Source: Candidatus Roseilinea sp. (GTDB taxonomy: Bacteria; Chloroflexota; Anaerolineae; J036; Brachytrichaceae). From it: 64,000 nt of DNA. Of the stretch, positions 1 through 64,000 are shown piece after piece (within the stretch, counting starts at the first letter, position 1; each line of letters starts with the position of its first letter). The stretch is taken from positions 1,090,393 through 1,154,392 of the forward strand of contig BPHV01000001.1 in assembly GCA_026003755.1 (NCBI GenBank). Direction: 5' to 3'. Under the pieces are notes generated by a model. It did no database searches. It saw only the letters and a program-made list of their open reading frames with translations, and was not told where the DNA came from. Position numbers and translations under genes: made by a program.

Positions 1-21
1 CGATGACTGTTGAGTAGTCTC

Positions 22-357
22 CTACGGACCCCTGGAGTCTCGCAGGGCGAGTCGAATTGGGCCTCTGGCCGAACGGCCATCCACTCTCCTGCCGCGCTGT
101 AGGACGACAATCTGACCGGCATCGGCCAGATCGAGCGCAGCCTGGCGCACAGCCGGCATGTGTCTGCGCCAATCATCCGGCGCATAGGCGCGCGCCGCCT
201 CGGAGGGGCAGATCGTCTTACCTGGCCCGCGCGCCCGAAGCAGCCGCAGGATGATGGCGGTTAGCTCCACGTGGGGGAAGGCCGTGTCCTCGCCCGCCAT
301 TGCTGGCCTCTGCTCAATAGGGTGATCTTGTGCCCGCGTGCGGGCCGGCTTAGCCAT
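22..357 (-). CDS. DUF3253 domain protein
   Basis: A small cytoplasmic protein of about 111 residues matching DUF3253, a helical, winged-helix-like family of unknown function. The diagnostic core is visible: a GKTICPSEAARAY segment, then DDWRRHMPAVRQAAL, then a GRRVDG...GPIRL end. These correspond to the conserved 'PSE-A', 'W-R-MP-VR' and 'GPIRL' blocks of the family. The ATG at 357 is chosen; a GTG at 369 is also in frame. The gene overlaps the end of the upstream molybdopterin oxidoreductase gene by 8 bp, so the two are probably translated together. The family call is firm, but no biochemical role can be given. Confidence 0.85.
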   Translation of the reverse strand: MAKPARTRAQDHPIEQRPAMAGEDTAFPHVELTAIILRLLRARGPGKTICPSEAARAYAPDDWRRHMPAVRQAALDLADAGQIVVLQRGRRVDGRSARGPIRLALRDSRGP

Positions 358-1402
358 CACTGAACCCACTGGTGAAAATAGCGATCCACCGGCCGAGATC
401 CGGCTCGGTCAACACGACGACCTCGCACACCCACTTCACCCACATGAAACCGCGCCGGCCGGGCGCCACCAGCCGCAGCGGGGCGCCATGCCAATGATCG
501 AGCGGCGCGTCTTCGTAGTGCGTGGCCAGCAGCGCCTCGCGCGCCTCGGCCAGGGGCAGACTCCAGCGATAGCCGGTGACCGACACAAAACTGACGAAGC
601 GCGCTTCGGCGCGCGCGCCGGCGCGATCGAGCAAGTCCCCCACGCGCACGCCGCGCCAATCTTGTGTGCTGTGCCAGCCGCCGGTGCAGTCCAGCGTCGC
701 GCGCAGGGTCGCCGCCCGGTAATCCTGGCGCAGGTCGCTCAGCCGCAGGGCGAGCGAGTGTTCCACTGCGCCGTGCACCCGCAAGCGCCACATTGCCGTA
801 TCCACCGGCGTCGGGCGGTCAAACATCCAATTCGTGACCGGCATGGCCGGGCCGGTGTCGTCGCCCGCGCTGCGCGAGCCAGAGAAGCGACGCTGCGCGC
901 CGGGCAGTTCGAGCGCGTCATTGATGGCGCGCTGCACCGGAAGCGCCAGCGCACCCAGGCCGAGCATGCCCAGCCAGCGCAGCGCGTCGCGTCGGTTCGG
1001 CAAGTCGCGCCGCGTCGGCCGCCGGAAGCGCAAGATGACGTGACTGCCAAGCAACACCATCAGCGCGATGCCCAGGACAATGTGCAGGTGCATGCCGTTC
1101 GGATAGCCGACCGGCGCTTGCGCATGGGTCCAGAGGATGCCGGTGACGGCCGAGCCGATGGCAGCCATCGCGGTCAAGATGGAGAGCGGCGTCTTCCAGT
1201 CCCAGGCGCTGGCGTGCGTCACGCGCGGCCGCACGCGGCGGAACTTCCACGCCAGTGGGACGAGGATCGCAAGCCCGGCGGCAGCGTGGACGGCGATGAC
1301 CGGCGCCGCCTGCGCGTCGAGCAACACCCACGCGCCGAAGCCGCTGCCGGCGGCAAACGCCGCCAGGGCGAACAAAGTCCAATCCACCAGGCGTGGGCGC
1401 AC
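350..1402 (-). CDS. Membrane-anchored molybdopterin-dependent oxidoreductase
   Basis: A 350-residue protein with about five hydrophobic segments in the first 150 residues, resembling a small cytochrome-b-like anchor, followed by a sulfite-oxidase-type molybdopterin domain (about residues 175-350). The Mo-ligand region is visible as CTGGWHSTQDWRGV, where the Cys is the expected molybdenum ligand. The C-terminal GFMWVKWVCEV block is typical of this fold. It probably performs a redox reaction at the membrane or outside it, but the substrate is unknown. The start is GTG. A TAGCAT hexamer 6 nt upstream (plus-strand 1409-1414) and the absence of a ribosome site suggest a leaderless mRNA. It is followed by the overlapping DUF3253 gene. 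Confidence 0.85.
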   Translation of the reverse strand: MRPRLVDWTLFALAAFAAGSGFGAWVLLDAQAAPVIAVHAAAGLAILVPLAWKFRRVRPRVTHASAWDWKTPLSILTAMAAIGSAVTGILWTHAQAPVGYPNGMHLHIVLGIALMVLLGSHVILRFRRPTRRDLPNRRDALRWLGMLGLGALALPVQRAINDALELPGAQRRFSGSRSAGDDTGPAMPVTNWMFDRPTPVDTAMWRLRVHGAVEHSLALRLSDLRQDYRAATLRATLDCTGGWHSTQDWRGVRVGDLLDRAGARAEARFVSFVSVTGYRWSLPLAEAREALLATHYEDAPLDHWHGAPLRLVAPGRRGFMWVKWVCEVVVLTEPDLGRWIAIFTSGFSDG

Positions 1403-1488
1403 AACGCTATGCTAGCGAGCCAGGCTGAGAAGGAACTGAAACAGCGGACATCGCGCGCCGCTCGGCGCTCTGACGTAGAATCTGCGCC

Positions 1489-1974
1489 ATGTTCACCTGT
1501 TGGGGCCGGCGCGGGCTAGCCGCGCTCTGCCTGATTGCATGGCTTGCCGGCTGCGCAGTAGCGCCGCCCCCGCGACCCGCTCGTCCCCCCGCTGCACCGC
1601 TGCCGGCTGCCACCCGAGCGTCTGCCGAGTCCGAAATCGAGATCGCCTTCCAGATCAGCGGCGGCATCGGCGGCATCGAACGATCGTGGGTCATCCGCGG
1701 CGACGGCAGCGTGACGGATCACAACGGCAGGGCGTATGCCCTGCCGCCGGCGCAGGTGGCGCAGTTGCTGGCCGAGCTTACGGCCACCGGCTTCTTCGAC
1801 CTGGACGAAACCTACGAGGACATCGCATGCGCGGACTGCTTCGCTTATTCGATCGCGGTCAACGACGGCCAACGTGCGAAGCGCGTCAGGATGCTGAACG
1901 GCGGTCAACTGCCGGAGCAGGCGCAGCGCGTCGTCGGCGTGCTGCGCGAGTTTGTCTCGGCGCTCGAACCATGA
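1489..1974 (+). CDS. Putative lipoprotein, function unknown
   Basis: A 161-residue protein with a lipoprotein signal: a basic start (GRRG), a hydrophobic core and a LAGC lipobox with Cys at residue 22, then a Pro/Ala-rich linker. The mature part (about residues 48-161) has alternating hydrophobic residues with a CADCF pair. It resembles small extracytoplasmic DUF6438-like domains, but that is only an impression. No ribosome site is visible. TAGAAT at 1476-1481 ends 7 nt before the ATG, which fits a leaderless transcript. It converges with the following hydrolase gene, with 6 bp between the stop codons. Confidence 0.7.
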   Translation: MFTCWGRRGLAALCLIAWLAGCAVAPPPRPARPPAAPLPAATRASAESEIEIAFQISGGIGGIERSWVIRGDGSVTDHNGRAYALPPAQVAQLLAELTATGFFDLDETYEDIACADCFAYSIAVNDGQRAKRVRMLNGGQLPEQAQRVVGVLREFVSALEP

Positions 1975-1980
1975 ATCCGG

Positions 1981-3627
1981 TCAATATTGCACAACCGCAA
2001 ATGTCGCTGCAATGACCCAGGCCAGTACTGCTGCGTTGAGGATGGCAGCGATCCACGGCCGGCGCGCCATGCCGAACAACCAATGCGAATAGAGGCCATG
2101 CCACAGGAACAGCACGGCGATCACCGGCACGAGCAAAAGCAAGAAGCCCGGCGCGCCGAACAAGCCGACCGAGGCGATCAGGCTGATGATGACGATCAGC
2201 TTGGTCAGCGCGTAGAGGCCGGCGCGGGCGCGGCGCGATGCGCGGGCGACCATCCACTCGTCGGCCAAAAAGAAGACGAAGCAACAAGCAAATAACACTC
2301 CAGCAATCCAGGCGCGATCCCCCACCAGCGCGAAGTTGTTCCACGTGAGGTGCGCCGTGAGCCCAAACGTGACGAGCGCATAAGCCGTCAGCGCGAGGGT
2401 CGCCAGGGCAGGCTTGAGCGCGAAATCGGACGGCGCAGCGTTGACGACGCCGGGCGACGCCGGCGCGGCGCGTGCATCCTGCTCGGCTGCCGCGAGCTGA
2501 GCCGCCGGCGCCTGGCGCCGCCGCAGGGCAAGATACGCGCCGCCGACGATGAGCCCGTAGATCAGGAAGTAGATGCCCACATAGTTGCCAACCGCAAGGG
2601 GCATCCAACGATAGAGCATGTCACCGAATCGCAAAACAACCGGCGCGACGACCGCCGCAGCCAGTGCGCTGAGGATGACAAACCGGCCGGAGGCTGCGCG
2701 ACGCGCCATCGTTGCGTTCGCCGCGCGGTCGCGTAGCAGCATCGCCGCGAGCGGTTGAAAACCAATCGTCGCTGCCAGATAGAGCCACAGCACCCAGCCG
2801 ATGCGCGCATCGGCCTCGACCGGGCGATCCGGCGCGCCGACGGCAAACGCCTGATCGAGCCAGCGCACCACCTCACGATAGACGTCGTGGCTGAAGAGGA
2901 TGCTGATATGCTCCACGCCGGGCGCATAGATCAGCCGACGCGCCGTGCCATCGGCGAAGCTGCCGTAGGTGACGCCGGGCACGCCGTCGGGGTAGGCTGC
3001 GGTGAGGCCGGCGGTGCTGCCCTGGATGAAGCCGGCGAACTCGTTGGCGCCGACCAGGATCAGGAAATTGCGCGGCCGGCTGGGATCGTTGGGCAATTGG
3101 CGACCGAAGTTGCCCAGCGACAACGCAATCGTGACCGGCACATCGCCGTGCGTGCTGCCGTAGCGTGAGACGGCGCTTGCGCCCATCGAGTGGCCCAGGA
3201 TCGCCACGCGCTCAGGATCAACGAACGGCTGCGCGCGCAGGTGCGCCAACGCCGTTGCGATGTTCGCAGCGAGCTTCTGGTATTGCGCATCGCCGACAAA
3301 CGAATCCGGCAGGCGATCTAGGCTGGCGCCGTGACCGGCGAAGTCAATCAGCGCCGCGACGTAGCCATTCTTCGCCAACGTGTAGCCGAAACCGTACATC
3401 AACTGGCGGTTGCCGCTAAAGCCGTGCACGACCAGGACGGCGGGGCGTCTCGCGCTTTGAGGGTCTGACGTCGAGTCGGCGGGCAGGAAGAGCGTCATCG
3501 GCACGCCGTCCACGTCGCGCGCCAGACGCGCTATGCCGCGGTCAGCCTGAGCCAGGTTGAAAATCGCAAGGGCCGCCAGCACCGCAGCGACTCCTGCCGG
3601 GATGATCGGTCGAACGACGCGAGACAT
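1981..3627 (-). CDS. Alpha/beta hydrolase with C-terminal membrane domain
   Basis: About 548 residues. After one N-terminal membrane segment comes an alpha/beta-hydrolase domain of the dienelactone-hydrolase/acyl-peptidase type. VVHGFSGN forms the oxyanion region, DFAGHG follows, and the nucleophile elbow is GHSMGAS with the catalytic Ser. The catalytic His is probably in GVEHISI. The C-terminal half carries about seven hydrophobic helices of unknown role, an uncommon fusion. A longer frame extends upstream, but the ATG at 3627 is preferred. TATACT on the minus strand (3635-3640) lies 7 nt before it, the extra residues look non-coding, and the chosen start gives a normal membrane signal. Confidence 0.8.
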   Translation of the reverse strand: MSRVVRPIIPAGVAAVLAALAIFNLAQADRGIARLARDVDGVPMTLFLPADSTSDPQSARRPAVLVVHGFSGNRQLMYGFGYTLAKNGYVAALIDFAGHGASLDRLPDSFVGDAQYQKLAANIATALAHLRAQPFVDPERVAILGHSMGASAVSRYGSTHGDVPVTIALSLGNFGRQLPNDPSRPRNFLILVGANEFAGFIQGSTAGLTAAYPDGVPGVTYGSFADGTARRLIYAPGVEHISILFSHDVYREVVRWLDQAFAVGAPDRPVEADARIGWVLWLYLAATIGFQPLAAMLLRDRAANATMARRAASGRFVILSALAAAVVAPVVLRFGDMLYRWMPLAVGNYVGIYFLIYGLIVGGAYLALRRRQAPAAQLAAAEQDARAAPASPGVVNAAPSDFALKPALATLALTAYALVTFGLTAHLTWNNFALVGDRAWIAGVLFACCFVFFLADEWMVARASRRARAGLYALTKLIVIISLIASVGLFGAPGFLLLLVPVIAVLFLWHGLYSHWLFGMARRPWIAAILNAAVLAWVIAATFAVVQY

Positions 3628-3691
3628 GCGCGGCAGTATATGCAGGCACGTGAGCGGAGGATAAGCCGACACTCGGGGATAATCAGCGTTC

Positions 3692-4441
3692 ATGAAAGGC
3701 TGGACGAAGCTGCTGCTCGACATCGTGATGGGGGCCGTCATCCCCATTCTTATCCTGAACAACCTCACCAGGCCGCTCGGCGCGCCGGTGGCCTATGTGA
3801 TCGCCGCGCTGGTGCCGGTCGCGTACGTGCTGGCCGATACGTTCCTCATCAGCCGGCGCTTCAATGCCATCACGACCTACGTCGCGCTCACGGCGATCAT
3901 GAACGGCGTGCTGGCATTTTGGTTCGTAGATGGCTGGCGCTACGCGCTGAAGGACACCGCTGGCCTAATCGTCGCCGTAGTCCTATTCTTCGGTTCGATC
4001 GCCATCGGCAAACCGATGGTCCAATTCTTCATCGCGCAGGTCTTGCAACCCGACACGCCCAAGAAAGACAGCGCTTGGCGCGCGCTGATCGCCAAACCGA
4101 ACGTGAGGCGCGGCCTGGTCACCGCGACGGCGCTCGTCGGCGGGACGAACGCAGCGCTCGGCGTCGCCAACTTCCTGCTCAACGCGAACATTGTGACCGC
4201 GCCGTTCGGCACGAATGCGTTCAACAGTCAGGTGGCGGAAGTGAACGCGATCACGCGCGTCGCCTTCACGCTGGCGTCGTTTGTCGTATTTGCTGCGGCG
4301 TTCTATTTGGCCTACCGCGCGCTATTTCAAGAGCTGCCCAGCGAGGAAGGCAAGAGCCAGTTCGAGAGCGAGTTTTGGGACCTGGTGCGCCTTGCCGAGC
4401 AACGCGCCGATGCGCAAACCGCCGGCACAACGGCCGAATGA
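3692..4441 (+). CDS. VC0807-like integral membrane protein
   Basis: A 249-residue membrane protein with about six transmembrane helices. It begins WTKLLLDIVMGAVIPIL, with an 'LN-L-RPLGAPVAYVIAALVP' block that resembles the VC0807 family of unknown function. The C-terminal 30 residues are charged and probably cytoplasmic. It is divergent from the hydrolase gene, and the two presumed -10 elements lie back to back in the 64-bp gap. GATAAT at 3678-3683 ends 8 nt before the ATG and no ribosome site is present. The family assignment is moderate; membrane localisation is secure. Confidence 0.65.
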   Translation: MKGWTKLLLDIVMGAVIPILILNNLTRPLGAPVAYVIAALVPVAYVLADTFLISRRFNAITTYVALTAIMNGVLAFWFVDGWRYALKDTAGLIVAVVLFFGSIAIGKPMVQFFIAQVLQPDTPKKDSAWRALIAKPNVRRGLVTATALVGGTNAALGVANFLLNANIVTAPFGTNAFNSQVAEVNAITRVAFTLASFVVFAAAFYLAYRALFQELPSEEGKSQFESEFWDLVRLAEQRADAQTAGTTAE

Positions 4442-4475
4442 AAGACGGTCGGCGGCCGCGTTGCCACGCGCAGAT

Positions 4476-6590
4476 TCAGTGCAGATGGCCCCGACGCTTC
4501 CACGCTTCCAGCAGCGCATACACGTCCGCCGAGTTGCTGATGTGATTGCCATCGCTTTGCGCGATGCAAGGGTGCAGGATAAAAGCGTGCGTCTGTTGGC
4601 CGCCCAACCCGCCATGCGAACCGATCAACTCCTCGAAGGCGGCCACACTGCCATCGGCATAGATCGCGCTGTTCAAGATCAAGTCGCCGGAGCTTTCAAA
4701 CTGAGCCAGGCGCAGCAGTTGCTCCGCGCGACGGTGCAGGTCGCCATCCGCGAAAGGCGCTAACGGATCCTCGCCGGTCACGGCGCCGATGCTGAGGTCA
4801 CGGGCACCGCGCTTGCCCAACACCAACACATGCCCATCATCATTGGCCACCACGACGAAGCCGATGCCCTCGTGCTGAATCAGCGCGTCCACCAGGCCGG
4901 GATGCTCAGCCTCGATGGCTTGCAGCGAGACGCGATGCTCGCCGACCGAGTTGAAGTAGATGTGGGCAAGGTTGCCCGATGCGCAGACGATGATGTCGTC
5001 CCCGCCCTGAATGCCCGGCTGTGGGCGGCGCTTCTCCACGCCTTCGAGCGTGCGGGCCGTCGCGCGCATCACTGCCCGGCGAATGCGCCGACCTTCCTGC
5101 GACCGGAGATGTTGGCTGGCCGCGTTCAGCTCGGCGATCAGCGCTTGCACGAAGGAGTGGCCGGCCTCGGTGACCTGCTCTTCCCCCACATGCACATCGG
5201 TGCGCGTCAGGTCGTCAATCAACCGGCGCAGCGTGCGGCCGTAGCGCTGCCGGAAGGTCGCGCCGGCCGATTGGCCATGATCGGACAGGATGATCAAGTC
5301 GTAGTCAAACGGCGCGAAGTAGCGAATGGTCTGCTGAATGTGCCGAATGTGCCGATCGAATCCGCGGAGGGTGCTCATCGCGTCCGGCGAGTCGGGGCCG
5401 GCGTGATGCGCCACTTCGTCGTAGCCGATGAATGACATGTAGATCACCGGCGCGCCGCGGATGATCTCGTGCATCGTCGCATAGACGGCCAGATCGCGCA
5501 GAAACACGTTGGTCATGACGCGCAGGCCGGTGTAAGGGCTGGGAAAGCGGCGGTCGAGGCGCGGCCAGCAGCCACGCATCTGCTGGCGGAGCGCCTGGTA
5601 AATCTCGACGCACAAGTCCACCACACACAGGGCCAACGTGCGGCCGAAGGTGTACGGGTTGAGCCAGAATGAGGCGAGCGCATCCAGCGCGCGCTCGGTC
5701 TGCAGCTTGCTGTTGCGGGGGATGGTGCTGAGCGTGAGCAGCGAGCGCGCCGCATCGCCGTTGACCAGGTTGCTGATGGACGCGCCCTGGCGCAACAACC
5801 CGCGCCCGTTGCTGTGGCGCGCGTTGATGAAGTGGGCGTCATCCGGGTTGTTTGAAACCCGCATCCTGCGCCGGCGCTTGTCATACCAACGAAAGGCCGG
5901 GATGTCCTCGTTGTCGCCATACATGATGCCCACCTGCGACGATGAGGTTTGTGAGGGCAACCCGCAGTCGAAGCGCATCAAGCAGTAACCGGCCCTAAGC
6001 AAGTCGCGCACGGCCGGCATCAACCCACGGGCCACCGCCGCTCGCATGCGCTCATAAGAGAGGCCGTCAATCTCCAGCAGGACCATGCCGCGACGGCCAG
6101 CGTCTTTGGGCTGGTTGAGGCGAGCGCCACTTCCGCGCACGGTGTAAAGAGCAAACCGCAGATAGGTGTAGTCATCGTCCAGGGCGATCAGCCCCCCGGC
6201 AATGGCATTAGCGAGCGAAAGAAAGAGCGCGCTCGGAAAGATGCCCAGCGGCGCCGAGCCGACGCGCGCGCCGAGCAGGAGATTGGCCGTCAACACGAGC
6301 AGCAACGTGTTGACGATCAGCGTAGCAGCCCCAACGGCAAAGACGATCAATGGCGCGCGCAACCACAGCAACACCGGCAAAATGGCGAAGTTGGCCGCCG
6401 CAATGATGAAGGCCGCGCCCAAGCCGCGCGCAATCAGGCCGAGGGAAGGCGGCGCGAACGAGACGGGCGACACAGCCAGGACGAGCGCAACCAGGATAAT
6501 GACCTCGGCAACGAAGAACCATCCTAAGCTAACAACCAATCTTCGGAAGTCTCGGAAGAGGCTCTTTGGCTCAACAGCGGTCTTGCGCAT
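4476..6590 (-). CDS. Membrane-anchored alkaline-phosphatase-superfamily phosphodiesterase
   Basis: About 704 residues. The first 150 or so contain four hydrophobic helices, resembling the holin-like anchor seen in some bacterial phosphodiesterases. The rest is a type I phosphodiesterase / alkaline-phosphatase fold. LLEIDGLS supplies the first metal-ligand Asp, LPSQTSSSQVGIMYG the nucleophile region, and ILSDHGQSAG the Asp-His metal pair. GYDEVAHHAGPDS supplies further Asp/His ligands. The enzyme probably cleaves a phosphodiester such as a lipid or cell-wall polymer headgroup at the membrane; the substrate is unknown. ATG at 6590 is used, and a GTG at 6596 is equally possible. It is divergent from the ATP-grasp gene. 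Confidence 0.8.
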   Translation of the reverse strand: MRKTAVEPKSLFRDFRRLVVSLGWFFVAEVIILVALVLAVSPVSFAPPSLGLIARGLGAAFIIAAANFAILPVLLWLRAPLIVFAVGAATLIVNTLLLVLTANLLLGARVGSAPLGIFPSALFLSLANAIAGGLIALDDDYTYLRFALYTVRGSGARLNQPKDAGRRGMVLLEIDGLSYERMRAAVARGLMPAVRDLLRAGYCLMRFDCGLPSQTSSSQVGIMYGDNEDIPAFRWYDKRRRRMRVSNNPDDAHFINARHSNGRGLLRQGASISNLVNGDAARSLLTLSTIPRNSKLQTERALDALASFWLNPYTFGRTLALCVVDLCVEIYQALRQQMRGCWPRLDRRFPSPYTGLRVMTNVFLRDLAVYATMHEIIRGAPVIYMSFIGYDEVAHHAGPDSPDAMSTLRGFDRHIRHIQQTIRYFAPFDYDLIILSDHGQSAGATFRQRYGRTLRRLIDDLTRTDVHVGEEQVTEAGHSFVQALIAELNAASQHLRSQEGRRIRRAVMRATARTLEGVEKRRPQPGIQGGDDIIVCASGNLAHIYFNSVGEHRVSLQAIEAEHPGLVDALIQHEGIGFVVVANDDGHVLVLGKRGARDLSIGAVTGEDPLAPFADGDLHRRAEQLLRLAQFESSGDLILNSAIYADGSVAAFEELIGSHGGLGGQQTHAFILHPCIAQSDGNHISNSADVYALLEAWKRRGHLH

Positions 6591-6733
6591 ACCCACGTGG
6601 GGCGAAACACTCGCCGCGCGGAGAGAATATCACGCCTGCGGGGCGCGACCCAGCGCCTTCGGTCGAGTTGACATTCCGGCCAACCGCGTCCACGATTCAG
6701 CCCTAGACGTCGAAGCCGCATGAGGAAGGCGCC

Positions 6734-7945
6734 ATGTCGAAACCGCTCACCGTCTTGTGCCTGAGCAGCGCCGTCAAGGGCCAGCGCCTGATCCAGGCGC
6801 TGAAGCGCCTGGGCTGCCGCGTGTTTCTATTGACCGAGGAGCGCTGGCGCGATGACGAGTGGCCCTACGAATCACTCGAAGGCATTCATTACATGCACAG
6901 CCTGGCGAACCGCCAACATGTCATCCACGCAGCCAGTTACATGGCGCGCGGCCTGCAATTCGATCTCATCATCCCACTGGACGAATACGAGGTGCAGACG
7001 GCCGGCGCGTTGCGTGAGCACTTCATCATGCCCGGCATGACCGCCTCGGAGGCGCAGCCGTTCAACGACAAGCTGGCGATGCGAGCGCGGGCGCGGGCCG
7101 CCGGCATCCCGACGCCCGAGTTCACGCCGGTGTTCAACTACGACGTCCTGCGGGCGTGGATGGCGCGCGTGCCGCCGCCGTGGTTGCTCAAGCCGCGCCA
7201 AGAGGCCGGCGCGATGGGCATCAAGCACTGCGAGGACGCCGAACAAGTCTGGCGCTGGCTCGATCGGCTCGGCGACGAGCAGTCCCGCCGATTGTTGGAG
7301 CAGTTCGTGCCGAGCGACGTGTTTCACGTGGACGCGCTGGTATGGCAGGGCCAAGTCGTGTTCAGCATCGCCAGCGCCTACGACAAGCCGCCGCTCAGCG
7401 TGTCGCACGGCGGCGGCGTATTCGTCACGCGCACGCTGCAGGCGGAGAGCGACGCAGCGCGAACGCTGACGTCGCTCAACGCACAGGTAATCGGCGCGCT
7501 GGCGCCGCGAGGATTCAGCGGCGCAGTGCATGCCGAATACCTCCGTGCGCTCGAGACCGGCCAATGGCTCTTCCTCGAGGCCGGCGCGCGCGTGGGCGGC
7601 GCCAACATCGCCGACATGATCGAGTACGCGACCGGCGTCAACCCTTGGGTCGAATGGGCGCGCATAGAGGTCGCTCGCTTCCTCGGCGAAGACTATGCGC
7701 CGCCTGCCACGCGCCGCGACCACGCCGGCCTCCTGATTTGCCTGGCCCGCCAGGAACACCCCGACCTATCGAGCTACAACGACCCCGAAGTGGTTTGGCG
7801 GCTGAAGAAACGCTACCATGCGGGGTTGATCGTCGCCTCACCCGATCCCGCGCGCGTGCAATCTCTCCTCGACAGCTACCGTCGGCGCTTCGCCGAGGAC
7901 TTCCTGGCCCACGCCGAACCGTGGGAGACCGGACGGATGGTGTGA
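6734..7945 (+). CDS. ATP-grasp domain protein
   Basis: A 403-residue ATP-grasp enzyme. Residues 1-100 form the pre-ATP-grasp Rossmann-like domain. WLLKPRQEAGAMGIKH carries the ATP-binding Lys and glycine-rich loop, and EQFVPSDVFHVDALV follows the usual 'hinge then VD' pattern. FLEAGARVGGANI is the Mg/phosphate-binding strand. Such enzymes join a carboxylate to an amine or thiol, as in carbamoyl-phosphate, peptide or biotin-carboxylase-like chemistry; the specific substrate cannot be read. A good ribosome site (AGGAAGG) lies 6 nt upstream. It is the first of four plus-strand genes, followed by the FAD oxidoreductase after about 120 bp. Confidence 0.8.
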   Translation: MSKPLTVLCLSSAVKGQRLIQALKRLGCRVFLLTEERWRDDEWPYESLEGIHYMHSLANRQHVIHAASYMARGLQFDLIIPLDEYEVQTAGALREHFIMPGMTASEAQPFNDKLAMRARARAAGIPTPEFTPVFNYDVLRAWMARVPPPWLLKPRQEAGAMGIKHCEDAEQVWRWLDRLGDEQSRRLLEQFVPSDVFHVDALVWQGQVVFSIASAYDKPPLSVSHGGGVFVTRTLQAESDAARTLTSLNAQVIGALAPRGFSGAVHAEYLRALETGQWLFLEAGARVGGANIADMIEYATGVNPWVEWARIEVARFLGEDYAPPATRRDHAGLLICLARQEHPDLSSYNDPEVVWRLKKRYHAGLIVASPDPARVQSLLDSYRRRFAEDFLAHAEPWETGRMV

Positions 7946-8062
7946 GCTGACTCGACTGCGGCGCCGAGCCAACGCGCATCAGGCGCATCCCCACATCCAC
8001 CATCCGCTCATACTTGGCGTTCGCGCCGACGCTGGGCTGGGCGAAGGTAGCATAGTGCCCAT

Positions 8063-9382
8063 ATGAATATCGCCATCATCGGCGCGGGAGCGACCGGCTT
8101 GGCCGCTGCATATGATCTGCTGCGAGCCGGCCACCGCGTCACGCTCTTCGAGGCCGGCGACCAACCCGGCGGCCTGGCCGCCGGCTTCAAAACGCCGCGC
8201 TGGGACTGGTCGCTGGAGAAGTTCTATCACCACTGGTTTGAATCCGACAGCGACGTGCTGAAATTGGCCGATGCGATCGGCGTCCGCGATCGGGTCATCT
8301 TCAAGCGGCCAATCACGGTTTCCTACTGGAATGGCCGCTTTTATCCGCTCGACTCGCCGACGGCCGCGCTGAAGTTCCCCGGCCTGTCGTTGCCCGCCAA
8401 GATCCCCTTTGGCCTGGCCACGATCTACCTGAAATACCTTACGACGAACTGGCGCGCGCTGGAGCGCTACACCGCGCACGCATGGGCGTCGCGATGGATG
8501 GGACGGCAGGCGTACGAGGTCCTATGGCAGCCGCTGCTTGAGGGCAAGTTCGGCGACCTTTATCAACAGGTGAACATGGCTTGGCTGTGGGCACGCATCA
8601 AGGCGCGCAGCCCCCGCCTGGGCACCTTCATCGGCGGCTTCCAGGCTTTCTTCGACGCCCTCGCCGCGCGCATACAAGCCCTGGGCGGCATCATTCATTA
8701 TTCAACTCGCGTCGAGGCGCTCCGCCACGAAGGCCTGCCAACGCGCCGGTGGCGAGTCCAGGCCTGCGCCCCAGGCTCGACGTTCGAGGGCCTATTTGAC
8801 GGTGTGCTCAGCACCACCTCGCCGCGCGTCATGGCCAAGCTTGCGCCGCAGTTGCCGCCCGATTACCTGAGCGCGCTCAACGCGCTGCAATCGCTGGGCG
8901 CAGTGATCGTGATTTTCGCGCTCGACCGGCAACTCGCCCGCCAAGGCTACTACTGGCACAACTTGCCCAAGAGCGCCGGCTTCCCTTACCTCGCCATGTG
9001 CGAGCATACCAACTTTGTCTCGGCCGAGCACTTCGGCGGGCAACACCTCATCTATTGCGGCGACTACCTCCCTCCCGCGCATCGGTACTTCTCCATGACG
9101 GAAGACGAATTGCGCAGCGCCTTCCTCCCCTCGCTGGCGCGCTTCAACCCGCACTTTGACCCATCCTGGGTGCAAGACGCCTGGGTATTTCGCGAGACCT
9201 ATGCGCAGCCCGTGCCGTTCATCAATCACAGCCGACACATCCCACCGGTGAAGACTCCCCTGCCCGGCTTGTTCTTCGCCAGCATGAGCCAGGTGTATCC
9301 GTGGGATCGCGGCACTAATTACGCCATCCGGCTCGGCCGCCAGACGGCGGCGGCTATACTCACATCGGCCAGCGATGGGTGA
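8063..9382 (+). CDS. NAD(P)/FAD-dependent oxidoreductase (amine-oxidase/PPOX-like)
   Basis: A 439-residue flavoprotein. The N-terminal dinucleotide-binding motif is IIGAGATGLAAAYDL followed by LFEAGDQPGGLA, typical of the protoporphyrinogen-oxidase / amine-oxidase / phytoene-desaturase superfamily. The C-terminal FAD-contact segment SQVYPWDRGTNYAIRLG closes the fold. These features match the 'NAD(P)/FAD-dependent oxidoreductase' group often found next to polysaccharide genes. A UDP-galactopyranose-mutase-like or desaturase activity is possible but unproven. TAGCAT at 8048-8053 lies 9 nt before the ATG. The stop codon overlaps the start of the FHA gene by 8 bp, indicating co-translation. Confidence 0.8.
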   Translation: MNIAIIGAGATGLAAAYDLLRAGHRVTLFEAGDQPGGLAAGFKTPRWDWSLEKFYHHWFESDSDVLKLADAIGVRDRVIFKRPITVSYWNGRFYPLDSPTAALKFPGLSLPAKIPFGLATIYLKYLTTNWRALERYTAHAWASRWMGRQAYEVLWQPLLEGKFGDLYQQVNMAWLWARIKARSPRLGTFIGGFQAFFDALAARIQALGGIIHYSTRVEALRHEGLPTRRWRVQACAPGSTFEGLFDGVLSTTSPRVMAKLAPQLPPDYLSALNALQSLGAVIVIFALDRQLARQGYYWHNLPKSAGFPYLAMCEHTNFVSAEHFGGQHLIYCGDYLPPAHRYFSMTEDELRSAFLPSLARFNPHFDPSWVQDAWVFRETYAQPVPFINHSRHIPPVKTPLPGLFFASMSQVYPWDRGTNYAIRLGRQTAAAILTSASDG

Positions 9383-11072
9383 ACACAACGCACGCATGCC
9401 CCGTGTGCGCGTGCAGGACGAACTTGGCCGCGTCGTGAACGTCTTTCTGCTCTCGCCGGACGGCGAAGGGCTGATCGTAGGCCGCGCCTTGCACGCCGGC
9501 GTGTCGTTGCCGTCGAAAGACGTCTGCCCTCTCCACCTGCACATCCGCTGGGATAGCACGTTCGGGCGCGTCATCGTCACCGACCTTGGTTCGCAGACCG
9601 GCACATATCTGGACGGGCGCAGGCTGACGCCGGAGGTGCCCTACGCCTGGCACAGCGGACAGCCCCTTCGCGTCGGCCACTACACACTCAAACTCATCAT
9701 GCCCGGGTCGGCCTCCGGCGCACCGGGCGGCTCTGCGCCATCCACCGGCGCAGCCGATACCCTCTCCAAGCCGGCGCCGCGCTCGCGACGGCTCGGCCTT
9801 GCTCTCTTCATCGGCACACTCGCGGCATTCGCCCTCGCGGCGCATATCGTTCTGTCGCGCACAGTCGAAATCCTCAGCTTCGCACTGATCGCTGACGGGC
9901 CAAGCCCTATCGCGAGCTTCCAGGTCGTCAATGCACAGCGCGTCGAGCTGCTGGTGGATGGCCAACCGGCCGATCCCAATCGCTTGAGCTTCGATCCACA
10001 CACCGGCGCCGGCACATATCGCGTTCGGCCGGGGGAGAGGAATTTCGTGCTCATCGCCTACGACCAGCTCGGCCAATCGGCGGCGAGCCGGCTGATCTCC
10101 CACGCGCCCATCGAGACGCCCCGCCCGACCTTCACGCCGTCGCCTGTCGAGATCGGCCTGGCAGTGTTTGCGTTCAACGGTGTGAACAAGGTCAACGACC
10201 TGAGCGACATCATCTTGAGCAAGGGCGAATCATTGCTGATCGAGTGGGACGTGGTGAATGCCGAGTCGGTGGAGCTGCAACCAGCCGGCACCTTTAAGCC
10301 GCAGGACGCCGTGCGCGTCGCGCCGAACGAGACCACGGTGTACACGCTCATCGCCCGCAGCCCGCTCGAAGAGGTGCGCCGCTCGGTCAAGGTTATCGTA
10401 GTGGACGCGCAGGCGACGGCCGCTACAAACGCCACCGCTGTCGCCATCGTCCAGGCCACGCGCGACGCCGAAGCCGCTGCTCAGGCTCAAATGGCCGCCA
10501 CAGCGACGGCCGCCGCGCAGGCCACCACCATCGCTATTGCCGAGGCGTTCGCCCAGGCGCAGGCCGCGGCTGCGGCCAAAGCGACACAGGACGCCCTGGC
10601 CATACTCAGCGCAACGCGCACAGCCGCCGCGCGCGAGACGGCTCAGGCACACAGCGCTGCCCTCGCGCAGGCGACGGCAGACGCGCAGCAGATCACGGCA
10701 GCTACCTCGACGGCGATCGCACAGGCGACGGCACAAGCGATGGCAGCGCGCTACAGCCAATACAGCGGCATCTGGACGAACGACGACCCGACCACCGATG
10801 GGGTCACCCGCCTGGTCATCAGCAACATCGGCCCCACCATCACCGTGCAGGCGTTCGCCCGTTGCCAGATGCGCGATTGTGATTGGGGCGCGCGCAGGCA
10901 GGCATTCACCGGCGAGCCATTCAGCATCGCCTTCGCTTTCGGCGACGGCGTGACGCGCCGGCTCACCTTCGCGCGCGTCGGCGACAAACTGCGCGTCACC
11001 GATGCCGATTCGCGTGGGCCGATCCGCACCTACACGTTCTCGCTGGCCAGTCCATCGCTCGGGCCCTCGTAG
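9375..11072 (+). CDS. FHA-domain membrane protein with Ala-rich helical stalk
   Basis: 565 residues with four visible parts. First is an FHA domain (about residues 10-105), which has the fold's 'VGRA...LHLHIRW...DLGSQTGTYLDG' layout and would bind phosphothreonine. Second is one transmembrane helix (about 138-160). Third is an Ig-like extracytoplasmic segment, followed by a roughly 110-residue Ala/Thr/Gln-rich, probably helical stalk (about 345-455) with frequent ATA and QAT repeats. Fourth is a beta-rich tail beginning YSGIWTNDDPTTDGVTRLVI. The layout suggests a sensor or scaffold linking cytoplasmic Ser/Thr phosphorylation to the envelope. It overlaps the preceding oxidoreductase gene by 8 bp. 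Confidence 0.75.
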   Translation: MGEHNARMPRVRVQDELGRVVNVFLLSPDGEGLIVGRALHAGVSLPSKDVCPLHLHIRWDSTFGRVIVTDLGSQTGTYLDGRRLTPEVPYAWHSGQPLRVGHYTLKLIMPGSASGAPGGSAPSTGAADTLSKPAPRSRRLGLALFIGTLAAFALAAHIVLSRTVEILSFALIADGPSPIASFQVVNAQRVELLVDGQPADPNRLSFDPHTGAGTYRVRPGERNFVLIAYDQLGQSAASRLISHAPIETPRPTFTPSPVEIGLAVFAFNGVNKVNDLSDIILSKGESLLIEWDVVNAESVELQPAGTFKPQDAVRVAPNETTVYTLIARSPLEEVRRSVKVIVVDAQATAATNATAVAIVQATRDAEAAAQAQMAATATAAAQATTIAIAEAFAQAQAAAAAKATQDALAILSATRTAAARETAQAHSAALAQATADAQQITAATSTAIAQATAQAMAARYSQYSGIWTNDDPTTDGVTRLVISNIGPTITVQAFARCQMRDCDWGARRQAFTGEPFSIAFAFGDGVTRRLTFARVGDKLRVTDADSRGPIRTYTFSLASPSLGPS

Positions 11073-11198
11073 TTGGCTCGGCTCGCCAAGGTCAGCGCCC
11101 TGCACGGTTGAGCTTCTTACCGTTGATGGCGATCCCCTAGGCCGCCACAGCAACAATCTTGCATCGCTGCTAGGCAAAGATGCTACACTCATCGAGCC

Positions 11199-12026
11199 AT
11201 GTTGAAATTTCGTCCAACCGCGCTATGCGTCATGGCCGCTCTGCTCGCCTGTGCGGGGCAAGCGTCCGCGTCGTCCCTTCAGCCCAATGCCAGCTATTGG
11301 CTCTTCTTGCCAGTGGTGAACAGTCTGTATTTGACCTGCCCCACCACCTCATCGCAAACCTACGATGTCATCGGCATTCAAGGGGGCTACTACAAGGGCA
11401 ATGCGCTGACCGACGAGAACGCCGACTTTCGCCTTTCTATTCTCGGTTACGCGCCAACGACTGCGCCAATGACGCTGGTGAACTATAGCGGGCCAGCCGA
11501 CCCGCATGCGCCGCAGATGGCCGGCATCTTTGAGCCGAATCGCGGCCCCAACATCACGGGCGTCTTCAAGCGCTACGACTGGAACTGGAACGAGAGCGGG
11601 CCGCCGCCCTATGGCGCGCGCGGTGGGGTCAATCACGATTGGCCGGTCTCGGTCATGAACCTAGCCGCCACACCCGGCGAGGGCATCTACATTCCGGAGC
11701 GCAACATACCCAACGCCTCGCTCGGCACTGCGGCCATGGTGCTGTATGCCGATGAGGACGAGGTGACGCTGGCCTACGGCGACCGGGATAGCGTGGTCAA
11801 CGGCTACGTGGTCTACTTGATGAACATTTGCACCGACCCTAATCTGGTGGCGCGTTACCGCCAGCAGCTCGATGGCAACGGACGCAGGGCGACGGGCTCC
11901 CTCCCGGCCGTGCGCAACAACGAACGGATCGGCATCGCGCGCTACAACTACGTTACGGTGGCGATTCGCGATAGCGGGCCTTTCCTCGATCCTCGCTCGC
12001 GGAAGGATTGGTGGCAGGGATACTGA
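11199..12026 (+). CDS. Secreted protein of unknown function
   Basis: 275 residues with a clear signal peptide (MLKFRPTALCVMAALLACAG, cleavage after about residue 25). Soon after the signal comes YWLFLPVVNS, close to the 'LPLV' motif common in secreted Chloroflexota proteins. The rest is rich in Tyr, Asn, Gly and Trp, with no catalytic motif I can identify. The middle (AMVLYADEDEVTLAYGDRD) faintly resembles M23-like or lectin-like beta folds, which I would not rely on. TGCTACACT (11181-11189) is an extended -10 element ending 9 nt before the ATG, so the mRNA is probably leaderless. Confidence 0.65.
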   Translation: MLKFRPTALCVMAALLACAGQASASSLQPNASYWLFLPVVNSLYLTCPTTSSQTYDVIGIQGGYYKGNALTDENADFRLSILGYAPTTAPMTLVNYSGPADPHAPQMAGIFEPNRGPNITGVFKRYDWNWNESGPPPYGARGGVNHDWPVSVMNLAATPGEGIYIPERNIPNASLGTAAMVLYADEDEVTLAYGDRDSVVNGYVVYLMNICTDPNLVARYRQQLDGNGRRATGSLPAVRNNERIGIARYNYVTVAIRDSGPFLDPRSRKDWWQGY

Positions 12027-12109
12027 GCGCGCGCCGGGATAGCGCAAGCAGCGCTATCGCCGACCGGCGCGCGCAATCGAGCAACTGTGGACTGCCGGTC
12101 AGGAGGGGT

Positions 12110-13951
12110 TCATGATGACTCAGACGCATCCGTCTGTGGGCGCGCACGCGATGCGACCAGCTTCTCCAGACGATCCACGAAGCCTTCCAGGACTTTGAAT
12201 GCGCGATCCATCGGCTCGGGTTGGGTCATGTCCACGCCGGCCATCTTGAGCGCGTCGAGCGGGTACATCGAGCCGCCGGCTTTCAGGAAATCGAGATAGC
12301 GATTGACTGCGCCCGGCTCCTTCTTCAACACGCTGTCGGCCAGCGCGTTCGCCGCGCTGATGCCGGATGCGTATTGCCACACGTAGTAATCGGCGAAGAA
12401 ATGCGAGAACTGCATCCACGTCACGCCCACGCGCGGCTCATCCAGGCGCACGGCATCGCCGTAGCCATTTCGGAACAGCTCTACCAGCTTGGCGCTCATC
12501 GCGTCGGCGGTTAGCGCACCGCCCTGCTCCACCGTGGTGTGCATCCAATGCTCGAACTGCGCGTTGATCGGCATGAGAAACAGATAACGGTGGAAGTTGT
12601 CCATGGCTTCCTGGATCACAGCGATCTCGAAGTCGCGCCCGCGGCCGAGTTCGAGCAAATGCGCCCGCACCAGCGCCTGGTTGAAGTTGGAGGCCACCTC
12701 GGCGGCGAACATGGAATACTCAGCGTAGACGAACGGTTGCGCCTGGCAGCTCAGCAGCGTGTGCATCGAGTGGCCGATCTCATGCGCCAGGGTGCTCAGG
12801 CTGCCGAGGCCTTGTTCGCTATAGCTCATGAAGATGAACGGCTTGGTGCCGTAGGTGCCGGCGGAGTAAGCGCCGTCGCGCTTGCCCTGGTTGGGGTAGA
12901 TGTCCACCCAGCGGTCGGTGGTGAGGCCGCGCTTGACGGCGTTGACGTACTTCATCCCCAACGGGCGTAACCCACCGACGATCCACCGGACGGCCTGTTT
13001 GTAGGTGACGCGCGGCGGCTTCGCCAGGGGCGCGAAGATGTCGCACACTTCCATTTTGTCCAAGCCCAGCGCGCGCCGTCGAATATCCCAATAGCGATGC
13101 CAGATGCCGATGTGGCGGTTGCACGCATCAATCACATTACGATAGACCTCGGTAGGGATATTGCTCGGCGCGAGCGCCGCTGTGAGGGCATCGGGGTAGC
13201 GGTGCACCCGCGCTCGCAGCACCGTCGCCTTCACTTTGCCGGCCATCACTTCGGCGAAGGTGTGCTTCATGCCCAAGAAGCCATCGGCATAGCTTTCCCA
13301 CGCGCTCTTGCGCAGCGTCCGATCCGGGCTGCTGAGCAACTCGTCAATGTTGCCCTGGGCCACCTGCACGCGCTTCTTCTTAGCAGTGCGCGCGTCGGCG
13401 AACTTCAGATCGGCATTGGCCAGCACGGTGTACACGTTGGCCGGCGTTGCTAGCGCTTCGCCGGCTTGCGCCATCACTTCTTCCACCTCTGCCGAGCGCA
13501 CATGCGGCTTCATGCGCATCAGGTTGTCGAAGAAGTGCTCATAGAGCCTGAGCTTTGGCTCGGCAGCCATGAAGCGCCTGATCGTCTCGGGTTCGAGGGT
13601 GAGGATCTCCGGCTGGGCGAATGCCGTCGCCGCGCTGAAACGCGCGGCCAGGTTCTGCGCTCGGCTAACGCGGGCCGCATTCGTCTGGTTGGTGGTATCT
13701 ACGTCGAATTGGCGGTCAGCATAGTTGTAGATTTTGTGCATCTCCGGCGCCAGGCGGTCTATCAGGCTGAGATACGCATGCAGCGTGTGTGCCGACTCGG
13801 TCAGCCGGCCCCGAAAGGACGCCAAGCTCGGCAACTCCGACTCTAACTGCCGATAGGCTTCTTCCCAAGCTTCCGGCGTGGGATACATGCTCTCCAGGTC
13901 CCAGGTGTGTTCCACCGGCACTTCTTCGCGGCGAGGCAGAACTTTGGTCAT
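12110..13951 (-). CDS. pepF: Oligoendopeptidase F (M3 family metallopeptidase)
   Basis: A 613-residue M3B zinc metallopeptidase of usual family length. The zinc site is visible as LAHEIGHSMHT, with the third ligand in the downstream YSMFAAEVASNFN helix. The N-terminus (VPVEHTWDLESMYPT) is the standard PepF opening. It hydrolyses short peptides, normally in the cytoplasm. No signal peptide is present. A GAGGTG ribosome site sits about 8 nt upstream of the ATG, so this gene has a conventional leader, unlike many neighbours. It stands alone on the minus strand. Confidence 0.95.
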   Translation of the reverse strand: MTKVLPRREEVPVEHTWDLESMYPTPEAWEEAYRQLESELPSLASFRGRLTESAHTLHAYLSLIDRLAPEMHKIYNYADRQFDVDTTNQTNAARVSRAQNLAARFSAATAFAQPEILTLEPETIRRFMAAEPKLRLYEHFFDNLMRMKPHVRSAEVEEVMAQAGEALATPANVYTVLANADLKFADARTAKKKRVQVAQGNIDELLSSPDRTLRKSAWESYADGFLGMKHTFAEVMAGKVKATVLRARVHRYPDALTAALAPSNIPTEVYRNVIDACNRHIGIWHRYWDIRRRALGLDKMEVCDIFAPLAKPPRVTYKQAVRWIVGGLRPLGMKYVNAVKRGLTTDRWVDIYPNQGKRDGAYSAGTYGTKPFIFMSYSEQGLGSLSTLAHEIGHSMHTLLSCQAQPFVYAEYSMFAAEVASNFNQALVRAHLLELGRGRDFEIAVIQEAMDNFHRYLFLMPINAQFEHWMHTTVEQGGALTADAMSAKLVELFRNGYGDAVRLDEPRVGVTWMQFSHFFADYYVWQYASGISAANALADSVLKKEPGAVNRYLDFLKAGGSMYPLDALKMAGVDMTQPEPMDRAFKVLEGFVDRLEKLVASRARPQTDASESS

Positions 13952-14381
13952 GCGCTTTCACCTCTTTGCAAGATAGATAGCTGCACATGATACCGTCCTG
14001 GCGCAGGTGCGCTGGAGCAGCGCGCAGGCACGGGCAGAGGCGGTACCGGTTCAGCCCGGACTGCTTTGTGATGATCGCCGGCGCCTGCGCACCGCAGGCC
14101 GGCCCGCGCACCTTGCCGCCGTTGTGGTGTTCCGCAGCCGGCGCTGCCCGTGGTCGTCGAGAGCCGGCGGCGCAGTGTTCAAGCGCGCAGTGACTGCGCT
14201 CGATCAATCACGCGCGGGCGGCACAATCAAAATACGTGTGAGCTACGCTGGCATACCCACACGTCGCGGCGGTTCGGGGGCGTAGGAAGCAAGCAATTTG
14301 CCCGTGCGGTCAGATTGGCCTCACCGCCCGCCTGAGCAGTGATGCGGGGCAACGCACCGGGCGCTGCTCACCCCCATCCGC
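13952..14381. other. Intergenic region, 430 bp, no gene seen
   Basis: Open frames here show no domain or coding pattern that I trust. Two inverted repeats are visible: GCCTGCG/CGCAGGC at 14083-14099 with a 3-nt loop, and TGAGCAG/CTGCTCA at 14333-14370 with a long loop. Neither is followed by a T run, so neither reads as a standard terminator. The promoter and leader of pepF lie at the left end. Confidence 0.5.
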
Positions 14382-15182
14382 TCAGCCGCCTAGGTTAATG
14401 CTTAACCCTTGCTTGCTGCCCTCGGCGCGCGGCAAATACTGCGCAATGGCACCCGCCAGTTTAGACATGGGCATGGTCTGCAACCACACACGGCCCGGCC
14501 CGGTGAGGGTCGCGAAGAGCAGGCCCTCACCCCCGAACAGGATATTCTTGAACCCTTTCACCATCTCGACATCGAAGGCTACGCTCGGCTCAAACATCGC
14601 CACATGACCGGTATCCACCTTGAGCCGCTCGCCCTGGCCGAGGGTGTATTCCACCACCTCGCCGTCCAGCGCGACGAACACCGTGCCGGGACCATCGAAG
14701 CGCTGCATCAACACGCCCTCGCCCCCGAAGAAAGCGCCGAAGCGCTTCTGGAACTGTACCGTCATGTTGACGCTCTTTTCAGCGACCAACAGCGCGTCTC
14801 GCTGTGTCACGATGGACTGGCCCTGCGCCAGATTGATTGGGATGATCTTGCCGGGGAATTCGCTGCTGAAGGCGATCAGCGCATTGTCGCGCTCCGCCGT
14901 GAAATGCGCTACGAACAAGGACTCGCCGGTGAACACGCGGCCGAGAATGCCGCCCAGCCCGCCGCGCATGTTGGTGTCCATGCGGATGCCATCTTGCATC
15001 CACGAGAGCGCACCCGTCTCTGTGTACACAGTCTGGCCGGTGCGGAGTTGCATCACTACCACTTGCATCACAGTGCCCAGCACTTGGTAGGGCGCACCGC
15101 CTACAGTGTGGCTGCTCAGGGCCACAGTGGGGTCGGGAATATCCAGGCGTTGGCCAGCCACATTGGTGAAGAATTCAGACAT
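14382..15182 (-). CDS. AIM24 / TIGR00266 family protein
   Basis: 266 residues. This is the AIM24 beta-helical family (TIGR00266): a repeated beta-rich pattern with 'TGALSWMQDGI', 'GESLFVAHFTA' and a glycine-rich end (FGGEGLLFATLTGPGRVWLQTMP), all typical. Members are widespread in bacteria, and mitochondrial AIM24 affects membrane organisation; the bacterial role is unknown. The start is supported by an AAGGAG ribosome site 8 nt upstream of the ATG. There is no signal peptide. It is encoded alone, divergent from the DUF1501 gene. Confidence 0.9.
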   Translation of the reverse strand: MSEFFTNVAGQRLDIPDPTVALSSHTVGGAPYQVLGTVMQVVVMQLRTGQTVYTETGALSWMQDGIRMDTNMRGGLGGILGRVFTGESLFVAHFTAERDNALIAFSSEFPGKIIPINLAQGQSIVTQRDALLVAEKSVNMTVQFQKRFGAFFGGEGVLMQRFDGPGTVFVALDGEVVEYTLGQGERLKVDTGHVAMFEPSVAFDVEMVKGFKNILFGGEGLLFATLTGPGRVWLQTMPMSKLAGAIAQYLPRAEGSKQGLSINLGG

Positions 15183-15772
15183 GTCATTTCTCCTTTTTGC
15201 AAATTAACCATGTTCACGGATTCACGCTCTCGTGTAAAGGCATTGTATTACGACTGCTCACAGAGCACAGGTAAAGATGCCATTATTCAGGCTGTGTTCA
15301 ACGGCTATGCGGTCAAGCTCGGCGCGAACATGAGTCCAGTCATGGCGCGCTTCTATCAAGACGGCTTGCAGGGCGCTTATCCCTATGATCTCCCGGCCAT
15401 TCGCTTGGCGGCGCTATGGGCGATCGCCAGAACGGTCACATGCCACAACGGGTAACGCTTTCCCGGATCGCGACGGAAGTCTTGCATCCATTTGGCATGC
15501 TCGGCCAGCGACGCGATGGCTCAAGGTGTCTCATCACCCATCGCCCTGATTATCCCCTGATATGATGCGTAAGCTCTAGCGTGCACTGCTACCAGGACGT
15601 GCGCTTCGGCGAAATCGCTATAGAATGCGTGCGGCCAGATGCGCGCCCGCATTCAGCGGAAGCGCCCGCAACGGCAGCAAATGAAGCCGGCCGCGGCGCT
15701 TTGCCTTTGACGTAAGGTGGTTCGTGCTCACGGCTACAGGTTGACTAATAGTGTCGTCATGAGAGGGAACAA
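15183..15772. other. Intergenic region, 590 bp, possible gene fragment
   Basis: The left end holds the AIM24 leader. A plus-strand frame at 15211-15455 could encode about 81 residues (including NGYAVKLGANMSPVMARFY) with moderately coding-like third positions. It has no ribosome site and no family I recognise, so I treat it as a possible remnant only. The remaining 300 bp before the DUF1501 start codon contain AT-richer patches such as GCTATAGAATG near 15620, but no convincing promoter spacing. Confidence 0.35.
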
Positions 15773-17227
15773 GTGGACCGTCGAGAATTCCTAAAGGGAT
15801 GCGCCAGCTTTGCGGCGCTGGCCGCGGTTCGCGGCTTCGGCATCACCAACCTACTGTTCGATCACCAACTGCCCAAGGCGCATGCCGCGCATCCATCATC
15901 GCCCCAGCAACCACCACCGAACAATCGCGACTTGCTGGTGCTGATCTTCGTGCGCGGCGGCCTGGACGGGCTAAACGTGGTAGTACCGTTCAACACCAGC
16001 GAGCGCGATCATCATCGTTACTACACCGTCCTGCGTCCCACGCTCAACGTGCCGCCGCCCAACTCCAGCGAGCCACGGCGGGCCGTCGATCTGAACGGAC
16101 AGTTCGGCCTCCATCCCGACGCTGCGCGTGGGGCCAGCGGCGTCAACGTGCCCAACCCCCATGTCAGCGACAGCGGCGGCCTGTACGCCCTCTTCCAGCG
16201 CGGCGACCTGGCCATCGTACACGCTGCCGGCTCGCCCGACGTCACCGGCTCACACTTTGACTCAGAGCTATACATGGACTTCGGTGGCAAGAGCAACACC
16301 AGCGGCTGGGTGGCGCGTTATTTAGACGCCGTCAGCGAGCCGATAGATGCCCTGGCCGTCGCCCCACAATGGGGCGTGCCGCCTTCCTTGCTCACCACCA
16401 GCGGGCGCAGCGCCCTCGCCATCCCCAGCGCCAGTGAGTTCGGACCACAATGGCGCACCAACACCTGGACGGCCCCCGCGAACCGCCAAGACATCCTCAA
16501 CGGCCAGCGCAGCCTGCTGGAGGCCATGTATCAGCGCGGCAACGCCTTCGTCGAGCGCCTCGGACAGGTCGGGCTCGCCACTTACGACGCGCTGGCCAAC
16601 GTATTACACAGCTCCTACACCCCCGCCGCGCCCTACCTCACCGACAACAGCCTGGTGGCCGACGGCGGCGTGTTTGGCCGCTCGCTGGAGATCATCGCCC
16701 GCATCGCCAAGGCAAACCTGGCTAACCCACTGCGCGTAGCCACAATTGACGTGGGCGGTGGCTACGACACTCACGACAACCAGGGCACAGTGGAATGGTC
16801 GGGCAACGACCGCTTCCCGCGCTTGGTCACCAACCTATCCAACAACCTCAAGGCGTTTTGCGACGACATGAACGCCGATCCCCAATGGCGCGGGCGATAT
16901 GTGATCGTGGTGATCAGCGAATTCGGTCGCGTGCTCTATCAGAACAGCAGCAGCGGCACCGATCATGGCGCAGGCAACATCATGCTGGTGATCGGCAGCG
17001 GCGGCCAATACGGCGCGCCCAACATCAACGCCGGCATCTACGCCGACTGGCCGGGGCTAGCTCACTTCGGCTTCAACGACGGCTTGAAGATCACCACCGA
17101 CTACCGCCGCGTCATCGCCGATGTGCTCACGGCGCGCATGAACGTGAGCCAAAGCCTCATCAACACCACCATCTTCCCTGGCCTGAACTACACCTCTGGC
17201 TTGGGGATCGGCCGTCCGCGCAGCTAA
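15773..17227 (+). CDS. DUF1501 secreted protein (Tat signal)
   Basis: 484 residues starting at GTG. The N-terminus MDRREFLKGCASFAALAAV is a twin-arginine signal (RREFLK). The DUF1501 hallmarks follow: FVRGGLDGLNVVVPF near residue 62, and EFGRVLYQNSSSGTDHG near residue 385 followed by an 'N-ML-IG' strand. DUF1501 proteins belong to the alkaline-phosphatase/sulfatase-like fold group and are exported folded; their substrate is unknown. They are commonly paired with DUF1800 proteins, and a DUF1800 gene lies 2.5 kb downstream, after the BNR gene. The frame is intact. Confidence 0.9.
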   Translation: MDRREFLKGCASFAALAAVRGFGITNLLFDHQLPKAHAAHPSSPQQPPPNNRDLLVLIFVRGGLDGLNVVVPFNTSERDHHRYYTVLRPTLNVPPPNSSEPRRAVDLNGQFGLHPDAARGASGVNVPNPHVSDSGGLYALFQRGDLAIVHAAGSPDVTGSHFDSELYMDFGGKSNTSGWVARYLDAVSEPIDALAVAPQWGVPPSLLTTSGRSALAIPSASEFGPQWRTNTWTAPANRQDILNGQRSLLEAMYQRGNAFVERLGQVGLATYDALANVLHSSYTPAAPYLTDNSLVADGGVFGRSLEIIARIAKANLANPLRVATIDVGGGYDTHDNQGTVEWSGNDRFPRLVTNLSNNLKAFCDDMNADPQWRGRYVIVVISEFGRVLYQNSSSGTDHGAGNIMLVIGSGGQYGAPNINAGIYADWPGLAHFGFNDGLKITTDYRRVIADVLTARMNVSQSLINTTIFPGLNYTSGLGIGRPRS

Positions 17228-17246
17228 GCGATTGGGAGGGAAGAGC

Positions 17247-19767
17247 ATGTGTCGCAGTTTGTCCCATCGCCTCATTCCCATCATCTTCATCTTCGCTGCC
17301 GGCACGCTGTTTGGCGCGCCGGCGCACGCACAAATGCTGCCCCTCAGCCTATGGGACAACTTCCAACCTGTGACGGTGGACACACGCCCGGCCCTGCAAA
17401 GTGAGCCGGCGCTGGCAGCATCGTCCGGTGGCGACGCCTTCGTGGCCTGGTTGGATACGCGTTATGCCCTACCCGACGTGCATGGCGCCTGGATTCAAGA
17501 CGCGAAGTCTCCCTCTGAGGTGCGGGTGGCCCACCTCCGCCCCCATTTCAACGTCCCCGCCCTGCGCACGCCGGCCGTGAGCATGGATGCCAACAACCGC
17601 GCCTTCGTCGCCTGGGCCGACGATCAACGCATTTACCTGGTGCGCAGCATATCCTCATCGGCATGGACCTCGCCCACCGTAGTGGTCAGCTTCAGCAGTT
17701 GGGAACACACCGCGCTGCAGCCGGCTCTGGCCAGCGACGGGACGGGGAACCTGGTCGTCGCATGGACCGACCTCAGCCAAAGCGACAATCACGTGCGCGT
17801 GGGCGACATCTACGCCCGGCGCTGCGACGGCGCCACTACCCCCATTCAGTGCAACAGCAGCCCTGCGCGCGTCAACGACGACAACGGCGCGCGCAATCCC
17901 CAGCGCAAGCCAGCCATTGCCCGCCAGGGCGACACCGTGGTATTGGTGTGGGAAGACGGCCGCGAGCGCGGCCCCGACTTCCCCCGCATCTATGCCAGCT
18001 TTTCATACGATGGCGGCCAGAGTTGGAGCGTGAACATGCGGGTCAATCGCCAATTGGACGGTAGCGCCCCCCGCCCCACCGACAGCGCCACCCACCCCGC
18101 TGTCGCCATCGCCCCCGATGGCAGCGTGTGGGTCGCCTGGGAACACCGCACCGGTTCGCCCACCGCCCAAGCCGACATTTACCTTGCGCGCTGGGATGGA
18201 AGCGCCTGGTCCACACCATGGCGCGTGGACGATGCGCCGCCGCGCGTGCGCAGCCTCGCCCCGAGCCTCGCCGCAGCTAACCAAGCAGTGTTCGTCGCAT
18301 GGCAGGACTATCGCAACGGCCCGAATAATCCCGACATATACCTGGCCCGCCTAGATCGCGCTACAAACCAAGTGCAAGTCGCAGGGATCGCCTTGCCCAG
18401 GCCGCAACGCTCACCACGCCTCACTCGGTTGGCAAACGGACAGCTCTACCTGGTGTGGCAAAGCGAAAAGATCGGCGGCGAAGCGAATGTGTTCGGCATG
18501 CGCGTTGATGGGTCATCGTCGCTGACGTTCAACGACGTACCGCGTCAGCTCAACACCGACGCCCCACGCTTGCCCTACCAAATGACGCCGGCCTTGACGG
18601 TGCACCAGGGCACGCCCTACCTCATGTTTGCCGACCGGCAATACAGCTACATAGATTTCTACCTAGTTAAGCAAGTCAATGGGAGTTGGGCGACGCCCCA
18701 GCCGCTGCCGACACAGGCGCAAGAAGGGATAGCCGTGCATCACGAAGCGGCCAATGTGATCGCTGGTCCCGATGGCAAGCTGCATCTGCTGTGGTCTGAT
18801 GATCACTGGACGCGCGGCCTGCGCGTGCGCTATGCTACCTTTGACCCGCAAACGCAGAGCTGGAGCGAACCGATCTTCCTCTCGCGCGTAATCTCGCGCA
18901 CCGAAATGCTGCCCAGCCTGGCAATCTTCAGCACCACCCTGGCCGCCTCGTGGAGCCGTCGAGACAGCGCCACCGGCCAGCTACAACTCTTCGCAAGCTG
19001 GACAGACGCCGGCGCATGGGTCACCGAGACGGCTGTCCTCACCCAGACTTTCAACGCATGGAACTGGCCAACCAGCGTCGCCACCGATGGCAACAACATC
19101 TACGTCGCTTGGCATCGCGAGGAGCAAAGTAACGGGCGCGGGCGCATATGGCTGGCGCGCAAGCCGCTCGACCCCAGCAGCCCGTGGCAATACGGCCAGA
19201 TCAACCCACCTCATACCGATGATTGGTGCTACCACCGCGAGCCGCGCTTGGCGACGGGACGGGGCCGGACGGCTGCATGCCGCCTGGGTAGGATGCGCAC
19301 GGCGCAACCCCCAGTAGCTCTTGGCCGCGTGATTACTATCTCTACTACGCTCATTCGACCGACCAAGGCGCAACCTGGAGCACACCCCTGCGCGTTGCGC
19401 TCATCTCTAACGATCAGCATCGCGACTCCCGCCCGGCGCTCGCCGTATCGCCCTGCCGGGCGAGTGATGATCGTCTATCCATACTTCGCCACAAGCGAGA
19501 CATCGCAATTTGCCGCTGCCATGATCGAGAACCACACCGTGGTCTTCACCCGCACACTGAGCCATGGGAGCGGTTGGGTGCGCGCCGGAACATACGAAGG
19601 TTCGTACTACGGCGGCGACAGCGCTGGCAGCGTCGCATACGACTCACAATCAAACCGCTTCATCCTGGCCGTCGTTGATCGCAGCAATACCGCGCCGCGC
19701 TTGTGGACGACGAACTTCTGGGTTGGCGCCACCCCGCCGCGCGTTCATTCCCGTCGTCACGCGATAA
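17247..19767 (+). CDS. Secreted BNR/sialidase-like repeat protein (frameshifted)
   Basis: About 840 residues once frames are corrected. It has a signal peptide (HRLIPIIFIFAAGTLFGAPAHA) followed by many BNR-type blades of the form 'VAWxDxR', 'VAWEDGR' and 'YASFSYDGGQSW', indicating a beta-propeller. No sialidase Arg triad or Asp box with clear catalytic residues was identified, so binding is as likely as catalysis. GGAGG lies 7 nt before the ATG. Three +1 insertions (about 19257 in a G run, 19310 in a C run, and 19452) garble residues near 670-730 and then cancel out. A further +1 near 19740 hides the true end FIPVVTR, which resembles the LPLV tail of exported Chloroflexota proteins. Confidence 0.75.
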
Positions 19768-19770
19768 GCC

Positions 19771-21332
19771 ATGATCACGATTCAATTGTCCACCCCACCC
19801 GGCGATCCCCCTACTTTGGCGCGCTTGGCCTGGAACCGGTTGGCCTTTGGGCCACGCCCTGAAGACCTGACCACGCTGAGCAATTTCAACCTCGCCGACT
19901 TCGGTGGATGCACAGCTCAACTACGAAGACATTGACGATAGCGCCTGCGAAAATTACGTCAGCGCGCTATCACGGGCTGCGCCCAACGGCAGCACCGTCC
20001 CCCCGCTCGACGCTACCCTAGCAGAGCTGAAGGCCTACGTGGAGAACAACTCCCTCCCGATATTTGCAGCGCCACCTGTGGGACGGCCACATACGCCCGC
20101 GCCCTGCTGAGCAAGCGTCAGCTCTATGAGCTTATGGTGGACTTTTGGACCAACCACCTGCAGACCAACTTCCAGCACTACGCCAAGTACTGGGGAAGAT
20201 CACTACGTCATCCGCGCCCACGCGCTGGGCAATTTCCGCGACTTGATCGAGGCAAGCGCCAAAAGCCCGTCCATGCTGGATTTCCTGAGCAATCGCTACA
20301 GCGACGGCAACAACCCTAACGAGAACTACGCTCGCGAGCTATTGGAGTTGCATACCGTCGGCAGTTACAGCTACGTGCCGGGGCCGGGCTATCGCACCCA
20401 ACCCCAACTACACCGAGGAAGACGTGCAAGCGCTGGCGCGCATCTTAAGCGGCTGGACCAACTATCGCTCGCCCCAACGACGAGTTTTACTTTAACGCCG
20501 GCCGCAGTTGGCCAAGGCACGATTGGACGGAGAAGCGGCTCTGGCTCGGCAACAACCATTACTTCTACATCCCTCCGGGCGGCATTGAACAAGGCGAGCA
20601 AGTGCTCGACATCCTCGTGGAGCACCCCAGCACGGCGTATTTCATCGCCTTCAAGCTCTGCCGGCGCTTCATCAGCGATTACCCAGACATGTTCTGCCCG
20701 GAGGCCGTGGAAGCCGGCGCGCAAGCGTTCATGCAATCTCACGGCGACATCCGCCAAACCGTGGCGCGCCATCCTCCTGCACCCCAAGTTCGCTCAGAGT
20801 TGGGGGCAAAAGGTCAAGCGCCCCTTCGAGTTCTTCATCAGCACCTTGCGCGCGCTCGGCATCACCGAGATGATCAACTTCCTGCCGGATAACTGGAACG
20901 CGCTGGGGGAAAGGCGCTTCGCGCAAATGAATGAGCTGCTCGGCCAGGACGCTGTTTGAGTTTAGCGCGCCCACCGGTTATCCCGACATCGCCTTGGCGT
21001 GGTGGAACACCGGCCAGGTGTTCGGGCGGTGGACGTTAGCCAACATGCTGGTCAATCGCTACTTTGGTGAACAACTCCATCCGACCAACTCCGCACCGTC
21101 CAACGCGTTGTTGGATTCGCTGCTGGGCTTACCCAAATCGGCTACCGTTGTGGTGGATGATCTCATCGCCCGCTTCATTGGTCGCAACATTCACGCAGAC
21201 GACCGCACAGCACTGATCCAGTATCTCGGCCAGGGCAACGCCAATGCAGATGTGGACAGCACCTCGCCGCGCTTGCGGCCGTTGATCGCAGTGATCGCCG
21301 CTTCACCCCTACGCGCAGTGGCGCCTGATTGA
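19771..21332 (+). CDS. DUF1800 protein (heavily frameshifted)
   Basis: The pieces in all three frames line up as one DUF1800 protein. The opening LARLAWNRLAFGPRPEDL comes first, then KRQLYELMVDFWTNHLQT, then NENYARELLELHTVG, then YTEEDVQALARILSGWT and LLHPKFAQSWGQKVKRPFEF. The end is near SPYAQW. These are the family's conserved blocks in the correct order. At least seven single-base shifts occur; one is clear near 19904, where GG should be G. The ATG follows the BNR stop by 3 bp. I see no selection-driven decay, only sequence noise. DUF1800 partners DUF1501 at the cell surface in many bacteria; function unknown. The exact end is uncertain. Confidence 0.7.
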
Positions 21333-21486
21333 CCCTGCATATCATCCCGCTACGCTGCGGCTGCCCGCCGGGCGCGCAGCGTCTTGCTTGAGCTTGTTGG
21401 CAGGGGGCACCGGTAATTCCCCCAAGCGGCGCACCCACAACCGGGCTTCAAGGGCTTGGATGTCTATTTCGAGCGTAGACAAAACG

Positions 21487-22840
21487 TTAAGGCGTTGTGG
21501 GGGACTGGATGTGGGCTATGTCCGGCTTGCGCGACGCAGGGCCGCGCCGGCCAGGTGGCGCAACGAGACAGCTTCGTGGTCGCGCAGCCGGCCCCAGCAC
21601 GCCGCCGCCGATCAGCACGGGGATCAGGCTGATCGCGAACAGGCCGGCGTAAGGGTTAGACATGCCGGGCGCAAGGGCGGTGAGAATGGCGCCGGCCAGC
21701 AACGGCCCGCTGCCGCCGACAAAGCTGCTCCAGGCGTAGTACACCGACAGATACACTGCGCTGTGTTGGGGCGGCACGGCGGCGTTGAACAGAAAGCGGC
21801 TCCAGCTCATGGACCAGGTTGCTCCCCCGATGCCGGCCACAAACGATATGCCCATTGCAAAGGCCAGGCTGTCGGGGGCATGGCGCGGCACGGCCAGCCA
21901 GCCTAGCGGCAGCGCAAGCAGCGCCGCCAGGCCGATCCACATCAACGGCTTGTTGCCGATGCGATCCAGCGCCCAGCCCACCGGCAGCGCGGCCAGCAAT
22001 GTGCCGGCCGAACTGCCGATGCTGAGCAGCACGACGTTGCCGGGGCTGAGGCCGATCTGCTCGTTGGCGAACAGGGGGATGAATGATCCCGACAACCCGC
22101 TGCCCAGCGTCACCAGCGTGAGCATGCTCATGAAGAAAGATGAAGTTGCGGTCGCCGAGCGCAAGGCGCACCTCGGCCAGATGCGCGCGCAGGTCAACGG
22201 CCTGGCGAGTGGGCTTGCCGCCCGGCAACAGTGAGAAGAGCAGCACGCCGATCAGTCCGCTCACTACCCCGATGCCCATCGGCGTAGTGTAGCGCGCGCT
22301 GCCGGTCAGATGATCGATCAGAAAGCCGGCCCAGCACCACCACACCCCGATCTGCGCCAGCGTGACAATCACATTCTCGAAGGCCATGAACTTGCCGCGA
22401 ATGTCATTCGGCACCAGCTCTTGTGTCCAGGGCAACAAGCCGGTGTCGCCGGTGGCGCGGCACAGCGCAAAACCAACGATGCACAAGGTGACCCAGGCAA
22501 ACGCGGCGTCCGGGCCGGCGGTTGCCAGGATGGCCGGCGCCAGCAGCATCGCGGTGATGATGAACTTGCGAATCGTCCACACGATCAGAAAGGTGCGCCG
22601 AAAGCCCCCACTTCGACACAAAGGGCGCCATGAACGGCGAGAATCAGCGTGGCGTATGGAATCAATGCCAGCGCCACACCGATGCGCGCCTTGTCCCAGC
22701 CCCAGGTCGGCCAGAAAAAGCGGGAATACCGACCCGAACACGGTCAGCGTGGTGAAGACGCTGTTCATGGTCATGGCGGCGATGTAGAAGGGCAACTTGC
22801 GGATTTTTTGCCGGTCGGTCAGGGCAGTCATAGGCATCAT
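21487..22840 (-). CDS. MFS transporter (frameshifted)
   Basis: A 12-helix-type major facilitator protein of about 440 residues once frames are joined. Visible parts include FYIAAMTMNSVFTTLTVFG at the N-terminus, the DTGLLPWTQELVPNDIRGKF loop, and the second-half PVGWALDRIGNKPLMWIGL, which matches the MFS loop motif G-x-x-x-D-R-x-G. At least three shifts are present, near 22.62, 22.69 and 22.136 kb. The last is an AAA that should read AA (22136-22138), restoring IFFMSMLTL. The substrate is unknown. A TATCAT element lies about 18 nt before the ATG at 22840. The C-terminal end (21487, or a shifted stop near 21.51 kb) is uncertain. Confidence 0.7.
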
Positions 22841-23172
22841 GGCGCACAGGCGCGGCCCACATGATACGGCAAAAGATGTCGCCGGCCGTTGTTGGAGCAC
22901 GCACAAGGCGTGCCCCAACGCAGTCCCCAGCATATCGGCCTGGACGGCGCGACAAAGATGGATTACAATGGCTTCTGTCTGTAGAGATTTACGGATCACG
23001 TTCGGTCAGTCAGCAGTCGATCCCGCGCAGCTTCTACGCCCTCGGTTTTCCTCCGCGGCGCTTTTGTGTCAGATCGCGCGATTTGAGCCAAACCGTCCTT
23101 CCATCTCCTACGGGTGAATTCTTGACGCGCTGCGGGGAAAGCCTCGCAGCAAAACGATCACAGGAGGATCGT

Positions 23173-23513
23173 ATGAACACCAAACTGTATGTTGGCAATC
23201 TGCCTTTCGACACCTCAGAGGACGCGCTGCGCGAACGCTTCACACAAGCCGGCGCCATCGTATCGGTCACCATCCCGTTGGATCGCATGACCAACCGACC
23301 GCGTGGGTTCGCCTTCGTGGGAAATGGGAAACCGCCGACGGAGCCAGCAAAGCCATCAGGATGTTCGATGGGCAGGACTTCGGAGGGCGCACCATGAACG
23401 TCAGCGAAGCGCGCCCGCCGGAGCAGCGCAGCAATGGCGGTTACAACAGTGCTATCAACAAAAGCAGCTTCAACCGCGACCGGCGCGGACGCGGCAACAA
23501 CCGCCGCTACTAG
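23173..23513 (+). CDS. RRM RNA-binding protein, cold-shock/Rbp type (frameshifted)
   Basis: A short RNA-binding protein of about 112 residues. RNP-2 is LYVGNL at the N-terminus and RNP-1 is RGFAFV near residue 46, after the usual DRMTNRPRGF linker. The C-terminal tail is Arg/Gly/Asn-rich (RRGRGNNRRY), as in bacterial Rbp proteins that bind single-stranded RNA. The frame breaks after RGFAFV. Removing one G from 23319-23321 and one A from 23329-23331 restores EMGTADGASKAIRMF, the standard third strand and helix. AGGAGG is 5 nt upstream of the ATG. A strong intrinsic terminator follows 26 bp after the stop. Confidence 0.85.
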
Positions 23514-23539
23514 CGCACGCCCGAACGCGTTGGATGCAG

Positions 23540-23574
23540 GCCGGCTCCCTCTCGCAAGGGCGCCGGCTTTTTTT
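23540..23574 (+). terminator. Intrinsic terminator after the RRM gene
   Basis: A GC-rich stem, GCCGGC-T-CCCT pairing with AGGG-C-GCCGGC and containing one mismatch, encloses a 6-nt loop. It is followed at once by seven T residues (23568-23574). It lies just after the RRM stop codon and also marks the point where the oppositely oriented ABC exporter gene ends. Confidence 0.9.
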
Positions 23575-25427
23575 ACGCCTTGAGCTTTTGATACATCCCC
23601 CGCGTTGAAGTCGGCGGATTGGTGGCGGAAGTAGGTGTCGTAGAGCGTCGCATAGTGGCCGCCGCGCAACATCAACGTCGCATGATCACCTTCTTCGATA
23701 ATCCTGCCGCGATCGAGCACAATAATGCCGGTCCACGGACTTCACAGTCGAAAGCCGGTGCGCGATCAGGATCGAAGTGCTATCGGCCAGGATGAGATTC
23801 AGCGCAGCCTGAATTTGCTTCTCGGTGAAGGGGTCTACGCTGGCCGTCGCTTCATCCAAAATGAAGATGGCCGGGCGCTGCGCGAGCACGCGCGCCAGGG
23901 CGACGAGTTGCCGTTGACCCATCGAGAGATGTTGGCCGCGCTCGCCAACTTGCGTCCACAGGCCATTGGGGCAGTGCCGCGACCCATTCACCGTCGCCAA
24001 TCCGCCGCGCGACCGCTTCCACCATGTCGTCGCTCAGATCCGGCCGCGCGTAGCGAATGTTGTTTCATCACCGTGTCATTGAAGAGGAAGGGCGACTGCG
24101 ACACCAGGCCAAGCTGCCGGCGATACTCGGCTAGATCGAAGGTGCGAATATCACGCCCATCAATCAGAATCTGGCCGCCTTGGAACTCGTAGAAGCGCGT
24201 GACCAGCTTGATGATGCTGCTCTTGCCCGCGCCGGTGTGACCCAACAAGCGCTACGCTCTCGCCGGGCGCGATGCGCAGCGAGAAGTCGCGCAGCACCTG
24301 CTGCTGCTCATTGTAACGGAAGTGCACACCCTTGAACTCAATCTCCCCCCTTCAACCTCGAATGAGGCGCCGAAGATCGCGCGTTGGGAACGTGGCCGCT
24401 GGCATCGGCTTGAATTTGTTTGACGGATGACTCGGCATCAATCAGCGCAAAGATGCGCTCGCAAGCCGACAGGCCACCCTGAATCTGGCTCCAGAACGAC
24501 GCGATGTTGGTCATGGGGAACCAGAACTGTTCCAAACTGATGATGAATAAGTACCACCTGGCGCCGACCGAGACCGTCCCGCCAATCGCGGCCAGGCCGC
24601 CCACGTAGGTCATGACAGCCGTGCCGAGGCCGGCCATCGCGTTCAACGTTGGGAAGACGTTTGGAGAGTACGAAGCCACGCCGCAGGTTCACCTCGTACG
24701 ACCGCCGGTTGATCTGCTTGAAGCGGTCGTAGATCGCTTGCTCCTGGCGGAAAGTTTTGGCCACGCGAATGCCGGCCACGGCCTCCTGGATTGCGCTGTT
24801 CACCTCGGCGATCGCGCGGAAGCCGGAGCGCGTGACCATGCGCGCCACGCGGCGAAAGGCCCAGCCAAAGAACACCACCACCGGCGCCATGGCCAACAGC
24901 GCCAGGGTGAGCGGCCAGGAGATCGTCAACAGCACGCCGATCAGCACGATCAAAATAGTGAATTGGCTGATCAGGTCGGAGATCAACACCGTGACCTGCG
25001 AGAGTTCCTGCGTGTCGTTAGTGATGCGCGTAATCACCTTGCCGGACTGGAACTCGTCGAAGAAGGCCATATCGTGATGAATGGTGGCCCTGAACGCATC
25101 GTTGCGCATCTGGCCGATCACATCGGCGATCAGCCGAACGGTCATCCGCCGACGCGCCAGGTTGCACGCCCAGTTGATCACCGACAACGCGAGCAAGCCG
25201 GCGCACAATGCAACGATCGCGCCGACATGAGGTTGCGCGCCGACCAGATCAATGCCGCGCGCGATGAGCAGCGGGCTGACCAGACCAATCGCCGTAATGG
25301 AGAGGGTGATGCAGGCGAGCCGGATCAAGCGCCCCCGATACGGCGCAAAGTATGCCGCCATGCGGCGGAGCAACTGCCGGTCGCTGTATTGCCGATCGTA
25401 TTTCTCGGCAGCAAGTCCCATGAACAT
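23573..25427 (-). CDS. ABC exporter half-transporter, second subunit (frameshifted)
   Basis: A fused permease-ATPase of about 610 residues. Six transmembrane helices occupy the first 320 residues, followed by a nucleotide-binding domain: Walker A GHTGAGKSS, Q-loop VSQSPF, signature LSMGQRQ, Walker B FILDEATASVD and the H-loop IAHRLS. The signature deviates from LSGGQ, while the catalytic Glu is kept. In heterodimeric exporters such as TM287/288 this pattern marks the subunit contributing the weak signature. About five frameshifts interrupt it (for example near 23.73, 23.99, 24.05, 24.34 and 24.67 kb). It follows its partner gene across a heptamer repeat that supplies the ribosome site. The substrate is unknown; multidrug or lipid export is likely. 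Confidence 0.8.
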
Positions 25428-25433
25428 CGCGCC

Positions 25434-25489
25434 TACTCCCTACTCCCTACTCCCTACTCCCTACTCCCTACTCCCTACTCCCTACTCCC
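25434..25489. repeat. Eight tandem copies of TACTCCC (heptamer repeat)
   Basis: Eight perfect head-to-tail copies of TACTCCC, 56 bp, lie between the two ABC exporter genes. On the transcribed (minus) strand each unit reads GGGAGTA, giving eight G-triplets spaced by four bases. That is a canonical G-quadruplex layout in both DNA and mRNA. Each GGGAG is also a Shine-Dalgarno-like sequence, and the last unit is a few bases before the ATG at 25427. The stop codon of the upstream subunit (25482-25484) lies within the array. It resembles the short tandem heptamers known from filamentous cyanobacteria. Confidence 0.95.
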
Positions 25490-27377
25490 CACTCTCGACC
25501 TCCGGCATCCAGCGCGCCTCGCGTGGCAAGTCGGGAGTCGAAAGTGAGGATATCGAGGCAGATTTCTTCGGGCGCGCGTCGTCGCCGGCGAAGATCGCGC
25601 GGTAGTCCCTGGACGTGCGCATCAACTCTTCGTGCGACTCCGCAGGCGACCACGGCGGCCCTGCTTGAGCACCACGATCAAGTCCGCCCAGCGAATCTGG
25701 GACAGGCGATGCGTGATCAAGAAAGTCGTGCGTCCCTGTGCGACGCGAAACATCGCCTGCTGAATCAGATCTTCGGTCGCGCTGTCGATCGCACTGGTGG
25801 AATCATCGAGGATCAGGATGCGCGGGTCGGCCAAGAAGGCACGGGCGATGGCAATGCGCTGGCGTTGCCCGCCGGAGAGCGTGACGCCCGCGCTCGCCGA
25901 CGATGGTGTTATAGCCGTCCTTGAAGGAGAGGATGAACTCGTGCGCTTGCGCGGCTTTGGCGGCCTGTTCGATTTCCGCCTGGGTCGCGTCTGGGCAGCC
26001 GAACTTGATGTTCTCGGCGATGGTGCGCGAGAACAGGAAGACATCCTGCTCGATCGTAGAGATTTGCCGGCGCAGCGCGTCGAGATCCCAATCGCGCACA
26101 TCGACGCCGTCCACGCAGACGCATCCGGCGTCCACATCGTAGATGCGGTTGATCAGCTTGATGAGTGTGCTCTTGCCGGCGCCGGTCTGGCCGACGATGG
26201 CCACGGTTTGACCCGCCTTGACCGAGATCGTGACGTCTTGCAACGCCGGCCGCTCGTCCTTGCCATAGCGGAAAGTGACGCGAATCGAAAGTCACGTCGC
26301 CGCGCATCGCGCCCCGCGTAGCCCCCCTTGTTCTCACCGAGCGAAGTTTCCGCGTTCATCAACTCCAGGATGCGCCGCGCGCTGGCCAGGCCCCGAGGAC
26401 ACCTGCGGATAGGCGAACTGGGTGGCGAACGTCGGAAACTGCAAGAACATCAGCACGCCGTTGTAAGCCACCACATCCCCCAAGCTGATCGCGCCGGTGT
26501 GATACAGCAACAGGCTGTGCAACAAGCCCAGCGCCATGGTCCATCCCAAAGATCAGCGAAGGCAGGTAGAGCGACTCCACATCGCCCTGTCCGACCGCCG
26601 CAGGCGCGCCAGGCATCCACCATGCCACGAAAGCGCGCGAATCTCTCGGTCTTCTTGCGCAGCGCCTTTCACTGTCTCGATGCCTTCGATGGACTCGGCC
26701 AGTGTCGCGTTCATCTGGCCAAAGGCACGGCGCACACGCTCGGTGGCCGGCGCAAGCCTGCGCAGGTAATACGCGACCGCAACCGCGTAGGCCGCCACAT
26801 AGAACAGCGGCACGGCGATGAGCTGCGGATGGATGCGCGGGCCGATGATCAACGGGAAGAGCAGAAATGCTGCCGAGCCCACGACCAGGTTGACACCGGG
26901 GTTTCATCAGCAGATTGACTTCGCGCACGTCCGTTCGTCGCGCGGGCCATGATGTCGCCGATGGACTGGCGGTCGTGGAACGACATGCTCTTGCCGATCA
27001 GGCTGGTGTAGAGTTCGTCGCGGGCATCGCGCTCAATGCGTTGGCCGATGATCTCCGAGGAGAAGTTGCGGCCCAACTGCAAGACGGCGCGAACGATCTG
27101 CGAAAGGACAATCAGCACGGCAATGAGCCCAAGCGCCGCGGTGTCCGGCGGTTGAGCAACCACTGCGTTGAACGCCTGACCGACGAGCAACGGGCATGAC
27201 CGCACCGCCGCCGGCATTGCCCAGCGCACCGATCAGGATGCCCAGGACATAGACCTTGTAGCGCCAGAGGTGAGAGAAGACCCACCGCGCTGGGCTGCGC
27301 CGGTCGGAATGCCACTCTCGCTCAACTGAAAATTCGCTCGTCACAGAGCGCGGAGACGCAACAGTTGGGGGTTGCAC
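25482..27377 (-). CDS. ABC exporter half-transporter, first subunit (frameshifted)
   Basis: A fused permease-ATPase of about 625 residues. Six transmembrane helices precede the ATPase domain: Walker [11 protein letters not shown]-loop IEQDVF, signature LSGGQRQR, Walker [12 protein letters not shown] and the H-loop ITHRLS. The catalytic Glu after Walker B is Asp here (LDDS), so this subunit carries the degenerate site, complementing the partner's altered signature. Around eight single-base shifts break the frame. The C-terminus PEVESGE runs into the heptamer array. The start is GTG at 27377 or 27344. The pair fits a heterodimeric multidrug-type exporter. Confidence 0.8.
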
Positions 27378-27592
27378 GTGTGGGCATTCTAACGCTAATC
27401 AGCGGTGCCGCCGACATGAGGCGCAATGGGACAGGGCGCATTTCTCCACAGGGACGAGACACCCCTCGCCAGAAACGCCCCCTTGGGACAGGCAGACCGC
27501 GCAAAAAGAGGGGGGCGCATCGCGAAGATGCGTCGCGCGCTGCCAGCGCCGACGTGACCCGCCTGCCGGCAGCCCATTCGTCCCAGACGCCA

Positions 27593-28507
27593 TCACCACT
27601 CAGCCGCTGCATGCCACGTGCCGCTCCCGGCCGTGCCGGCGACCAGCGCGCCGTCGTCGAGCAACGCCATGCACACCACGTCGGGCTGGTCTGAGGCTTT
27701 GTGCCAGCGCCCACCCTTGGCGGCATACACCCCTGAGGTTGTTGCTGCCCAGCCGGGCAACACAAAGTTGATCTCGCCCGCGCGCACTGCTTTGATCTGC
27801 TGCCAGGTTTCGTATGGAGCGCCAGAGGCCCACAGGCCGCTGCCCTCCGTGCCGGCGTAAAGCGTTGCGCCCCGCGCGGTCTTGGCGATAGCCAGCGAGG
27901 GTGAACGGCCCGGCCTGCATCGGCGCAGATAGCTCCTGCCACGCCCGACCCGCCGTTGACGCTCATGAACACAGCGTGATCGCTAGCAGCAAAACACGTC
28001 GTATCCTCGCCGAAATCCGGCGAAACCACGATGGCGTTTACAACCCAGGTCGAGCAGGCCATAGTTCCACGCATGCCAGGTTACGCCGCGGTCGGCGCTG
28101 CGCAGCACGCCATCTTCGGCGGTGGCCGCGAGCGCGATGCCGTCGCGCTCGAAGGCGGGCGAAATGGCCAAGCCGAGCACCCCGCGCTTTCACCGGCAGG
28201 TTGGCAAGTTGCCAATTCTGGCCGCCGTCGTGAGAGAAGGCGATGTCGCCGTTGGAGCCGATCAGCCAGGTCGGGCCGCAAGCGGCGACTGCGGTGAGCG
28301 GCACCTGATCAAACTGGGGGCGCAATCGGTCGCCAGTGGCCGGGCCCGAGGGTCGAACTGCCATAAGCCCCGCTCGGTGGCGGCGAGGCAACCGCCGCCC
28401 GGCTGCGGGGCGAGTGCAAAGGACGGCAGCGGGATTCGTCGAAGTGCTTCCAGTGCATAGATGCGTCGAGTCGCGCGTCGGCGCGCAGCAGGATTTTTAG
28501 TGGACAC
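27593..28507 (-). CDS. WD40/YVTN/BNR-like repeat protein (frameshifted)
   Basis: About 300 residues once frames are joined, forming a small beta-propeller. Visible blades are ERGLWQFDPRARPLATDC, GDIAFSHDGGQNWQLANLPV, DGVLRSADRGVTWHAWN and AGSGTWHAAAEW at the end. These are the 'S-DGG-TW' blades of the sialidase/BNR clan. No signal peptide is apparent, so it may be cytoplasmic. At least four frame changes occur in 27.8-28.3 kb. The start is uncertain; a GTG at 28507 is plausible. It lies directly downstream of an orphan permease tail on the same strand. The 215 bp between this gene and the ABC exporter gene contain nothing I recognise. Confidence 0.55.
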
Positions 28508-28533
28508 CAAGCCGGCCGAGGTCGCCACGCGCG

Positions 28534-28625
28534 CTATCCCTTGATTGCGCCGGGACATCACGCCCTCGACCAGCTTGCGCTGGAAGACGAAGAAGAGGAT
28601 GAGCAGCGGGGACCGTGCGTAGGAG
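28534..28625 (-). pseudogene. Orphan 3' end of a MalG-type sugar ABC permease
   Basis: Only the last 30 or so residues of a carbohydrate ABC transporter permease are present: SPLLILFFVFQRKLVEGVMS. If one G is removed from the GGG at 28552-28554, the frame reads GAIKG and stops at 28534-28536. That is the near-universal C-terminus of MalG-family permeases (FQR-x-V-x-G then GA-KG). The other 250 or more residues expected upstream are absent, because an intact phosphodiesterase gene ends at 28642. It is either a true deletion remnant or a contig misjoin. Confidence 0.7.
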
Positions 28626-28641
28626 ATCGGCGTCGAGGCGC

Positions 28642-29427
28642 TCACCCGTCGAAAATTTCTTCCATCACCCGGCCCTCCCACTGGGCGTGCGCCGTGACGC
28701 CGAGCAGACGCGCCAAGGTAGGCGCCGTATCCAGCAGGCTCACCGCCGACTGAATCGTGTAGCCGGCCTTGATCTTCGGCCCAACCGCAATCCACGGAAT
28801 CGTCATGTCTTCCGGCGCGTCGGTGCCATGCGTGCGCGCGTGGCCGCCGTGGTCGCTCTGAACAATGAACGCGGCGCCGTCCGGCAACACATCCAGCACC
28901 TTCGCGAGTTGCCGATCCACGCGCTCCAGTTGCGCCAGGTATTCCGGCGACATCCAACCGTAGGCGTGGCCGGCGGTATCCACCGTGCCGAAATAGACGA
29001 AGGCGAAATCGAACGGTTCACGCGCGATCGTGCGCGCTGCTGCTTCAGCCACCAAGTCATCGCCATATTCAAGGTAGCTGGCGTCCACATAGAAGGCATG
29101 CGATAAGCTGCCCGGCCGGCTGAGGTCGCGCAATTCCTCCCAGTTGTAGAAGAACGCGCAGCGCAGGCCCAACTGCTGTCGTGCCAAATCCACCAGGCCG
29201 GGCAATGGGCGCGCCATGGGCGTCCATACGTTCGTCGTGATGCCGTGGCGTTCGGGCGGCGCGCTATGAAAGATGGATGTGTGACAGGGCAGCGTGATCG
29301 AAGGCATGACGCTGCGCGCGTTCATCGTGTACGCCCCGCGCGCCATGAGTGCGTTCAGCGTCGGGCAGTCGGCAGCAGCGATAGCGTCCGGCCGCACGCC
29401 GTCGAGCATGAAGAGATAGGCTGGCAT
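28642..29427 (-). CDS. Nucleotide pyrophosphatase/phosphodiesterase-like protein
   Basis: A 261-residue enzyme of the alkaline-phosphatase superfamily (ENPP-like). MLDGVRPDAI gives the first metal Asp, SVMPSITLPCHTSIFHS holds the Thr/Ser nucleophile strand, and QSDHGGHARTHG gives the Asp-His-His metal site. DTAPTLARLLGV is the usual C-terminal element. It is shorter than most family members and lacks a signal peptide, so a cytoplasmic phosphodiesterase acting on nucleotides or phosphonates is likely. It lies 55 bp downstream of the GroEL-like gene on the same strand. Confidence 0.85.
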   Translation of the reverse strand: MPAYLFMLDGVRPDAIAAADCPTLNALMARGAYTMNARSVMPSITLPCHTSIFHSAPPERHGITTNVWTPMARPLPGLVDLARQQLGLRCAFFYNWEELRDLSRPGSLSHAFYVDASYLEYGDDLVAEAAARTIAREPFDFAFVYFGTVDTAGHAYGWMSPEYLAQLERVDRQLAKVLDVLPDGAAFIVQSDHGGHARTHGTDAPEDMTIPWIAVGPKIKAGYTIQSAVSLLDTAPTLARLLGVTAHAQWEGRVMEEIFDG

Positions 29428-29482
29428 GAGATGGGTTACAAATTCAGGTTGCGTATCACGTAAGACGCGACGCGCGAGCCAC

Positions 29483-31171
29483 TCACGGATTCGTCGCCAG
29501 CGCCGGCTTGCGATGGTGCACCACGGCGTCGGTCGTGATAGCAGTCGCGGCCAGGCTGCCGGCCACGCGCACCGCGCGCTCGATCACCTCCGCCGAGTCC
29601 ACGATGCCGGCGGCCATCATATCCACGACGCGGCCGCTGCGCGCATCGAATCCATGATGGGCATGCGGATCGGCGCGCAATGCAGCGCGCACCTGGTCGG
29701 CGACCTCCGTGGCTTCGAAGCCGGCGTTGCCTGCGATCGTCATCAGCGGCGATTCGAGCGCGCGCGCTAGACAGCGCACACCGAACGCTATATCATCTGC
29801 GCGGCCATTGCTACGCTCTGCGTCGTTCAGCAAAGTCTGGGCTATTTTGAACAGCGCTGCACCCCCACCCGCTACGTAGCCGCGCCCGGCTGCCATCTGC
29901 AACGTCCGCGATAAGCGCACCGCCTCGTCCCGGCGGCTCTCTTGGATCTTGCTCGTCGCCCCGCCGACCCGCACGATCGCCAGCCCACCACACAGCCGGC
30001 CCAGACGTAGGCGCAGTTCGGCGATCTCATCGAGGTTCAGCGTGTCATCAATTTTCCGGCGCACCGAGGCAATGCTGTTTCGCAACGCAATCGGGTCGCG
30101 CTTGCCGCCGATGATCCCAAATTGGCGCGCCGTGGCCCAAGCGCGGCGCACGCTGCCGACATCCTCCGGCGCCAGGCTGGCGAACGCAGCGGCATCGCCA
30201 AACAGGACGCGCGCGCCGGTAAGCGCCGCCAAATCCTGCAACGCCACAGCACGCTTGGCATCGAAGCCCGGCGCTTTGACCGGCAGGATCCTCATCACGC
30301 CGCTCAGCTTGGCCTGGATCAGCACCGTTTTGGCTTCGTCGCTCAAGTCGCCGGCAATGATGAGCACGCTGCGATGGCCCAAGTCGTAGAGGCGCTTGAG
30401 GCCCTCGAGCACGTTCACGGCTGAATCGAGCTTGCCATCGAGCAGGATCACGGCGGCATCGGAGATGCGGGCGATGGACTGCGCAGCATCGGTCGCGAAG
30501 CCGGTCGTCAGCCACGGCGAGTCCCACATCGCGCCTTCAATGTACTCGCGATCCACGCGGCGCGCGTCGTTGTTGACGACCTGAATCGCGCCGTCGGCGC
30601 CGAGGATGTCCACGATCTCCACCAACACGTCGCGCAGCTCCGGGTCGTGGCACACGGACCTGGCTAAAGCAGCCAACAGCTCGCGGCTGCGCCGTCCACT
30701 CATCGGGCGCACCGCGCCGGCGCGCAGCGCCGTGCATACTTGCGCTACGCCCTGCTCGATGCCCGTGCGCAGCAAAGCCGGATGGGCGCCGGCGGCCATG
30801 GCCTTCGCCGCCTGTTGCGCCAACGCCTGCGCAATGGTCGCCATCGTCGCCGAGCCGTCGCCGCAGGTTTCGTGCATGCGCCAAAGCGCATGTCGCATCA
30901 TCATCGCGCCCACATCCGCCGTCGGATCGGCGATCTGGATGATGCGGCGGGCGATGGTCGCGGCGTCGTCGAGCACCTCCGGCGGCCGGTCGCGCGTCAT
31001 GCTCTCGATGCCGACGACGCGCGGCAACGGTCCGAGCGTCGGCTTCACCGCGTCGGCAATCAGGTTGATCCCATCGAGCAAATTGGGGTGAAAAATGACC
31101 GAGGGGCGGATGAAGCGACGCCGCCGCCGACCGGTCGAATCGCGCAAGTGACGCCGTTGCGATTGGGGCAT
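29483..31171 (-). CDS. Divergent GroEL-like chaperonin (Cpn60 family)
   Basis: 562 residues aligning along the length of GroEL, but strongly divergent. TLGPLPRVVGIE replaces TLGPKGRNV, and DDAATIARRI keeps the catalytic Asp region. GDGSATMATIAQAL replaces GDGTTTATVLA, GGATSKIQESRRDEAV keeps the ATP-contact GGAT, and AAGRGYVAGGGAAL and TTDAVV close the equatorial domain. It lacks the Gly-Gly-Met tail and has a basic N-terminal extension (about 25 residues, Arg-rich). No groES is adjacent, so it is probably a paralogue with a specialised client or altered ring. A TAAAAT hexamer (31181-31186) lies 9 nt before the ATG. Confidence 0.85.
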   Translation of the reverse strand: MPQSQRRHLRDSTGRRRRRFIRPSVIFHPNLLDGINLIADAVKPTLGPLPRVVGIESMTRDRPPEVLDDAATIARRIIQIADPTADVGAMMMRHALWRMHETCGDGSATMATIAQALAQQAAKAMAAGAHPALLRTGIEQGVAQVCTALRAGAVRPMSGRRSRELLAALARSVCHDPELRDVLVEIVDILGADGAIQVVNNDARRVDREYIEGAMWDSPWLTTGFATDAAQSIARISDAAVILLDGKLDSAVNVLEGLKRLYDLGHRSVLIIAGDLSDEAKTVLIQAKLSGVMRILPVKAPGFDAKRAVALQDLAALTGARVLFGDAAAFASLAPEDVGSVRRAWATARQFGIIGGKRDPIALRNSIASVRRKIDDTLNLDEIAELRLRLGRLCGGLAIVRVGGATSKIQESRRDEAVRLSRTLQMAAGRGYVAGGGAALFKIAQTLLNDAERSNGRADDIAFGVRCLARALESPLMTIAGNAGFEATEVADQVRAALRADPHAHHGFDARSGRVVDMMAAGIVDSAEVIERAVRVAGSLAATAITTDAVVHHRKPALATNP

Positions 31172-31223
31172 GACCCATGCATTTTACAAATGCCGACCGG
31201 TACGCGCGACTACAATCCCCAAC

Positions 31224-32330
31224 ATGTATGACTCTCGCTTCAATAAGATGGCGCAAGTCATCGTCCACTACTCGATCGAAGTTCGACCCGGCCAGACGGT
31301 ATACGTCTGGGGCCAGACGCCGGCGGCGCCGTTGATGCTGGAAATCTATCGCGAGATCCTCAAGGCCGGCGGCAACGCCTTTCTGCGCGCCGACCTGCCC
31401 GGCGCGCAGGAGATCTTCTACGCGCACGCGCAAGATGCGCAGCTCGACTTCGTCTCTCCGGTGGACCGCATCTCGGTCGAGGAGGGCGAGTTCGACGCCT
31501 ACATCCGCATCGGCGCGGAGACCAACACCCGCCGGCTCTCGAACGCCGACCCGGCCAAAATCCGGCGCCACCAGGCAGCGATGAGTCCGATTCTGACTCG
31601 GCGGTTGCAGCGCAGCGCCAAGGGCAACTACAACTGGTGTGTGACCCAATTCCCGACCGACGCATACGCCATGGACGCCGACATGAGCCTGGCCGAATAC
31701 ACCGAGTTCGTGTTCGGTGCGTGCCTGGTCAACGATCCCGATCCGGTCGCGCGATGGCGCGAAGTCGGCGCCACTCAGCAACGCTACGTGGACTTTTTGC
31801 GCGACAAGAAAGTGCTACGCGTGCAGGGGGCAAACGCCGACCTCACCCTGCGCATCGAGGGTCGCACGTGGAAGAACAGCCAGGGCAAGCGCAACTTTCC
31901 CGACGGGGAGATCTTCACCGGCCCACACGAGGACTCGGTCAACGGCTGGGTGCGCTACTCATACCCGGCAATCTACCAGGGGCGAGAGGTGAGCGGCATT
32001 CAACTGTGGTTCGAAGATGGCCGCGTGGTGAAAGCGACGGCAGACAAGAACGAGGACTTCCTGCACCAGGTGCTCGACACCGACCGCGGCGCGCGCTACG
32101 TGGGCGAATTCGCCATCGGCACGAACTACGGCATCACGCGCTTCTCGCGTAACATCCTGTTCGACGAGAAGATCGGCGGCACCTTCCACATCGCGGTCGG
32201 CGCCGGCTATCCCGACACAGGCTCGACCAACACCAGCGCGGTGCACTGGGACATGATCGCCAGCGCGCACGACGCCGAGATCAGCGCCGACGGCGAGGTG
32301 TTCTACCGCAACGGCCAGTTCTTGATCTGA
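31224..32330 (+). CDS. M29 family aminopeptidase
   Basis: A 368-residue metallo-aminopeptidase of the M29 (AmpS / aminopeptidase T) family. The family signature is present: FPDGEIFTGPHEDSVNG with the metal-ligand Glu, and further on GYPDTGSTNTSAVHWDMI with the His/Asp ligands. It removes N-terminal residues from peptides in the cytoplasm using cobalt or zinc. The ATG at 31224 is preferred over an upstream in-frame start because TACAAT (31211-31216) ends only 7 nt before it. It is divergent from the GroEL-like gene with 52 bp between starts, and followed by a TauE/SafE exporter gene. Confidence 0.92.
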   Translation: MYDSRFNKMAQVIVHYSIEVRPGQTVYVWGQTPAAPLMLEIYREILKAGGNAFLRADLPGAQEIFYAHAQDAQLDFVSPVDRISVEEGEFDAYIRIGAETNTRRLSNADPAKIRRHQAAMSPILTRRLQRSAKGNYNWCVTQFPTDAYAMDADMSLAEYTEFVFGACLVNDPDPVARWREVGATQQRYVDFLRDKKVLRVQGANADLTLRIEGRTWKNSQGKRNFPDGEIFTGPHEDSVNGWVRYSYPAIYQGREVSGIQLWFEDGRVVKATADKNEDFLHQVLDTDRGARYVGEFAIGTNYGITRFSRNILFDEKIGGTFHIAVGAGYPDTGSTNTSAVHWDMIASAHDAEISADGEVFYRNGQFLI

Positions 32331-32369
32331 CCGACCTGATGGACCCGTTCGGTCTCACCGGTCCTGACC

Positions 32370-33167
32370 ATGACCCTCATCGAGCAACTCATCGGCCTCG
32401 TCTTTCTCTTCGCCGCCGCGTTCATCGGCGGCGCGATCAACGCGGTGGCCGGCGGCGGCAGCCTGATCGCCTTTCCGGCGCTGGTGGTGTTCGGCGTGGA
32501 TAAGATCATCGCCAACGCGACGAACACCGCGGCATTGTGGCCGGGCACCATCGGCAGCGTATGGGCCTACCGCGAGGACCTCAAACCATTGGTCAACCTG
32601 CTGATCCTGCTGCTCGCGCCCAGCTTCGTCGGCGGCTGGCTCGGCGCGCTGCTGCTGACGCGCACGCCGCCCGAGCTGTTCGGGCGCATCGTGCCGCTGT
32701 TGGTGTTGTTCGCCACGCTCATCTTTGCTGCACGCGACGCCTTCAACCGCATGGCCGCGCGCAGCGTGGAGGCCAGGCGCCGCGCGGACGACGGCCACGT
32801 GTCGCCCGGCGCGCGCGTGTGGGGCATCTTGTTTCAGCTCTTCGTGGCCACCTACGGCGGCTACTTCGGCGCCGGCATCGGCATCCTCATGCTGGCTTCG
32901 CTCAGCCTGATGGGCTTGCAGGACATTCACCGCATGAACGCGCTGAAGACCGCGCTGGCGTTCGTCATCAATGGCATGGCGCTGGCCTTCTTCGCCCTGA
33001 GCGGCATCGTGAACTGGCCGCTGGCAATCCTGATGGGTGTTGGCGGACTGCTGGGGGGCTACTTCGGCGCGCATTACGCCAAGCGCGTGAACCAGCGCGA
33101 CCTGCGCGGGTTCGTCGTAGTCATGGGCCTGATTGCGACGGCCTACCTTTTTACGCGCTCGCTGTGA
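32370..33167 (+). CDS. TauE/SafE family anion exporter
   Basis: A 265-residue membrane protein with about eight helices in two repeated halves. The N-terminal GGAINAVAGGGSLIAFPALV is the hallmark of TauE/SafE (DUF81) permeases, and the second half repeats it as TYGGYFGAGIGILMLASL. These proteins move sulfite, sulfoacetate or related anions across the inner membrane; the substrate cannot be decided here. It lies 39 bp after the aminopeptidase gene and 11 bp before mutY, consistent with one operon. Confidence 0.9.
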   Translation: MTLIEQLIGLVFLFAAAFIGGAINAVAGGGSLIAFPALVVFGVDKIIANATNTAALWPGTIGSVWAYREDLKPLVNLLILLLAPSFVGGWLGALLLTRTPPELFGRIVPLLVLFATLIFAARDAFNRMAARSVEARRRADDGHVSPGARVWGILFQLFVATYGGYFGAGIGILMLASLSLMGLQDIHRMNALKTALAFVINGMALAFFALSGIVNWPLAILMGVGGLLGGYFGAHYAKRVNQRDLRGFVVVMGLIATAYLFTRSL

Positions 33168-33178
33168 CCGATCGCGCG

Positions 33179-34303
33179 ATGAAACGCTCCGCGTTGGTCG
33201 CACGGCTGCTGCACTGGTTCAAGCGGCACAAGCGCGACCTGCCCTGGCGTCGCGAGCCGCGAGACCCCTATCGGGTCTGGCTCTCGGAGGTCATGCTGCA
33301 ACAGACGCAGGTCGCGACGGTGATCCCTTACTTTGAGCGCTGGCTCAAGCGCTTCCCCACGCTCGAGGCGCTGGCTGCCGCGCCGCTGGATGACGTGTTG
33401 AAGCTGTGGGAAGGGCTGGGGTATTACGCGCGGGCGCGCAACCTGCACGCTGCGGCGCAGATCGTCGTCCGCGATTACGGTGGGCAGCTCCCGCGCACGG
33501 TCGAAGGTCTGATGGCGCTGCCGGGGATCGGGCGCTACACCGCCGGCGCCATCGCAAGCCTTGCGTTCGGCGCGCCTGCGCCTGTGCTGGACGGCAACGT
33601 CCGGCGCGTGCTCAGCCGCATCTTCGGGCTGGCCCGGCCGAGCGAGGCGGAGCTATGGGCACTGGCCGAGTCGCTGCTGCCACGCAGGCGCGCCGGCGCC
33701 TTCAACGAGGCGCTGATGGAGCTGGGAGCGACGATCTGCACCCCGCGCGCGCCGCAGTGCGCGGAATGCCCGCTGCACGCGCTGTGCCAAGCCTATGCCG
33801 GCGGCAACCCCGAGGCGTATCCGTCCAAGCCGGCGAAGCAAAAGACGCCGCACCACGAAGTGCTGACCGTCGTGCTGGTGGACGGCGCCGGCCGTGCGCT
33901 CTTGGGCCAACGCCCGCGCCATGGCTTGCTCGGCGGCCTGTGGGAATTTATCTCCGCGCCGCGCGCGCCGGCCGGTGCTGCTGCGCGACACCGTTCATGC
34001 CCATCCACCGACCCCCATCCTTCTGACCTGACCGACCTGATCGCGCACAGGACCGGCCTGCGGGTAAAGGCGACCCAGGCAGAGCAACTCGGCATCGTGA
34101 AGCACGCCTTCACCCACTTCAAGCTGACGCGGCGCGTCTGGCTCATCCGACTGCCGGCGCCGGGCCGAACGCCGCTGCGCGCGGACGGCTACGACCGGCT
34201 GTTTTGGGCCGCGCCGGAGGAAGTCGAGCAACTTGCACTGACGCGCAGCGACCGGCGGATTTGGGAGATGTATCGCGCGCGCCGGCCGACGTTGTTCGAT
34301 TAG
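33179..34303 (+). CDS. mutY: A/G-specific adenine glycosylase MutY
   Basis: 374 residues. This base-excision repair enzyme removes adenine mispaired with 8-oxoguanine. The catalytic Glu lies in SEVMLQQTQVATV, and the helix-hairpin-helix is ALPGIGRYTAGAI. The catalytic Asp is in LDGNVRRVL, and the [4Fe-4S] ligands are CTPRAPQCAECPLHALC. The C-terminal third is the NUDIX-like 8-oxoG reader. The ATG at 33179 (MKRSALVARLLHW) is the natural start, although the frame is open far upstream. The stop codon overlaps the stop codon of the converging Uma2 gene. Confidence 0.95.
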   Translation: MKRSALVARLLHWFKRHKRDLPWRREPRDPYRVWLSEVMLQQTQVATVIPYFERWLKRFPTLEALAAAPLDDVLKLWEGLGYYARARNLHAAAQIVVRDYGGQLPRTVEGLMALPGIGRYTAGAIASLAFGAPAPVLDGNVRRVLSRIFGLARPSEAELWALAESLLPRRRAGAFNEALMELGATICTPRAPQCAECPLHALCQAYAGGNPEAYPSKPAKQKTPHHEVLTVVLVDGAGRALLGQRPRHGLLGGLWEFISAPRAPAGAAARHRSCPSTDPHPSDLTDLIAHRTGLRVKATQAEQLGIVKHAFTHFKLTRRVWLIRLPAPGRTPLRADGYDRLFWAAPEEVEQLALTRSDRRIWEMYRARRPTLFD

Positions 34304-34962
34304 TTGCCGCGGCGGATGGCTTCGTAGATCTCCGCGACGTTAGGGCTTTCCTGCCACAGCCAGTCCACATCCAGCCAGAAGCCCGGCAGCGCGGTCGAGC
34401 GAAAGATGCGGTCAGCTTCCAAAGATGCGGGGCGGTAGCGGCCGGCGTCCGCGTCGAGCACGTAGAAATCGGCGCGCTTGCGTTCAGGGCGCGGGTCAAT
34501 CAGCCAGTATTCGCGCACACCGGCAGCTTCGTATTCGTCGAACTTCGTCACCCGGTCGCGGAACAGGCTGTCGTCCGAGATCACTTCGACGACCACATCC
34601 GCAGCGCCGATGAACTCCTTGCTGGTCTCCTGTCCCGGGTTATTTTGCAAGACCACGAAGATATCAGGCTCACGGGCGTTGCCTTGTGCCTGTGCGCGCA
34701 GCGTATACGGCCCCGAGTACACCTTGCCCAGTCGCTTCAGGCTTAAGTACAGCAGGAGCAGTGCAATCAGGAGATTGACTACGCGCTGATGAACGTGGGT
34801 CGCCGGCATGTATTGCACTCCTTCGCCGTCGATCCACTCGGTCAAGCCGCCTTCCGGCGCCCACGCCAGGAACTCCGCGTAGGTCATCGGGCGCGACTGC
34901 ACCACCCCGAACCGAGAGGGGTTGTCGCCGGCCATCTCGACTGTCGGCGTCGCAGTGCTCAT
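34300..34962 (-). CDS. Uma2 family endonuclease-like protein
   Basis: A 220-residue protein of the Uma2 (DUF820) group with a PD-(D/E)xK nuclease fold. The active-site pattern is visible: REPDIFVV with the Asp, VVVEVISDDS with the Glu, and VTKFDEYEAAGVREYWLIDP with the Lys on the next helix. These genes are multiplied in cyanobacteria and Chloroflexota, and their function is unresolved. TATCAT on the minus strand (34970-34975) lies 7 nt before the ATG. The gene follows the FtsX-type permease by 16 bp. Its stop (TAA) shares three bases with the mutY stop. Confidence 0.9.
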   Translation of the reverse strand: MSTATPTVEMAGDNPSRFGVVQSRPMTYAEFLAWAPEGGLTEWIDGEGVQYMPATHVHQRVVNLLIALLLLYLSLKRLGKVYSGPYTLRAQAQGNAREPDIFVVLQNNPGQETSKEFIGAADVVVEVISDDSLFRDRVTKFDEYEAAGVREYWLIDPRPERKRADFYVLDADAGRYRPASLEADRIFRSTALPGFWLDVDWLWQESPNVAEIYEAIRRGN

Positions 34963-34978
34963 GACACGAATGATACGC

Positions 34979-37594
34979 CTACTCTTGGCGCACGGCGCGG
35001 GCGATCTCCATCTGCCCCAGGCGCAGCATGGGGTAGATCGCCGCCAGCAGCGCCGAAATCACGGCAACCAGCATGGCCTGTGCGAACGTCTCCCACTGCA
35101 GGTCGAGCCGGATCGTCCAGCCGAAGGAGCGCAGGTTGATGATGTAGACCAAGATGAGCGCCAATAGGAAGCCGGTGGGCATAGAGAGCAGGCCGGCCGT
35201 CCCCCCCATCAGGCCGGTTTCCAGCAGCGTCATCCGCCAAAGCTGGCGCAGCGTCATGCCGTTGGCGCGCAGCACGCCCAGCTCGCGCGTGCGCTCGATC
35301 TGCAGCGCCATCAGCGCGCTCAGCACGCCGATGAACGCGACAACCATCGCCAAGAGGTTGAGCGCGCCGGTGATGGCGAAGGTGCGATCGAAGATGGCCA
35401 GGGCATCGGCGCGCAGCTCGCGATTGGCCGAGATGACCAGCTCGCGCCCGGCAAACTGTCGGCGCAGTTGCTCGACGAACGCGCCGACGTCGCGCACGCG
35501 CGCATCGTCTATGTAGAGCGCCAGCGAAGAGATTTTGTCGTCGCGCCAGTAGCGCCGATAGGTATCGCGGCGCATCAGGATCACGCCGGCGTCGGATGCG
35601 TAGTCGTAATACACGGCGACGACGAGAAACTCACGCTCGCCCTGCTCGGTGCGCAAGACCAGCCGGTCGTTTTGCGGCGTGACGCCGTGTTTGTTGGCGA
35701 ACGGCTCGGAGACTTGCACCTCATCCCGGCCGGCCATGCTGCCCCATAAGCCATTCGCCGGCCGCGCCGTCCACACGAAGGTCTCATCGGCACGCTCGCG
35801 GTCGGAGCGGATGGCGAGGAGCGCGGCGCTCTTGTAGTCGGCCGGTGGCTGGGTCATCGAGTCGCCCGATCCGGCACGCGGCACGGCCACTCGGAAGTCC
35901 ACCGGTGTGCGCCGGAAGAGCATGACGTCGATCACGTCGGGCAGCGCCTCGAACGCCTCGACCACCGCCGATTCAATGGTAGGGTCACCGGCGTTCGCGC
36001 CGGCTGCGGGTGGCGCTACATACACGTCCGCCGTCAGCGAAGCATCCAACCACGACTCGACCGTGGTGCGAAAGCTGCCGATCATGCTCTGCAGGCCGAT
36101 GATGACCGACACCGCCACCATGAGCGAGGCAATGGCGATGGCCGTGCGCGAGATTGAATTCACGACATTGCGCGCCGACATACGCCCGACCAACCCGACG
36201 ATGCAGTCGAGCAGCGGCGCAAGCAGGCGCATCAGCGCCAGCGTCAACAGCGGCGAGACGAACGCCAGGCCGATCAGCACGAAGAAGATGCCGGCCAGGT
36301 TAACGACCAGCGCGCGCGTGAGCAGCAACATCGCGCCGCCGATGGCGAACATCACAACGCCGGCCAGCGCGATCCACGGCAACAGGCGCTGCACGCGCTG
36401 CTCCACGTTCGAGCGCTTGAGCGCCGTGATCGGTGGGATGCTGGTCGCTTCGTAGGCCGGCGCCAGCGCCGCAACCAACGAGGCAACCAGTCCCAGCGCA
36501 AACCCCTTGAGCAAGGTCAACGGCTCGATGGTCACCGAGCGCACGTTGACCGTGTAGTACAGGTCATTGATCGTCTGGCTGACCAAGCCGACCGCACCGC
36601 GACCGAGCAAGACGCCCAGCCCGATCCCGATCACGCCGCCGATGATGCCAAGCAGCAGCGTCTCCAGCAGGATCTGCCGGAAGATTTCGCGCTGCGTTAC
36701 GCCCAAGCAACGCAGCGTGCCGATCACCGGCCGGCGTTGCACGACCGAGAAGGTGATCGTGTTGTAGATCAGGAACATGCCGACTACCAGCGCCAACAGG
36801 CTGAGCGCCGTCAGGTTGAGGCGGAAGGCGTCAGTCAGGCTCTCCACGCTTTGGCTGCGGGCGCGTGGCTTGACGATCTGCGCGCCTTCGGGCAAGACGC
36901 TACGCACGCGTTCCAGCAGCGTGCGGCCGGCCTCGGTGCGCTCATCGGCGATCAGGTCAATGTGGCTGAGCCGGCCCGACATGTCGAACAGCTCCTGAGC
37001 CGTGCTGATGTCCACGATGGCCAGGCCATCGAGCGCGCGCCGGCTGTTTTCATCGGCCGGCGTGAGGATACCGGCCACGCGCATCGGCTGGCGCCGGTCG
37101 CCGGCGCGCAGCGTGATCGCACTGCCCACGCGCAGGCCATATTGCCGGGCGAGTGCCTCACCGATCAGGATCGCATCGGGTCGCACGAAGAAATCGGTCA
37201 GGTCACCTTGCTGAAGTGCAGCGTTGCCCTCGCCCAAATAGCTACGGAACGGCGCATCGGCGAACGCATCTATACCCAGCACGCGCAGCGGTTGCTGGTC
37301 CAGCTCGATGGCCGTGGCATACGACTCGACCACCGGTGCGGCTTCTCGCACGCCCAGTTCAACTTTGATGCGACGATACACGTCTTCGTCCAGGCCGGCG
37401 CCGCTGCCGACAACCTGATGCGTCGCACGGCCGGCGACGGTCTCGGTGCTCAATTCGAACGCGCGCGACGCGCTGCCGTTCGCCAGGTCAATGGCGATCA
37501 CCATCGCTACGCCGAGCGCCACGCCGAGGATGCACAGGATAGATTGGAACGGCCGGCGCAGCAGGTAGCGCAAGCCGGTCTTGAACAACGTCAT
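34979..37594 (-). CDS. FtsX/MacB-type ABC transporter permease
   Basis: About 871 residues. It contains two FtsX-like membrane modules, each with three helices (about residues 265-385 and 745-865), plus a first helix near residue 20 and a large extracytoplasmic region (MacB periplasmic-core-like). An extra helix cluster lies near 410-510. Such 8-10-helix permeases work with a separate LolD/MacB ATPase in lipoprotein or substrate extrusion, or mechanotransmission. No ATPase gene is adjacent. I choose ATG 37594 over the ATG at 37606 because TATGCT on the minus strand (37602-37607) ends 7 nt before it. Confidence 0.88.
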
Positions 37595-37684
37595 CGGACG
37601 CAGCATAGACGGCGCGACTAAGAGCGAGATGAGCCGGCCTCCACGTGCAGGCGCAAGGCGTTTCTATACAATCCAGGCACGTTG

Positions 37685-38363
37685 ATGCGTTCTATCGCTC
37701 GCCTGCTGCTCGCGCTCGCGATCTTGGCAACCCTCATGGCCGTCGCCCGTCCGGCGCGCGCTGCGCCGCGCGCACAAACACCGCTGTTCAGCGGCATCTG
37801 GAGCAGCACGGAATGCGAGCCTTGGCCGGGCCGGCCGTTCGCCCGGCGCGAACTCACCATCGCCGGTGCAGATTACCAGCTCGATGTGACCTCGTTCGCC
37901 GACAACAAGTGCACCATCCCCACGTTGCGCACACGCTACGAAGGCCGGTTCATCATGCGCGACCTCTCGCCCAACATCCCCGAGACATGGGAGGTGGAGT
38001 TCGCCATCCGGCGCGCGCTGCTGACGCCCTACGTGCTCAACACCGCGGATTTCCTGAACGGCGCGCCGAAAGGCACTTGCGGCAGCCGACAGGTGGTTCG
38101 TCGGCATCGAGCAGGACTTGAGCAACGCTACCAGCTGGATGCCTGCTGATCGGCCTCAATCTGCGCGCGCGGCCGGTGGAATACGACATCGCGACCGTGC
38201 AGGGCAACCGGCTCTTCCTCGGGCAACGGCCGCCGGACGGCGGCTTGCTCTTTACGCGCCGGAGCGCCGTCCGACCGCCTTCGGCCCGCCGCTGTTGCGC
38301 ACCGGCGACGTGGTCATCCTCCTGCCGCCGGTCGGCGGCACCATGCGATTTCCGCCATGCTGA
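37685..38363 (+). CDS. Secreted protein of unknown function (frameshifted)
   Basis: A signal peptide (MRSIARLLLALAILATLMAV, Ala-rich cleavage region) precedes a beta-rich protein starting LFSGIWSSTECEPWPGR. This is similar in style to the SGIW tail of the FHA protein at 10.8 kb. The frame breaks near 38097, 38155 and 38265. Joined pieces continue through NATSWMP, EYDIATVQGNRLFLGQRPP and RTGDVVILLPPVGGTMRFPP to a stop at 38361-38363. No family is recognised. TACAAT (37667-37672) lies just upstream; a TTG at 37682 is an alternative start. Confidence 0.5.
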
Positions 38364-38536
38364 TCGTGATAGGCGTAGCGCTACTGGCTGCGGGATGGAG
38401 CTGGCGGCGGGGCGTCGCGCGCCGTCGTTCCATATTCGCGCCACAGCCGGATTCTGCTGTGACGACCTGGCCTTCCGAGTCTGCAAGGGCGACAATTTCA
38501 GATACCGGCGCATACAGCCGACGATCGGCGCGCTGA
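38357..38536 (+). CDS. Possible 59-residue membrane protein
   Basis: The ATG lies inside the last codons of the preceding gene, sharing the sequence ATGCTGA with its stop, a common translational-coupling layout. The predicted peptide starts MLIVIGVALLAAGWSWRRG, a single hydrophobic helix followed by a basic, polar tail. It has no recognisable family. Because the preceding frame is itself disrupted, this could instead be the true C-terminus of that gene. Confidence 0.3.
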   Translation: MLIVIGVALLAAGWSWRRGVARRRSIFAPQPDSAVTTWPSESARATISDTGAYSRRSAR

Positions 38537-38540
38537 AATC

Positions 38541-38549
38541 TGCTAGAAT
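38541..38549 (+). promoter_or_regulatory. Extended -10 promoter of the tRNA-Arg gene
   Basis: TGC-TAGAAT is an extended -10 element (TGn plus TAnnnT) ending 10 nt before the first base of the mature tRNA, an appropriate place for initiation just upstream. No clear -35 was found at the expected distance, which is acceptable for an extended -10 promoter. Confidence 0.55.
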
Positions 38550-38559
38550 ATAAAGGCAT

Positions 38560-38634
38560 GCCCCAATAGCTCAGTTTGGATAGAGCGTTTGCTTGCGGAG
38601 CAAAAGGTCGGGAGTTCGAGTCTCTCTTGGGGCA
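38560..38634 (+). tRNA. tRNA-Arg (anticodon GCG)
   Basis: A complete 75-nt cloverleaf. The acceptor GCCCCAA pairs perfectly with TTGGGGC, and the D-stem is GCTC/GAGC. The anticodon stem is TTTGC/GCAAA with loop TTGCGGA, and the T-arm is GGGAG/CTCTC with one G-T pair around TTCGAGT. The anticodon at 38595-38597 is GCG, reading CGC and CGT. A in the D-loop (position 20), C35 and the A73 discriminator fit arginine identity. The CCA end is not encoded. Most bacteria read these codons with an inosine-modified ACG anticodon instead. Confidence 0.93.
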
Positions 38635-38712
38635 CTGGAGAGATTGGAGATTTCGCGATTGGAGACTGCGCAAGCACCATCTCCAATCCCGGATTCCAAT
38701 CTCTTTTCGTCT

Positions 38713-39753
38713 ATGTCGCCACAGATTCACGTTGCGCACCTCTCGAAACACTACCAGGTTCACGAGAAGGAGCCAGGGCTGATGGGCAGCTTGCGCGCGT
38801 TTGTGGCGCGCAAGTACCGCACAGTCCGGGCAGTGGACGATGTGTCCTTCGACATCGAAGCCGGCGAGATGGTTGGCTTCCTCGGCCCGAACGGCGCCGG
38901 CAAGACGACCACGCTCAAGGTGCTCTCCGGCCTGCTCTATCCCACCAGCGGCCATCGTCCACGGTATTAGGGTTTACGCCGCATAAGCGCGAGCCGGCCT
39001 ACCTCAAGCAGTTCACGCTGGTCATGGGCCAAAAACAACAGTTGCTCTGGGACCTGCCGGCCATCGAGACCTTCCTCGTCAACCAGGCCATCTATGAAAT
39101 TCCGCGCGACCAATTCGCGGCGACGCTGAAGGAACTCGACCAACTGCTCGACCTGGGGCCGCTGCTGAAGAAAACAGGTGCGCAAGCTCTCGCTGGGCGA
39201 ACGCATGAAGTGCGAACTGGCCGCCGCGCTGCTGCACCGTCCCAGAGTGTTATTCCTGGACGAGCCAACCATCGGCCTGGACGTGACGATGCAGGTGCGC
39301 ATACGCGACTTCGTCGCGGAGTACAACCGCCGCTATGGCGCAACGGTCATCCTCACCAGCCACTACATGGCCGACGTGACCGCCCTATGCGACCGCATCA
39401 TCGTCATTGATAAGGGCAAGGTACTCTACGATGGCAACTTCCGCGCGCTGATCGAGCGCGTGGCGCCCTACAAAATCCTCAAGTTGCAATTCGAGCAGCC
39501 CGTGGCATGCGAACAATTGGCCCCTTTCGGCACCATCGCGTCATGCGACGGCATGACAGCAGTGCTCCACGTGCCGCGCAGCCAGGCGGCCGAGACAGCC
39601 GCGCGTTTGCTCACCCAGGTCGAGGTGGACGACGTCAACTTTGAAGACCCCCCCGTCGAAGACATCATTCGAGAGGTATTTGCGGGGAGGGTTGCGGGGT
39701 TAGCGGCAACGAATGAGCAAACGCCGGCGGCGCACCCGGCGCACGCCGGCTGA
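38713..39753 (+). CDS. ABC-2 type transporter ATP-binding protein (frameshifted)
   Basis: About 345 residues in three frame pieces. The first has Walker A ([10 protein letters not shown]), the second carries [17 protein letters not shown] (Q-loop region), and the third has the signature [12 protein letters not shown] and Walker [13 protein letters not shown]. These match the ATPase of viologen/daunorubicin-type exporters, which work with ABC2_membrane_6 permeases. Two such permeases lie at 41.05 and 41.92 kb. The shifts fall near 38955 and 39175. The C-terminal 90 bp overlap the converging MFS gene, so one of the two ends may be wrong. Confidence 0.85.
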
Positions 39754-40966
39754 TCCGCCGCGCGATCAGGTCGAACGAGAGCGCCGCGACCATCGTCATC
39801 GCGATCGAGGCGACAAACAAGGGAGAAGAGCCAAACGCGCGCTGGATGAACCCACCGACCGGCGGCGCAATGGCCGGCCCGACGTTCGCCGCAATGGCCA
39901 TCACGACGCTGACGATGAAATACTCACTGCGCAGTGATACGTTCACGACGTAGACGCGGTAGAGCACGCGCGAGATCTGCAAGGCGGCAACCTGAAGGAA
40001 TACGGACAGCGCGCCGAAGAGCAAATTTGGGCTGAGGGCCAACGCCGCCAGGCCGGCTGCCGTCGCGAACGATCCCCACACAATCGCCGGCCGGTAGCCC
40101 ATCCGCTCCGCAACGCGCGGAGCGAATAGCGCCGCGACCGACCCAATCAACGCGTTCACACCCATCATCATGCCGATTTGCGCGTCGCTCGCCCCGAACC
40201 GGTCGCGCATGAGTAAGTTGAAGAATGTGAATACCAGGGCTTCGGCCGCCAGCAGCAGCATGAACGGCGCACCGAGCGCGTACACCTGCAACCGCTGGCC
40301 GAGCAAGATGCGGAGATTGAGATAGCGCGCCGCGCGCACCTCAGGCAGCGCCGAGGTGGGTTCGCCCGGCACCGGCCGACGACGGGCGATCATGGCCAGC
40401 GGAACGACGGCAAACGTCCGCACGATGAACGCAGCGACCAGCGCCGCCCGATACGCTTCTGCGCTCTCGCTGCCGACCTGCAACAGCGGCGCGATCAGCG
40501 CCGGCAAGCTGCCGGCGGAGACGCTGCCCAGCACTATCGCCGCCGTGCGCGTGAAGTCACCGACGCTGAACAGCGCAGCGCGGTGGGCCTCATCGGAGGC
40601 ATCGGCCAGCAGCGACACGCTGGCCAGGCCGAAGATCACCGTGCCAAAGCCGCTGAGCGCCTCGGCAGCCAGGATGACCTCGGGCGCAGTCGTCAGCACC
40701 GTGGGTAACCGCGCGAGGCTGGCAAATGCTGCGCCAAAGACCAGCGCCACGCGCCGTCCGATTCGCTCGAAGCACAACAGCGCGGGCAACGCTAGAATCA
40801 GCCCGCCGAACTGGCTGGCGCCGTGGAACAGGCCGATGAATGCACGATCGAAGCCCAGCGCCTCGAGATAGAAGTTTATCAACGTCGCCGGGAAGGCGAA
40901 AGTGAGGTAGTAGACCGCAACCCACGCCAGATAGAGGCGGGCGATTTCACTGAAGCGGCGGACCAC
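39665..40966 (-). CDS. MFS transporter
   Basis: A 433-residue major facilitator protein with about 12 helices. FHGASQFGGLILALPALLCFERIGRRVAL matches the MFS loop-2 layout. A central cytoplasmic loop separates the two six-helix halves, and the second half starts with LRILLGQRLQVYALG. The substrate is unknown. The start is GTG, with TATACT (minus strand, 40974-40979) ending 7 nt before it. This gene sits on the opposite strand between the ATPase and permease genes of an ABC-2 exporter and overlaps the ATPase gene end, suggesting a later insertion. Confidence 0.85.
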   Translation of the reverse strand: MVRRFSEIARLYLAWVAVYYLTFAFPATLINFYLEALGFDRAFIGLFHGASQFGGLILALPALLCFERIGRRVALVFGAAFASLARLPTVLTTAPEVILAAEALSGFGTVIFGLASVSLLADASDEAHRAALFSVGDFTRTAAIVLGSVSAGSLPALIAPLLQVGSESAEAYRAALVAAFIVRTFAVVPLAMIARRRPVPGEPTSALPEVRAARYLNLRILLGQRLQVYALGAPFMLLLAAEALVFTFFNLLMRDRFGASDAQIGMMMGVNALIGSVAALFAPRVAERMGYRPAIVWGSFATAAGLAALALSPNLLFGALSVFLQVAALQISRVLYRVYVVNVSLRSEYFIVSVVMAIAANVGPAIAPPVGGFIQRAFGSSPLFVASIAMTMVAALSFDLIARRISRRAPGAPPAFAHSLPLTPQPSPQIPLE

Positions 40967-41052
40967 GGCGGCAAGTATAGTTGTGCCGCTTGGGCGTGTG
41001 ACGGCCCGCGCATCGCGCCGCCTTGCGCAGCCCCGACTGCGGATGACCTGAG

Positions 41053-41841
41053 ATGTGGAGAAAATACCTCGCCCTCGGTAAAGCCGCGTGGGCGCTCATC
41101 GTCGAATATCGCGCGCAGATCGTCATCTGGATGATGAACAGCATCCTGATGGTGATCATGTTGCTGGTGTGGCTCAGCATTAGCCGCGAGGGTGAAGTGA
41201 ACGGCTACAGCTCGGCGGACTTCGTGACCTACTTCATGATCGGCTGGGTTGTGCGCAACCTGACGGCCGTGTGGGCGTCCTGGGAGCTGGACTTCGCCAT
41301 CCGTGAAGGCCGGCTATCGCCCATGCTGCTCAGGCCCATTCACCCGATTCACAATGAGATCGCCGTCAACTGGGTGGAGAAGCTGCTGCGCCTACTTGTC
41401 GTAGCGCCCATCGTCATAGTCGTGCTGATCGCAACGCCGGGGGTGCAACTCAACCTGACCCCGATCAACCTGCTGGCGTTCAGCATGTCGGTGGCCGGCG
41501 CATGGCTGATCGCCTTCATGTCGGACTACCTGATTGGGATGCTGGCGTTTTGGACGACGCAGACCGGCGCGTTTATCCAGGGCTTCTACGGCATCCGGTT
41601 GGTGCTGTCGGGCGTCATCGCGCCGCTCGCGATGTTCCCGCCGGCCGTTCAAGATGCGCTGCGTTGGCTGCCCTTCCCCTACATGCTGGACTTCAGTGTG
41701 TCCATCGCCATGGGTCGCGTGCAAGGCGAAGCGATGCTGCTGGGATTCATCGCTCAGTTTGCCTGGGCGGCTTGCTTCGTCATAGCGGTGTGGGTCGTGT
41801 GGAAGATTGCGATTCGCAACTACAGCGCGGTAGGCGCTTAG
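41053..41841 (+). CDS. ABC-2 family transporter permease 1
   Basis: 262 residues and six transmembrane helices, of the ABC2_membrane_6 (PF06182-like) group. The N-terminal 'EYRAQIVIWMMNSILMVIMLLVWL' helix and the 'WASWELDFAIREGRLSPMLLRPIHP' loop are typical of this group. It probably pairs with the permease 83 bp downstream and the ATPase at 38.7 kb as a three-gene exporter, in the style of daunorubicin or viologen exporters. The transported molecule is unknown. Confidence 0.85.
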   Translation: MWRKYLALGKAAWALIVEYRAQIVIWMMNSILMVIMLLVWLSISREGEVNGYSSADFVTYFMIGWVVRNLTAVWASWELDFAIREGRLSPMLLRPIHPIHNEIAVNWVEKLLRLLVVAPIVIVVLIATPGVQLNLTPINLLAFSMSVAGAWLIAFMSDYLIGMLAFWTTQTGAFIQGFYGIRLVLSGVIAPLAMFPPAVQDALRWLPFPYMLDFSVSIAMGRVQGEAMLLGFIAQFAWAACFVIAVWVVWKIAIRNYSAVGA

Positions 41842-41923
41842 ATCGCCCAATTAGTCATGCGCCTTGGTCAACGCGACCGAACGCCTTACGTCTACGATAC
41901 TTATCATTGCTCAATAAGCCCGT

Positions 41924-42709
41924 ATGCGTTACTTTCGCCTCCTGGCCCTGTTCTTCAAGTCCAACTTGCTGATGGAGCTGGAGTACCGCGCCAACTTCGT
42001 CGCACAGGCGACGTTGGGGGTGCTGTGGGCCGGCGTCACGTTCGCCAGCGTGACCGTGTTCTTCACGCAAACCGACGCCTTGGGCGGATGGACGTACGAG
42101 CAAGCGCTCGTCATCGTCGCGCTATCCGTGCTGGTCGAGGGCGCCATTCAACTGTTGCTGCAACCCAACGTTGACAAAATCATCCAAATGGTGCGCGAAG
42201 GCACGATGGACTTTGTGCTCACTAAGCCGGTGAACAGCCAGTTCCTGGCAACGCTGCGCTACGCGCGCTACTCGGGCTTGGCCGATATGTCCGCCGGCGT
42301 GGCAATCATGCTGTGGGCGTTCAGCCGGCTGGGCTACGCACCCGAACCCATGGCCGTGGCGCAGTTCGCCGTGATGTTGGCGGCGGCATTCGTCATCGTC
42401 TATAGCATCTGGCTGGTGATGGCTACGTTGTCGTTCTGGTTCGTGAAGATTGACAACCTGACCGAGCTGTTCCGCGCTCTGTTCGACACGGCGCGCTTCC
42501 CGGTGACCACATTTTCCGGCTGGGTGCGCATCGCCTTGACGTTCGTGCTGCCGGTGGCGTTCATGACCACCTTCCCCGCCGAAGCCGTGCTGGGCAAGCT
42601 GGGCAGCACGACGATGATCGCTGCCGTCACGCTTGCGGCGTTCCTTTTTGCGTTCAGCGCGTGGTTCTGGCGACGAGCGGTGCTGAACTACAGCAGCGCC
42701 AGCTCTTGA
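41924..42709 (+). CDS. ABC-2 family transporter permease 2
   Basis: 261 residues and six predicted helices, again with the ABC2_membrane_6 pattern: 'ELEYRANFVAQATLGVLWAG' and 'MVREGTMDFVLTKPVNSQFLATLRYAR'. The last block is equivalent to the 'REG-LS-MLLRP' loop of permease 1. The two permeases are likely the two halves of one membrane channel. A GATACT/TATCAT cluster lies 16-22 nt upstream, so a promoter may be internal, but co-transcription with permease 1 is also plausible. Confidence 0.85.
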   Translation: MRYFRLLALFFKSNLLMELEYRANFVAQATLGVLWAGVTFASVTVFFTQTDALGGWTYEQALVIVALSVLVEGAIQLLLQPNVDKIIQMVREGTMDFVLTKPVNSQFLATLRYARYSGLADMSAGVAIMLWAFSRLGYAPEPMAVAQFAVMLAAAFVIVYSIWLVMATLSFWFVKIDNLTELFRALFDTARFPVTTFSGWVRIALTFVLPVAFMTTFPAEAVLGKLGSTTMIAAVTLAAFLFAFSAWFWRRAVLNYSSASS

Positions 42710-42740
42710 CGCGCGCGGCTGCGGCATAATCCGAACACGC

Positions 42741-43721
42741 ATGCGAACCCTAACGTACAGCGAAGCGATCAACGAAGCGTTGCGCGAGGAGATGGCGCGC
42801 GACCCCAGCGTGTTCGTCATGGGCGAAGATGTCGGCGTGATGGGCGGCGTATTCGGCGTCACGCAGGGCCTCATCCAGCAATTCGGCGATGAGCGCGTGC
42901 GCGACACGCCGATCAGCGAGACCGGCATCGTCGGCGCGGCGCTGGGCGCGGCCATGATGGGCATGCGCCCAGTCGTCGAGATCATGTTCGGCGACTTCCT
43001 CGGCTGCGCGGGCGACCAGATCATCAACCAGGTCGCCAAAGCCCGCTACATGAGCGGCGGCAAAGCGCGCGTGCCGCTGACGATCCGCGTCACCACCGGC
43101 GCGCCCGGCGCAGCCGCGGCGCAACACTCGCAAAGCCCAGAGTCTTGGTTCATGAACATCCCGGGCATTAAGATCGTCACGCCGGCCACGCCGGCCGACG
43201 CCAAAGGGCTGCTCAAGAGCGCCATCCGTGGGGAAGACCCGGTGCTGTTCTTCGAGCACAAGATGCTCTATGCCACCAGAGGCGCGGTGCCCGAAGGAGA
43301 CTATGTGGTCGAATTCGGTCAGGCGAATGTGCTGCGCGAAGGCCGCGACGTCACGATCATAGCCATCGGCGGCATGGTGCCCCATGCGCTGGCCGCAGCC
43401 GATGCGCTCGCCGAAGGCTCGCCCGCCATCTCGTGCGAGGTGATTGACCCGCGCACACTCGTGCCGCTGGACGCGCCGACGCTGATTGCCAGCGTCAAGA
43501 AGACCGGCCGCGCCGTGATCGCGCACGAGGCGCATAAGCGCAGCGGCCCCGGCGCCGAGATCGCCGCGGTGCTCGCCGAACACGCCCTGGATTACCTCGA
43601 CGCGCCCGTCCGGCGCGTGGCCGCCAAGAACGTGCCGCTGCCCTACGCCCCAGCGCTGGAGCGATTCGTCCTGCCGGGCCAGGATGATATAGTCGCTGCC
43701 GTTAAGGAAGTGTTGCGATGA
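42741..43721 (+). CDS. 2-oxoacid dehydrogenase E1 component, beta subunit
   Basis: 326 residues. This is the beta subunit of a pyruvate / acetoin / branched-chain 2-oxoacid dehydrogenase E1. The thiamine-diphosphate-binding start (MRTLTYSEAINEALREEM, then FVMGEDVG) is characteristic, as are the MRPVVEIMFGDF and C-terminal RVAAKNVPLPYAPALE regions. It should form an alpha2-beta2 enzyme decarboxylating a 2-oxoacid, but neither an E1-alpha nor an E2 gene lies nearby. CATAAT (42725-42730) sits 10 nt before the ATG. It is followed by the GT2 gene after 43 bp, probably in one operon. Confidence 0.92.
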   Translation: MRTLTYSEAINEALREEMARDPSVFVMGEDVGVMGGVFGVTQGLIQQFGDERVRDTPISETGIVGAALGAAMMGMRPVVEIMFGDFLGCAGDQIINQVAKARYMSGGKARVPLTIRVTTGAPGAAAAQHSQSPESWFMNIPGIKIVTPATPADAKGLLKSAIRGEDPVLFFEHKMLYATRGAVPEGDYVVEFGQANVLREGRDVTIIAIGGMVPHALAAADALAEGSPAISCEVIDPRTLVPLDAPTLIASVKKTGRAVIAHEAHKRSGPGAEIAAVLAEHALDYLDAPVRRVAAKNVPLPYAPALERFVLPGQDDIVAAVKEVLR

Positions 43722-43764
43722 TGGCTGCACCCGCAGCGCTGATGATTGTCACCCCCTTCTAACC

Positions 43765-44502
43765 GTGCGCGTCCTCGTCGTCCTGCCCACCTACAACGAA
43801 GCCGAAAACATCGCCTTGCTCATCCCCGAGCTGCTGGCGCTGCCGCTCGACATTTGCGTGGTGGACGACGCCTCGCCGGACGGCACCGGCCGCATCGCGG
43901 ACGACTGGGCGGCGCGCGAGCCGCGGGTGCATGTGGTGCATCGCGCCGGCAAGCTTGGCCTGGGCACAGCCTACGTGACCGGCTTTCACTTCGCGCTGGA
44001 TCACGGCTACGATGCTGCGCTCACCATGGATGCCGACTTCTCGCATCATCCGCGCTACATCTCGGCCATGTTGCGCGCCATCGAGCGCGCTGACCTGGTC
44101 ATCGGTTCGCGCTATGTGGCCGGGGGCGATGTGTTGTATCCCTTCCATCGGCGCGTCCTGAGTAAAGCGGCCAACATCGTTGCGCGCGCGGCACTCGGCC
44201 TGCGGCCCCATGACTGCACTGCCGGCTTTCGCCTCTACCGCGCCGCCGTGCTCCGGACGGTGCCAATTGATTCGGTCTTCTCCAACGGCTACTCCTTTTT
44301 GATCGAGATGCTCAACCTGGTACAGGGCTTCGGCTTCAGCATCGTCGAGGTGCCGATCATCTTCGCGGACCGAACGCGCGGCCAGTCAAAAATCTCCTCG
44401 GCGGAAATCGTGCGCGCAGCTTATACCGTGTCCCGATTGACCTATCGCCGTTTGCGCGACCGGCTGATCGGTCCGCCGGCGATGCGTCATCCGTTCGTGT
44501 AA
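43765..44502 (+). CDS. Polyprenol-phosphate mannose synthase-like glycosyltransferase (GT2)
   Basis: A 245-residue GT-A enzyme resembling dolichol/polyprenol monophosphomannose synthase. The opening VVLPTYNEAENIALLI, the nucleotide site VVDDASPDGTG and the metal-binding MDADFSHHP are all present. ADRTRGQSKIS is the typical C-terminal block of Dpm1/Ppm1. It has no long membrane domain, like the soluble type. It probably transfers a sugar from a nucleotide donor to polyprenyl phosphate. The start is GTG. It is encoded directly after the E1-beta gene and 44 bp before a GT4 gene. Confidence 0.9.
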   Translation: MRVLVVLPTYNEAENIALLIPELLALPLDICVVDDASPDGTGRIADDWAAREPRVHVVHRAGKLGLGTAYVTGFHFALDHGYDAALTMDADFSHHPRYISAMLRAIERADLVIGSRYVAGGDVLYPFHRRVLSKAANIVARAALGLRPHDCTAGFRLYRAAVLRTVPIDSVFSNGYSFLIEMLNLVQGFGFSIVEVPIIFADRTRGQSKISSAEIVRAAYTVSRLTYRRLRDRLIGPPAMRHPFV

Positions 44503-44546
44503 GCGGCAAGCCGCACTGCTGTGAGTGGGTTCCGGGCGCTTTTGGC

Positions 44547-45726
44547 ATGCGCATCGTCCACATCTACAAAGATTACTTCCCGGTGCTGGGCGGGATCGAA
44601 AACCACATCCGCCAGTTAGCCGAGGCACAGGCCCGGCGCGGGCATCACGTGGACGTGCTGGTGACCAGCCTGGACGCCACAGGCCAGACCGAGCAGCTCA
44701 ATGGTGTGCGCGTGACCAAGGCGCCGCGCCACCTGAACGTGCAATCGGCGCCGATCAGCGCGGCCTTCCCACGAGCGGTCGCGCGGCTCACGAATGGCGC
44801 GGATATCGCGCACCTGCACGCGCCCTACCCCCGTCGGCGAAGCGTGCAACTTGTGGTTCGGCCGGGCGAAGCGCACCGTGATCACCTGGCACAGCGACAT
44901 CGTGCGACAAAAGGCGCTGCTGCGCCTGTATGCGCCCGTGTTGCGCCGCGTCATCGCGAAAGCCAGCGCGATCGTCCCCACCAGCGAAACGTACGCGCGC
45001 ACATCGCCCTGGCTGCGCGATCATCTGGACAAGTGCCGTGTGGTGCCACTGGGCATACACGCGGATCGCTTCGACGTGGGCGACGACGGAAGCCGCCGGC
45101 GCGCCGCGCTGCGCCGTCAGCTCCTCGCTGCTGCCCATACCGCCTCAGCAGAGCCGCTGGTGCTGCTCAGCGTCGGGCGGCTGCGCTACTACAAAGGCCT
45201 GGATGATCTCATCCGCGCTGCGCCCCGTCTGCCAGGCGTCATCGTCGTCATCGTCGGGGTCGGGCCGATGGAAGCAACGTGGAAGCGGCTCGCGCAGCGG
45301 CTGGGCGTGGCCGACCGGGTGATCTTTGTCGGCGAGGTGAGCGACGGCGCGCTGCCGGACTACTATCACGCCGCAGACATCTACGCCATCCCGGCCAACT
45401 CACGCGCCGAAGCGTTCGGCATCGCCATCCTAGAAGCAATGGCCAGCGGCCTGCCGGTGATCTCGACAGAGGTCGGTACGGCGACAAGTTGGATCAACCA
45501 GCACGGCGCCACCGGCCTGGTCATCCCGCCGCGTGATCCAGAGGCCATCGTGCAAGCGGTGAATACGCTGCGCGATGCCGCGCTGCGCCGGGCGATGGGC
45601 GAGGCGGCGAGGCAGCGCGTGCGGGCCGAGTTCACGCTCGAACGCATGGCAGCGCGCATCCAGGCGGTGTACGACGAAGCGCTCGCGACGCCGAGCACAG
45701 CAACCTCCTTCCACAATTCCGGCTAA
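44547..45726 (+). CDS. Glycosyltransferase family 4 (one frameshift)
   Basis: About 392 residues of GT-B fold. The N-terminal domain starts MRIVHIYKDYFPVLGGIENH, and the C-terminal donor site has PANSRAEAFGIAILEAMASG with the conserved E-x7-E motif. The frame changes at 44828-44833: a C5 run should be C4, after which HAPYP continues as VGEACNLWFGRAKRTV. Each side is otherwise intact, so this is very likely a single gene with a sequencing error. It probably builds a cell-surface or lipid-linked glycan. It ends 14 bp before bchG. Confidence 0.88.
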
Positions 45727-45740
45727 ACTAACGCTTCCGC

Positions 45741-46688
45741 ATGAACAGCAATCTTCAAGTGGCCGGCCGCCAGCCGGCCAACAAACCGCTGCCTTTCTTC
45801 AAAGTCATGTTCACGCTGATGGAGCCTTACACGTGGTTCGCGCCGGCGTGGGCGTTCGTCGTGGGTTGTGTGGCGAGCCACCGCATCTACTTCGATCTCG
45901 GCGGCGACATCTGGCAGAGCGTCCTCAGCGTGGGCAAGATCGCCATCGGCACGCTGATGGCCGGGCCGTTGCTCGTGGGGTTCTCCCAGGTGTGGAACGA
46001 CTGGTGCGACCGCGACGTGGACGCCATCAACCAGCCGGAGCGGCTGATCCCGTCGGGCAAGGCCACCCGCCAACAGGTGTTTGCAATCATCTTTATCTTG
46101 GGCGTGGCCGCTATGGCCATTGCGCTGTTTCTCGGCCCGCCCGTGGCGCTGGTCGCCGTCGTCGGCATCGCGATCGCGCTGGCCTACTCGGCCGAGCCGA
46201 TCCGGCTGAAGAAGAACGGCTGGCTGGGCAACTTAGCGATCGGCCTGACCTACGAGACGTGCGCGTGGATCGCCGGCCACTTCACCTTCGACCCGCAGTT
46301 GCGATCCGCCGGCGCGTCGCAGAGCATGATCTTGGCGCTGATCTACGGCTTGGGCGTGACCGGCACGATGATCATCAACGACTTCAAAAGCGTGGCCGGC
46401 GACCGGCAGATGGGCATCCGTTCGATTCCAGCGATGTACGGCGAATCTACCGCCGCGAAGATCGGCGTCGTCATCATCAACGTCGCTCAGCTCGTCGCCA
46501 TCGGCCTGCAATTCGCATGGGGCAACACGCTCGCCGCCGGCGCATGTGTTCTGTTGTTGCTGGCGCAGTTGCGGACCCAGATGCAACTCGTGCGCGAGCC
46601 GACGCAGCCGATGGCCGTGCGCTACAACATCGTCGGCATCCCCCCTTACACGTGGGCGATGCTCGTCGCGGCGATCGGCCTGGGATGA
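45741..46688 (+). CDS. bchG: Bacteriochlorophyll synthase (BchG)
   Basis: A 315-residue UbiA-superfamily prenyltransferase with about nine membrane helices. It attaches the geranylgeranyl (or phytyl) tail to bacteriochlorophyllide, a final step of pigment synthesis at the membrane. The two Mg-prenyl-diphosphate sites match BchG/ChlG closely: NDWCDRDVDAINQPERLIPSG and NDFKSVAGDRQMGIRSIPAMYG. YSAEPIRLKKNGWLGN is a further chlorophyll-synthase signature. TAAACT (45724-45729) lies 11 nt before the ATG, inside the preceding gene's end. bchP follows after 95 bp. Confidence 0.95.
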   Translation: MNSNLQVAGRQPANKPLPFFKVMFTLMEPYTWFAPAWAFVVGCVASHRIYFDLGGDIWQSVLSVGKIAIGTLMAGPLLVGFSQVWNDWCDRDVDAINQPERLIPSGKATRQQVFAIIFILGVAAMAIALFLGPPVALVAVVGIAIALAYSAEPIRLKKNGWLGNLAIGLTYETCAWIAGHFTFDPQLRSAGASQSMILALIYGLGVTGTMIINDFKSVAGDRQMGIRSIPAMYGESTAAKIGVVIINVAQLVAIGLQFAWGNTLAAGACVLLLLAQLRTQMQLVREPTQPMAVRYNIVGIPPYTWAMLVAAIGLG

Positions 46689-46783
46689 GGGCGGGCACGG
46701 CGCATTTCACACCTCTTGCACATTGCGCATCCGGCCATTCGTGCGCAAAATAGATGCCGTGCGATGACACACGGAGGTGAGCC

Positions 46784-48016
46784 ATGTCGAGAGTGCTGGT
46801 GGTCGGTTCGTCGGTGGGCGGCAGCACAGCAGCCAACACACTGCGCGATTTGGGCGTCGAGACGATCCTGCTCGAGCGCGACCTAAGCTACGTCAAGCCA
46901 TGCGGCGGCGCAGTGCCGCCGCGCGTATTTAGCGATTGGGATTTGCCGCATGACCTGATTGATCGCAAAGTCACCATCGCCGTCGTGTGCTCGCCCAAAC
47001 ACTACAGCGAGTTCCCCGTCCTCAGCAGCCATCCGGCGCCGGAGACGGACTTCATCGCCATGGTGCGCCGTGAGAAGTTCGACCGCTACATCCGCGACCG
47101 CGCCGTGCGCAAGGGCGCCGAGCTGATCGAGGGCAAGCTCGAACACGTCGAGTTCGGGCCGCGCGGCATCCGGGCGACCTACGAGGACAAACGCAACAAG
47201 ACGCACGTCATCGAGGCCGACGCCGTGATCGGCGCAGACGGTGCCTATTCCACCGTAGCGAAGTCGCTGGGGCTGGAGCGGCTGCCCATGGCCATCGCGT
47301 ATCAGGAGCGCATCCGGCTGCCAGCGCACGCGATGACATACTGGGAGAAACGCGCAGCGCTCTACCTGGGCGACGACGTATCCCCCGACCTCTACGCCTG
47401 GGTCTTCCCCAAGTATGACCACGTGGCCGCCGGCATTGGCGCGGGCGCCGGCAAGACGAAAGAGGCGCGCCAGTTGCTGGCCAACCTCAAGCACAAGCTG
47501 CGCGACCAACTAGGCGAAGGGCTGAGCGTGAAGTTCGAGGCGCATCACCTGCCGATGCACCCGCGCAAGCATCTTTCGTTCGACCGCGCCGCGCTGGTGG
47601 GCGACGCCGCCGGCCTGGTGCAGCAGACCAGCGGGGAGGGCATCTACTGGGCGATGAAGAGCGGCGAAATGGCCGCGCGCGCCATCGCCAAACACCTGGA
47701 CGCGCCGACCGCCGCCAACCTCCGACAGGACTACGACAAGCCGTGGTGGAAGGCCTATCGCCCGACGTACCTCTTCCTTGCCTTCCTACAGCGCATCAGC
47801 TACAACAGCGACCTGCAACGCGAAATCTTCGCAAAGATGTGCGACGACCCCGATGTGCAACGTCTGACCTTCGATGGCTACCTGACCAAGCACATCGAGC
47901 CGGCGCCGTGGGCGGTGCAGATGCGCATCACGAGGCATTGGCTAAGCACCGCAGCGCACGAGTGGATGCGTCAGCGGAAGGAGAGGGCGAGTTCGCCGAG
48001 CGCGTCTTCAGGATGA
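46784..48016 (+). CDS. bchP: Geranylgeranyl reductase (BchP)
   Basis: A 410-residue flavoprotein that reduces the geranylgeranyl tail of bacteriochlorophyll to phytyl using NADPH. The FAD-binding start VLVVGSSVGGSTAANTL and the PCGGAVPP motif are characteristic of the ChlP/BchP group of the geranylgeranyl reductase family. GDAAGLVQQTSGEGIYWAMKSG is the conserved second FAD segment, and the KYDHVAAGIGAG strand also fits. A GGAGGTGA ribosome site precedes the ATG. The gene ends 9 bp inside the converging histidine kinase gene. With bchG upstream, this is a two-gene pigment-tail module. Confidence 0.93.
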   Translation: MSRVLVVGSSVGGSTAANTLRDLGVETILLERDLSYVKPCGGAVPPRVFSDWDLPHDLIDRKVTIAVVCSPKHYSEFPVLSSHPAPETDFIAMVRREKFDRYIRDRAVRKGAELIEGKLEHVEFGPRGIRATYEDKRNKTHVIEADAVIGADGAYSTVAKSLGLERLPMAIAYQERIRLPAHAMTYWEKRAALYLGDDVSPDLYAWVFPKYDHVAAGIGAGAGKTKEARQLLANLKHKLRDQLGEGLSVKFEAHHLPMHPRKHLSFDRAALVGDAAGLVQQTSGEGIYWAMKSGEMAARAIAKHLDAPTAANLRQDYDKPWWKAYRPTYLFLAFLQRISYNSDLQREIFAKMCDDPDVQRLTFDGYLTKHIEPAPWAVQMRITRHWLSTAAHEWMRQRKERASSPSASSG

Positions 48017-49400
48017 TGGCTTGGGATGATCCACGGCCGGCAACGTAAACCAAAACTCGCTGCCCTGCCCCAGCCGACTCTCGACGCCGATCCGCCCGCC
48101 CATGTTCTCGACCAGCGACTTGGCGATCGCCAGGCCGAGGCCGGCGCCCCCTGTGCTGCGCGACCGCGACCGGTCGCTGCGGTAGAAGCGATCGAAGACG
48201 CGCGACAGGTCTTCTTCGGCGATGCCCTCCCCGGTGTCGCGCACGCTCACCCGCACGCCATCCGCCCACGCCTCCGCGCTCAGCGTGATCTGCCCGCCCG
48301 GCGGCGTATGCCGGAAGGCGTTGCTCACCAGGTTGTGCAACACCTGCGCCAGCCGGTCGGGGTCGGCCTGGGCCGGCGGAATCCCCTCTGAGATGGAGAC
48401 GCTCAGCGCGACCTGCTGCGCATCCGCGGCAGCCGCGAAGCGCTCAGCCGTCGCACGCAGCGCCGCGCCGACATCCACCGGCCGGATCGCCATCGGCAAC
48501 TGGTGCGCTTCGGCCAGCGCCAGCTCGCGCACATCCTCCACCAACCGCGCAGAGCAACCGCGTCTCGTCATAGACGGCGGCGATCTCCTTCATCTGCAGC
48601 GGATGCACGCCATCCAGCAAGGCGCGCAGCGAGCCTTGAATTACCGTCAGCGGCGTGCGCAACTCGTGCGCCACGTCGGCCATCAGGTTGCGCCGTTGCG
48701 CCTCCGCCTGCTGCAGCGAGTCGGCCATGCGGTTGAAGGCTTGCGCCACTTCGGCGACCTCGGCGATATGGGCTGTTGCTTTCAGCGGCACGCGCTGCGA
48801 CCAGTCGCGCCGGGCGAAGGCGTGCGCCGCCTGGGCCACCACGGTCAGCGGCTTCGACAGGCTGCGGCTGACGAACAATCCCGCGACGATCCCTAAGCCT
48901 ACGCCGGCCAGGGCGATCAGGGCGATTGAGCCTTGCAGATCGCTCAGGAAACGCCGCTCCAACGGGCCGAGCGGATCGAAGTCCGGCGAGCCGGCAAGCA
49001 CGTAGCCGACGACGGCGTCGCCGACCACGACCGGCTGCGCCGAGGCCAGCGCAACGGGATCGAGCGTCTGGCCGATGCGCTGACGTCCCGCCTCGTCATA
49101 CACGATTCGGCCCTGGGCATCGGTCACGAGCAACGGCGGGCGGTATTCACGGAACGCGCCACGCCGGAGCCGAGGACGCACCGCGCGCAGTGAATCTCCC
49201 ACCCCCGCCCATGAGCCGTACGCCTCGTAGTGTGCCTCCAACACGTCGAGCGCGCCGCCGCGGGCGAAAACCCCCGGCTGCGCCAAATAACCACGGAACT
49301 GCCGGCTGGCGCTCCACGTGATGGCGACGGCGACGAAGGCAGCCATCAGCAAAGTCACCAGCAGAAACGCCAGCGTCAGGCGCACCCAAAGGCGGTTCAC
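48008..49400 (-). CDS. Sensor histidine kinase, HAMP type (one frameshift)
   Basis: About 464 residues. Two membrane helices (near 8-28 and 160-182) flank a roughly 130-residue periplasmic sensor. A HAMP linker follows, then the HisKA box LMADVAHELRTPLTV with the phospho-His, the N-box HNLVSNAFRHTP, and the G-boxes DTGEGIAEEDL and GAGLGLAIAKSL. The frame shifts once near 48553; one extra base in CTCTGCGCGG separates ETRLL from SRLVEDVREL. It is BaeS/WalK-like. The start is GTG, overlapping the response regulator stop by 4 bp, so the pair is co-translated. Confidence 0.9.
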
Positions 49401-50143
49401 AGGGGCGCTCCAATGCCGCGCGCGTCCGGCTCACCGTTTGCACCGTTCGGCGCGGCGCGCAGACGATACCCTACCCCGACCACCGTCTCGATGTAGGTCG
49501 GGTTGGCCGGATCAGGCTCGATCTTGCGGCGCAGGTTCTTGATGTGGCTGTCTATCGTGCGCTCCAGACCCTCATAGTCGTAGCCCAGCGCGCGCTCGAT
49601 CAGCTCGCCGCGCGTAAAGGCATAGTTCGGGTTGGCCATCATCGCGCGCAGCAGCGCGAACTCGGTTGGGGTGAGATCGAGCAGCCGGCCGTCGAGCGAG
49701 ACGGTATGTTCGTGATCGTTCAACCGCAGGCCGCCAACCTGATAGACCGCCTGCGGCGTCTGCGCGCTCCACCGCGTCCGGCGCAGAATCGCCCGCACAC
49801 GCGCGACCACTTCCTGCGGGTTGAACGGCTTGGTGATGTAGTCATCCGCGCCCAGCTCCAGGCCGACCAGCTTGTCGGTGTCTTCGACGCGCGCCGTCAG
49901 CATCAGGATGGGCGTGGCGGCGAGATGCTCATCGCCGCGCACCAGCCGCGTCACGTCCCAGCCGCTGCGCTTGGGCATCATCAGGTCGAGCACCACGCAG
50001 TCCGGCCGTTCGCGCCGGATGACGTGCATCGCTTCCTCGCCATCAAAAGCCGTGAAGACGATCATGCCGGCGCGCTCGAAGTAAGCCTGCAACAGCCGGA
50101 CGATCTGCCGATCGTCATCCACGATAAGCACGCGCGCAGACAT
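49397..50143 (-). CDS. OmpR/PhoB-family response regulator
   Basis: 248 residues. The receiver domain has the acidic DDD start, the phospho-acceptor Asp in VVLDLMMPKRSG and Lys in TKPFNPQEVV. The C-terminal winged helix (LTPTEFALLRAMMANPNYAFTR then ERTIDSHIKNLRRKIE) is the OmpR/PhoB DNA-binding type. It is the partner of the overlapping histidine kinase. The target genes cannot be read. TAAAAT on the minus strand (50150-50155) ends 6 nt before the ATG with no ribosome site, consistent with a leaderless mRNA. Confidence 0.95.
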   Translation of the reverse strand: MSARVLIVDDDRQIVRLLQAYFERAGMIVFTAFDGEEAMHVIRRERPDCVVLDLMMPKRSGWDVTRLVRGDEHLAATPILMLTARVEDTDKLVGLELGADDYITKPFNPQEVVARVRAILRRTRWSAQTPQAVYQVGGLRLNDHEHTVSLDGRLLDLTPTEFALLRAMMANPNYAFTRGELIERALGYDYEGLERTIDSHIKNLRRKIEPDPANPTYIETVVGVGYRLRAAPNGANGEPDARGIGAPL

Positions 50144-50170
50144 GGCGCGATTTTAGGACGAGGGAGACCG

Positions 50171-51040
50171 CTAGGCCATCGCCAGACCGATGTCGAACGT
50201 CGCGCGGTAACCGTCGCCGTCCGGCGTCAGCGTGAGCATGGTCTGATCGCCACCGCTCCGGTAGATGCCATCGTTGGCATTGCGCAGGAACCCTGATCCC
50301 TTGCTGGAGTACGGCGCCCGCATGAACACCTGCTCACTCAGCCCGTCATCAAAGAAGAACTGCGACGTGAATTCGTAATTTTGACCGGCGGCGTTCGCAC
50401 TGCGCACCTTAAAGTGAATGTGCACTGCTCTGCCTGGATACCACCCAGGATAGATCGTGGTGAAATTGACCACACCGTTCGCGTCGGTGATCTGATAGCC
50501 GCGCAAGAAGTCTTGGCCAACAGTGTTGAAGCTGCGATCCACTACGTCCGAATACACGCCCAGCGCGTCGCAATGCCAGATATCCACCATCGCGCCGGCC
50601 AGCGGCGCGCAGCCGCGGCGGCTGACCTGCAGCACACGCAGCGTCAGTTGGAGCGGAACGCCCGCCTTCACGGCGCCGTCCGCAGTGTTCACACGAATGT
50701 CGGAGCGGTTCAGCCGCTCGTCTACGAAGTATGGCCCTTCCGTCATAGCCGGGCTGACCACGCACGTCGGCAGCGTGACTTCACTCGCGGTCGTCTCGAT
50801 TGCGCTCGGCGCTGAGGTTGCAGCCGGTATGGGCTGCTGAGCGATCGCGGCGATGGTTGCGCCAGGCGTTGGGGAAGCCGCCGGTTCGGGCGAGAGTTGT
50901 TCGCCCACCGATGCGCCTGAAGGTTGCGTTGCAACCGGCGCAGCACAGGCTGCCAGCGCGCCAACACCCAAAACACCGAGGACCATGAGCGCTTCGCGCC
51001 GGCTCAGGATGCGGCCAACGGGCAAATCGTCGTTATCCAT
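50171..51040 (-). CDS. Exported intradiol ring-cleavage dioxygenase-like lipoprotein
   Basis: 289 residues. An N-terminal SRREALMVLGVLGVGALAAC region combines a Tat-like RR with a lipobox Cys, then a low-complexity Pro/Ala/Thr linker (about 34-85). The catalytic domain has TEGPYFVDERLNRSDIR. The expected non-heme iron ligands are Tyr in LGVYSDV, Tyr in GWYPGR, and the His pair in AVHIHFKV. The fold therefore matches catechol / protocatechuate 3,4-dioxygenases, but anchored outside the cell, where it may open aromatic rings. It is transcribed towards the same side as the response regulator, but 28 bp upstream of it. Confidence 0.88.
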   Translation of the reverse strand: MDNDDLPVGRILSRREALMVLGVLGVGALAACAAPVATQPSGASVGEQLSPEPAASPTPGATIAAIAQQPIPAATSAPSAIETTASEVTLPTCVVSPAMTEGPYFVDERLNRSDIRVNTADGAVKAGVPLQLTLRVLQVSRRGCAPLAGAMVDIWHCDALGVYSDVVDRSFNTVGQDFLRGYQITDANGVVNFTTIYPGWYPGRAVHIHFKVRSANAAGQNYEFTSQFFFDDGLSEQVFMRAPYSSKGSGFLRNANDGIYRSGGDQTMLTLTPDGDGYRATFDIGLAMA

Positions 51041-51100
51041 AAGGCGCTTAATGTGTCGGGCTGGGCTACGAATACAGCCCAGCCCTCACCGTATACGCGA

Positions 51101-51973
51101 TTACAGCGTTGTATCGGTATTCGTCGGTTGCGGCGTGACGCCTGGCCGCAGCCACTTGCCCGGCCCACGGCCAAAGCCGAAGCCGAAGGCACCCCCCTTT
51201 AGCGCGAGCAACTCCGGCAAGTTTTCCTTCAGATTGGCGATGGCCGTGTCGGCCTGTTCTTGCGTGATGCGCCCCGCAGCGACCGCAGCGTTGAGGCGCG
51301 TGGTTTGCTCGGCGACAATGGCGTTAATCACTGTGTCGAGCGCGACACCCTTGGCGGCAGCCACGTCGGCGATGGACTTGCCCGATTGGAGTTCGGCGGC
51401 CAACTCGGCGACGGTCATGTTCAGCGATGTGGCGGCTGGGCTGAGCAAAGCGCCGGCATGATTGCCAAAGCCACCTTTATGCCCGTGCGCCCGGCCCCAC
51501 TTGCCCAAGCCGACGCCATAGCCTTTTAACCCAACCACCGGCCGCACTTGCAACTGTGCGGGGAGCACTATCTTGAGATTGGCCAGGATCGCATCGGCCT
51601 GCGCTTGGGTGAGGCGGCCCGCCGCTACGGCTTCATTCAGCGCGGTCGTCCGCTCGGCGATGACGGCGTTCACGATGGTCTCCAGCGCCACACCCTTGGC
51701 GGATGCGACGTCGGCGACCGACTTACCAGCCTGCAACTCCGTGCGCAGTTCGGCTTCGGTCATGTTGAGCGCTTGGGCGATGGTGGCCAGTTCTGCGCCG
51801 CTCCGGCTCAACCCGCCGCCCCAGTGCTGCGCGCCGGCTCGCAGCGACGCTGCCGGCACCCGCGCTGCGATCACCTGCGCCGCCGCCGGCGATGCAAAGG
51901 CCAGGCCGGCGGACGCGATCAGGGCAACAGCGCCCACCCCCAAACTTACTTTGAACCATGTGCGTGTCTTCAT
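51101..51973 (-). CDS. Exported protein with duplicated 75-residue helical module
   Basis: About 290 residues. A signal peptide (MKTRTWFKVSLGVGAVALIAS) is followed by two copies of a module. The first copy is LNMTEAELRTELQAGKSVAD then VAAGRLTQAQADAILANLK; the second is LNMTVAELAAELQSGKSIAD then VAAGRITQEQADTAIANLK. Both read as short DNA-mimic-free helix pairs seen in other exported Chloroflexota and Firmicutes proteins of unknown role. Gly/His-rich linkers separate them. Three ATGs lie close together; 51973 is chosen because AAAGGAG lies 9 nt upstream. Confidence 0.75.
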   Translation of the reverse strand: MKTRTWFKVSLGVGAVALIASAGLAFASPAAAQVIAARVPAASLRAGAQHWGGGLSRSGAELATIAQALNMTEAELRTELQAGKSVADVASAKGVALETIVNAVIAERTTALNEAVAAGRLTQAQADAILANLKIVLPAQLQVRPVVGLKGYGVGLGKWGRAHGHKGGFGNHAGALLSPAATSLNMTVAELAAELQSGKSIADVAAAKGVALDTVINAIVAEQTTRLNAAVAAGRITQEQADTAIANLKENLPELLALKGGAFGFGFGRGPGKWLRPGVTPQPTNTDTTL

Positions 51974-52094
51974 CTTCATCATCTCCTTTTTGTTTGTCGT
52001 CTTGCGGCTTTGCCGCTCGCGCTCGATGGTATTGCGGCGCTGTGGAGAAGCGATGGAGGCAAGATGAGAGCAGAATAAGCGTTGAGCGGCGCGC

Positions 52095-54608
52095 TTACGA
52101 CACGCGCGGCACACGCGCCAGGATCGCCGAGATCACCTCATAACTAATTGTGCCCAGGCGCGTCGCCACATCCTCGGCGGTGATGCGCTGATCGCCCTGC
52201 CGGCCGATCAGCACCACCTCGTCACCCAGCCGCACGCCGGGGATGTGCGAGACGTCAATCATGGCCTGATCCATGCACACGGCCCCGACGATGGGTGCGC
52301 GCCGGCCGCGCACGAGCACCTCGCCAAATGTGTCAGGGGCGCGGCGAAAGCCGTCGGCGTAACCCACCGGTATGACCGCGATAGTCGTCTCGCGCTCACA
52401 CACGAACCGCTTGCCGTACGACACCGGCGTGCCGGGCGGCAGCCGCTTCACCTGAGCAATGGTCGTCTTCCAGGAAAGCGCCGGCCGCAGCAAAAGGCTG
52501 GCCGGCTGAAGCGGCGCAGGGAAGAACGGGTTTAAGCCATACAGCGCCAGGCCAATGCGCACCAAGTTAAAACGCGCCTCCGGATAGGCCAACGCAGCCG
52601 CCGAATTTGCCGCGTGGATGTAAAGGTCAGGAGACATCTGGGCGCCCAGCGCGTCCAGCACCTGACGGAAGCGCGTGAGTTGTAGCTGCGTGTAAGCCGG
52701 ATCGCAATCGGCACAACTGAAGTGGGTGAAGATGCCCTCTAACTTCACTGAAGGCAAATCGGCGACGGCGCGGATGAAGTCGGCTGCGGCGTCCGGCAGC
52801 ACGCCCAGGCGGCTCATGCCGGTATCCACCTCCACGTGTAGGCGAGCCACGCGGCCCAGCTCCCGGGCGGCGCGCGAGTAGGCGCGCGCCACGTCCAGGT
52901 CATAGACCGTGAGCGCGACATCGCGCAGCAACGCCTCGCGGGCGTGCCAGGGTGGGGTAAAGCCCAGGATCAGAATGGGCGCGTCTATGCCGGCGTTGCG
53001 GAGCGCTGCGGCTTCGTTCAGCGAGGCCACGGCGCACGCGCTCGCGCCGTTGTTCAGCGCCGTACGCGCCACCTTCACCGCGCCGTGGCCGTAGCCGTCG
53101 GCTTTGAGCACCGCCATCAGCGCCACGTCCTCGCCGACGACTGCCTTCACGGCGCGCGCGTTGTGGGCGATCGCGTCCAGGTCCACCTCTAGCCAGGTCG
53201 GCCGGGACGGCATAGCCACGCGCACCGACTCCCAGCCTGGCTCTTGGCGCGGCAGCCGCGCCAGGTCGGCGCGGTCGGCCAGCAACTCGGCGACGATGCG
53301 CTCCATGCGCGCGCTCACGTCACCCTTCACCAGCACCAGGTCGCCGGCCCGCGCGTGGTCGCGGATGTAAGCGATCGCATCCCGCGCCAGGTAGGTGACG
53401 ACGACGGAGGCTGGGTCCATCCCCGCTTCGCGCGCGCCCTCGGCGAGATGATACGCCTGTTCGCCTAGGGTGATCAGCCTGATGCGCCCATCGGCGGCGC
53501 GCTGCGCTACGAGCGCGCCGATCTCGCGGTGCAGGCGCGCGCTGTGTTCGCCGAGATGGTCCATGTCGCCGAACACCAAAAAGCGGCATCCGCGCGGATG
53601 CGCGCCGACGCGCGCCGGCAGGTCGCCGGCTGCCCATGCCACGGCGTCGCGCATCGAGGCCGGCGAGGCGTTGAACGAATCGTCCACCAGGATCGCGCCG
53701 TTCACGCCGCGCAGGACACACTTGCGGCCGGGCAGCGCCGGCAGGCGCGAGAGCGCCTCGTCCGCCTCGCATTCCGGGATGCCGTAGTGCCGCGCCACGG
53801 CGCGAGCGATGGCGCACGACAACGGATGCAGATGCGGGGGGGCTGCCTGACAAAGCGACGCTCCGACGGCAACCACTTGGGCGCGGGTAAAGTCGCGCAT
53901 CGCCCAAACGCGCGGGTCGTCGCAGTTCAGGATGGCCAGGCCGTCGGCCGGCAGCACCTCGACCAGCGCGCGCTTCTCGCGCGCGGTTTCGTCGAGTGCG
54001 CCGAAGTAGGCCAGATGCGCCTCGCTCACGTTGGTGACGATGCCGAGGCGCGGCGAAGCAATTTCGCACAGCTCGCGGATCTCGCCCAGCCGGTCGGCGC
54101 CCATCTCCAGCACGATGATCTCGTGCTCCGCTTCCAGCGCGCCGAGCGCGATCGGCACGCCCAGCCGGCCGTTGAAGTTGGCCGGATTTTGGAAGACGCG
54201 GAAGCGGCGACCGAGCACGGCAGCGATGGCGGCGCGCGTGCTGCTCTTGCCCACGCTGCCGGTGATAGCGATGACGGGGAGGTTGCGCCGACGAATGATG
54301 TAGCGCGCGTAGCGTGTCAGCGCCTCGTAGGTATCGGGCACGACGATCAGGGGCGGCGCATCGTCGGGCGCGAACGGCTCACGCGCCGCGAGACGCCCTG
54401 CTTCGACCAGCGCCCCGGCTGCGCCCTTGCGAATGGCGTCGGCGATGAAGTCATGCCCATCGCCGCGTTCGGTTCGGAGCGCGACGAACAGCTCGCCGGG
54501 CCGAGCGCGGCGCGAGTCGAAGCAGAAGCCGGCGAATGCGCGCGCACCGGGCGCATCACCGAGCAGACGGCCGCCCGTCGCTTCGATCAGATCGAGAAGG
54601 CGAATCAA
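52095..54608 (-). CDS. murF-alr: Bifunctional MurF ligase - alanine racemase
   Basis: 837 residues joining two peptidoglycan enzymes. Residues 1-450 are MurF (UDP-MurNAc-tripeptide--D-Ala-D-Ala ligase): AITGSVGKSS ATP loop, ENPA-like NPANFNGRLGVP, and EMGADRLGEI. Residues 466-837 are alanine racemase: VDLDAIAHN, VLKADGYGHG with the PLP Lys, HVEVDTGMSRLG, SYGKRF with the partner Tyr, and GAVCMDQAMIDV. Together they make D-Ala and add D-Ala-D-Ala to the precursor. The internal ATG of the racemase half is near 53213. The gene follows the M50 protease directly, on the same strand. Such fusions are known in Bacteroidota and some Chloroflexota. Confidence 0.95.
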   Translation of the reverse strand: MIRLLDLIEATGGRLLGDAPGARAFAGFCFDSRRARPGELFVALRTERGDGHDFIADAIRKGAAGALVEAGRLAAREPFAPDDAPPLIVVPDTYEALTRYARYIIRRRNLPVIAITGSVGKSSTRAAIAAVLGRRFRVFQNPANFNGRLGVPIALGALEAEHEIIVLEMGADRLGEIRELCEIASPRLGIVTNVSEAHLAYFGALDETAREKRALVEVLPADGLAILNCDDPRVWAMRDFTRAQVVAVGASLCQAAPPHLHPLSCAIARAVARHYGIPECEADEALSRLPALPGRKCVLRGVNGAILVDDSFNASPASMRDAVAWAAGDLPARVGAHPRGCRFLVFGDMDHLGEHSARLHREIGALVAQRAADGRIRLITLGEQAYHLAEGAREAGMDPASVVVTYLARDAIAYIRDHARAGDLVLVKGDVSARMERIVAELLADRADLARLPRQEPGWESVRVAMPSRPTWLEVDLDAIAHNARAVKAVVGEDVALMAVLKADGYGHGAVKVARTALNNGASACAVASLNEAAALRNAGIDAPILILGFTPPWHAREALLRDVALTVYDLDVARAYSRAARELGRVARLHVEVDTGMSRLGVLPDAAADFIRAVADLPSVKLEGIFTHFSCADCDPAYTQLQLTRFRQVLDALGAQMSPDLYIHAANSAAALAYPEARFNLVRIGLALYGLNPFFPAPLQPASLLLRPALSWKTTIAQVKRLPPGTPVSYGKRFVCERETTIAVIPVGYADGFRRAPDTFGEVLVRGRRAPIVGAVCMDQAMIDVSHIPGVRLGDEVVLIGRQGDQRITAEDVATRLGTISYEVISAILARVPRVS

Positions 54609-54609
54609 G

Positions 54610-55674
54610 TCAATAAACCGGCCTGGGAACGAACGTCAAAACGAACACTAGCACAGCAGCGACGATGAGGGCGTAGTGATGCGATTGCAGCCGCACGGCT
54701 TCGTTGAGCGGCGGCGGATGCTGGCGGGCGAAGAAGAACAACAGCACCGCCCACACCAGCCAAGTCTGCGCAATCAGCGCCAGGCCGAACATGGCCAGGA
54801 TGACGACGTAGGACAAATAGCGCGCCCGCGAGCCGAGCAGCGCGTAGGCAATGTGTCCGCCGTCGAGCTGGCCGGCCGGGATCAAGTTGATGGCCGTGAT
54901 CAGCAGCCCGATCCACGCGCCCAGCGCGATCGGGTGCAGCATGATGTCATAGCCATCGCTCGGATACACCCTTCCGAAGCGCGCGACGCCGACCAGCCGC
55001 GTGAGGAGCGAATCGCCCAGGGTGATGTATTCGCCCGCCGGCGGCAACGGCTCCACGTGCGACAGCCAGATGCCGAGCACGAACAGCGGCACGGCGAGGA
55101 TGAAGCCGGCCAAAGGCCCGGCGACGGCGATCTCCAGCAGCGTACGGCGGTTCTCGAACGGCTCACGTTGAACAATGACCGCGCCGAGCGTGCCGACGAA
55201 GCTGAACGGCGCCGGCAGCGGGATGAAATAGGGCAGCGACACGCGCGCCCCGCGCAGCCGGCCGACGACGTAATGGCCGGCCTCGTGCACGCCCAGGATG
55301 CCCAACAGCGATGCACCAAACATCAACCCATTACCCAGGTCGAAGCCATCGGCCGTCAGACCACCGGTGAAGATCACCGAGATCACCGTAGCAACGAACA
55401 AAACCAGGTTGATCGTGGGGTTCGACTGCGTGCGCGGAATCACACCCGGCACAGCCAGCACTTCGTAGCGCTCGCCGTCGGCGCGCAGATAGGGCGTGTA
55501 GCCCACATCCTCGACACGCGGCCGCATCTGGCGATACGCCTGATCGGGCGGCAGCCTCAGTTGTCCGCGTAAGCTGATCTCGCCGTTGGGCTGCACCGTG
55601 TAGGCCTCGACGCTCATCACATCTTCTACGGCCGAGCGCAGTCGGGCGATGAGTTCCAGGCGATCAAGCGGCAT
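54610..55674 (-). CDS. Site-2 protease family (M50) membrane metalloprotease
   Basis: About 354 residues. It has an N-terminal cytoplasmic domain (about 100 residues), then several membrane helices. The zinc motif GVHEAGHYVVGRL lies in one helix and the third ligand Asp in LIPAGQLDGGHIAYALLG. These are the defining M50 site-2 protease motifs; the enzyme cleaves membrane-embedded substrates. The start is uncertain among 55719, 55686 and 55674. The last (MPLDRLELIARL) follows the upstream sufE overlap by 11 nt and looks most natural. It ends 1 bp before the MurF-Alr start codon, indicating co-transcription. Confidence 0.9.
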   Translation of the reverse strand: MPLDRLELIARLRSAVEDVMSVEAYTVQPNGEISLRGQLRLPPDQAYRQMRPRVEDVGYTPYLRADGERYEVLAVPGVIPRTQSNPTINLVLFVATVISVIFTGGLTADGFDLGNGLMFGASLLGILGVHEAGHYVVGRLRGARVSLPYFIPLPAPFSFVGTLGAVIVQREPFENRRTLLEIAVAGPLAGFILAVPLFVLGIWLSHVEPLPPAGEYITLGDSLLTRLVGVARFGRVYPSDGYDIMLHPIALGAWIGLLITAINLIPAGQLDGGHIAYALLGSRARYLSYVVILAMFGLALIAQTWLVWAVLLFFFARQHPPPLNEAVRLQSHHYALIVAAVLVFVLTFVPRPVY

Positions 55675-56134
55675 GGGGAGTGGCATAGCGCTGTGCCAGC
55701 CGCTTGACCACGGCGGCAATGCTGAGCAAGCCCTGCCCTTTGCCCATCGAGATGTTCTTGCCGAACAGCGTCGGCACGATGTCCTCGATCGGCATGTTGG
55801 CGATCTCGTCGGCGGGCAAGCCGCTGATCGTCGAATCGAGGATGGCGGAGAGCGCGCGCGCCGAGACGCCGAACGGGTTCTCCACGGCGAAGTAGAACTT
55901 CAGCCGCGGCGGGCCGCCGACGCCGTCATCCATCGGCTCGACGAACACATACGAGTCCGACTCGCAGTGCGGCACTTGGTTCGCCTGCGGATATGGGCGC
56001 GCCGCGATGTGCTCCGGCACGCCCTGGAATTGATCGGAATACTCGATCAGCATTTGATTGCGTTCGCCCGGGTTCTCGGCGAAGATCTCCAACACCTCGC
56101 GCAATTTCTCCGGATAGCGTGAAAAGTCGGCCAT
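55664..56134 (-). CDS. sufE: SufE family sulfur-acceptor protein
   Basis: 156 residues of usual SufE length. It accepts sulfur from a cysteine desulfurase and passes it to the SufBCD scaffold. The expected reactive Cys is Cys57 in QVPHCESDSYVF, which sits at the conserved GC-S position of SufE proteins. The C-terminal LPADEIANMPIEDIVP region matches the family. No sufS or sufBCD gene is nearby. TATAGT on the minus strand (56143-56148) lies 8 nt before the ATG. It is the first gene of a likely three-gene operon with the M50 protease and murF-alr. Confidence 0.9.
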   Translation of the reverse strand: MADFSRYPEKLREVLEIFAENPGERNQMLIEYSDQFQGVPEHIAARPYPQANQVPHCESDSYVFVEPMDDGVGGPPRLKFYFAVENPFGVSARALSAILDSTISGLPADEIANMPIEDIVPTLFGKNISMGKGQGLLSIAAVVKRLAQRYATPHAA

Positions 56135-56286
56135 GGCCTGCTACTATAGCGCAGTGAGACGATCGTTAGCCTGCAGCGATGCACGCTCACCCACCGGGTA
56201 GCCGCAGGCTTCATGCCTGCGGCCATCGCGCGCCTGCCTATGCCTGCTGTTACCGTGCGCCAGCCTGCGCTACAATTCCGTCCCAC

Positions 56287-56649
56287 ATGGCGCTGTTTGG
56301 CGAGCGACTGATAGACCTCGAGCGGATCAAGCGAGACATCGCAACCGGTCCGATTGGCTTGTACGTTTCGATGTGCTTCGCCTACGCCATGCTCTGCGCC
56401 TTGATCGCTGCCAGCACGGTGAACGAACTGCTCGAAGACGGCCGGCACTTGTTACAGACGCCTCGCCTGGATCTACAGCTAGAGTTCAAGGCGCTCATCG
56501 TGCTGTGCCACGAGAAGCTCGGTTACCACACCCTCCCCTCGGCAGATTTCATCCCTGAAACGGCTCAGCTCGACCGCGTCATCGGTTTCATCCCGTCGTG
56601 CATGAAGAGCGCGTGGCCTGGGCCGGCTGCCGTCCCCCGCGCGCCCTGA
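56287..56649 (+). CDS. Hypothetical protein, 120 residues
   Basis: The gene is predicted by a TACAAT element (56271-56276) 10 nt before the ATG. The sequence starts MALFGERLIDLERIKRDI, has one hydrophobic helix (GPIGLYVSMCFAYAMLCALI), and then an amphipathic stretch. The final residues (SAWPGPAAVPRAP) look out of frame, so a frameshift near 56615 is possible. No family is recognised. The 150 bp after it hold an inverted repeat (GATTCC/GGAATC) and the leader of fabF. Confidence 0.45.
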   Translation: MALFGERLIDLERIKRDIATGPIGLYVSMCFAYAMLCALIAASTVNELLEDGRHLLQTPRLDLQLEFKALIVLCHEKLGYHTLPSADFIPETAQLDRVIGFIPSCMKSAWPGPAAVPRAP

Positions 56650-56795
56650 TCACTGCTTCGCTCCGCAACCTTATGCGGCGTCAGGTGTTTCTCTCGACAG
56701 CCTGATCACGCCGCGCACGGCCAATGTGTGGACGATCGAAGCCCTTCAGGGTTGGATCGTCGCTTTTGCGATTCCTGAGGGAATCCTTTCAGGCA

Positions 56796-58076
56796 ATGCC
56801 AATGGAGCAAGCAGTGATCAGCAATAACCACCATTCCCAATCCGCGCCGCGTGTCGTCATCACCGGCATGGGCGCGATTACGCCCTTGGGGCACGACGTA
56901 CAAACGACCTGGGATGCCATCGTCGCAGGCACATCCGGTGTCGGCTACATCACCCTCTTCGACCACAGCCAGATTGACGTGCACATCGCCGCCGAGGTCA
57001 AGAACTTCGACCCCGCCGCGCACTTCGGCGCCAAGGATGCGCGCCGGCTGGACCGCGTATCGCAGCTCGCGCTGGTGGCGGCCAAGCAGGCGCTCGAAGA
57101 CGCTCGGCTGACCATCACCGAGGATAATACTTACGACGTCGCAGTGATCGTCGGCAGCGGCATCGGCGGCATCACGACACTGCTCAACGAGCATCAAGTG
57201 ATGATGACGAAGGGCCACCGGCGCATCAGCCCGTTCGCCGTGCCGATGATGCTGCCCGACACGGCCACCGGCCAGATCGCCATTCACTTCGGCATTCGCG
57301 GCCCGAACCTGTGCATTGTGACGGCGTGCGCCAGCGGCGTCAACGCCCTGGGCGAGGCGTTCGAGTTGATCCGCGCCGGTCGCGCCAAGGCGGCCATCAC
57401 CGGCGGCTGCGAGACGCCGATCAATCCGTTCTCGATGTCGGCTTTCAACAACATGGGCGCGTTGTCCTCATACAATGACGATCCAGAGCATGCCAGCCGG
57501 CCGTTCGACAAGACGCGCAACGGCTTCGTCACTGGCGAGGGCGCGGCCATGCTCGTGATCGAATCGCTCGACCATGCGCGGGCGCGCGGCGCGCACATCT
57601 ATGCCGAAGTGCTCGGCTACGGTTGCACCGACGACGCCTTCCACATCACCGCGCCCGACACGCGCGGGCCGGCGATGGCCATGCGCATTGCGCTCAAGCA
57701 GGCCGGCCTGCAGCCTGCGCAGATTGACTATCTCAACGCGCATGGCACGAGCACGCCGCTCAACGATGTAAACGAAACGCGCGCCATCAAGGATGTGTTC
57801 GGAGAAACGGCCTATGATCTACATATCAGCTCCACCAAGTCCATGACTGGGCACTCGTTCGGCGCTGTCGGCGCGATCGAGTCGGTGATCTGCGTCAAGG
57901 CCATCAACGACGACATCGTCCCACCCACGATCAACTACGTGTATCCTGATCCTGAGTGCGACTTGAACTACACGCCGAACACCGCCGTGCGCAAGCCCAT
58001 CCGGACCGTGATGTCGAATTCGTTCGGCTTCGGCGGCCACAACGGGTGCATCATCTTTTCGGAGTTCGACGAGTGA
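56796..58076 (+). CDS. fabF: 3-oxoacyl-ACP synthase II (FabF)
   Basis: About 426 residues of thiolase fold. The active-site Cys lies in IVTACASGVNA, the first His in NAHGTSTPLNDVNE, and the second His in STKSMTGHSFGAVGA, with the C-terminal SFGFGGHNG. It condenses acyl-ACP with malonyl-ACP in fatty-acid elongation. ATG 56796 (MPMEQAV) or 56802 is preferred over an upstream ATG at 56724, since the extra residues look unlike this family's N-terminus. The fabH gene follows after 60 bp, forming a fatty-acid pair; no acpP is seen next to it. Confidence 0.93.
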   Translation: MPMEQAVISNNHHSQSAPRVVITGMGAITPLGHDVQTTWDAIVAGTSGVGYITLFDHSQIDVHIAAEVKNFDPAAHFGAKDARRLDRVSQLALVAAKQALEDARLTITEDNTYDVAVIVGSGIGGITTLLNEHQVMMTKGHRRISPFAVPMMLPDTATGQIAIHFGIRGPNLCIVTACASGVNALGEAFELIRAGRAKAAITGGCETPINPFSMSAFNNMGALSSYNDDPEHASRPFDKTRNGFVTGEGAAMLVIESLDHARARGAHIYAEVLGYGCTDDAFHITAPDTRGPAMAMRIALKQAGLQPAQIDYLNAHGTSTPLNDVNETRAIKDVFGETAYDLHISSTKSMTGHSFGAVGAIESVICVKAINDDIVPPTINYVYPDPECDLNYTPNTAVRKPIRTVMSNSFGFGGHNGCIIFSEFDE

Positions 58077-58135
58077 CAGTCGCTGCACAGCCGGACGCTG
58101 CCACTCCGGCGCGTCCGGCTGTTCGATGTCCCAAG

Positions 58136-59421
58136 ATGAGATATGCGCACATCACCGGCTGGGGCAAGTATGTCCCCCAGCGCGTCCTGACCAACGATGA
58201 GCTCGCGCAGATGGTCGAGACGTCCGACGGCTGGATCCGCGACCGCACCGGCATCGCCGAGCGACGCATCGCCGGCCCGAACGACACCACGGCCAGCATG
58301 GGCATCGCCGCGGCCATCGAAGCGCTGGATGTGGCCGGCGTGAGCGGCAGCCAACTCGACCTGATCATCGTGGCGACGACGACGCCGGAGCACCTCTTCC
58401 CGGCGACTGCGTGCCTCGTCCAGGACGCGCTCGGGGCAACGCGCGCCGGCGCGTTCGACCTGAGTGCGGCCTGCTCCGGCTTCGTCTACGGCCTGAGCAT
58501 GGGCGCCGACGCGATCAGGGCGGGCAGCGCAAACACGGTGCTGGTGGTCGGTTCCGAGACGCTCTCGCGCATCGTGAACTGGAAGGACCGCAACACCTGC
58601 GTGCTGTTCGGCGACGGCGCCGGCGCGGTGGTGCTGCAAGCCAGCGACCAGCCGGGCGGCGTCCTCTCCACGTTGCTACGCGCCGACGGCTCGGGAGGCG
58701 AATTGCTCATCGTCCCTGCCGGCGGCAGCAAGCATCCGCTTGACAGTCCGAGGCGCTCGAGCATGCAACCTGCACACCATCCAGATGAACGGGCGGGAGG
58801 TCTTCCGCTTCGCTAGCCCGCGTGATGGACCGGGCCACGCGCGAGGTGATCTACAAGGCCGGCTGGACGACCGATCAGGTGGACATCTTCGTGCCGCACC
58901 AGGCGAACCTGCGCATCATCGAGCTGGCGGCCAAGTCGCTCGGCGTGCCGCTCGACAAGTTCTATTGCAACATCGCGCGCTACGGCAACACCAGCGCCGC
59001 CTCGATCCCGATCGCATTGGCCGAGGCGGCGGAAAGTGGGGCGTTGCACCCAAGAGATCGCGTGGTCATCGTCGGGTTCGGCGCCGGGTTGACGTGGGCG
59101 GCGGCAGCGATGGAGTGGAGCGAGCCCCGGCCGGCGCGCCGGTCGCAGAAGACGCTTCATCGCATCGGCTATGGCGTGGCCAGCGTGCGCTCGCGCGCCT
59201 TGCGCCTGTTCCGGCGCGTCGAGGACCGCATCTTCGGCACGCTCGACCCCACGCTCCATCCCCCCTCGCGCGAATTGCCGGACAAGAACGGCAGCGCGCC
59301 GAACAAGGTCGCCGATGGACGTGAATCTACGCCCACGTTGAGGCCGGAAGCCGTTACAACGAACAGCTCGGCCCGGGCCGAAGCGAGCACCGTCAACGTC
59401 AACAACCGTAATAACGGTTGA
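58136..59421 (+). CDS. fabH: 3-oxoacyl-ACP synthase III (FabH, frameshifted)
   Basis: The initiating condensing enzyme of fatty-acid synthesis. MRYAHITGWGKYVPQRVLTN opens the protein, and the catalytic Cys is in SAACSGFVYGLS. The His/Asn pair is in PHQANLRII and GNTSAAS. The frame breaks twice, near 58742 and 58820, between KHPLD and the conserved MNGREVFRFA block and again before RATREVIYKAG; the remainder is intact. The C-terminal 90 residues extend past the usual end (GFGAGLTWAAA) as a basic, low-complexity tail of unclear reality. It closely follows fabF. Confidence 0.88.
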
Positions 59422-59577
59422 CTCACCGGCGTCATGTGACGCAGCAGACGGCGCAGTTCTGTCCGACGACTCGAAGCCGCGGGCAACTCACGCTTCTGCA
59501 GACGAGGATACCCGTCGCCGCCGGCCGACTTTGCTTTGCGTAGCACGCGATCTCCACCCACCGCGTCACTAAAACGG

Positions 59578-59613
59578 ATCGGACGCCGCTCATTGCAACG
59601 AGCGGCGTCCGAT
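59578..59613. promoter_or_regulatory. Perfect 14-bp stem hairpin
   Basis: ATCGGACGCCGCTC pairs fully with GAGCGGCGTCCGAT across an 8-nt loop (ATTGCAAC). The stem can be extended by CGG/CCG with a bulge. On the minus strand it is followed by TTTT, so it could end transcripts coming from the right. On the plus strand, the direction of the flanking genes, there is no T run. It could be an attenuator, a protein-binding operator or a REP-like element. Confidence 0.6.
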
Positions 59614-59637
59614 TCCGTCACGAGAGGAGGGGGGAGG

Positions 59638-59769
59638 ATGCTTGCTGGCAGTAGTGTAGCCAGCCACTTACTGCCCGGCACCCGGCGATGCGGGGGAATG
59701 GCGACTGGTCGAATGGCTAGTTCGCCAACTGACCGAGCGACAGACGCACCCAAACACGCACACGCCTAG
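59638..59769 (+). CDS. Possible 43-residue leader peptide
   Basis: An ATG immediately follows a very strong purine-rich run (AGGAGGGGGGAGG) and opens a short frame (MLAGSSVASHLLPGTRRC..., ending DAPKHAHA) that stops 13 bp before the response-regulator start. It has no recognised family, and its composition is not clearly coding. It could be a leader peptide working with the upstream hairpin, or simply chance. Confidence 0.2.
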   Translation: MLAGSSVASHLLPGTRRCGGMATGRMASSPTDRATDAPKHAHA

Positions 59770-59782
59770 ACTACATAGCGCA

Positions 59783-60166
59783 ATGTCCGGTTTGGTCGCC
59801 GAACCCGTGCGCGTATTGCTGGCGGATGACCAGGAGAAGGTTCGCTCCGCGCTGCGCCTGCTGATCGAGCAGGAGCTGGGCTTTTTCGTGGTGGGCGAAG
59901 CCGGCGCAGCCGACGAGCTGTTGCACAGCATCGTCAAGACCTATCCCCAGATCGTGTTGCTCGACTGGGAGCTCCCCGGACTGCCCGAAGCCCACAAGCT
60001 CGATGCGCTGCGCCTGCTGGATCCGCACCTTAAGATCATCGCGCTGAGCGGAGCACCGGAAGCGCGCAAATCCGCCCTGGCCGAGGGCGTGGATGGGTTC
60101 ATCAGCAAGTCGGAGCCGCCGGACGGCGTCTTGAGGGCTTTATACTTTGTGTACAACAAAGTATGA
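59783..60166 (+). CDS. Stand-alone receiver-domain response regulator
   Basis: 127 residues made up of a receiver domain only. The acidic pair is in VLLADDQEKVR, the phospho-acceptor Asp in VLLDWELPGLP, and the Lys in GFISKSEPPDG. There is no output domain, so it may act as a phosphate relay or bind another protein. The PAS kinase gene starts 18 bp after its stop, so it probably belongs to the same system. TAGACT (59767-59772) lies 10 nt before the ATG. A 9-bp inverted repeat spans its last codons. Confidence 0.9.
   Translation: MSGLVAEPVRVLLADDQEKVRSALRLLIEQELGFFVVGEAGAADELLHSIVKTYPQIVLLDWELPGLPEAHKLDALRLLDPHLKIIALSGAPEARKSALAEGVDGFISKSEPPDGVLRALYFVYNKV
60142..60164. promoter_or_regulatory. 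AT-rich 9-bp inverted repeat before the kinase gene
   Basis: ATACTTTGT and ACAAAGTAT form a perfect inverted repeat around a 5-nt spacer, ending at the stop codon of the receiver gene and about 20 nt before the kinase start codon. It stands out as AT-rich in a GC-rich area. It could be an operator or a hairpin controlling kinase expression. Confidence 0.5.
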
Positions 60167-60184
60167 CGCTCTCCTCCCGCAGCG

Positions 60185-61201
60185 TTGAACCTCGCCGACC
60201 TGTTCCAAGTTATTGTTGACGCCGTCATCGCATTCGACGGTGAGCAGCGCATCCTGTTCTTCAACAAAGGCGCCGAGGCCATCTTCGGCTACACCTCAGA
60301 GGAGGTACTGGGACAGCCGCTGGACGTCTTGCTTCCCGACCGGTTCATCGCGATTCACCGCCGCCATTTCGAGGAATTTGCCGCGTCGCCGGCGGCATCG
60401 CGGCCGATGAGCGAACGGCGGCCGATTTACGGGCGGCACAAGGATGGCCGGGAGTTCCCTGCCGAGGCCGCCATCGCCAAGCTGGATCGCGATGGCAAGC
60501 GGTTGTTCGTCGTCATCATGCGCGACATCACGCAACGGCAACGCGCAGAGGACGAGCTGCGCGTGCAGGCTCAGCAGGCAGCCGTTGCGGCAGAGCGCAG
60601 CCGGCTGGCGCGTGACCTGCACGATGCCGTCACCCAGACGCTGTTCTCGGTCAGCGTGATTGCCGACGTGTTGCCTCGCATCTGGGAACGCAACCCGGAG
60701 GAAGGCCGGCGCCGCTTGAACGAGCTGCGCCAGCTCAGCCGAGGCGCATTGGCCGAGATGCGCACGCTGCTGCTGGAGCTGCGCCCATCCGCATTGATGG
60801 AGGCCAACCTCGGCGATCTGTTGCGCCAACTCGCCGCTTCGATCAACAGCCGGTCGGGCATCGAGGTGGACGTGCAAATCGAGGGCAACGCCGAGCTGTC
60901 ACCCGACGTGAAGGTCTCGCTCTATCGCATCGCACAGGAGGCGCTGAACAACGTCGCCAAACACAGCAACGCCGCCCATGCACGCGTCGCGCTCAGCACA
61001 GGCCCGAGCAGCGGCGCATCGAACGGCCAGGTGCGATTGGTGATCAGCGATGACGGCTGCGGCTTCGACACGACGACCAGCAAGCCCACCCACATCGGTC
61101 TGGACATCATGAACGAACGTGCCGCTGCGATCGGCGCGCGCTTGACGATCCACAGCGAAGTCGGCGCGGGGACGACGGTTCAGGTGGAGCTCGGAGGTTG
61201 A
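60185..61201 (+). CDS. PAS-domain sensor histidine kinase (NarL partner type)
   Basis: 338 residues, cytoplasmic, with no membrane helix. Residues 1-118 are a PAS sensor (VIVDAVIAFDGEQRILFFNKGAEAIFGYT). A HisKA_3 dimerisation domain follows with the phospho-His in RLARDLHDAVTQTLFS, then a HATPase_c domain (EALNNVAKHSNA, ISDDGCGFD, GLDIMNERAAAIGA). This is the kinase class that serves NarL/LuxR regulators, and such a regulator lies 50 bp downstream. The start is TTG, with no strong ribosome site. What the PAS domain senses is unknown. Confidence 0.92.
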   Translation: MNLADLFQVIVDAVIAFDGEQRILFFNKGAEAIFGYTSEEVLGQPLDVLLPDRFIAIHRRHFEEFAASPAASRPMSERRPIYGRHKDGREFPAEAAIAKLDRDGKRLFVVIMRDITQRQRAEDELRVQAQQAAVAAERSRLARDLHDAVTQTLFSVSVIADVLPRIWERNPEEGRRRLNELRQLSRGALAEMRTLLLELRPSALMEANLGDLLRQLAASINSRSGIEVDVQIEGNAELSPDVKVSLYRIAQEALNNVAKHSNAAHARVALSTGPSSGASNGQVRLVISDDGCGFDTTTSKPTHIGLDIMNERAAAIGARLTIHSEVGAGTTVQVELGG

Positions 61202-61251
61202 GCATGAGCGCGTAGGCGGCGGCAGTCCGACGGTTTTCGTACAATATGGGC

Positions 61252-61893
61252 GTGAGTAGCGACGAGAAGATGATCCGAGTTTTGATCGTTGACGACCACC
61301 CGATGGTGCGCAGCGGGCTGAAAGCACTGTTGTCTGCCTATGACGACCTCGAGCTGGCCGGCGAGGCGTCCAATGGCGCAGAGGCGGTGCGCATGTGCGC
61401 GCGATTGAAGCCCGACGTGGTGTTGATGGATCTGGTGATGCCGGAGATGGATGGCGCTACGGCGACACAAATCATCCGTGAGCAGAATCCCAACGTGCAG
61501 GTCGTCGTGCTCACCAGCTTTAAGGAAGATGAGTTAGTGCAGGGCGCGCTGCGCGCCGGCGCGATCGGCTACCTGCTCAAGAATGTTTCCGCCGATGAGC
61601 TGGCCAGCGCCATCCGCGCCGCGCATGCCGGCCGGCCGACGCTCGCGCCGGAGGCGACTCAGGCGCTCATTCACGCGACCACCCAACCGCCGGCCGTAGG
61701 GAGCGACCTGACCGAGCGCGAACGCGAGGTGCTCGCCTTGATGGTGCAAGGGCTGAGCAATCAGGATATCGCTTCCAGGCTCTACGTCAGCCAATCCACC
61801 GTCAAGTTCCACGTCAGCAGCATCCTCTCGAAGCTGTACGTGAGTAACCGCACCGAGGCGGTCGCGTTGGCAGTCAAGCAGAAGCTGGTGTAG
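61252..61893 (+). CDS. NarL/LuxR-family response regulator
   Basis: 213 residues. The receiver has VDDHPMVRSG at its start, the phospho-Asp in VVLMDLVMPEMDG and Lys in LLKNVSADEL. The C-terminal LuxR-type helix-turn-helix is LTEREREVLALMVQGLSN then VSQSTVKFHVSSIL. It probably is the output of the PAS kinase. I choose GTG 61252. TACAAT (61240-61245) ends 6 nt before it, which makes a leaderless mRNA. An ATG at 61246 would lie directly against the -10 hexamer, before the expected transcription start. Confidence 0.93.
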   Translation: MSSDEKMIRVLIVDDHPMVRSGLKALLSAYDDLELAGEASNGAEAVRMCARLKPDVVLMDLVMPEMDGATATQIIREQNPNVQVVVLTSFKEDELVQGALRAGAIGYLLKNVSADELASAIRAAHAGRPTLAPEATQALIHATTQPPAVGSDLTEREREVLALMVQGLSNQDIASRLYVSQSTVKFHVSSILSKLYVSNRTEAVALAVKQKLV

Positions 61894-61925
61894 CGGCTGG
61901 GCGCGCCGCGGAGCGCACTCCCGAC

Positions 61926-63284
61926 TCACAACACGATCGTCGGCTGCTCTTGAGGCACTGCGCCGATCAGATCGTATGCCAGGGCGCCGGTGATCTTGAC
62001 AGGCGTCATCTCACCCGTGGGTAACGTACCCTCGATGATCACCAGCCCGTCTACTTCCGGCGCATCACGGTAGGTGCGACCGATGCTGATGGCTTGCTCC
62101 GAGTCATTGCCCTCGATCAGCGCGGTGAGCGTCGCGCCAACGAAACGCTGGTTTTTGACCAGCGAGATCTGCTGCTGCCGGCGCATGAGCACATCGCGGC
62201 GCGCCTCGGCGACTTCGGCAGGCACCTGGTTGGGCATCCGGCCGCTGGGCGTGTTGGCCTCGAAGGAATAGGTGAAGACGCCGACGCGGTCGAATTGCAT
62301 CTCCTCGATGAACTGCACCAGCGCGTCGAACTCGGCGTCGGTCTCGCCGGGGAAGCCGACGATAAAGGTGGTGCGCACGGCCAGGCCGGGGATGGCCGCG
62401 CGCATCTTACCGATCGTCCGATGAACCCACTCGATGTTGCTCGGTCGGCGCATACGGCGCAAGGTGTCCGGATGTGCGTGCTGCAACGGGATGTCTAAGT
62501 ACTTCACCACCTTGTCGTTTGTAGCCATCACTTCGATCAGGCGGTCGGTGATCGCGCCGGGGTAGGCATACATCAGCCGCACCCAGTCGAGCTGGGGCGC
62601 GGCGCGGGTGATGTCGGTGATCAAGTGCGCCAGGCCATCGCGCAGGCCGATGTCGTTGCCGTAATCGGTCAGGTCTTGCGCGATCAGGATCAACTCGCGC
62701 ACGCCGCGTTGCGCTAGATGACGGGCCTCGGCCACAATCAGCGCCGGCGGGCGGGACTTCATCGTGCCTTTGATCGCTGGGATGGTGCAAAAAGCGCAGG
62801 GGCGGCGACAACCATCGGCGATTTTGAGGTATGCGCTCGCGCCTTGCCGGGCCGCACGAAGCGCACCCCGCTCATCATCGCCAACACTCATCGCCTCGTC
62901 CGGCAGATGGAATAAGGGCTCGGGCCGAGCGCGACCGCGCAGGCGTTCGATGAACGCGACGATGTCCATCCAGCGGCGCGTGCCGATCACGCCATCCAGC
63001 CCCGGCACGGCTTCGGCTAACTTTGCCCCCCACAATTGCGCCAGACAACCGGCGGCGATGAGCAATTGGCCATGCCGTTTGCGTTCGGCCAAATCGCGCA
63101 AGTGGCGAAGCGATTCTTCGCGCGCGGGGCCGATGAAGCCGCAGGTGTTGACGATCAGCACATCTGCCCGGCGCACGTCTTCGACGCCACGATAGCCGGA
63201 CGCATTGAGCAATTGGGCGATGCTGTCCGAGTCAACGGTGTTCTTGGCACAGCCAAGCGACAGCAGATAGTAGGACTTCTTCAC
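61926..63284 (-). CDS. rimO: Ribosomal protein S12 methylthiotransferase RimO
   Basis: About 452 residues, a radical-SAM methylthiotransferase modifying Asp in ribosomal protein S12. The N-terminal UPF0004 domain has SLGCAKNTVDSD, NTCGFIGPAREE and AAGCLAQ with its cluster cysteines. The radical-SAM motif is DGCRRPCAFCTIPAIKG (C-x3-C-x2-C). The TRAM domain closes the protein. The start is not certain: GTG 63284 (MKKSYYLLSLGCAKN) gives the normal length, while GTG 63317 would overlap the RodZ-like gene by 22 bp. No ribosome site is obvious, suggesting coupling with the upstream gene. Confidence 0.93.
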   Translation of the reverse strand: MKKSYYLLSLGCAKNTVDSDSIAQLLNASGYRGVEDVRRADVLIVNTCGFIGPAREESLRHLRDLAERKRHGQLLIAAGCLAQLWGAKLAEAVPGLDGVIGTRRWMDIVAFIERLRGRARPEPLFHLPDEAMSVGDDERGALRAARQGASAYLKIADGCRRPCAFCTIPAIKGTMKSRPPALIVAEARHLAQRGVRELILIAQDLTDYGNDIGLRDGLAHLITDITRAAPQLDWVRLMYAYPGAITDRLIEVMATNDKVVKYLDIPLQHAHPDTLRRMRRPSNIEWVHRTIGKMRAAIPGLAVRTTFIVGFPGETDAEFDALVQFIEEMQFDRVGVFTYSFEANTPSGRMPNQVPAEVAEARRDVLMRRQQQISLVKNQRFVGATLTALIEGNDSEQAISIGRTYRDAPEVDGLVIIEGTLPTGEMTPVKITGALAYDLIGAVPQEQPTIVL

Positions 63285-63295
63285 GTTGAGGATGC

Positions 63296-64000
63296 CTAGG
63301 GGCTGCCCGCGCTCCACGTCTTGACCACCGTCTCGTTGCGCGCGCCGAGAGGGCCAAGGCGAACGTTGTTGAGGATGATATCGAACGCACCAGCGTTGCC
63401 AGTCTCGACCTGGATGTCCTGATTAGCGCTGAAGGGAATGCCCGGGCCGATGGGTGGGATTCCCTCGAACACGACATTGCCATCCACCTTCACCCGCACC
63501 CAGGCACGTTCGCGCGCGTCGAGGGCAAGCTGCAAGCCGCCGACGCGGGCGGGTTGATTCGGCGCGATCGGTCCGTCCGCTTCGCGAGTGGGCAGCGCAG
63601 CGGCAGGGGTGGGCGGATCGGCAACCGCAAGCGCGCGCGTCGGTTGCGGCGCGAAGATCGTCACCTGCGGCACGAATGCTGGTTCGTCGGCTACCGCTGC
63701 TTGTGTCTGGGGCGGGAGGAGCGAGTTGATCCATTCCCTCATCGTCGGCGCGACGACCAGGATGCATAAGGCGAGGACGCCGGCAATCGCAAGCGCACCC
63801 AACCCGTAGGGCAAGTAACGCTCGATCCACGACGGCCGGAGCATGGCGCTGAACGGCTGTTTCGGCCCACGCGCGCTCATCTTGTTCGGGTCGTACTCGG
63901 CAAACGGCCCGCGGATGTTCTTCAGACGAAACGAAGAACCACTGGCGCGCAGGGGACGGGGGACGGTGATAACCATCACCTTGCCGGTGGTGCCGTCACG
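63296..64000 (-). CDS. RodZ-like protein, C-terminal part (runs off window)
   Basis: The visible part has one membrane helix (ERYLPYGLGALAIAGVLALC), a Pro/Ala-rich periplasmic linker and a C-terminal DUF4115 domain. That domain (RAWVRVKVDGNVVFEG then GNAGAFDIILNNVRLGPLG) is the RodZ C-terminal domain of the cell-shape system. The N-terminal helix-turn-helix of RodZ is not seen. The frame stays open to the window edge, so it may lie outside. It precedes rimO on the same strand. Confidence 0.75.
   Translation of the reverse strand, partial: RDGTTGKVMVITVPRPLRASGSSFRLKNIRGPFAEYDPNKMSARGPKQPFSAMLRPSWIERYLPYGLGALAIAGVLALCILVVAPTMREWINSLLPPQTQAAVADEPAFVPQVTIFAPQPTRALAVADPPTPAAALPTREADGPIAPNQPARVGGLQLALDARERAWVRVKVDGNVVFEGIPPIGPGIPFSANQDIQVETGNAGAFDIILNNVRLGPLGARNETVVKTWSAGSP

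Follow-up and report, generated by a model that had tools for sequence, protein, structure and literature searches.

DUF1501 and DUF1800 proteins (PF07394 and PF08811; COG4102 and COG5267) are common in bacteria, and we know of no function for either family. The original prediction stated that their genes are usually neighbors, and this is what we saw in Chloroflexota, gammaproteobacterial, and planctomycete loci. Where the pair is discussed in PMC5122149, PMC6653060, PMC7563939, PMC6946804, PMC3597751, and PMC4452313, its function is given as unknown. A passage of PMC5122149 also notes a Tat motif in the DUF1501 copies that are adjacent to chitin synthase. In our literature search on both families and on the C-terminal tail described below, neither co-export nor a function for the tail came up. 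The same two families lie together in the window (the whole stretch of 64,000 nucleotides that we analyzed, from a Candidatus Roseilinea genome). But the usual order in the loci that we fetched is DUF1800 then DUF1501, whereas in the window, DUF1501 is followed by a beta-propeller gene and then by DUF1800, and DUF1800 has no signal. We will refer to these three genes as the trio.

Three other described systems resemble the trio in part. In clusters of PSD1 (DUF1553) and DUF1501 in Planctomycetes and Verrucomicrobia, a gene for a Tat-type DUF1501-like protein also lies after a larger partner gene. However, the partner is from another family, we saw no propeller, and the similarity between the DUF1800 and PSD1 profiles (probability 18, E = 0.0013 over 59 columns) is too weak for a claim of homology. 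(One Verrucomicrobia MAG, G618 (L315-L330), has 24 PSD1 places, and by eye, a Tat-type DUF1501-like gene lies directly after PSD1 in about 10 of 15 fetched loci.) Second, according to the passages on E. coli PaoABC in PMC4273604 and on heterodimers in PMC10924467, the Tat system exports folded complexes with a signal on one subunit. In PaoABC, one subunit has the Tat signal and its partners have none, and the pattern in the trio is alike. The differences are that co-export of DUF1501 and DUF1800 is read solely from the distribution of signals, and that the carrier of the signal swaps between lineages. Third, NCBIfam describes a "YLP-box putative sorting motif" (aromatic-L-P-aliphatic-aliphatic-x-R) at the extreme C terminus of exported proteins, which is where the trio has a similar motif. 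The tails in the trio (FIPVVTR, MLPMVRR, and FVPMVRR) are variants that the NCBIfam models (NF050076 and NF053834) miss, so we describe them as YLP-box-like only.

On balance, we lean toward the view that the trio is one exported unit. DUF1501 and DUF1800 would fold together in the cytoplasm, and the complex would cross the membrane on the Tat signal of DUF1501, with DUF1800 as a hitchhiker. The propeller would be exported separately, by Sec, and would meet DUF1501-DUF1800 outside. Its YLP-box-like tail may then retain or sort the assembly at the surface, in place of the lipid anchor that DUF1800 has elsewhere in Chloroflexota. The complex may be an enzyme-like surface module, with the propeller as its docking or substrate-binding part. 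We infer the physical complex, the hitchhiking, and the roles of the tail and the propeller from sequence, and the link to the propeller comes from the operon alone.

The DUF1501 gene is at positions 15773-17227 of the window (+ strand; GTG start, TAA stop) and encodes 484 amino acids. The secreted BNR-like beta-propeller is encoded at 17247-19767 (+ strand; ATG start, TAA stop; about 840 amino acids), as judged from alignment A2, the reading frames, and the comparison to the relative L033. DUF1800 (about 515 amino acids) is encoded from 19771 to about 21330 (21332), also on the + strand and with an ATG start; this extent is based on the two pieces that match PF08811 and on the intact copy in L033. 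The intergenic gaps are 19 bp and 3 bp, and we reproduced from the sequence both the coordinates and the tight spacing of the original prediction. The propeller's true reading frame ends with AFIPVVTR-TAA at 19767. Its YLP-box-like tail (FIPVVTR-stop, 19744-19767, + strand) is the sole match to the tail pattern within the window, and the corrected end that had been proposed for this protein is matched by the intact copy in L033 (AFIPVVTR). Elsewhere in this genome, we found no further copies: there is a single match to DUF1501, and every match to DUF1800 falls in this locus.

In the window, the 3' part of the propeller gene and the DUF1800 gene are frameshifted. Relative to the near-identical L033, there are 14 single-base frame changes across these two regions. 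The same kind of change extends into the intergenic DNA and the next gene, and the preceding 3.4 kb is clean. More broadly, single-base differences from L033 that change the frame are dense at positions 19256-22900, in both coding and non-coding DNA, and the next gene (about 21487-22999) is also broken. By this comparison, 19256-22900 is a poor-quality stretch of the assembly, and the frameshifts are sequence errors. The ratio of dN to dS relative to L033 is low for all three genes (0.12 for DUF1501, 0.27 for the propeller, and 0.09 for DUF1800), which implies that they are under constraint and again that the frame changes are errors. We also considered whether the propeller and DUF1800 are decaying pseudogenes, but we rejected this on the basis of the low dN/dS and the frame changes that reach into non-coding DNA. 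Intact copies of the frameshifted genes exist in relatives.

DUF1800 was present in 28 of the 60 genomes that we searched for it (including this one). In a class-wide search of 396 genomes, again including this one, we found the propeller, either full-length or cut by the end of a contig, in 12 of the 28 genomes of the family and in none of the 368 others. (The next-best match in the class was a partial match to a generic propeller, with E = 4e-46.) The 12 genomes are this one, all eight others of the genus, and G015, G017, and G024. In each genome of the family that has the propeller and a contig that can be checked, the propeller lies between DUF1501 and DUF1800. All three genes are whole in seven relatives (L032, L033, L034, L035, L039, L042, and L046); L038 has all three, with DUF1800 truncated at the contig's end; and L036, L040, and L043 have the propeller and then DUF1800. 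The order is also the same in the public records L093-L097, although just in part for L093 and L094. Two more genomes of the family, G013 and G020, have a trio-type DUF1800 at the end of a contig and no match to the propeller, and a search of viral contigs for relatives found none. The order on which the original prediction depended, with the propeller between the other two genes, is thus kept in the genus and the family, and this conservation among relatives excludes a chance arrangement. Furthermore, except among close relatives, the genes flanking the trio vary between species; since the flanks differ while the order stays, the trio behaves as a unit. The trio's DUF1501s also form a single clade in our tree (100/100). 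Other loci of the same family or class have the usual two-gene form, DUF1800 then DUF1501. Three genomes of the genus that have the trio's propeller also have tandem double pairs (DUF1800-DUF1501-DUF1800-DUF1501; L047, L065, and L066).

We then considered the sequences of the three proteins. The window's DUF1501 matches PF07394 with 54.2 bits (the Pfam gathering cutoff is 27), as do all 14 members of alignment A3, and it aligns at 68-96% to eight trio homologs (alignment A1). The two pieces of DUF1800 match PF08811 with 114.8 and 41.9 bits (cutoff 26.1), as do all 16 members of alignment A4. In alignment A3, a set of acidic and histidine residues is invariant across the DUF1501s (D65, H161, D326, D332, H334, E383, D397, H398, and D443), which would fit a metal-dependent hydrolase. 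The putative clan of DUF1501 is the alkaline phosphatase superfamily (alkaline-phosphatase-like enzymes). A profile-profile comparison of DUF1501 to sulfatases with hhalign was not significant (probability 0.3), and searching PDB by sequence did not find a relative of DUF1501. Structure predictions from five similar rows had mean pLDDT of just 30 for DUF1501 and 40 for DUF1800, which is unusable.

The N terminus of DUF1501 (DRREFLKGCASFAALAAV) is of the Tat type, with 14 bits against TIGR01409 (below the cutoff of 16.7), and the protein lacks the C-terminal tail. The propeller begins with a Sec-type signal (MCRSLSHRLIPIIFIFAAGTLFGAPAHAQ), and the N termini of the trio propellers in relatives are likewise of the Sec type. 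These signals bear out the original prediction that the propeller is exported and that DUF1501 has a Tat signal. The propeller piece from the window has no match in Pfam. Members of the propeller's family do match BNR_2, BNR_4, BNR, and beta-propeller repeat models, as BNR/sialidase-like propellers do; the repeats are visible in alignment A2; and NCBIfam's beta_prop_Msarc matches 10 of 11 members. However, unlike those propellers, the trio's protein, at about 840 amino acids, has no catalytic sialidase assignment, and its matches are below the cutoffs in the member shown (for L033, 27.1 vs. 31.4 bits for BNR_2 and 15.8 vs. 27 bits for BNR). The best match in PDB by sequence is Hz136 (E = 0.0078), followed by two sialidases (E = 0.07), and all of these are weak.

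Next, we examined how each locus might hold its products at the cell surface. DUF1800 has a lipobox in 10 Chloroflexota pairs, and none of those 10 have a tail on DUF1501. Among the 15 pairs without a lipobox, DUF1501 has a tail in 10 by the pattern and in four more by eye (L048-L051); L064 was unreadable. The trio has its tail on the propeller, with no tail on DUF1501 and no lipobox on DUF1800. Each readable Chloroflexota locus has one putative retention device, either a lipobox on DUF1800 or a YLP-like tail, which is then on DUF1501 or on the propeller. That the lipobox and the DUF1501 tail exclude each other, and that the tail is on the propeller in the trio, suggests that the tail and the lipid do the same job. 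A caveat is that this exclusivity involves three deep clades, with six changes of label in the tree, so it reflects two or three evolutionary events and not 24 independent cases.

The shift of the tail from DUF1501 to the propeller also bears on whether the propeller is part of the assembly. The three proteins might merely be co-regulated and act on one extracellular substrate, for instance as a hydrolase, a helper, and a sialidase-like glycosidase or carbohydrate binder, with no complex that includes the propeller. The presence of two sialidases among the weak matches in PDB is consistent with this, as is the glycan context in the part of PMC5122149 that describes DUF1501 and DUF1800 genes beside a bacterial chitin synthase. 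But models of sialidase families gave no match to the propellers over the cutoffs, and the tail is on DUF1501 in one type of locus and on the propeller in another, as though a part of the same assembly had passed to the propeller. We consider mere co-regulation to be rather unlikely.

The pattern of export signals is the main reason to link DUF1501 with DUF1800. In the trio, DUF1501 has a Tat signal (a twin-arginine motif and a weakly hydrophobic region) in 8 of 8 loci, and DUF1800 has no signal in 8 of 8. The DUF1800 gene either overlaps the propeller's stop codon or begins only a few bases away from it, so it is unlikely that we missed a signal. Beyond Chloroflexota, DUF1800 was found in 17 of 114 gammaproteobacterial genomes (the class of G624) and in 88 of 149 planctomycete genomes (the phylum of G617). 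We fetched 25 gammaproteobacterial and 30 planctomycete loci and classified the signals by eye from the N termini. Among 78 assessable DUF1501-DUF1800 loci from three phyla, the signal was on DUF1501 only in 24, on DUF1800 only in 21, on both in 33, and on neither in 0. The corresponding counts for DUF1501 only, DUF1800 only, and both were 18, 8, and 7 for the 33 Chloroflexota pairs; 5, 1, and 9 for the 15 of 25 gammaproteobacterial loci that were assessable; and 1, 12, and 17 (one ambiguous) for all 30 loci from Planctomycetota. (We overruled the script's label for L340 and L347, which have ordinary Sec signals; for L360, whose motif is upstream of the gene's start; and for L298, which has a Sec lipoprotein signal further upstream. 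L354 is ambiguous and was counted as both, and rows with "core not found" were assigned from the N terminus. L294, L296, L297, L299, L304, L306, L309, L310, L311, and L314 were left out of the gammaproteobacterial counts because a partner or an N terminus was missing, broken, or weak; in L296, DUF1501 has no signal and DUF1800 is cut. The one-partner Chloroflexota loci L036, L037, L040, L041, L043, L044, L056, and L069 are outside the 33.)

All 45 of the lone carriers have Tat signals, and all 24 of the Sec-type DUF1800s are paired with a Tat-type DUF1501 (p = 3e-8 by Fisher's test, with no correction for kinship). The two-gene loci of the class include ten with a Tat lipoprotein as DUF1800, and DUF1501 lacks a signal in eight of them. 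Because only one partner has an export signal in many bacteria, DUF1501 and DUF1800 are apparently exported together as a single folded package. That the lone carriers are all Tat, that no locus lacks signals altogether, and that Sec-type DUF1800s always accompany a Tat-type DUF1501 would fit a folded complex with hitchhiking through Tat. Counting against co-export as a general rule, 33 of the 78 loci have both signals, with Sec on DUF1800 in 24 of these, so co-export is not universal. The original prediction was that the Tat signal on DUF1501 implies a folded and cofactor-bearing partner; the Tat signal was found, but the partner need not bear a cofactor, and the data favor co-export of DUF1800. 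Some DUF1501s that lack signals (L346, L348, L349, L358, and L359) have the remnant of a twin-arginine motif with no hydrophobic region. These look like fossils, as if the Tat signal decayed once the partner carried one.

Alternatively, the partner without a signal might stay in the cytoplasm and serve the exported one as a dedicated chaperone or maturation factor, and the propeller might be an independent secreted protein from the same operon. Tat substrates often have dedicated chaperones, and a protein with no signal, such as the trio's DUF1800, is cytoplasmic by default. But the roles swap: in 21 loci, DUF1800 is a Tat protein and DUF1501 has no signal, and in 24 it is the other way around. 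In 33 further loci, both families are exported, and a chaperone is less likely to be outside the cell so often. This explanation seems unlikely to us, and we prefer co-export of DUF1501 and DUF1800 as a folded complex.

Finally, we examined the tail itself. Its consensus in several groups of Chloroflexota is [YF]LP[LIV][VI]xR at the extreme C terminus. Each of the 11 trio propellers whose C terminus could be read ends in some form of hydrophobic-[LIV]-P-hydrophobic-x-x-R. In two of these (FLPVVLNEP in L040 and FLPIVLRDSE in L038), the last arginine pair is replaced by one to three other residues or by none. We searched DNA for [YF]-hydrophobic-P-hydrophobic-hydrophobic-x-R-stop. In nine genomes of the genus, there were 67 matches, compared to nine for a backward control and three for the codon-reversed pattern; another genome of the class (G047) had 74 vs. 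3. With a stricter pattern and 251 genomes from the phylum, there was little or no excess in most, but family f71 (15 genomes) had 148 vs. 8, and some other genera also had a clear excess (16 vs. 2 in G458, 15 vs. 0 in G542, and 9 vs. 0 in G219). In 13 genomes from other phyla, the tail was not enriched (7 vs. 10). Tail counts vary sharply among Chloroflexota families (tail-rich f71, tail-free f27, f81, and f107), and among the genera of a single family too; this contrast could expose the cognate machinery.

The tail is present on 3 of 351 ORFs in an even sample from one relative, and the proteins that have it appear to be exported. Among 40 tail loci that we fetched, 35 have long ORFs, 33 of them with the 5' end. 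Within the first 110 residues, 31 of these 33 show a signal-like stretch that is hydrophobic (the doubtful cases are L272 and L277), compared to a crude background rate of 104/351 with a shorter window. The 29 of 35 tail proteins that were scanned include subtilases, C25 peptidases, beta-helices, RCC1, and other folds. NF050076 or NF053834 match just eight of 29 clear tail proteins even at E up to 10, as well as 0 of 11 trio propellers and 1 of 14 DUF1501s. Two C25 (gingipain-type) peptidases, L253 and L264, bear YLP tails, and two tail proteins, probably the same ones, match NCBIfam's model for the T9SS sortase PorU. We rejected the idea that the tail marks sortase substrates, as there is no membrane span behind it. 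The tail is short and hydrophobic with no span behind it, as the last beta-strand of each protein might be, but it is very unlikely to be only that, because it is preceded by unrelated folds and by linkers of low complexity (L252 and L048), the 29 tail proteins share little else at their C termini (three related pairs), and it is enriched before stop codons relative to two controls and not in the outgroups. By these comparisons, the tail is a real C-terminal signal of exported Chloroflexota proteins, with a putative role in sorting. The original prediction of an FIP/LPLV tail as a possible sorting signal agrees with this, since the tail is C-terminal, is found on exported Chloroflexota proteins, and is listed by NCBIfam as putative.

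What is new here concerns export, namely the reading of the signals as co-export of DUF1501 with DUF1800. More broadly, but only tentatively, DUF1501-DUF1800 could be a widespread heterodimer of Tat carrier and hitchhiker with a modular anchor: the lipid on DUF1800, the tail on DUF1501, or the tail on a Sec-exported propeller. If so, the YLP-box would be a functional substitute for lipidation on folded proteins, and it would act after export by either route. The predicted export of DUF1501 and DUF1800 as one folded complex would be the first handle on both families. The presence of either a lipobox or a tail is a comparative hint at a possible role for the YLP-box, and the trio offers a compact system for testing it.
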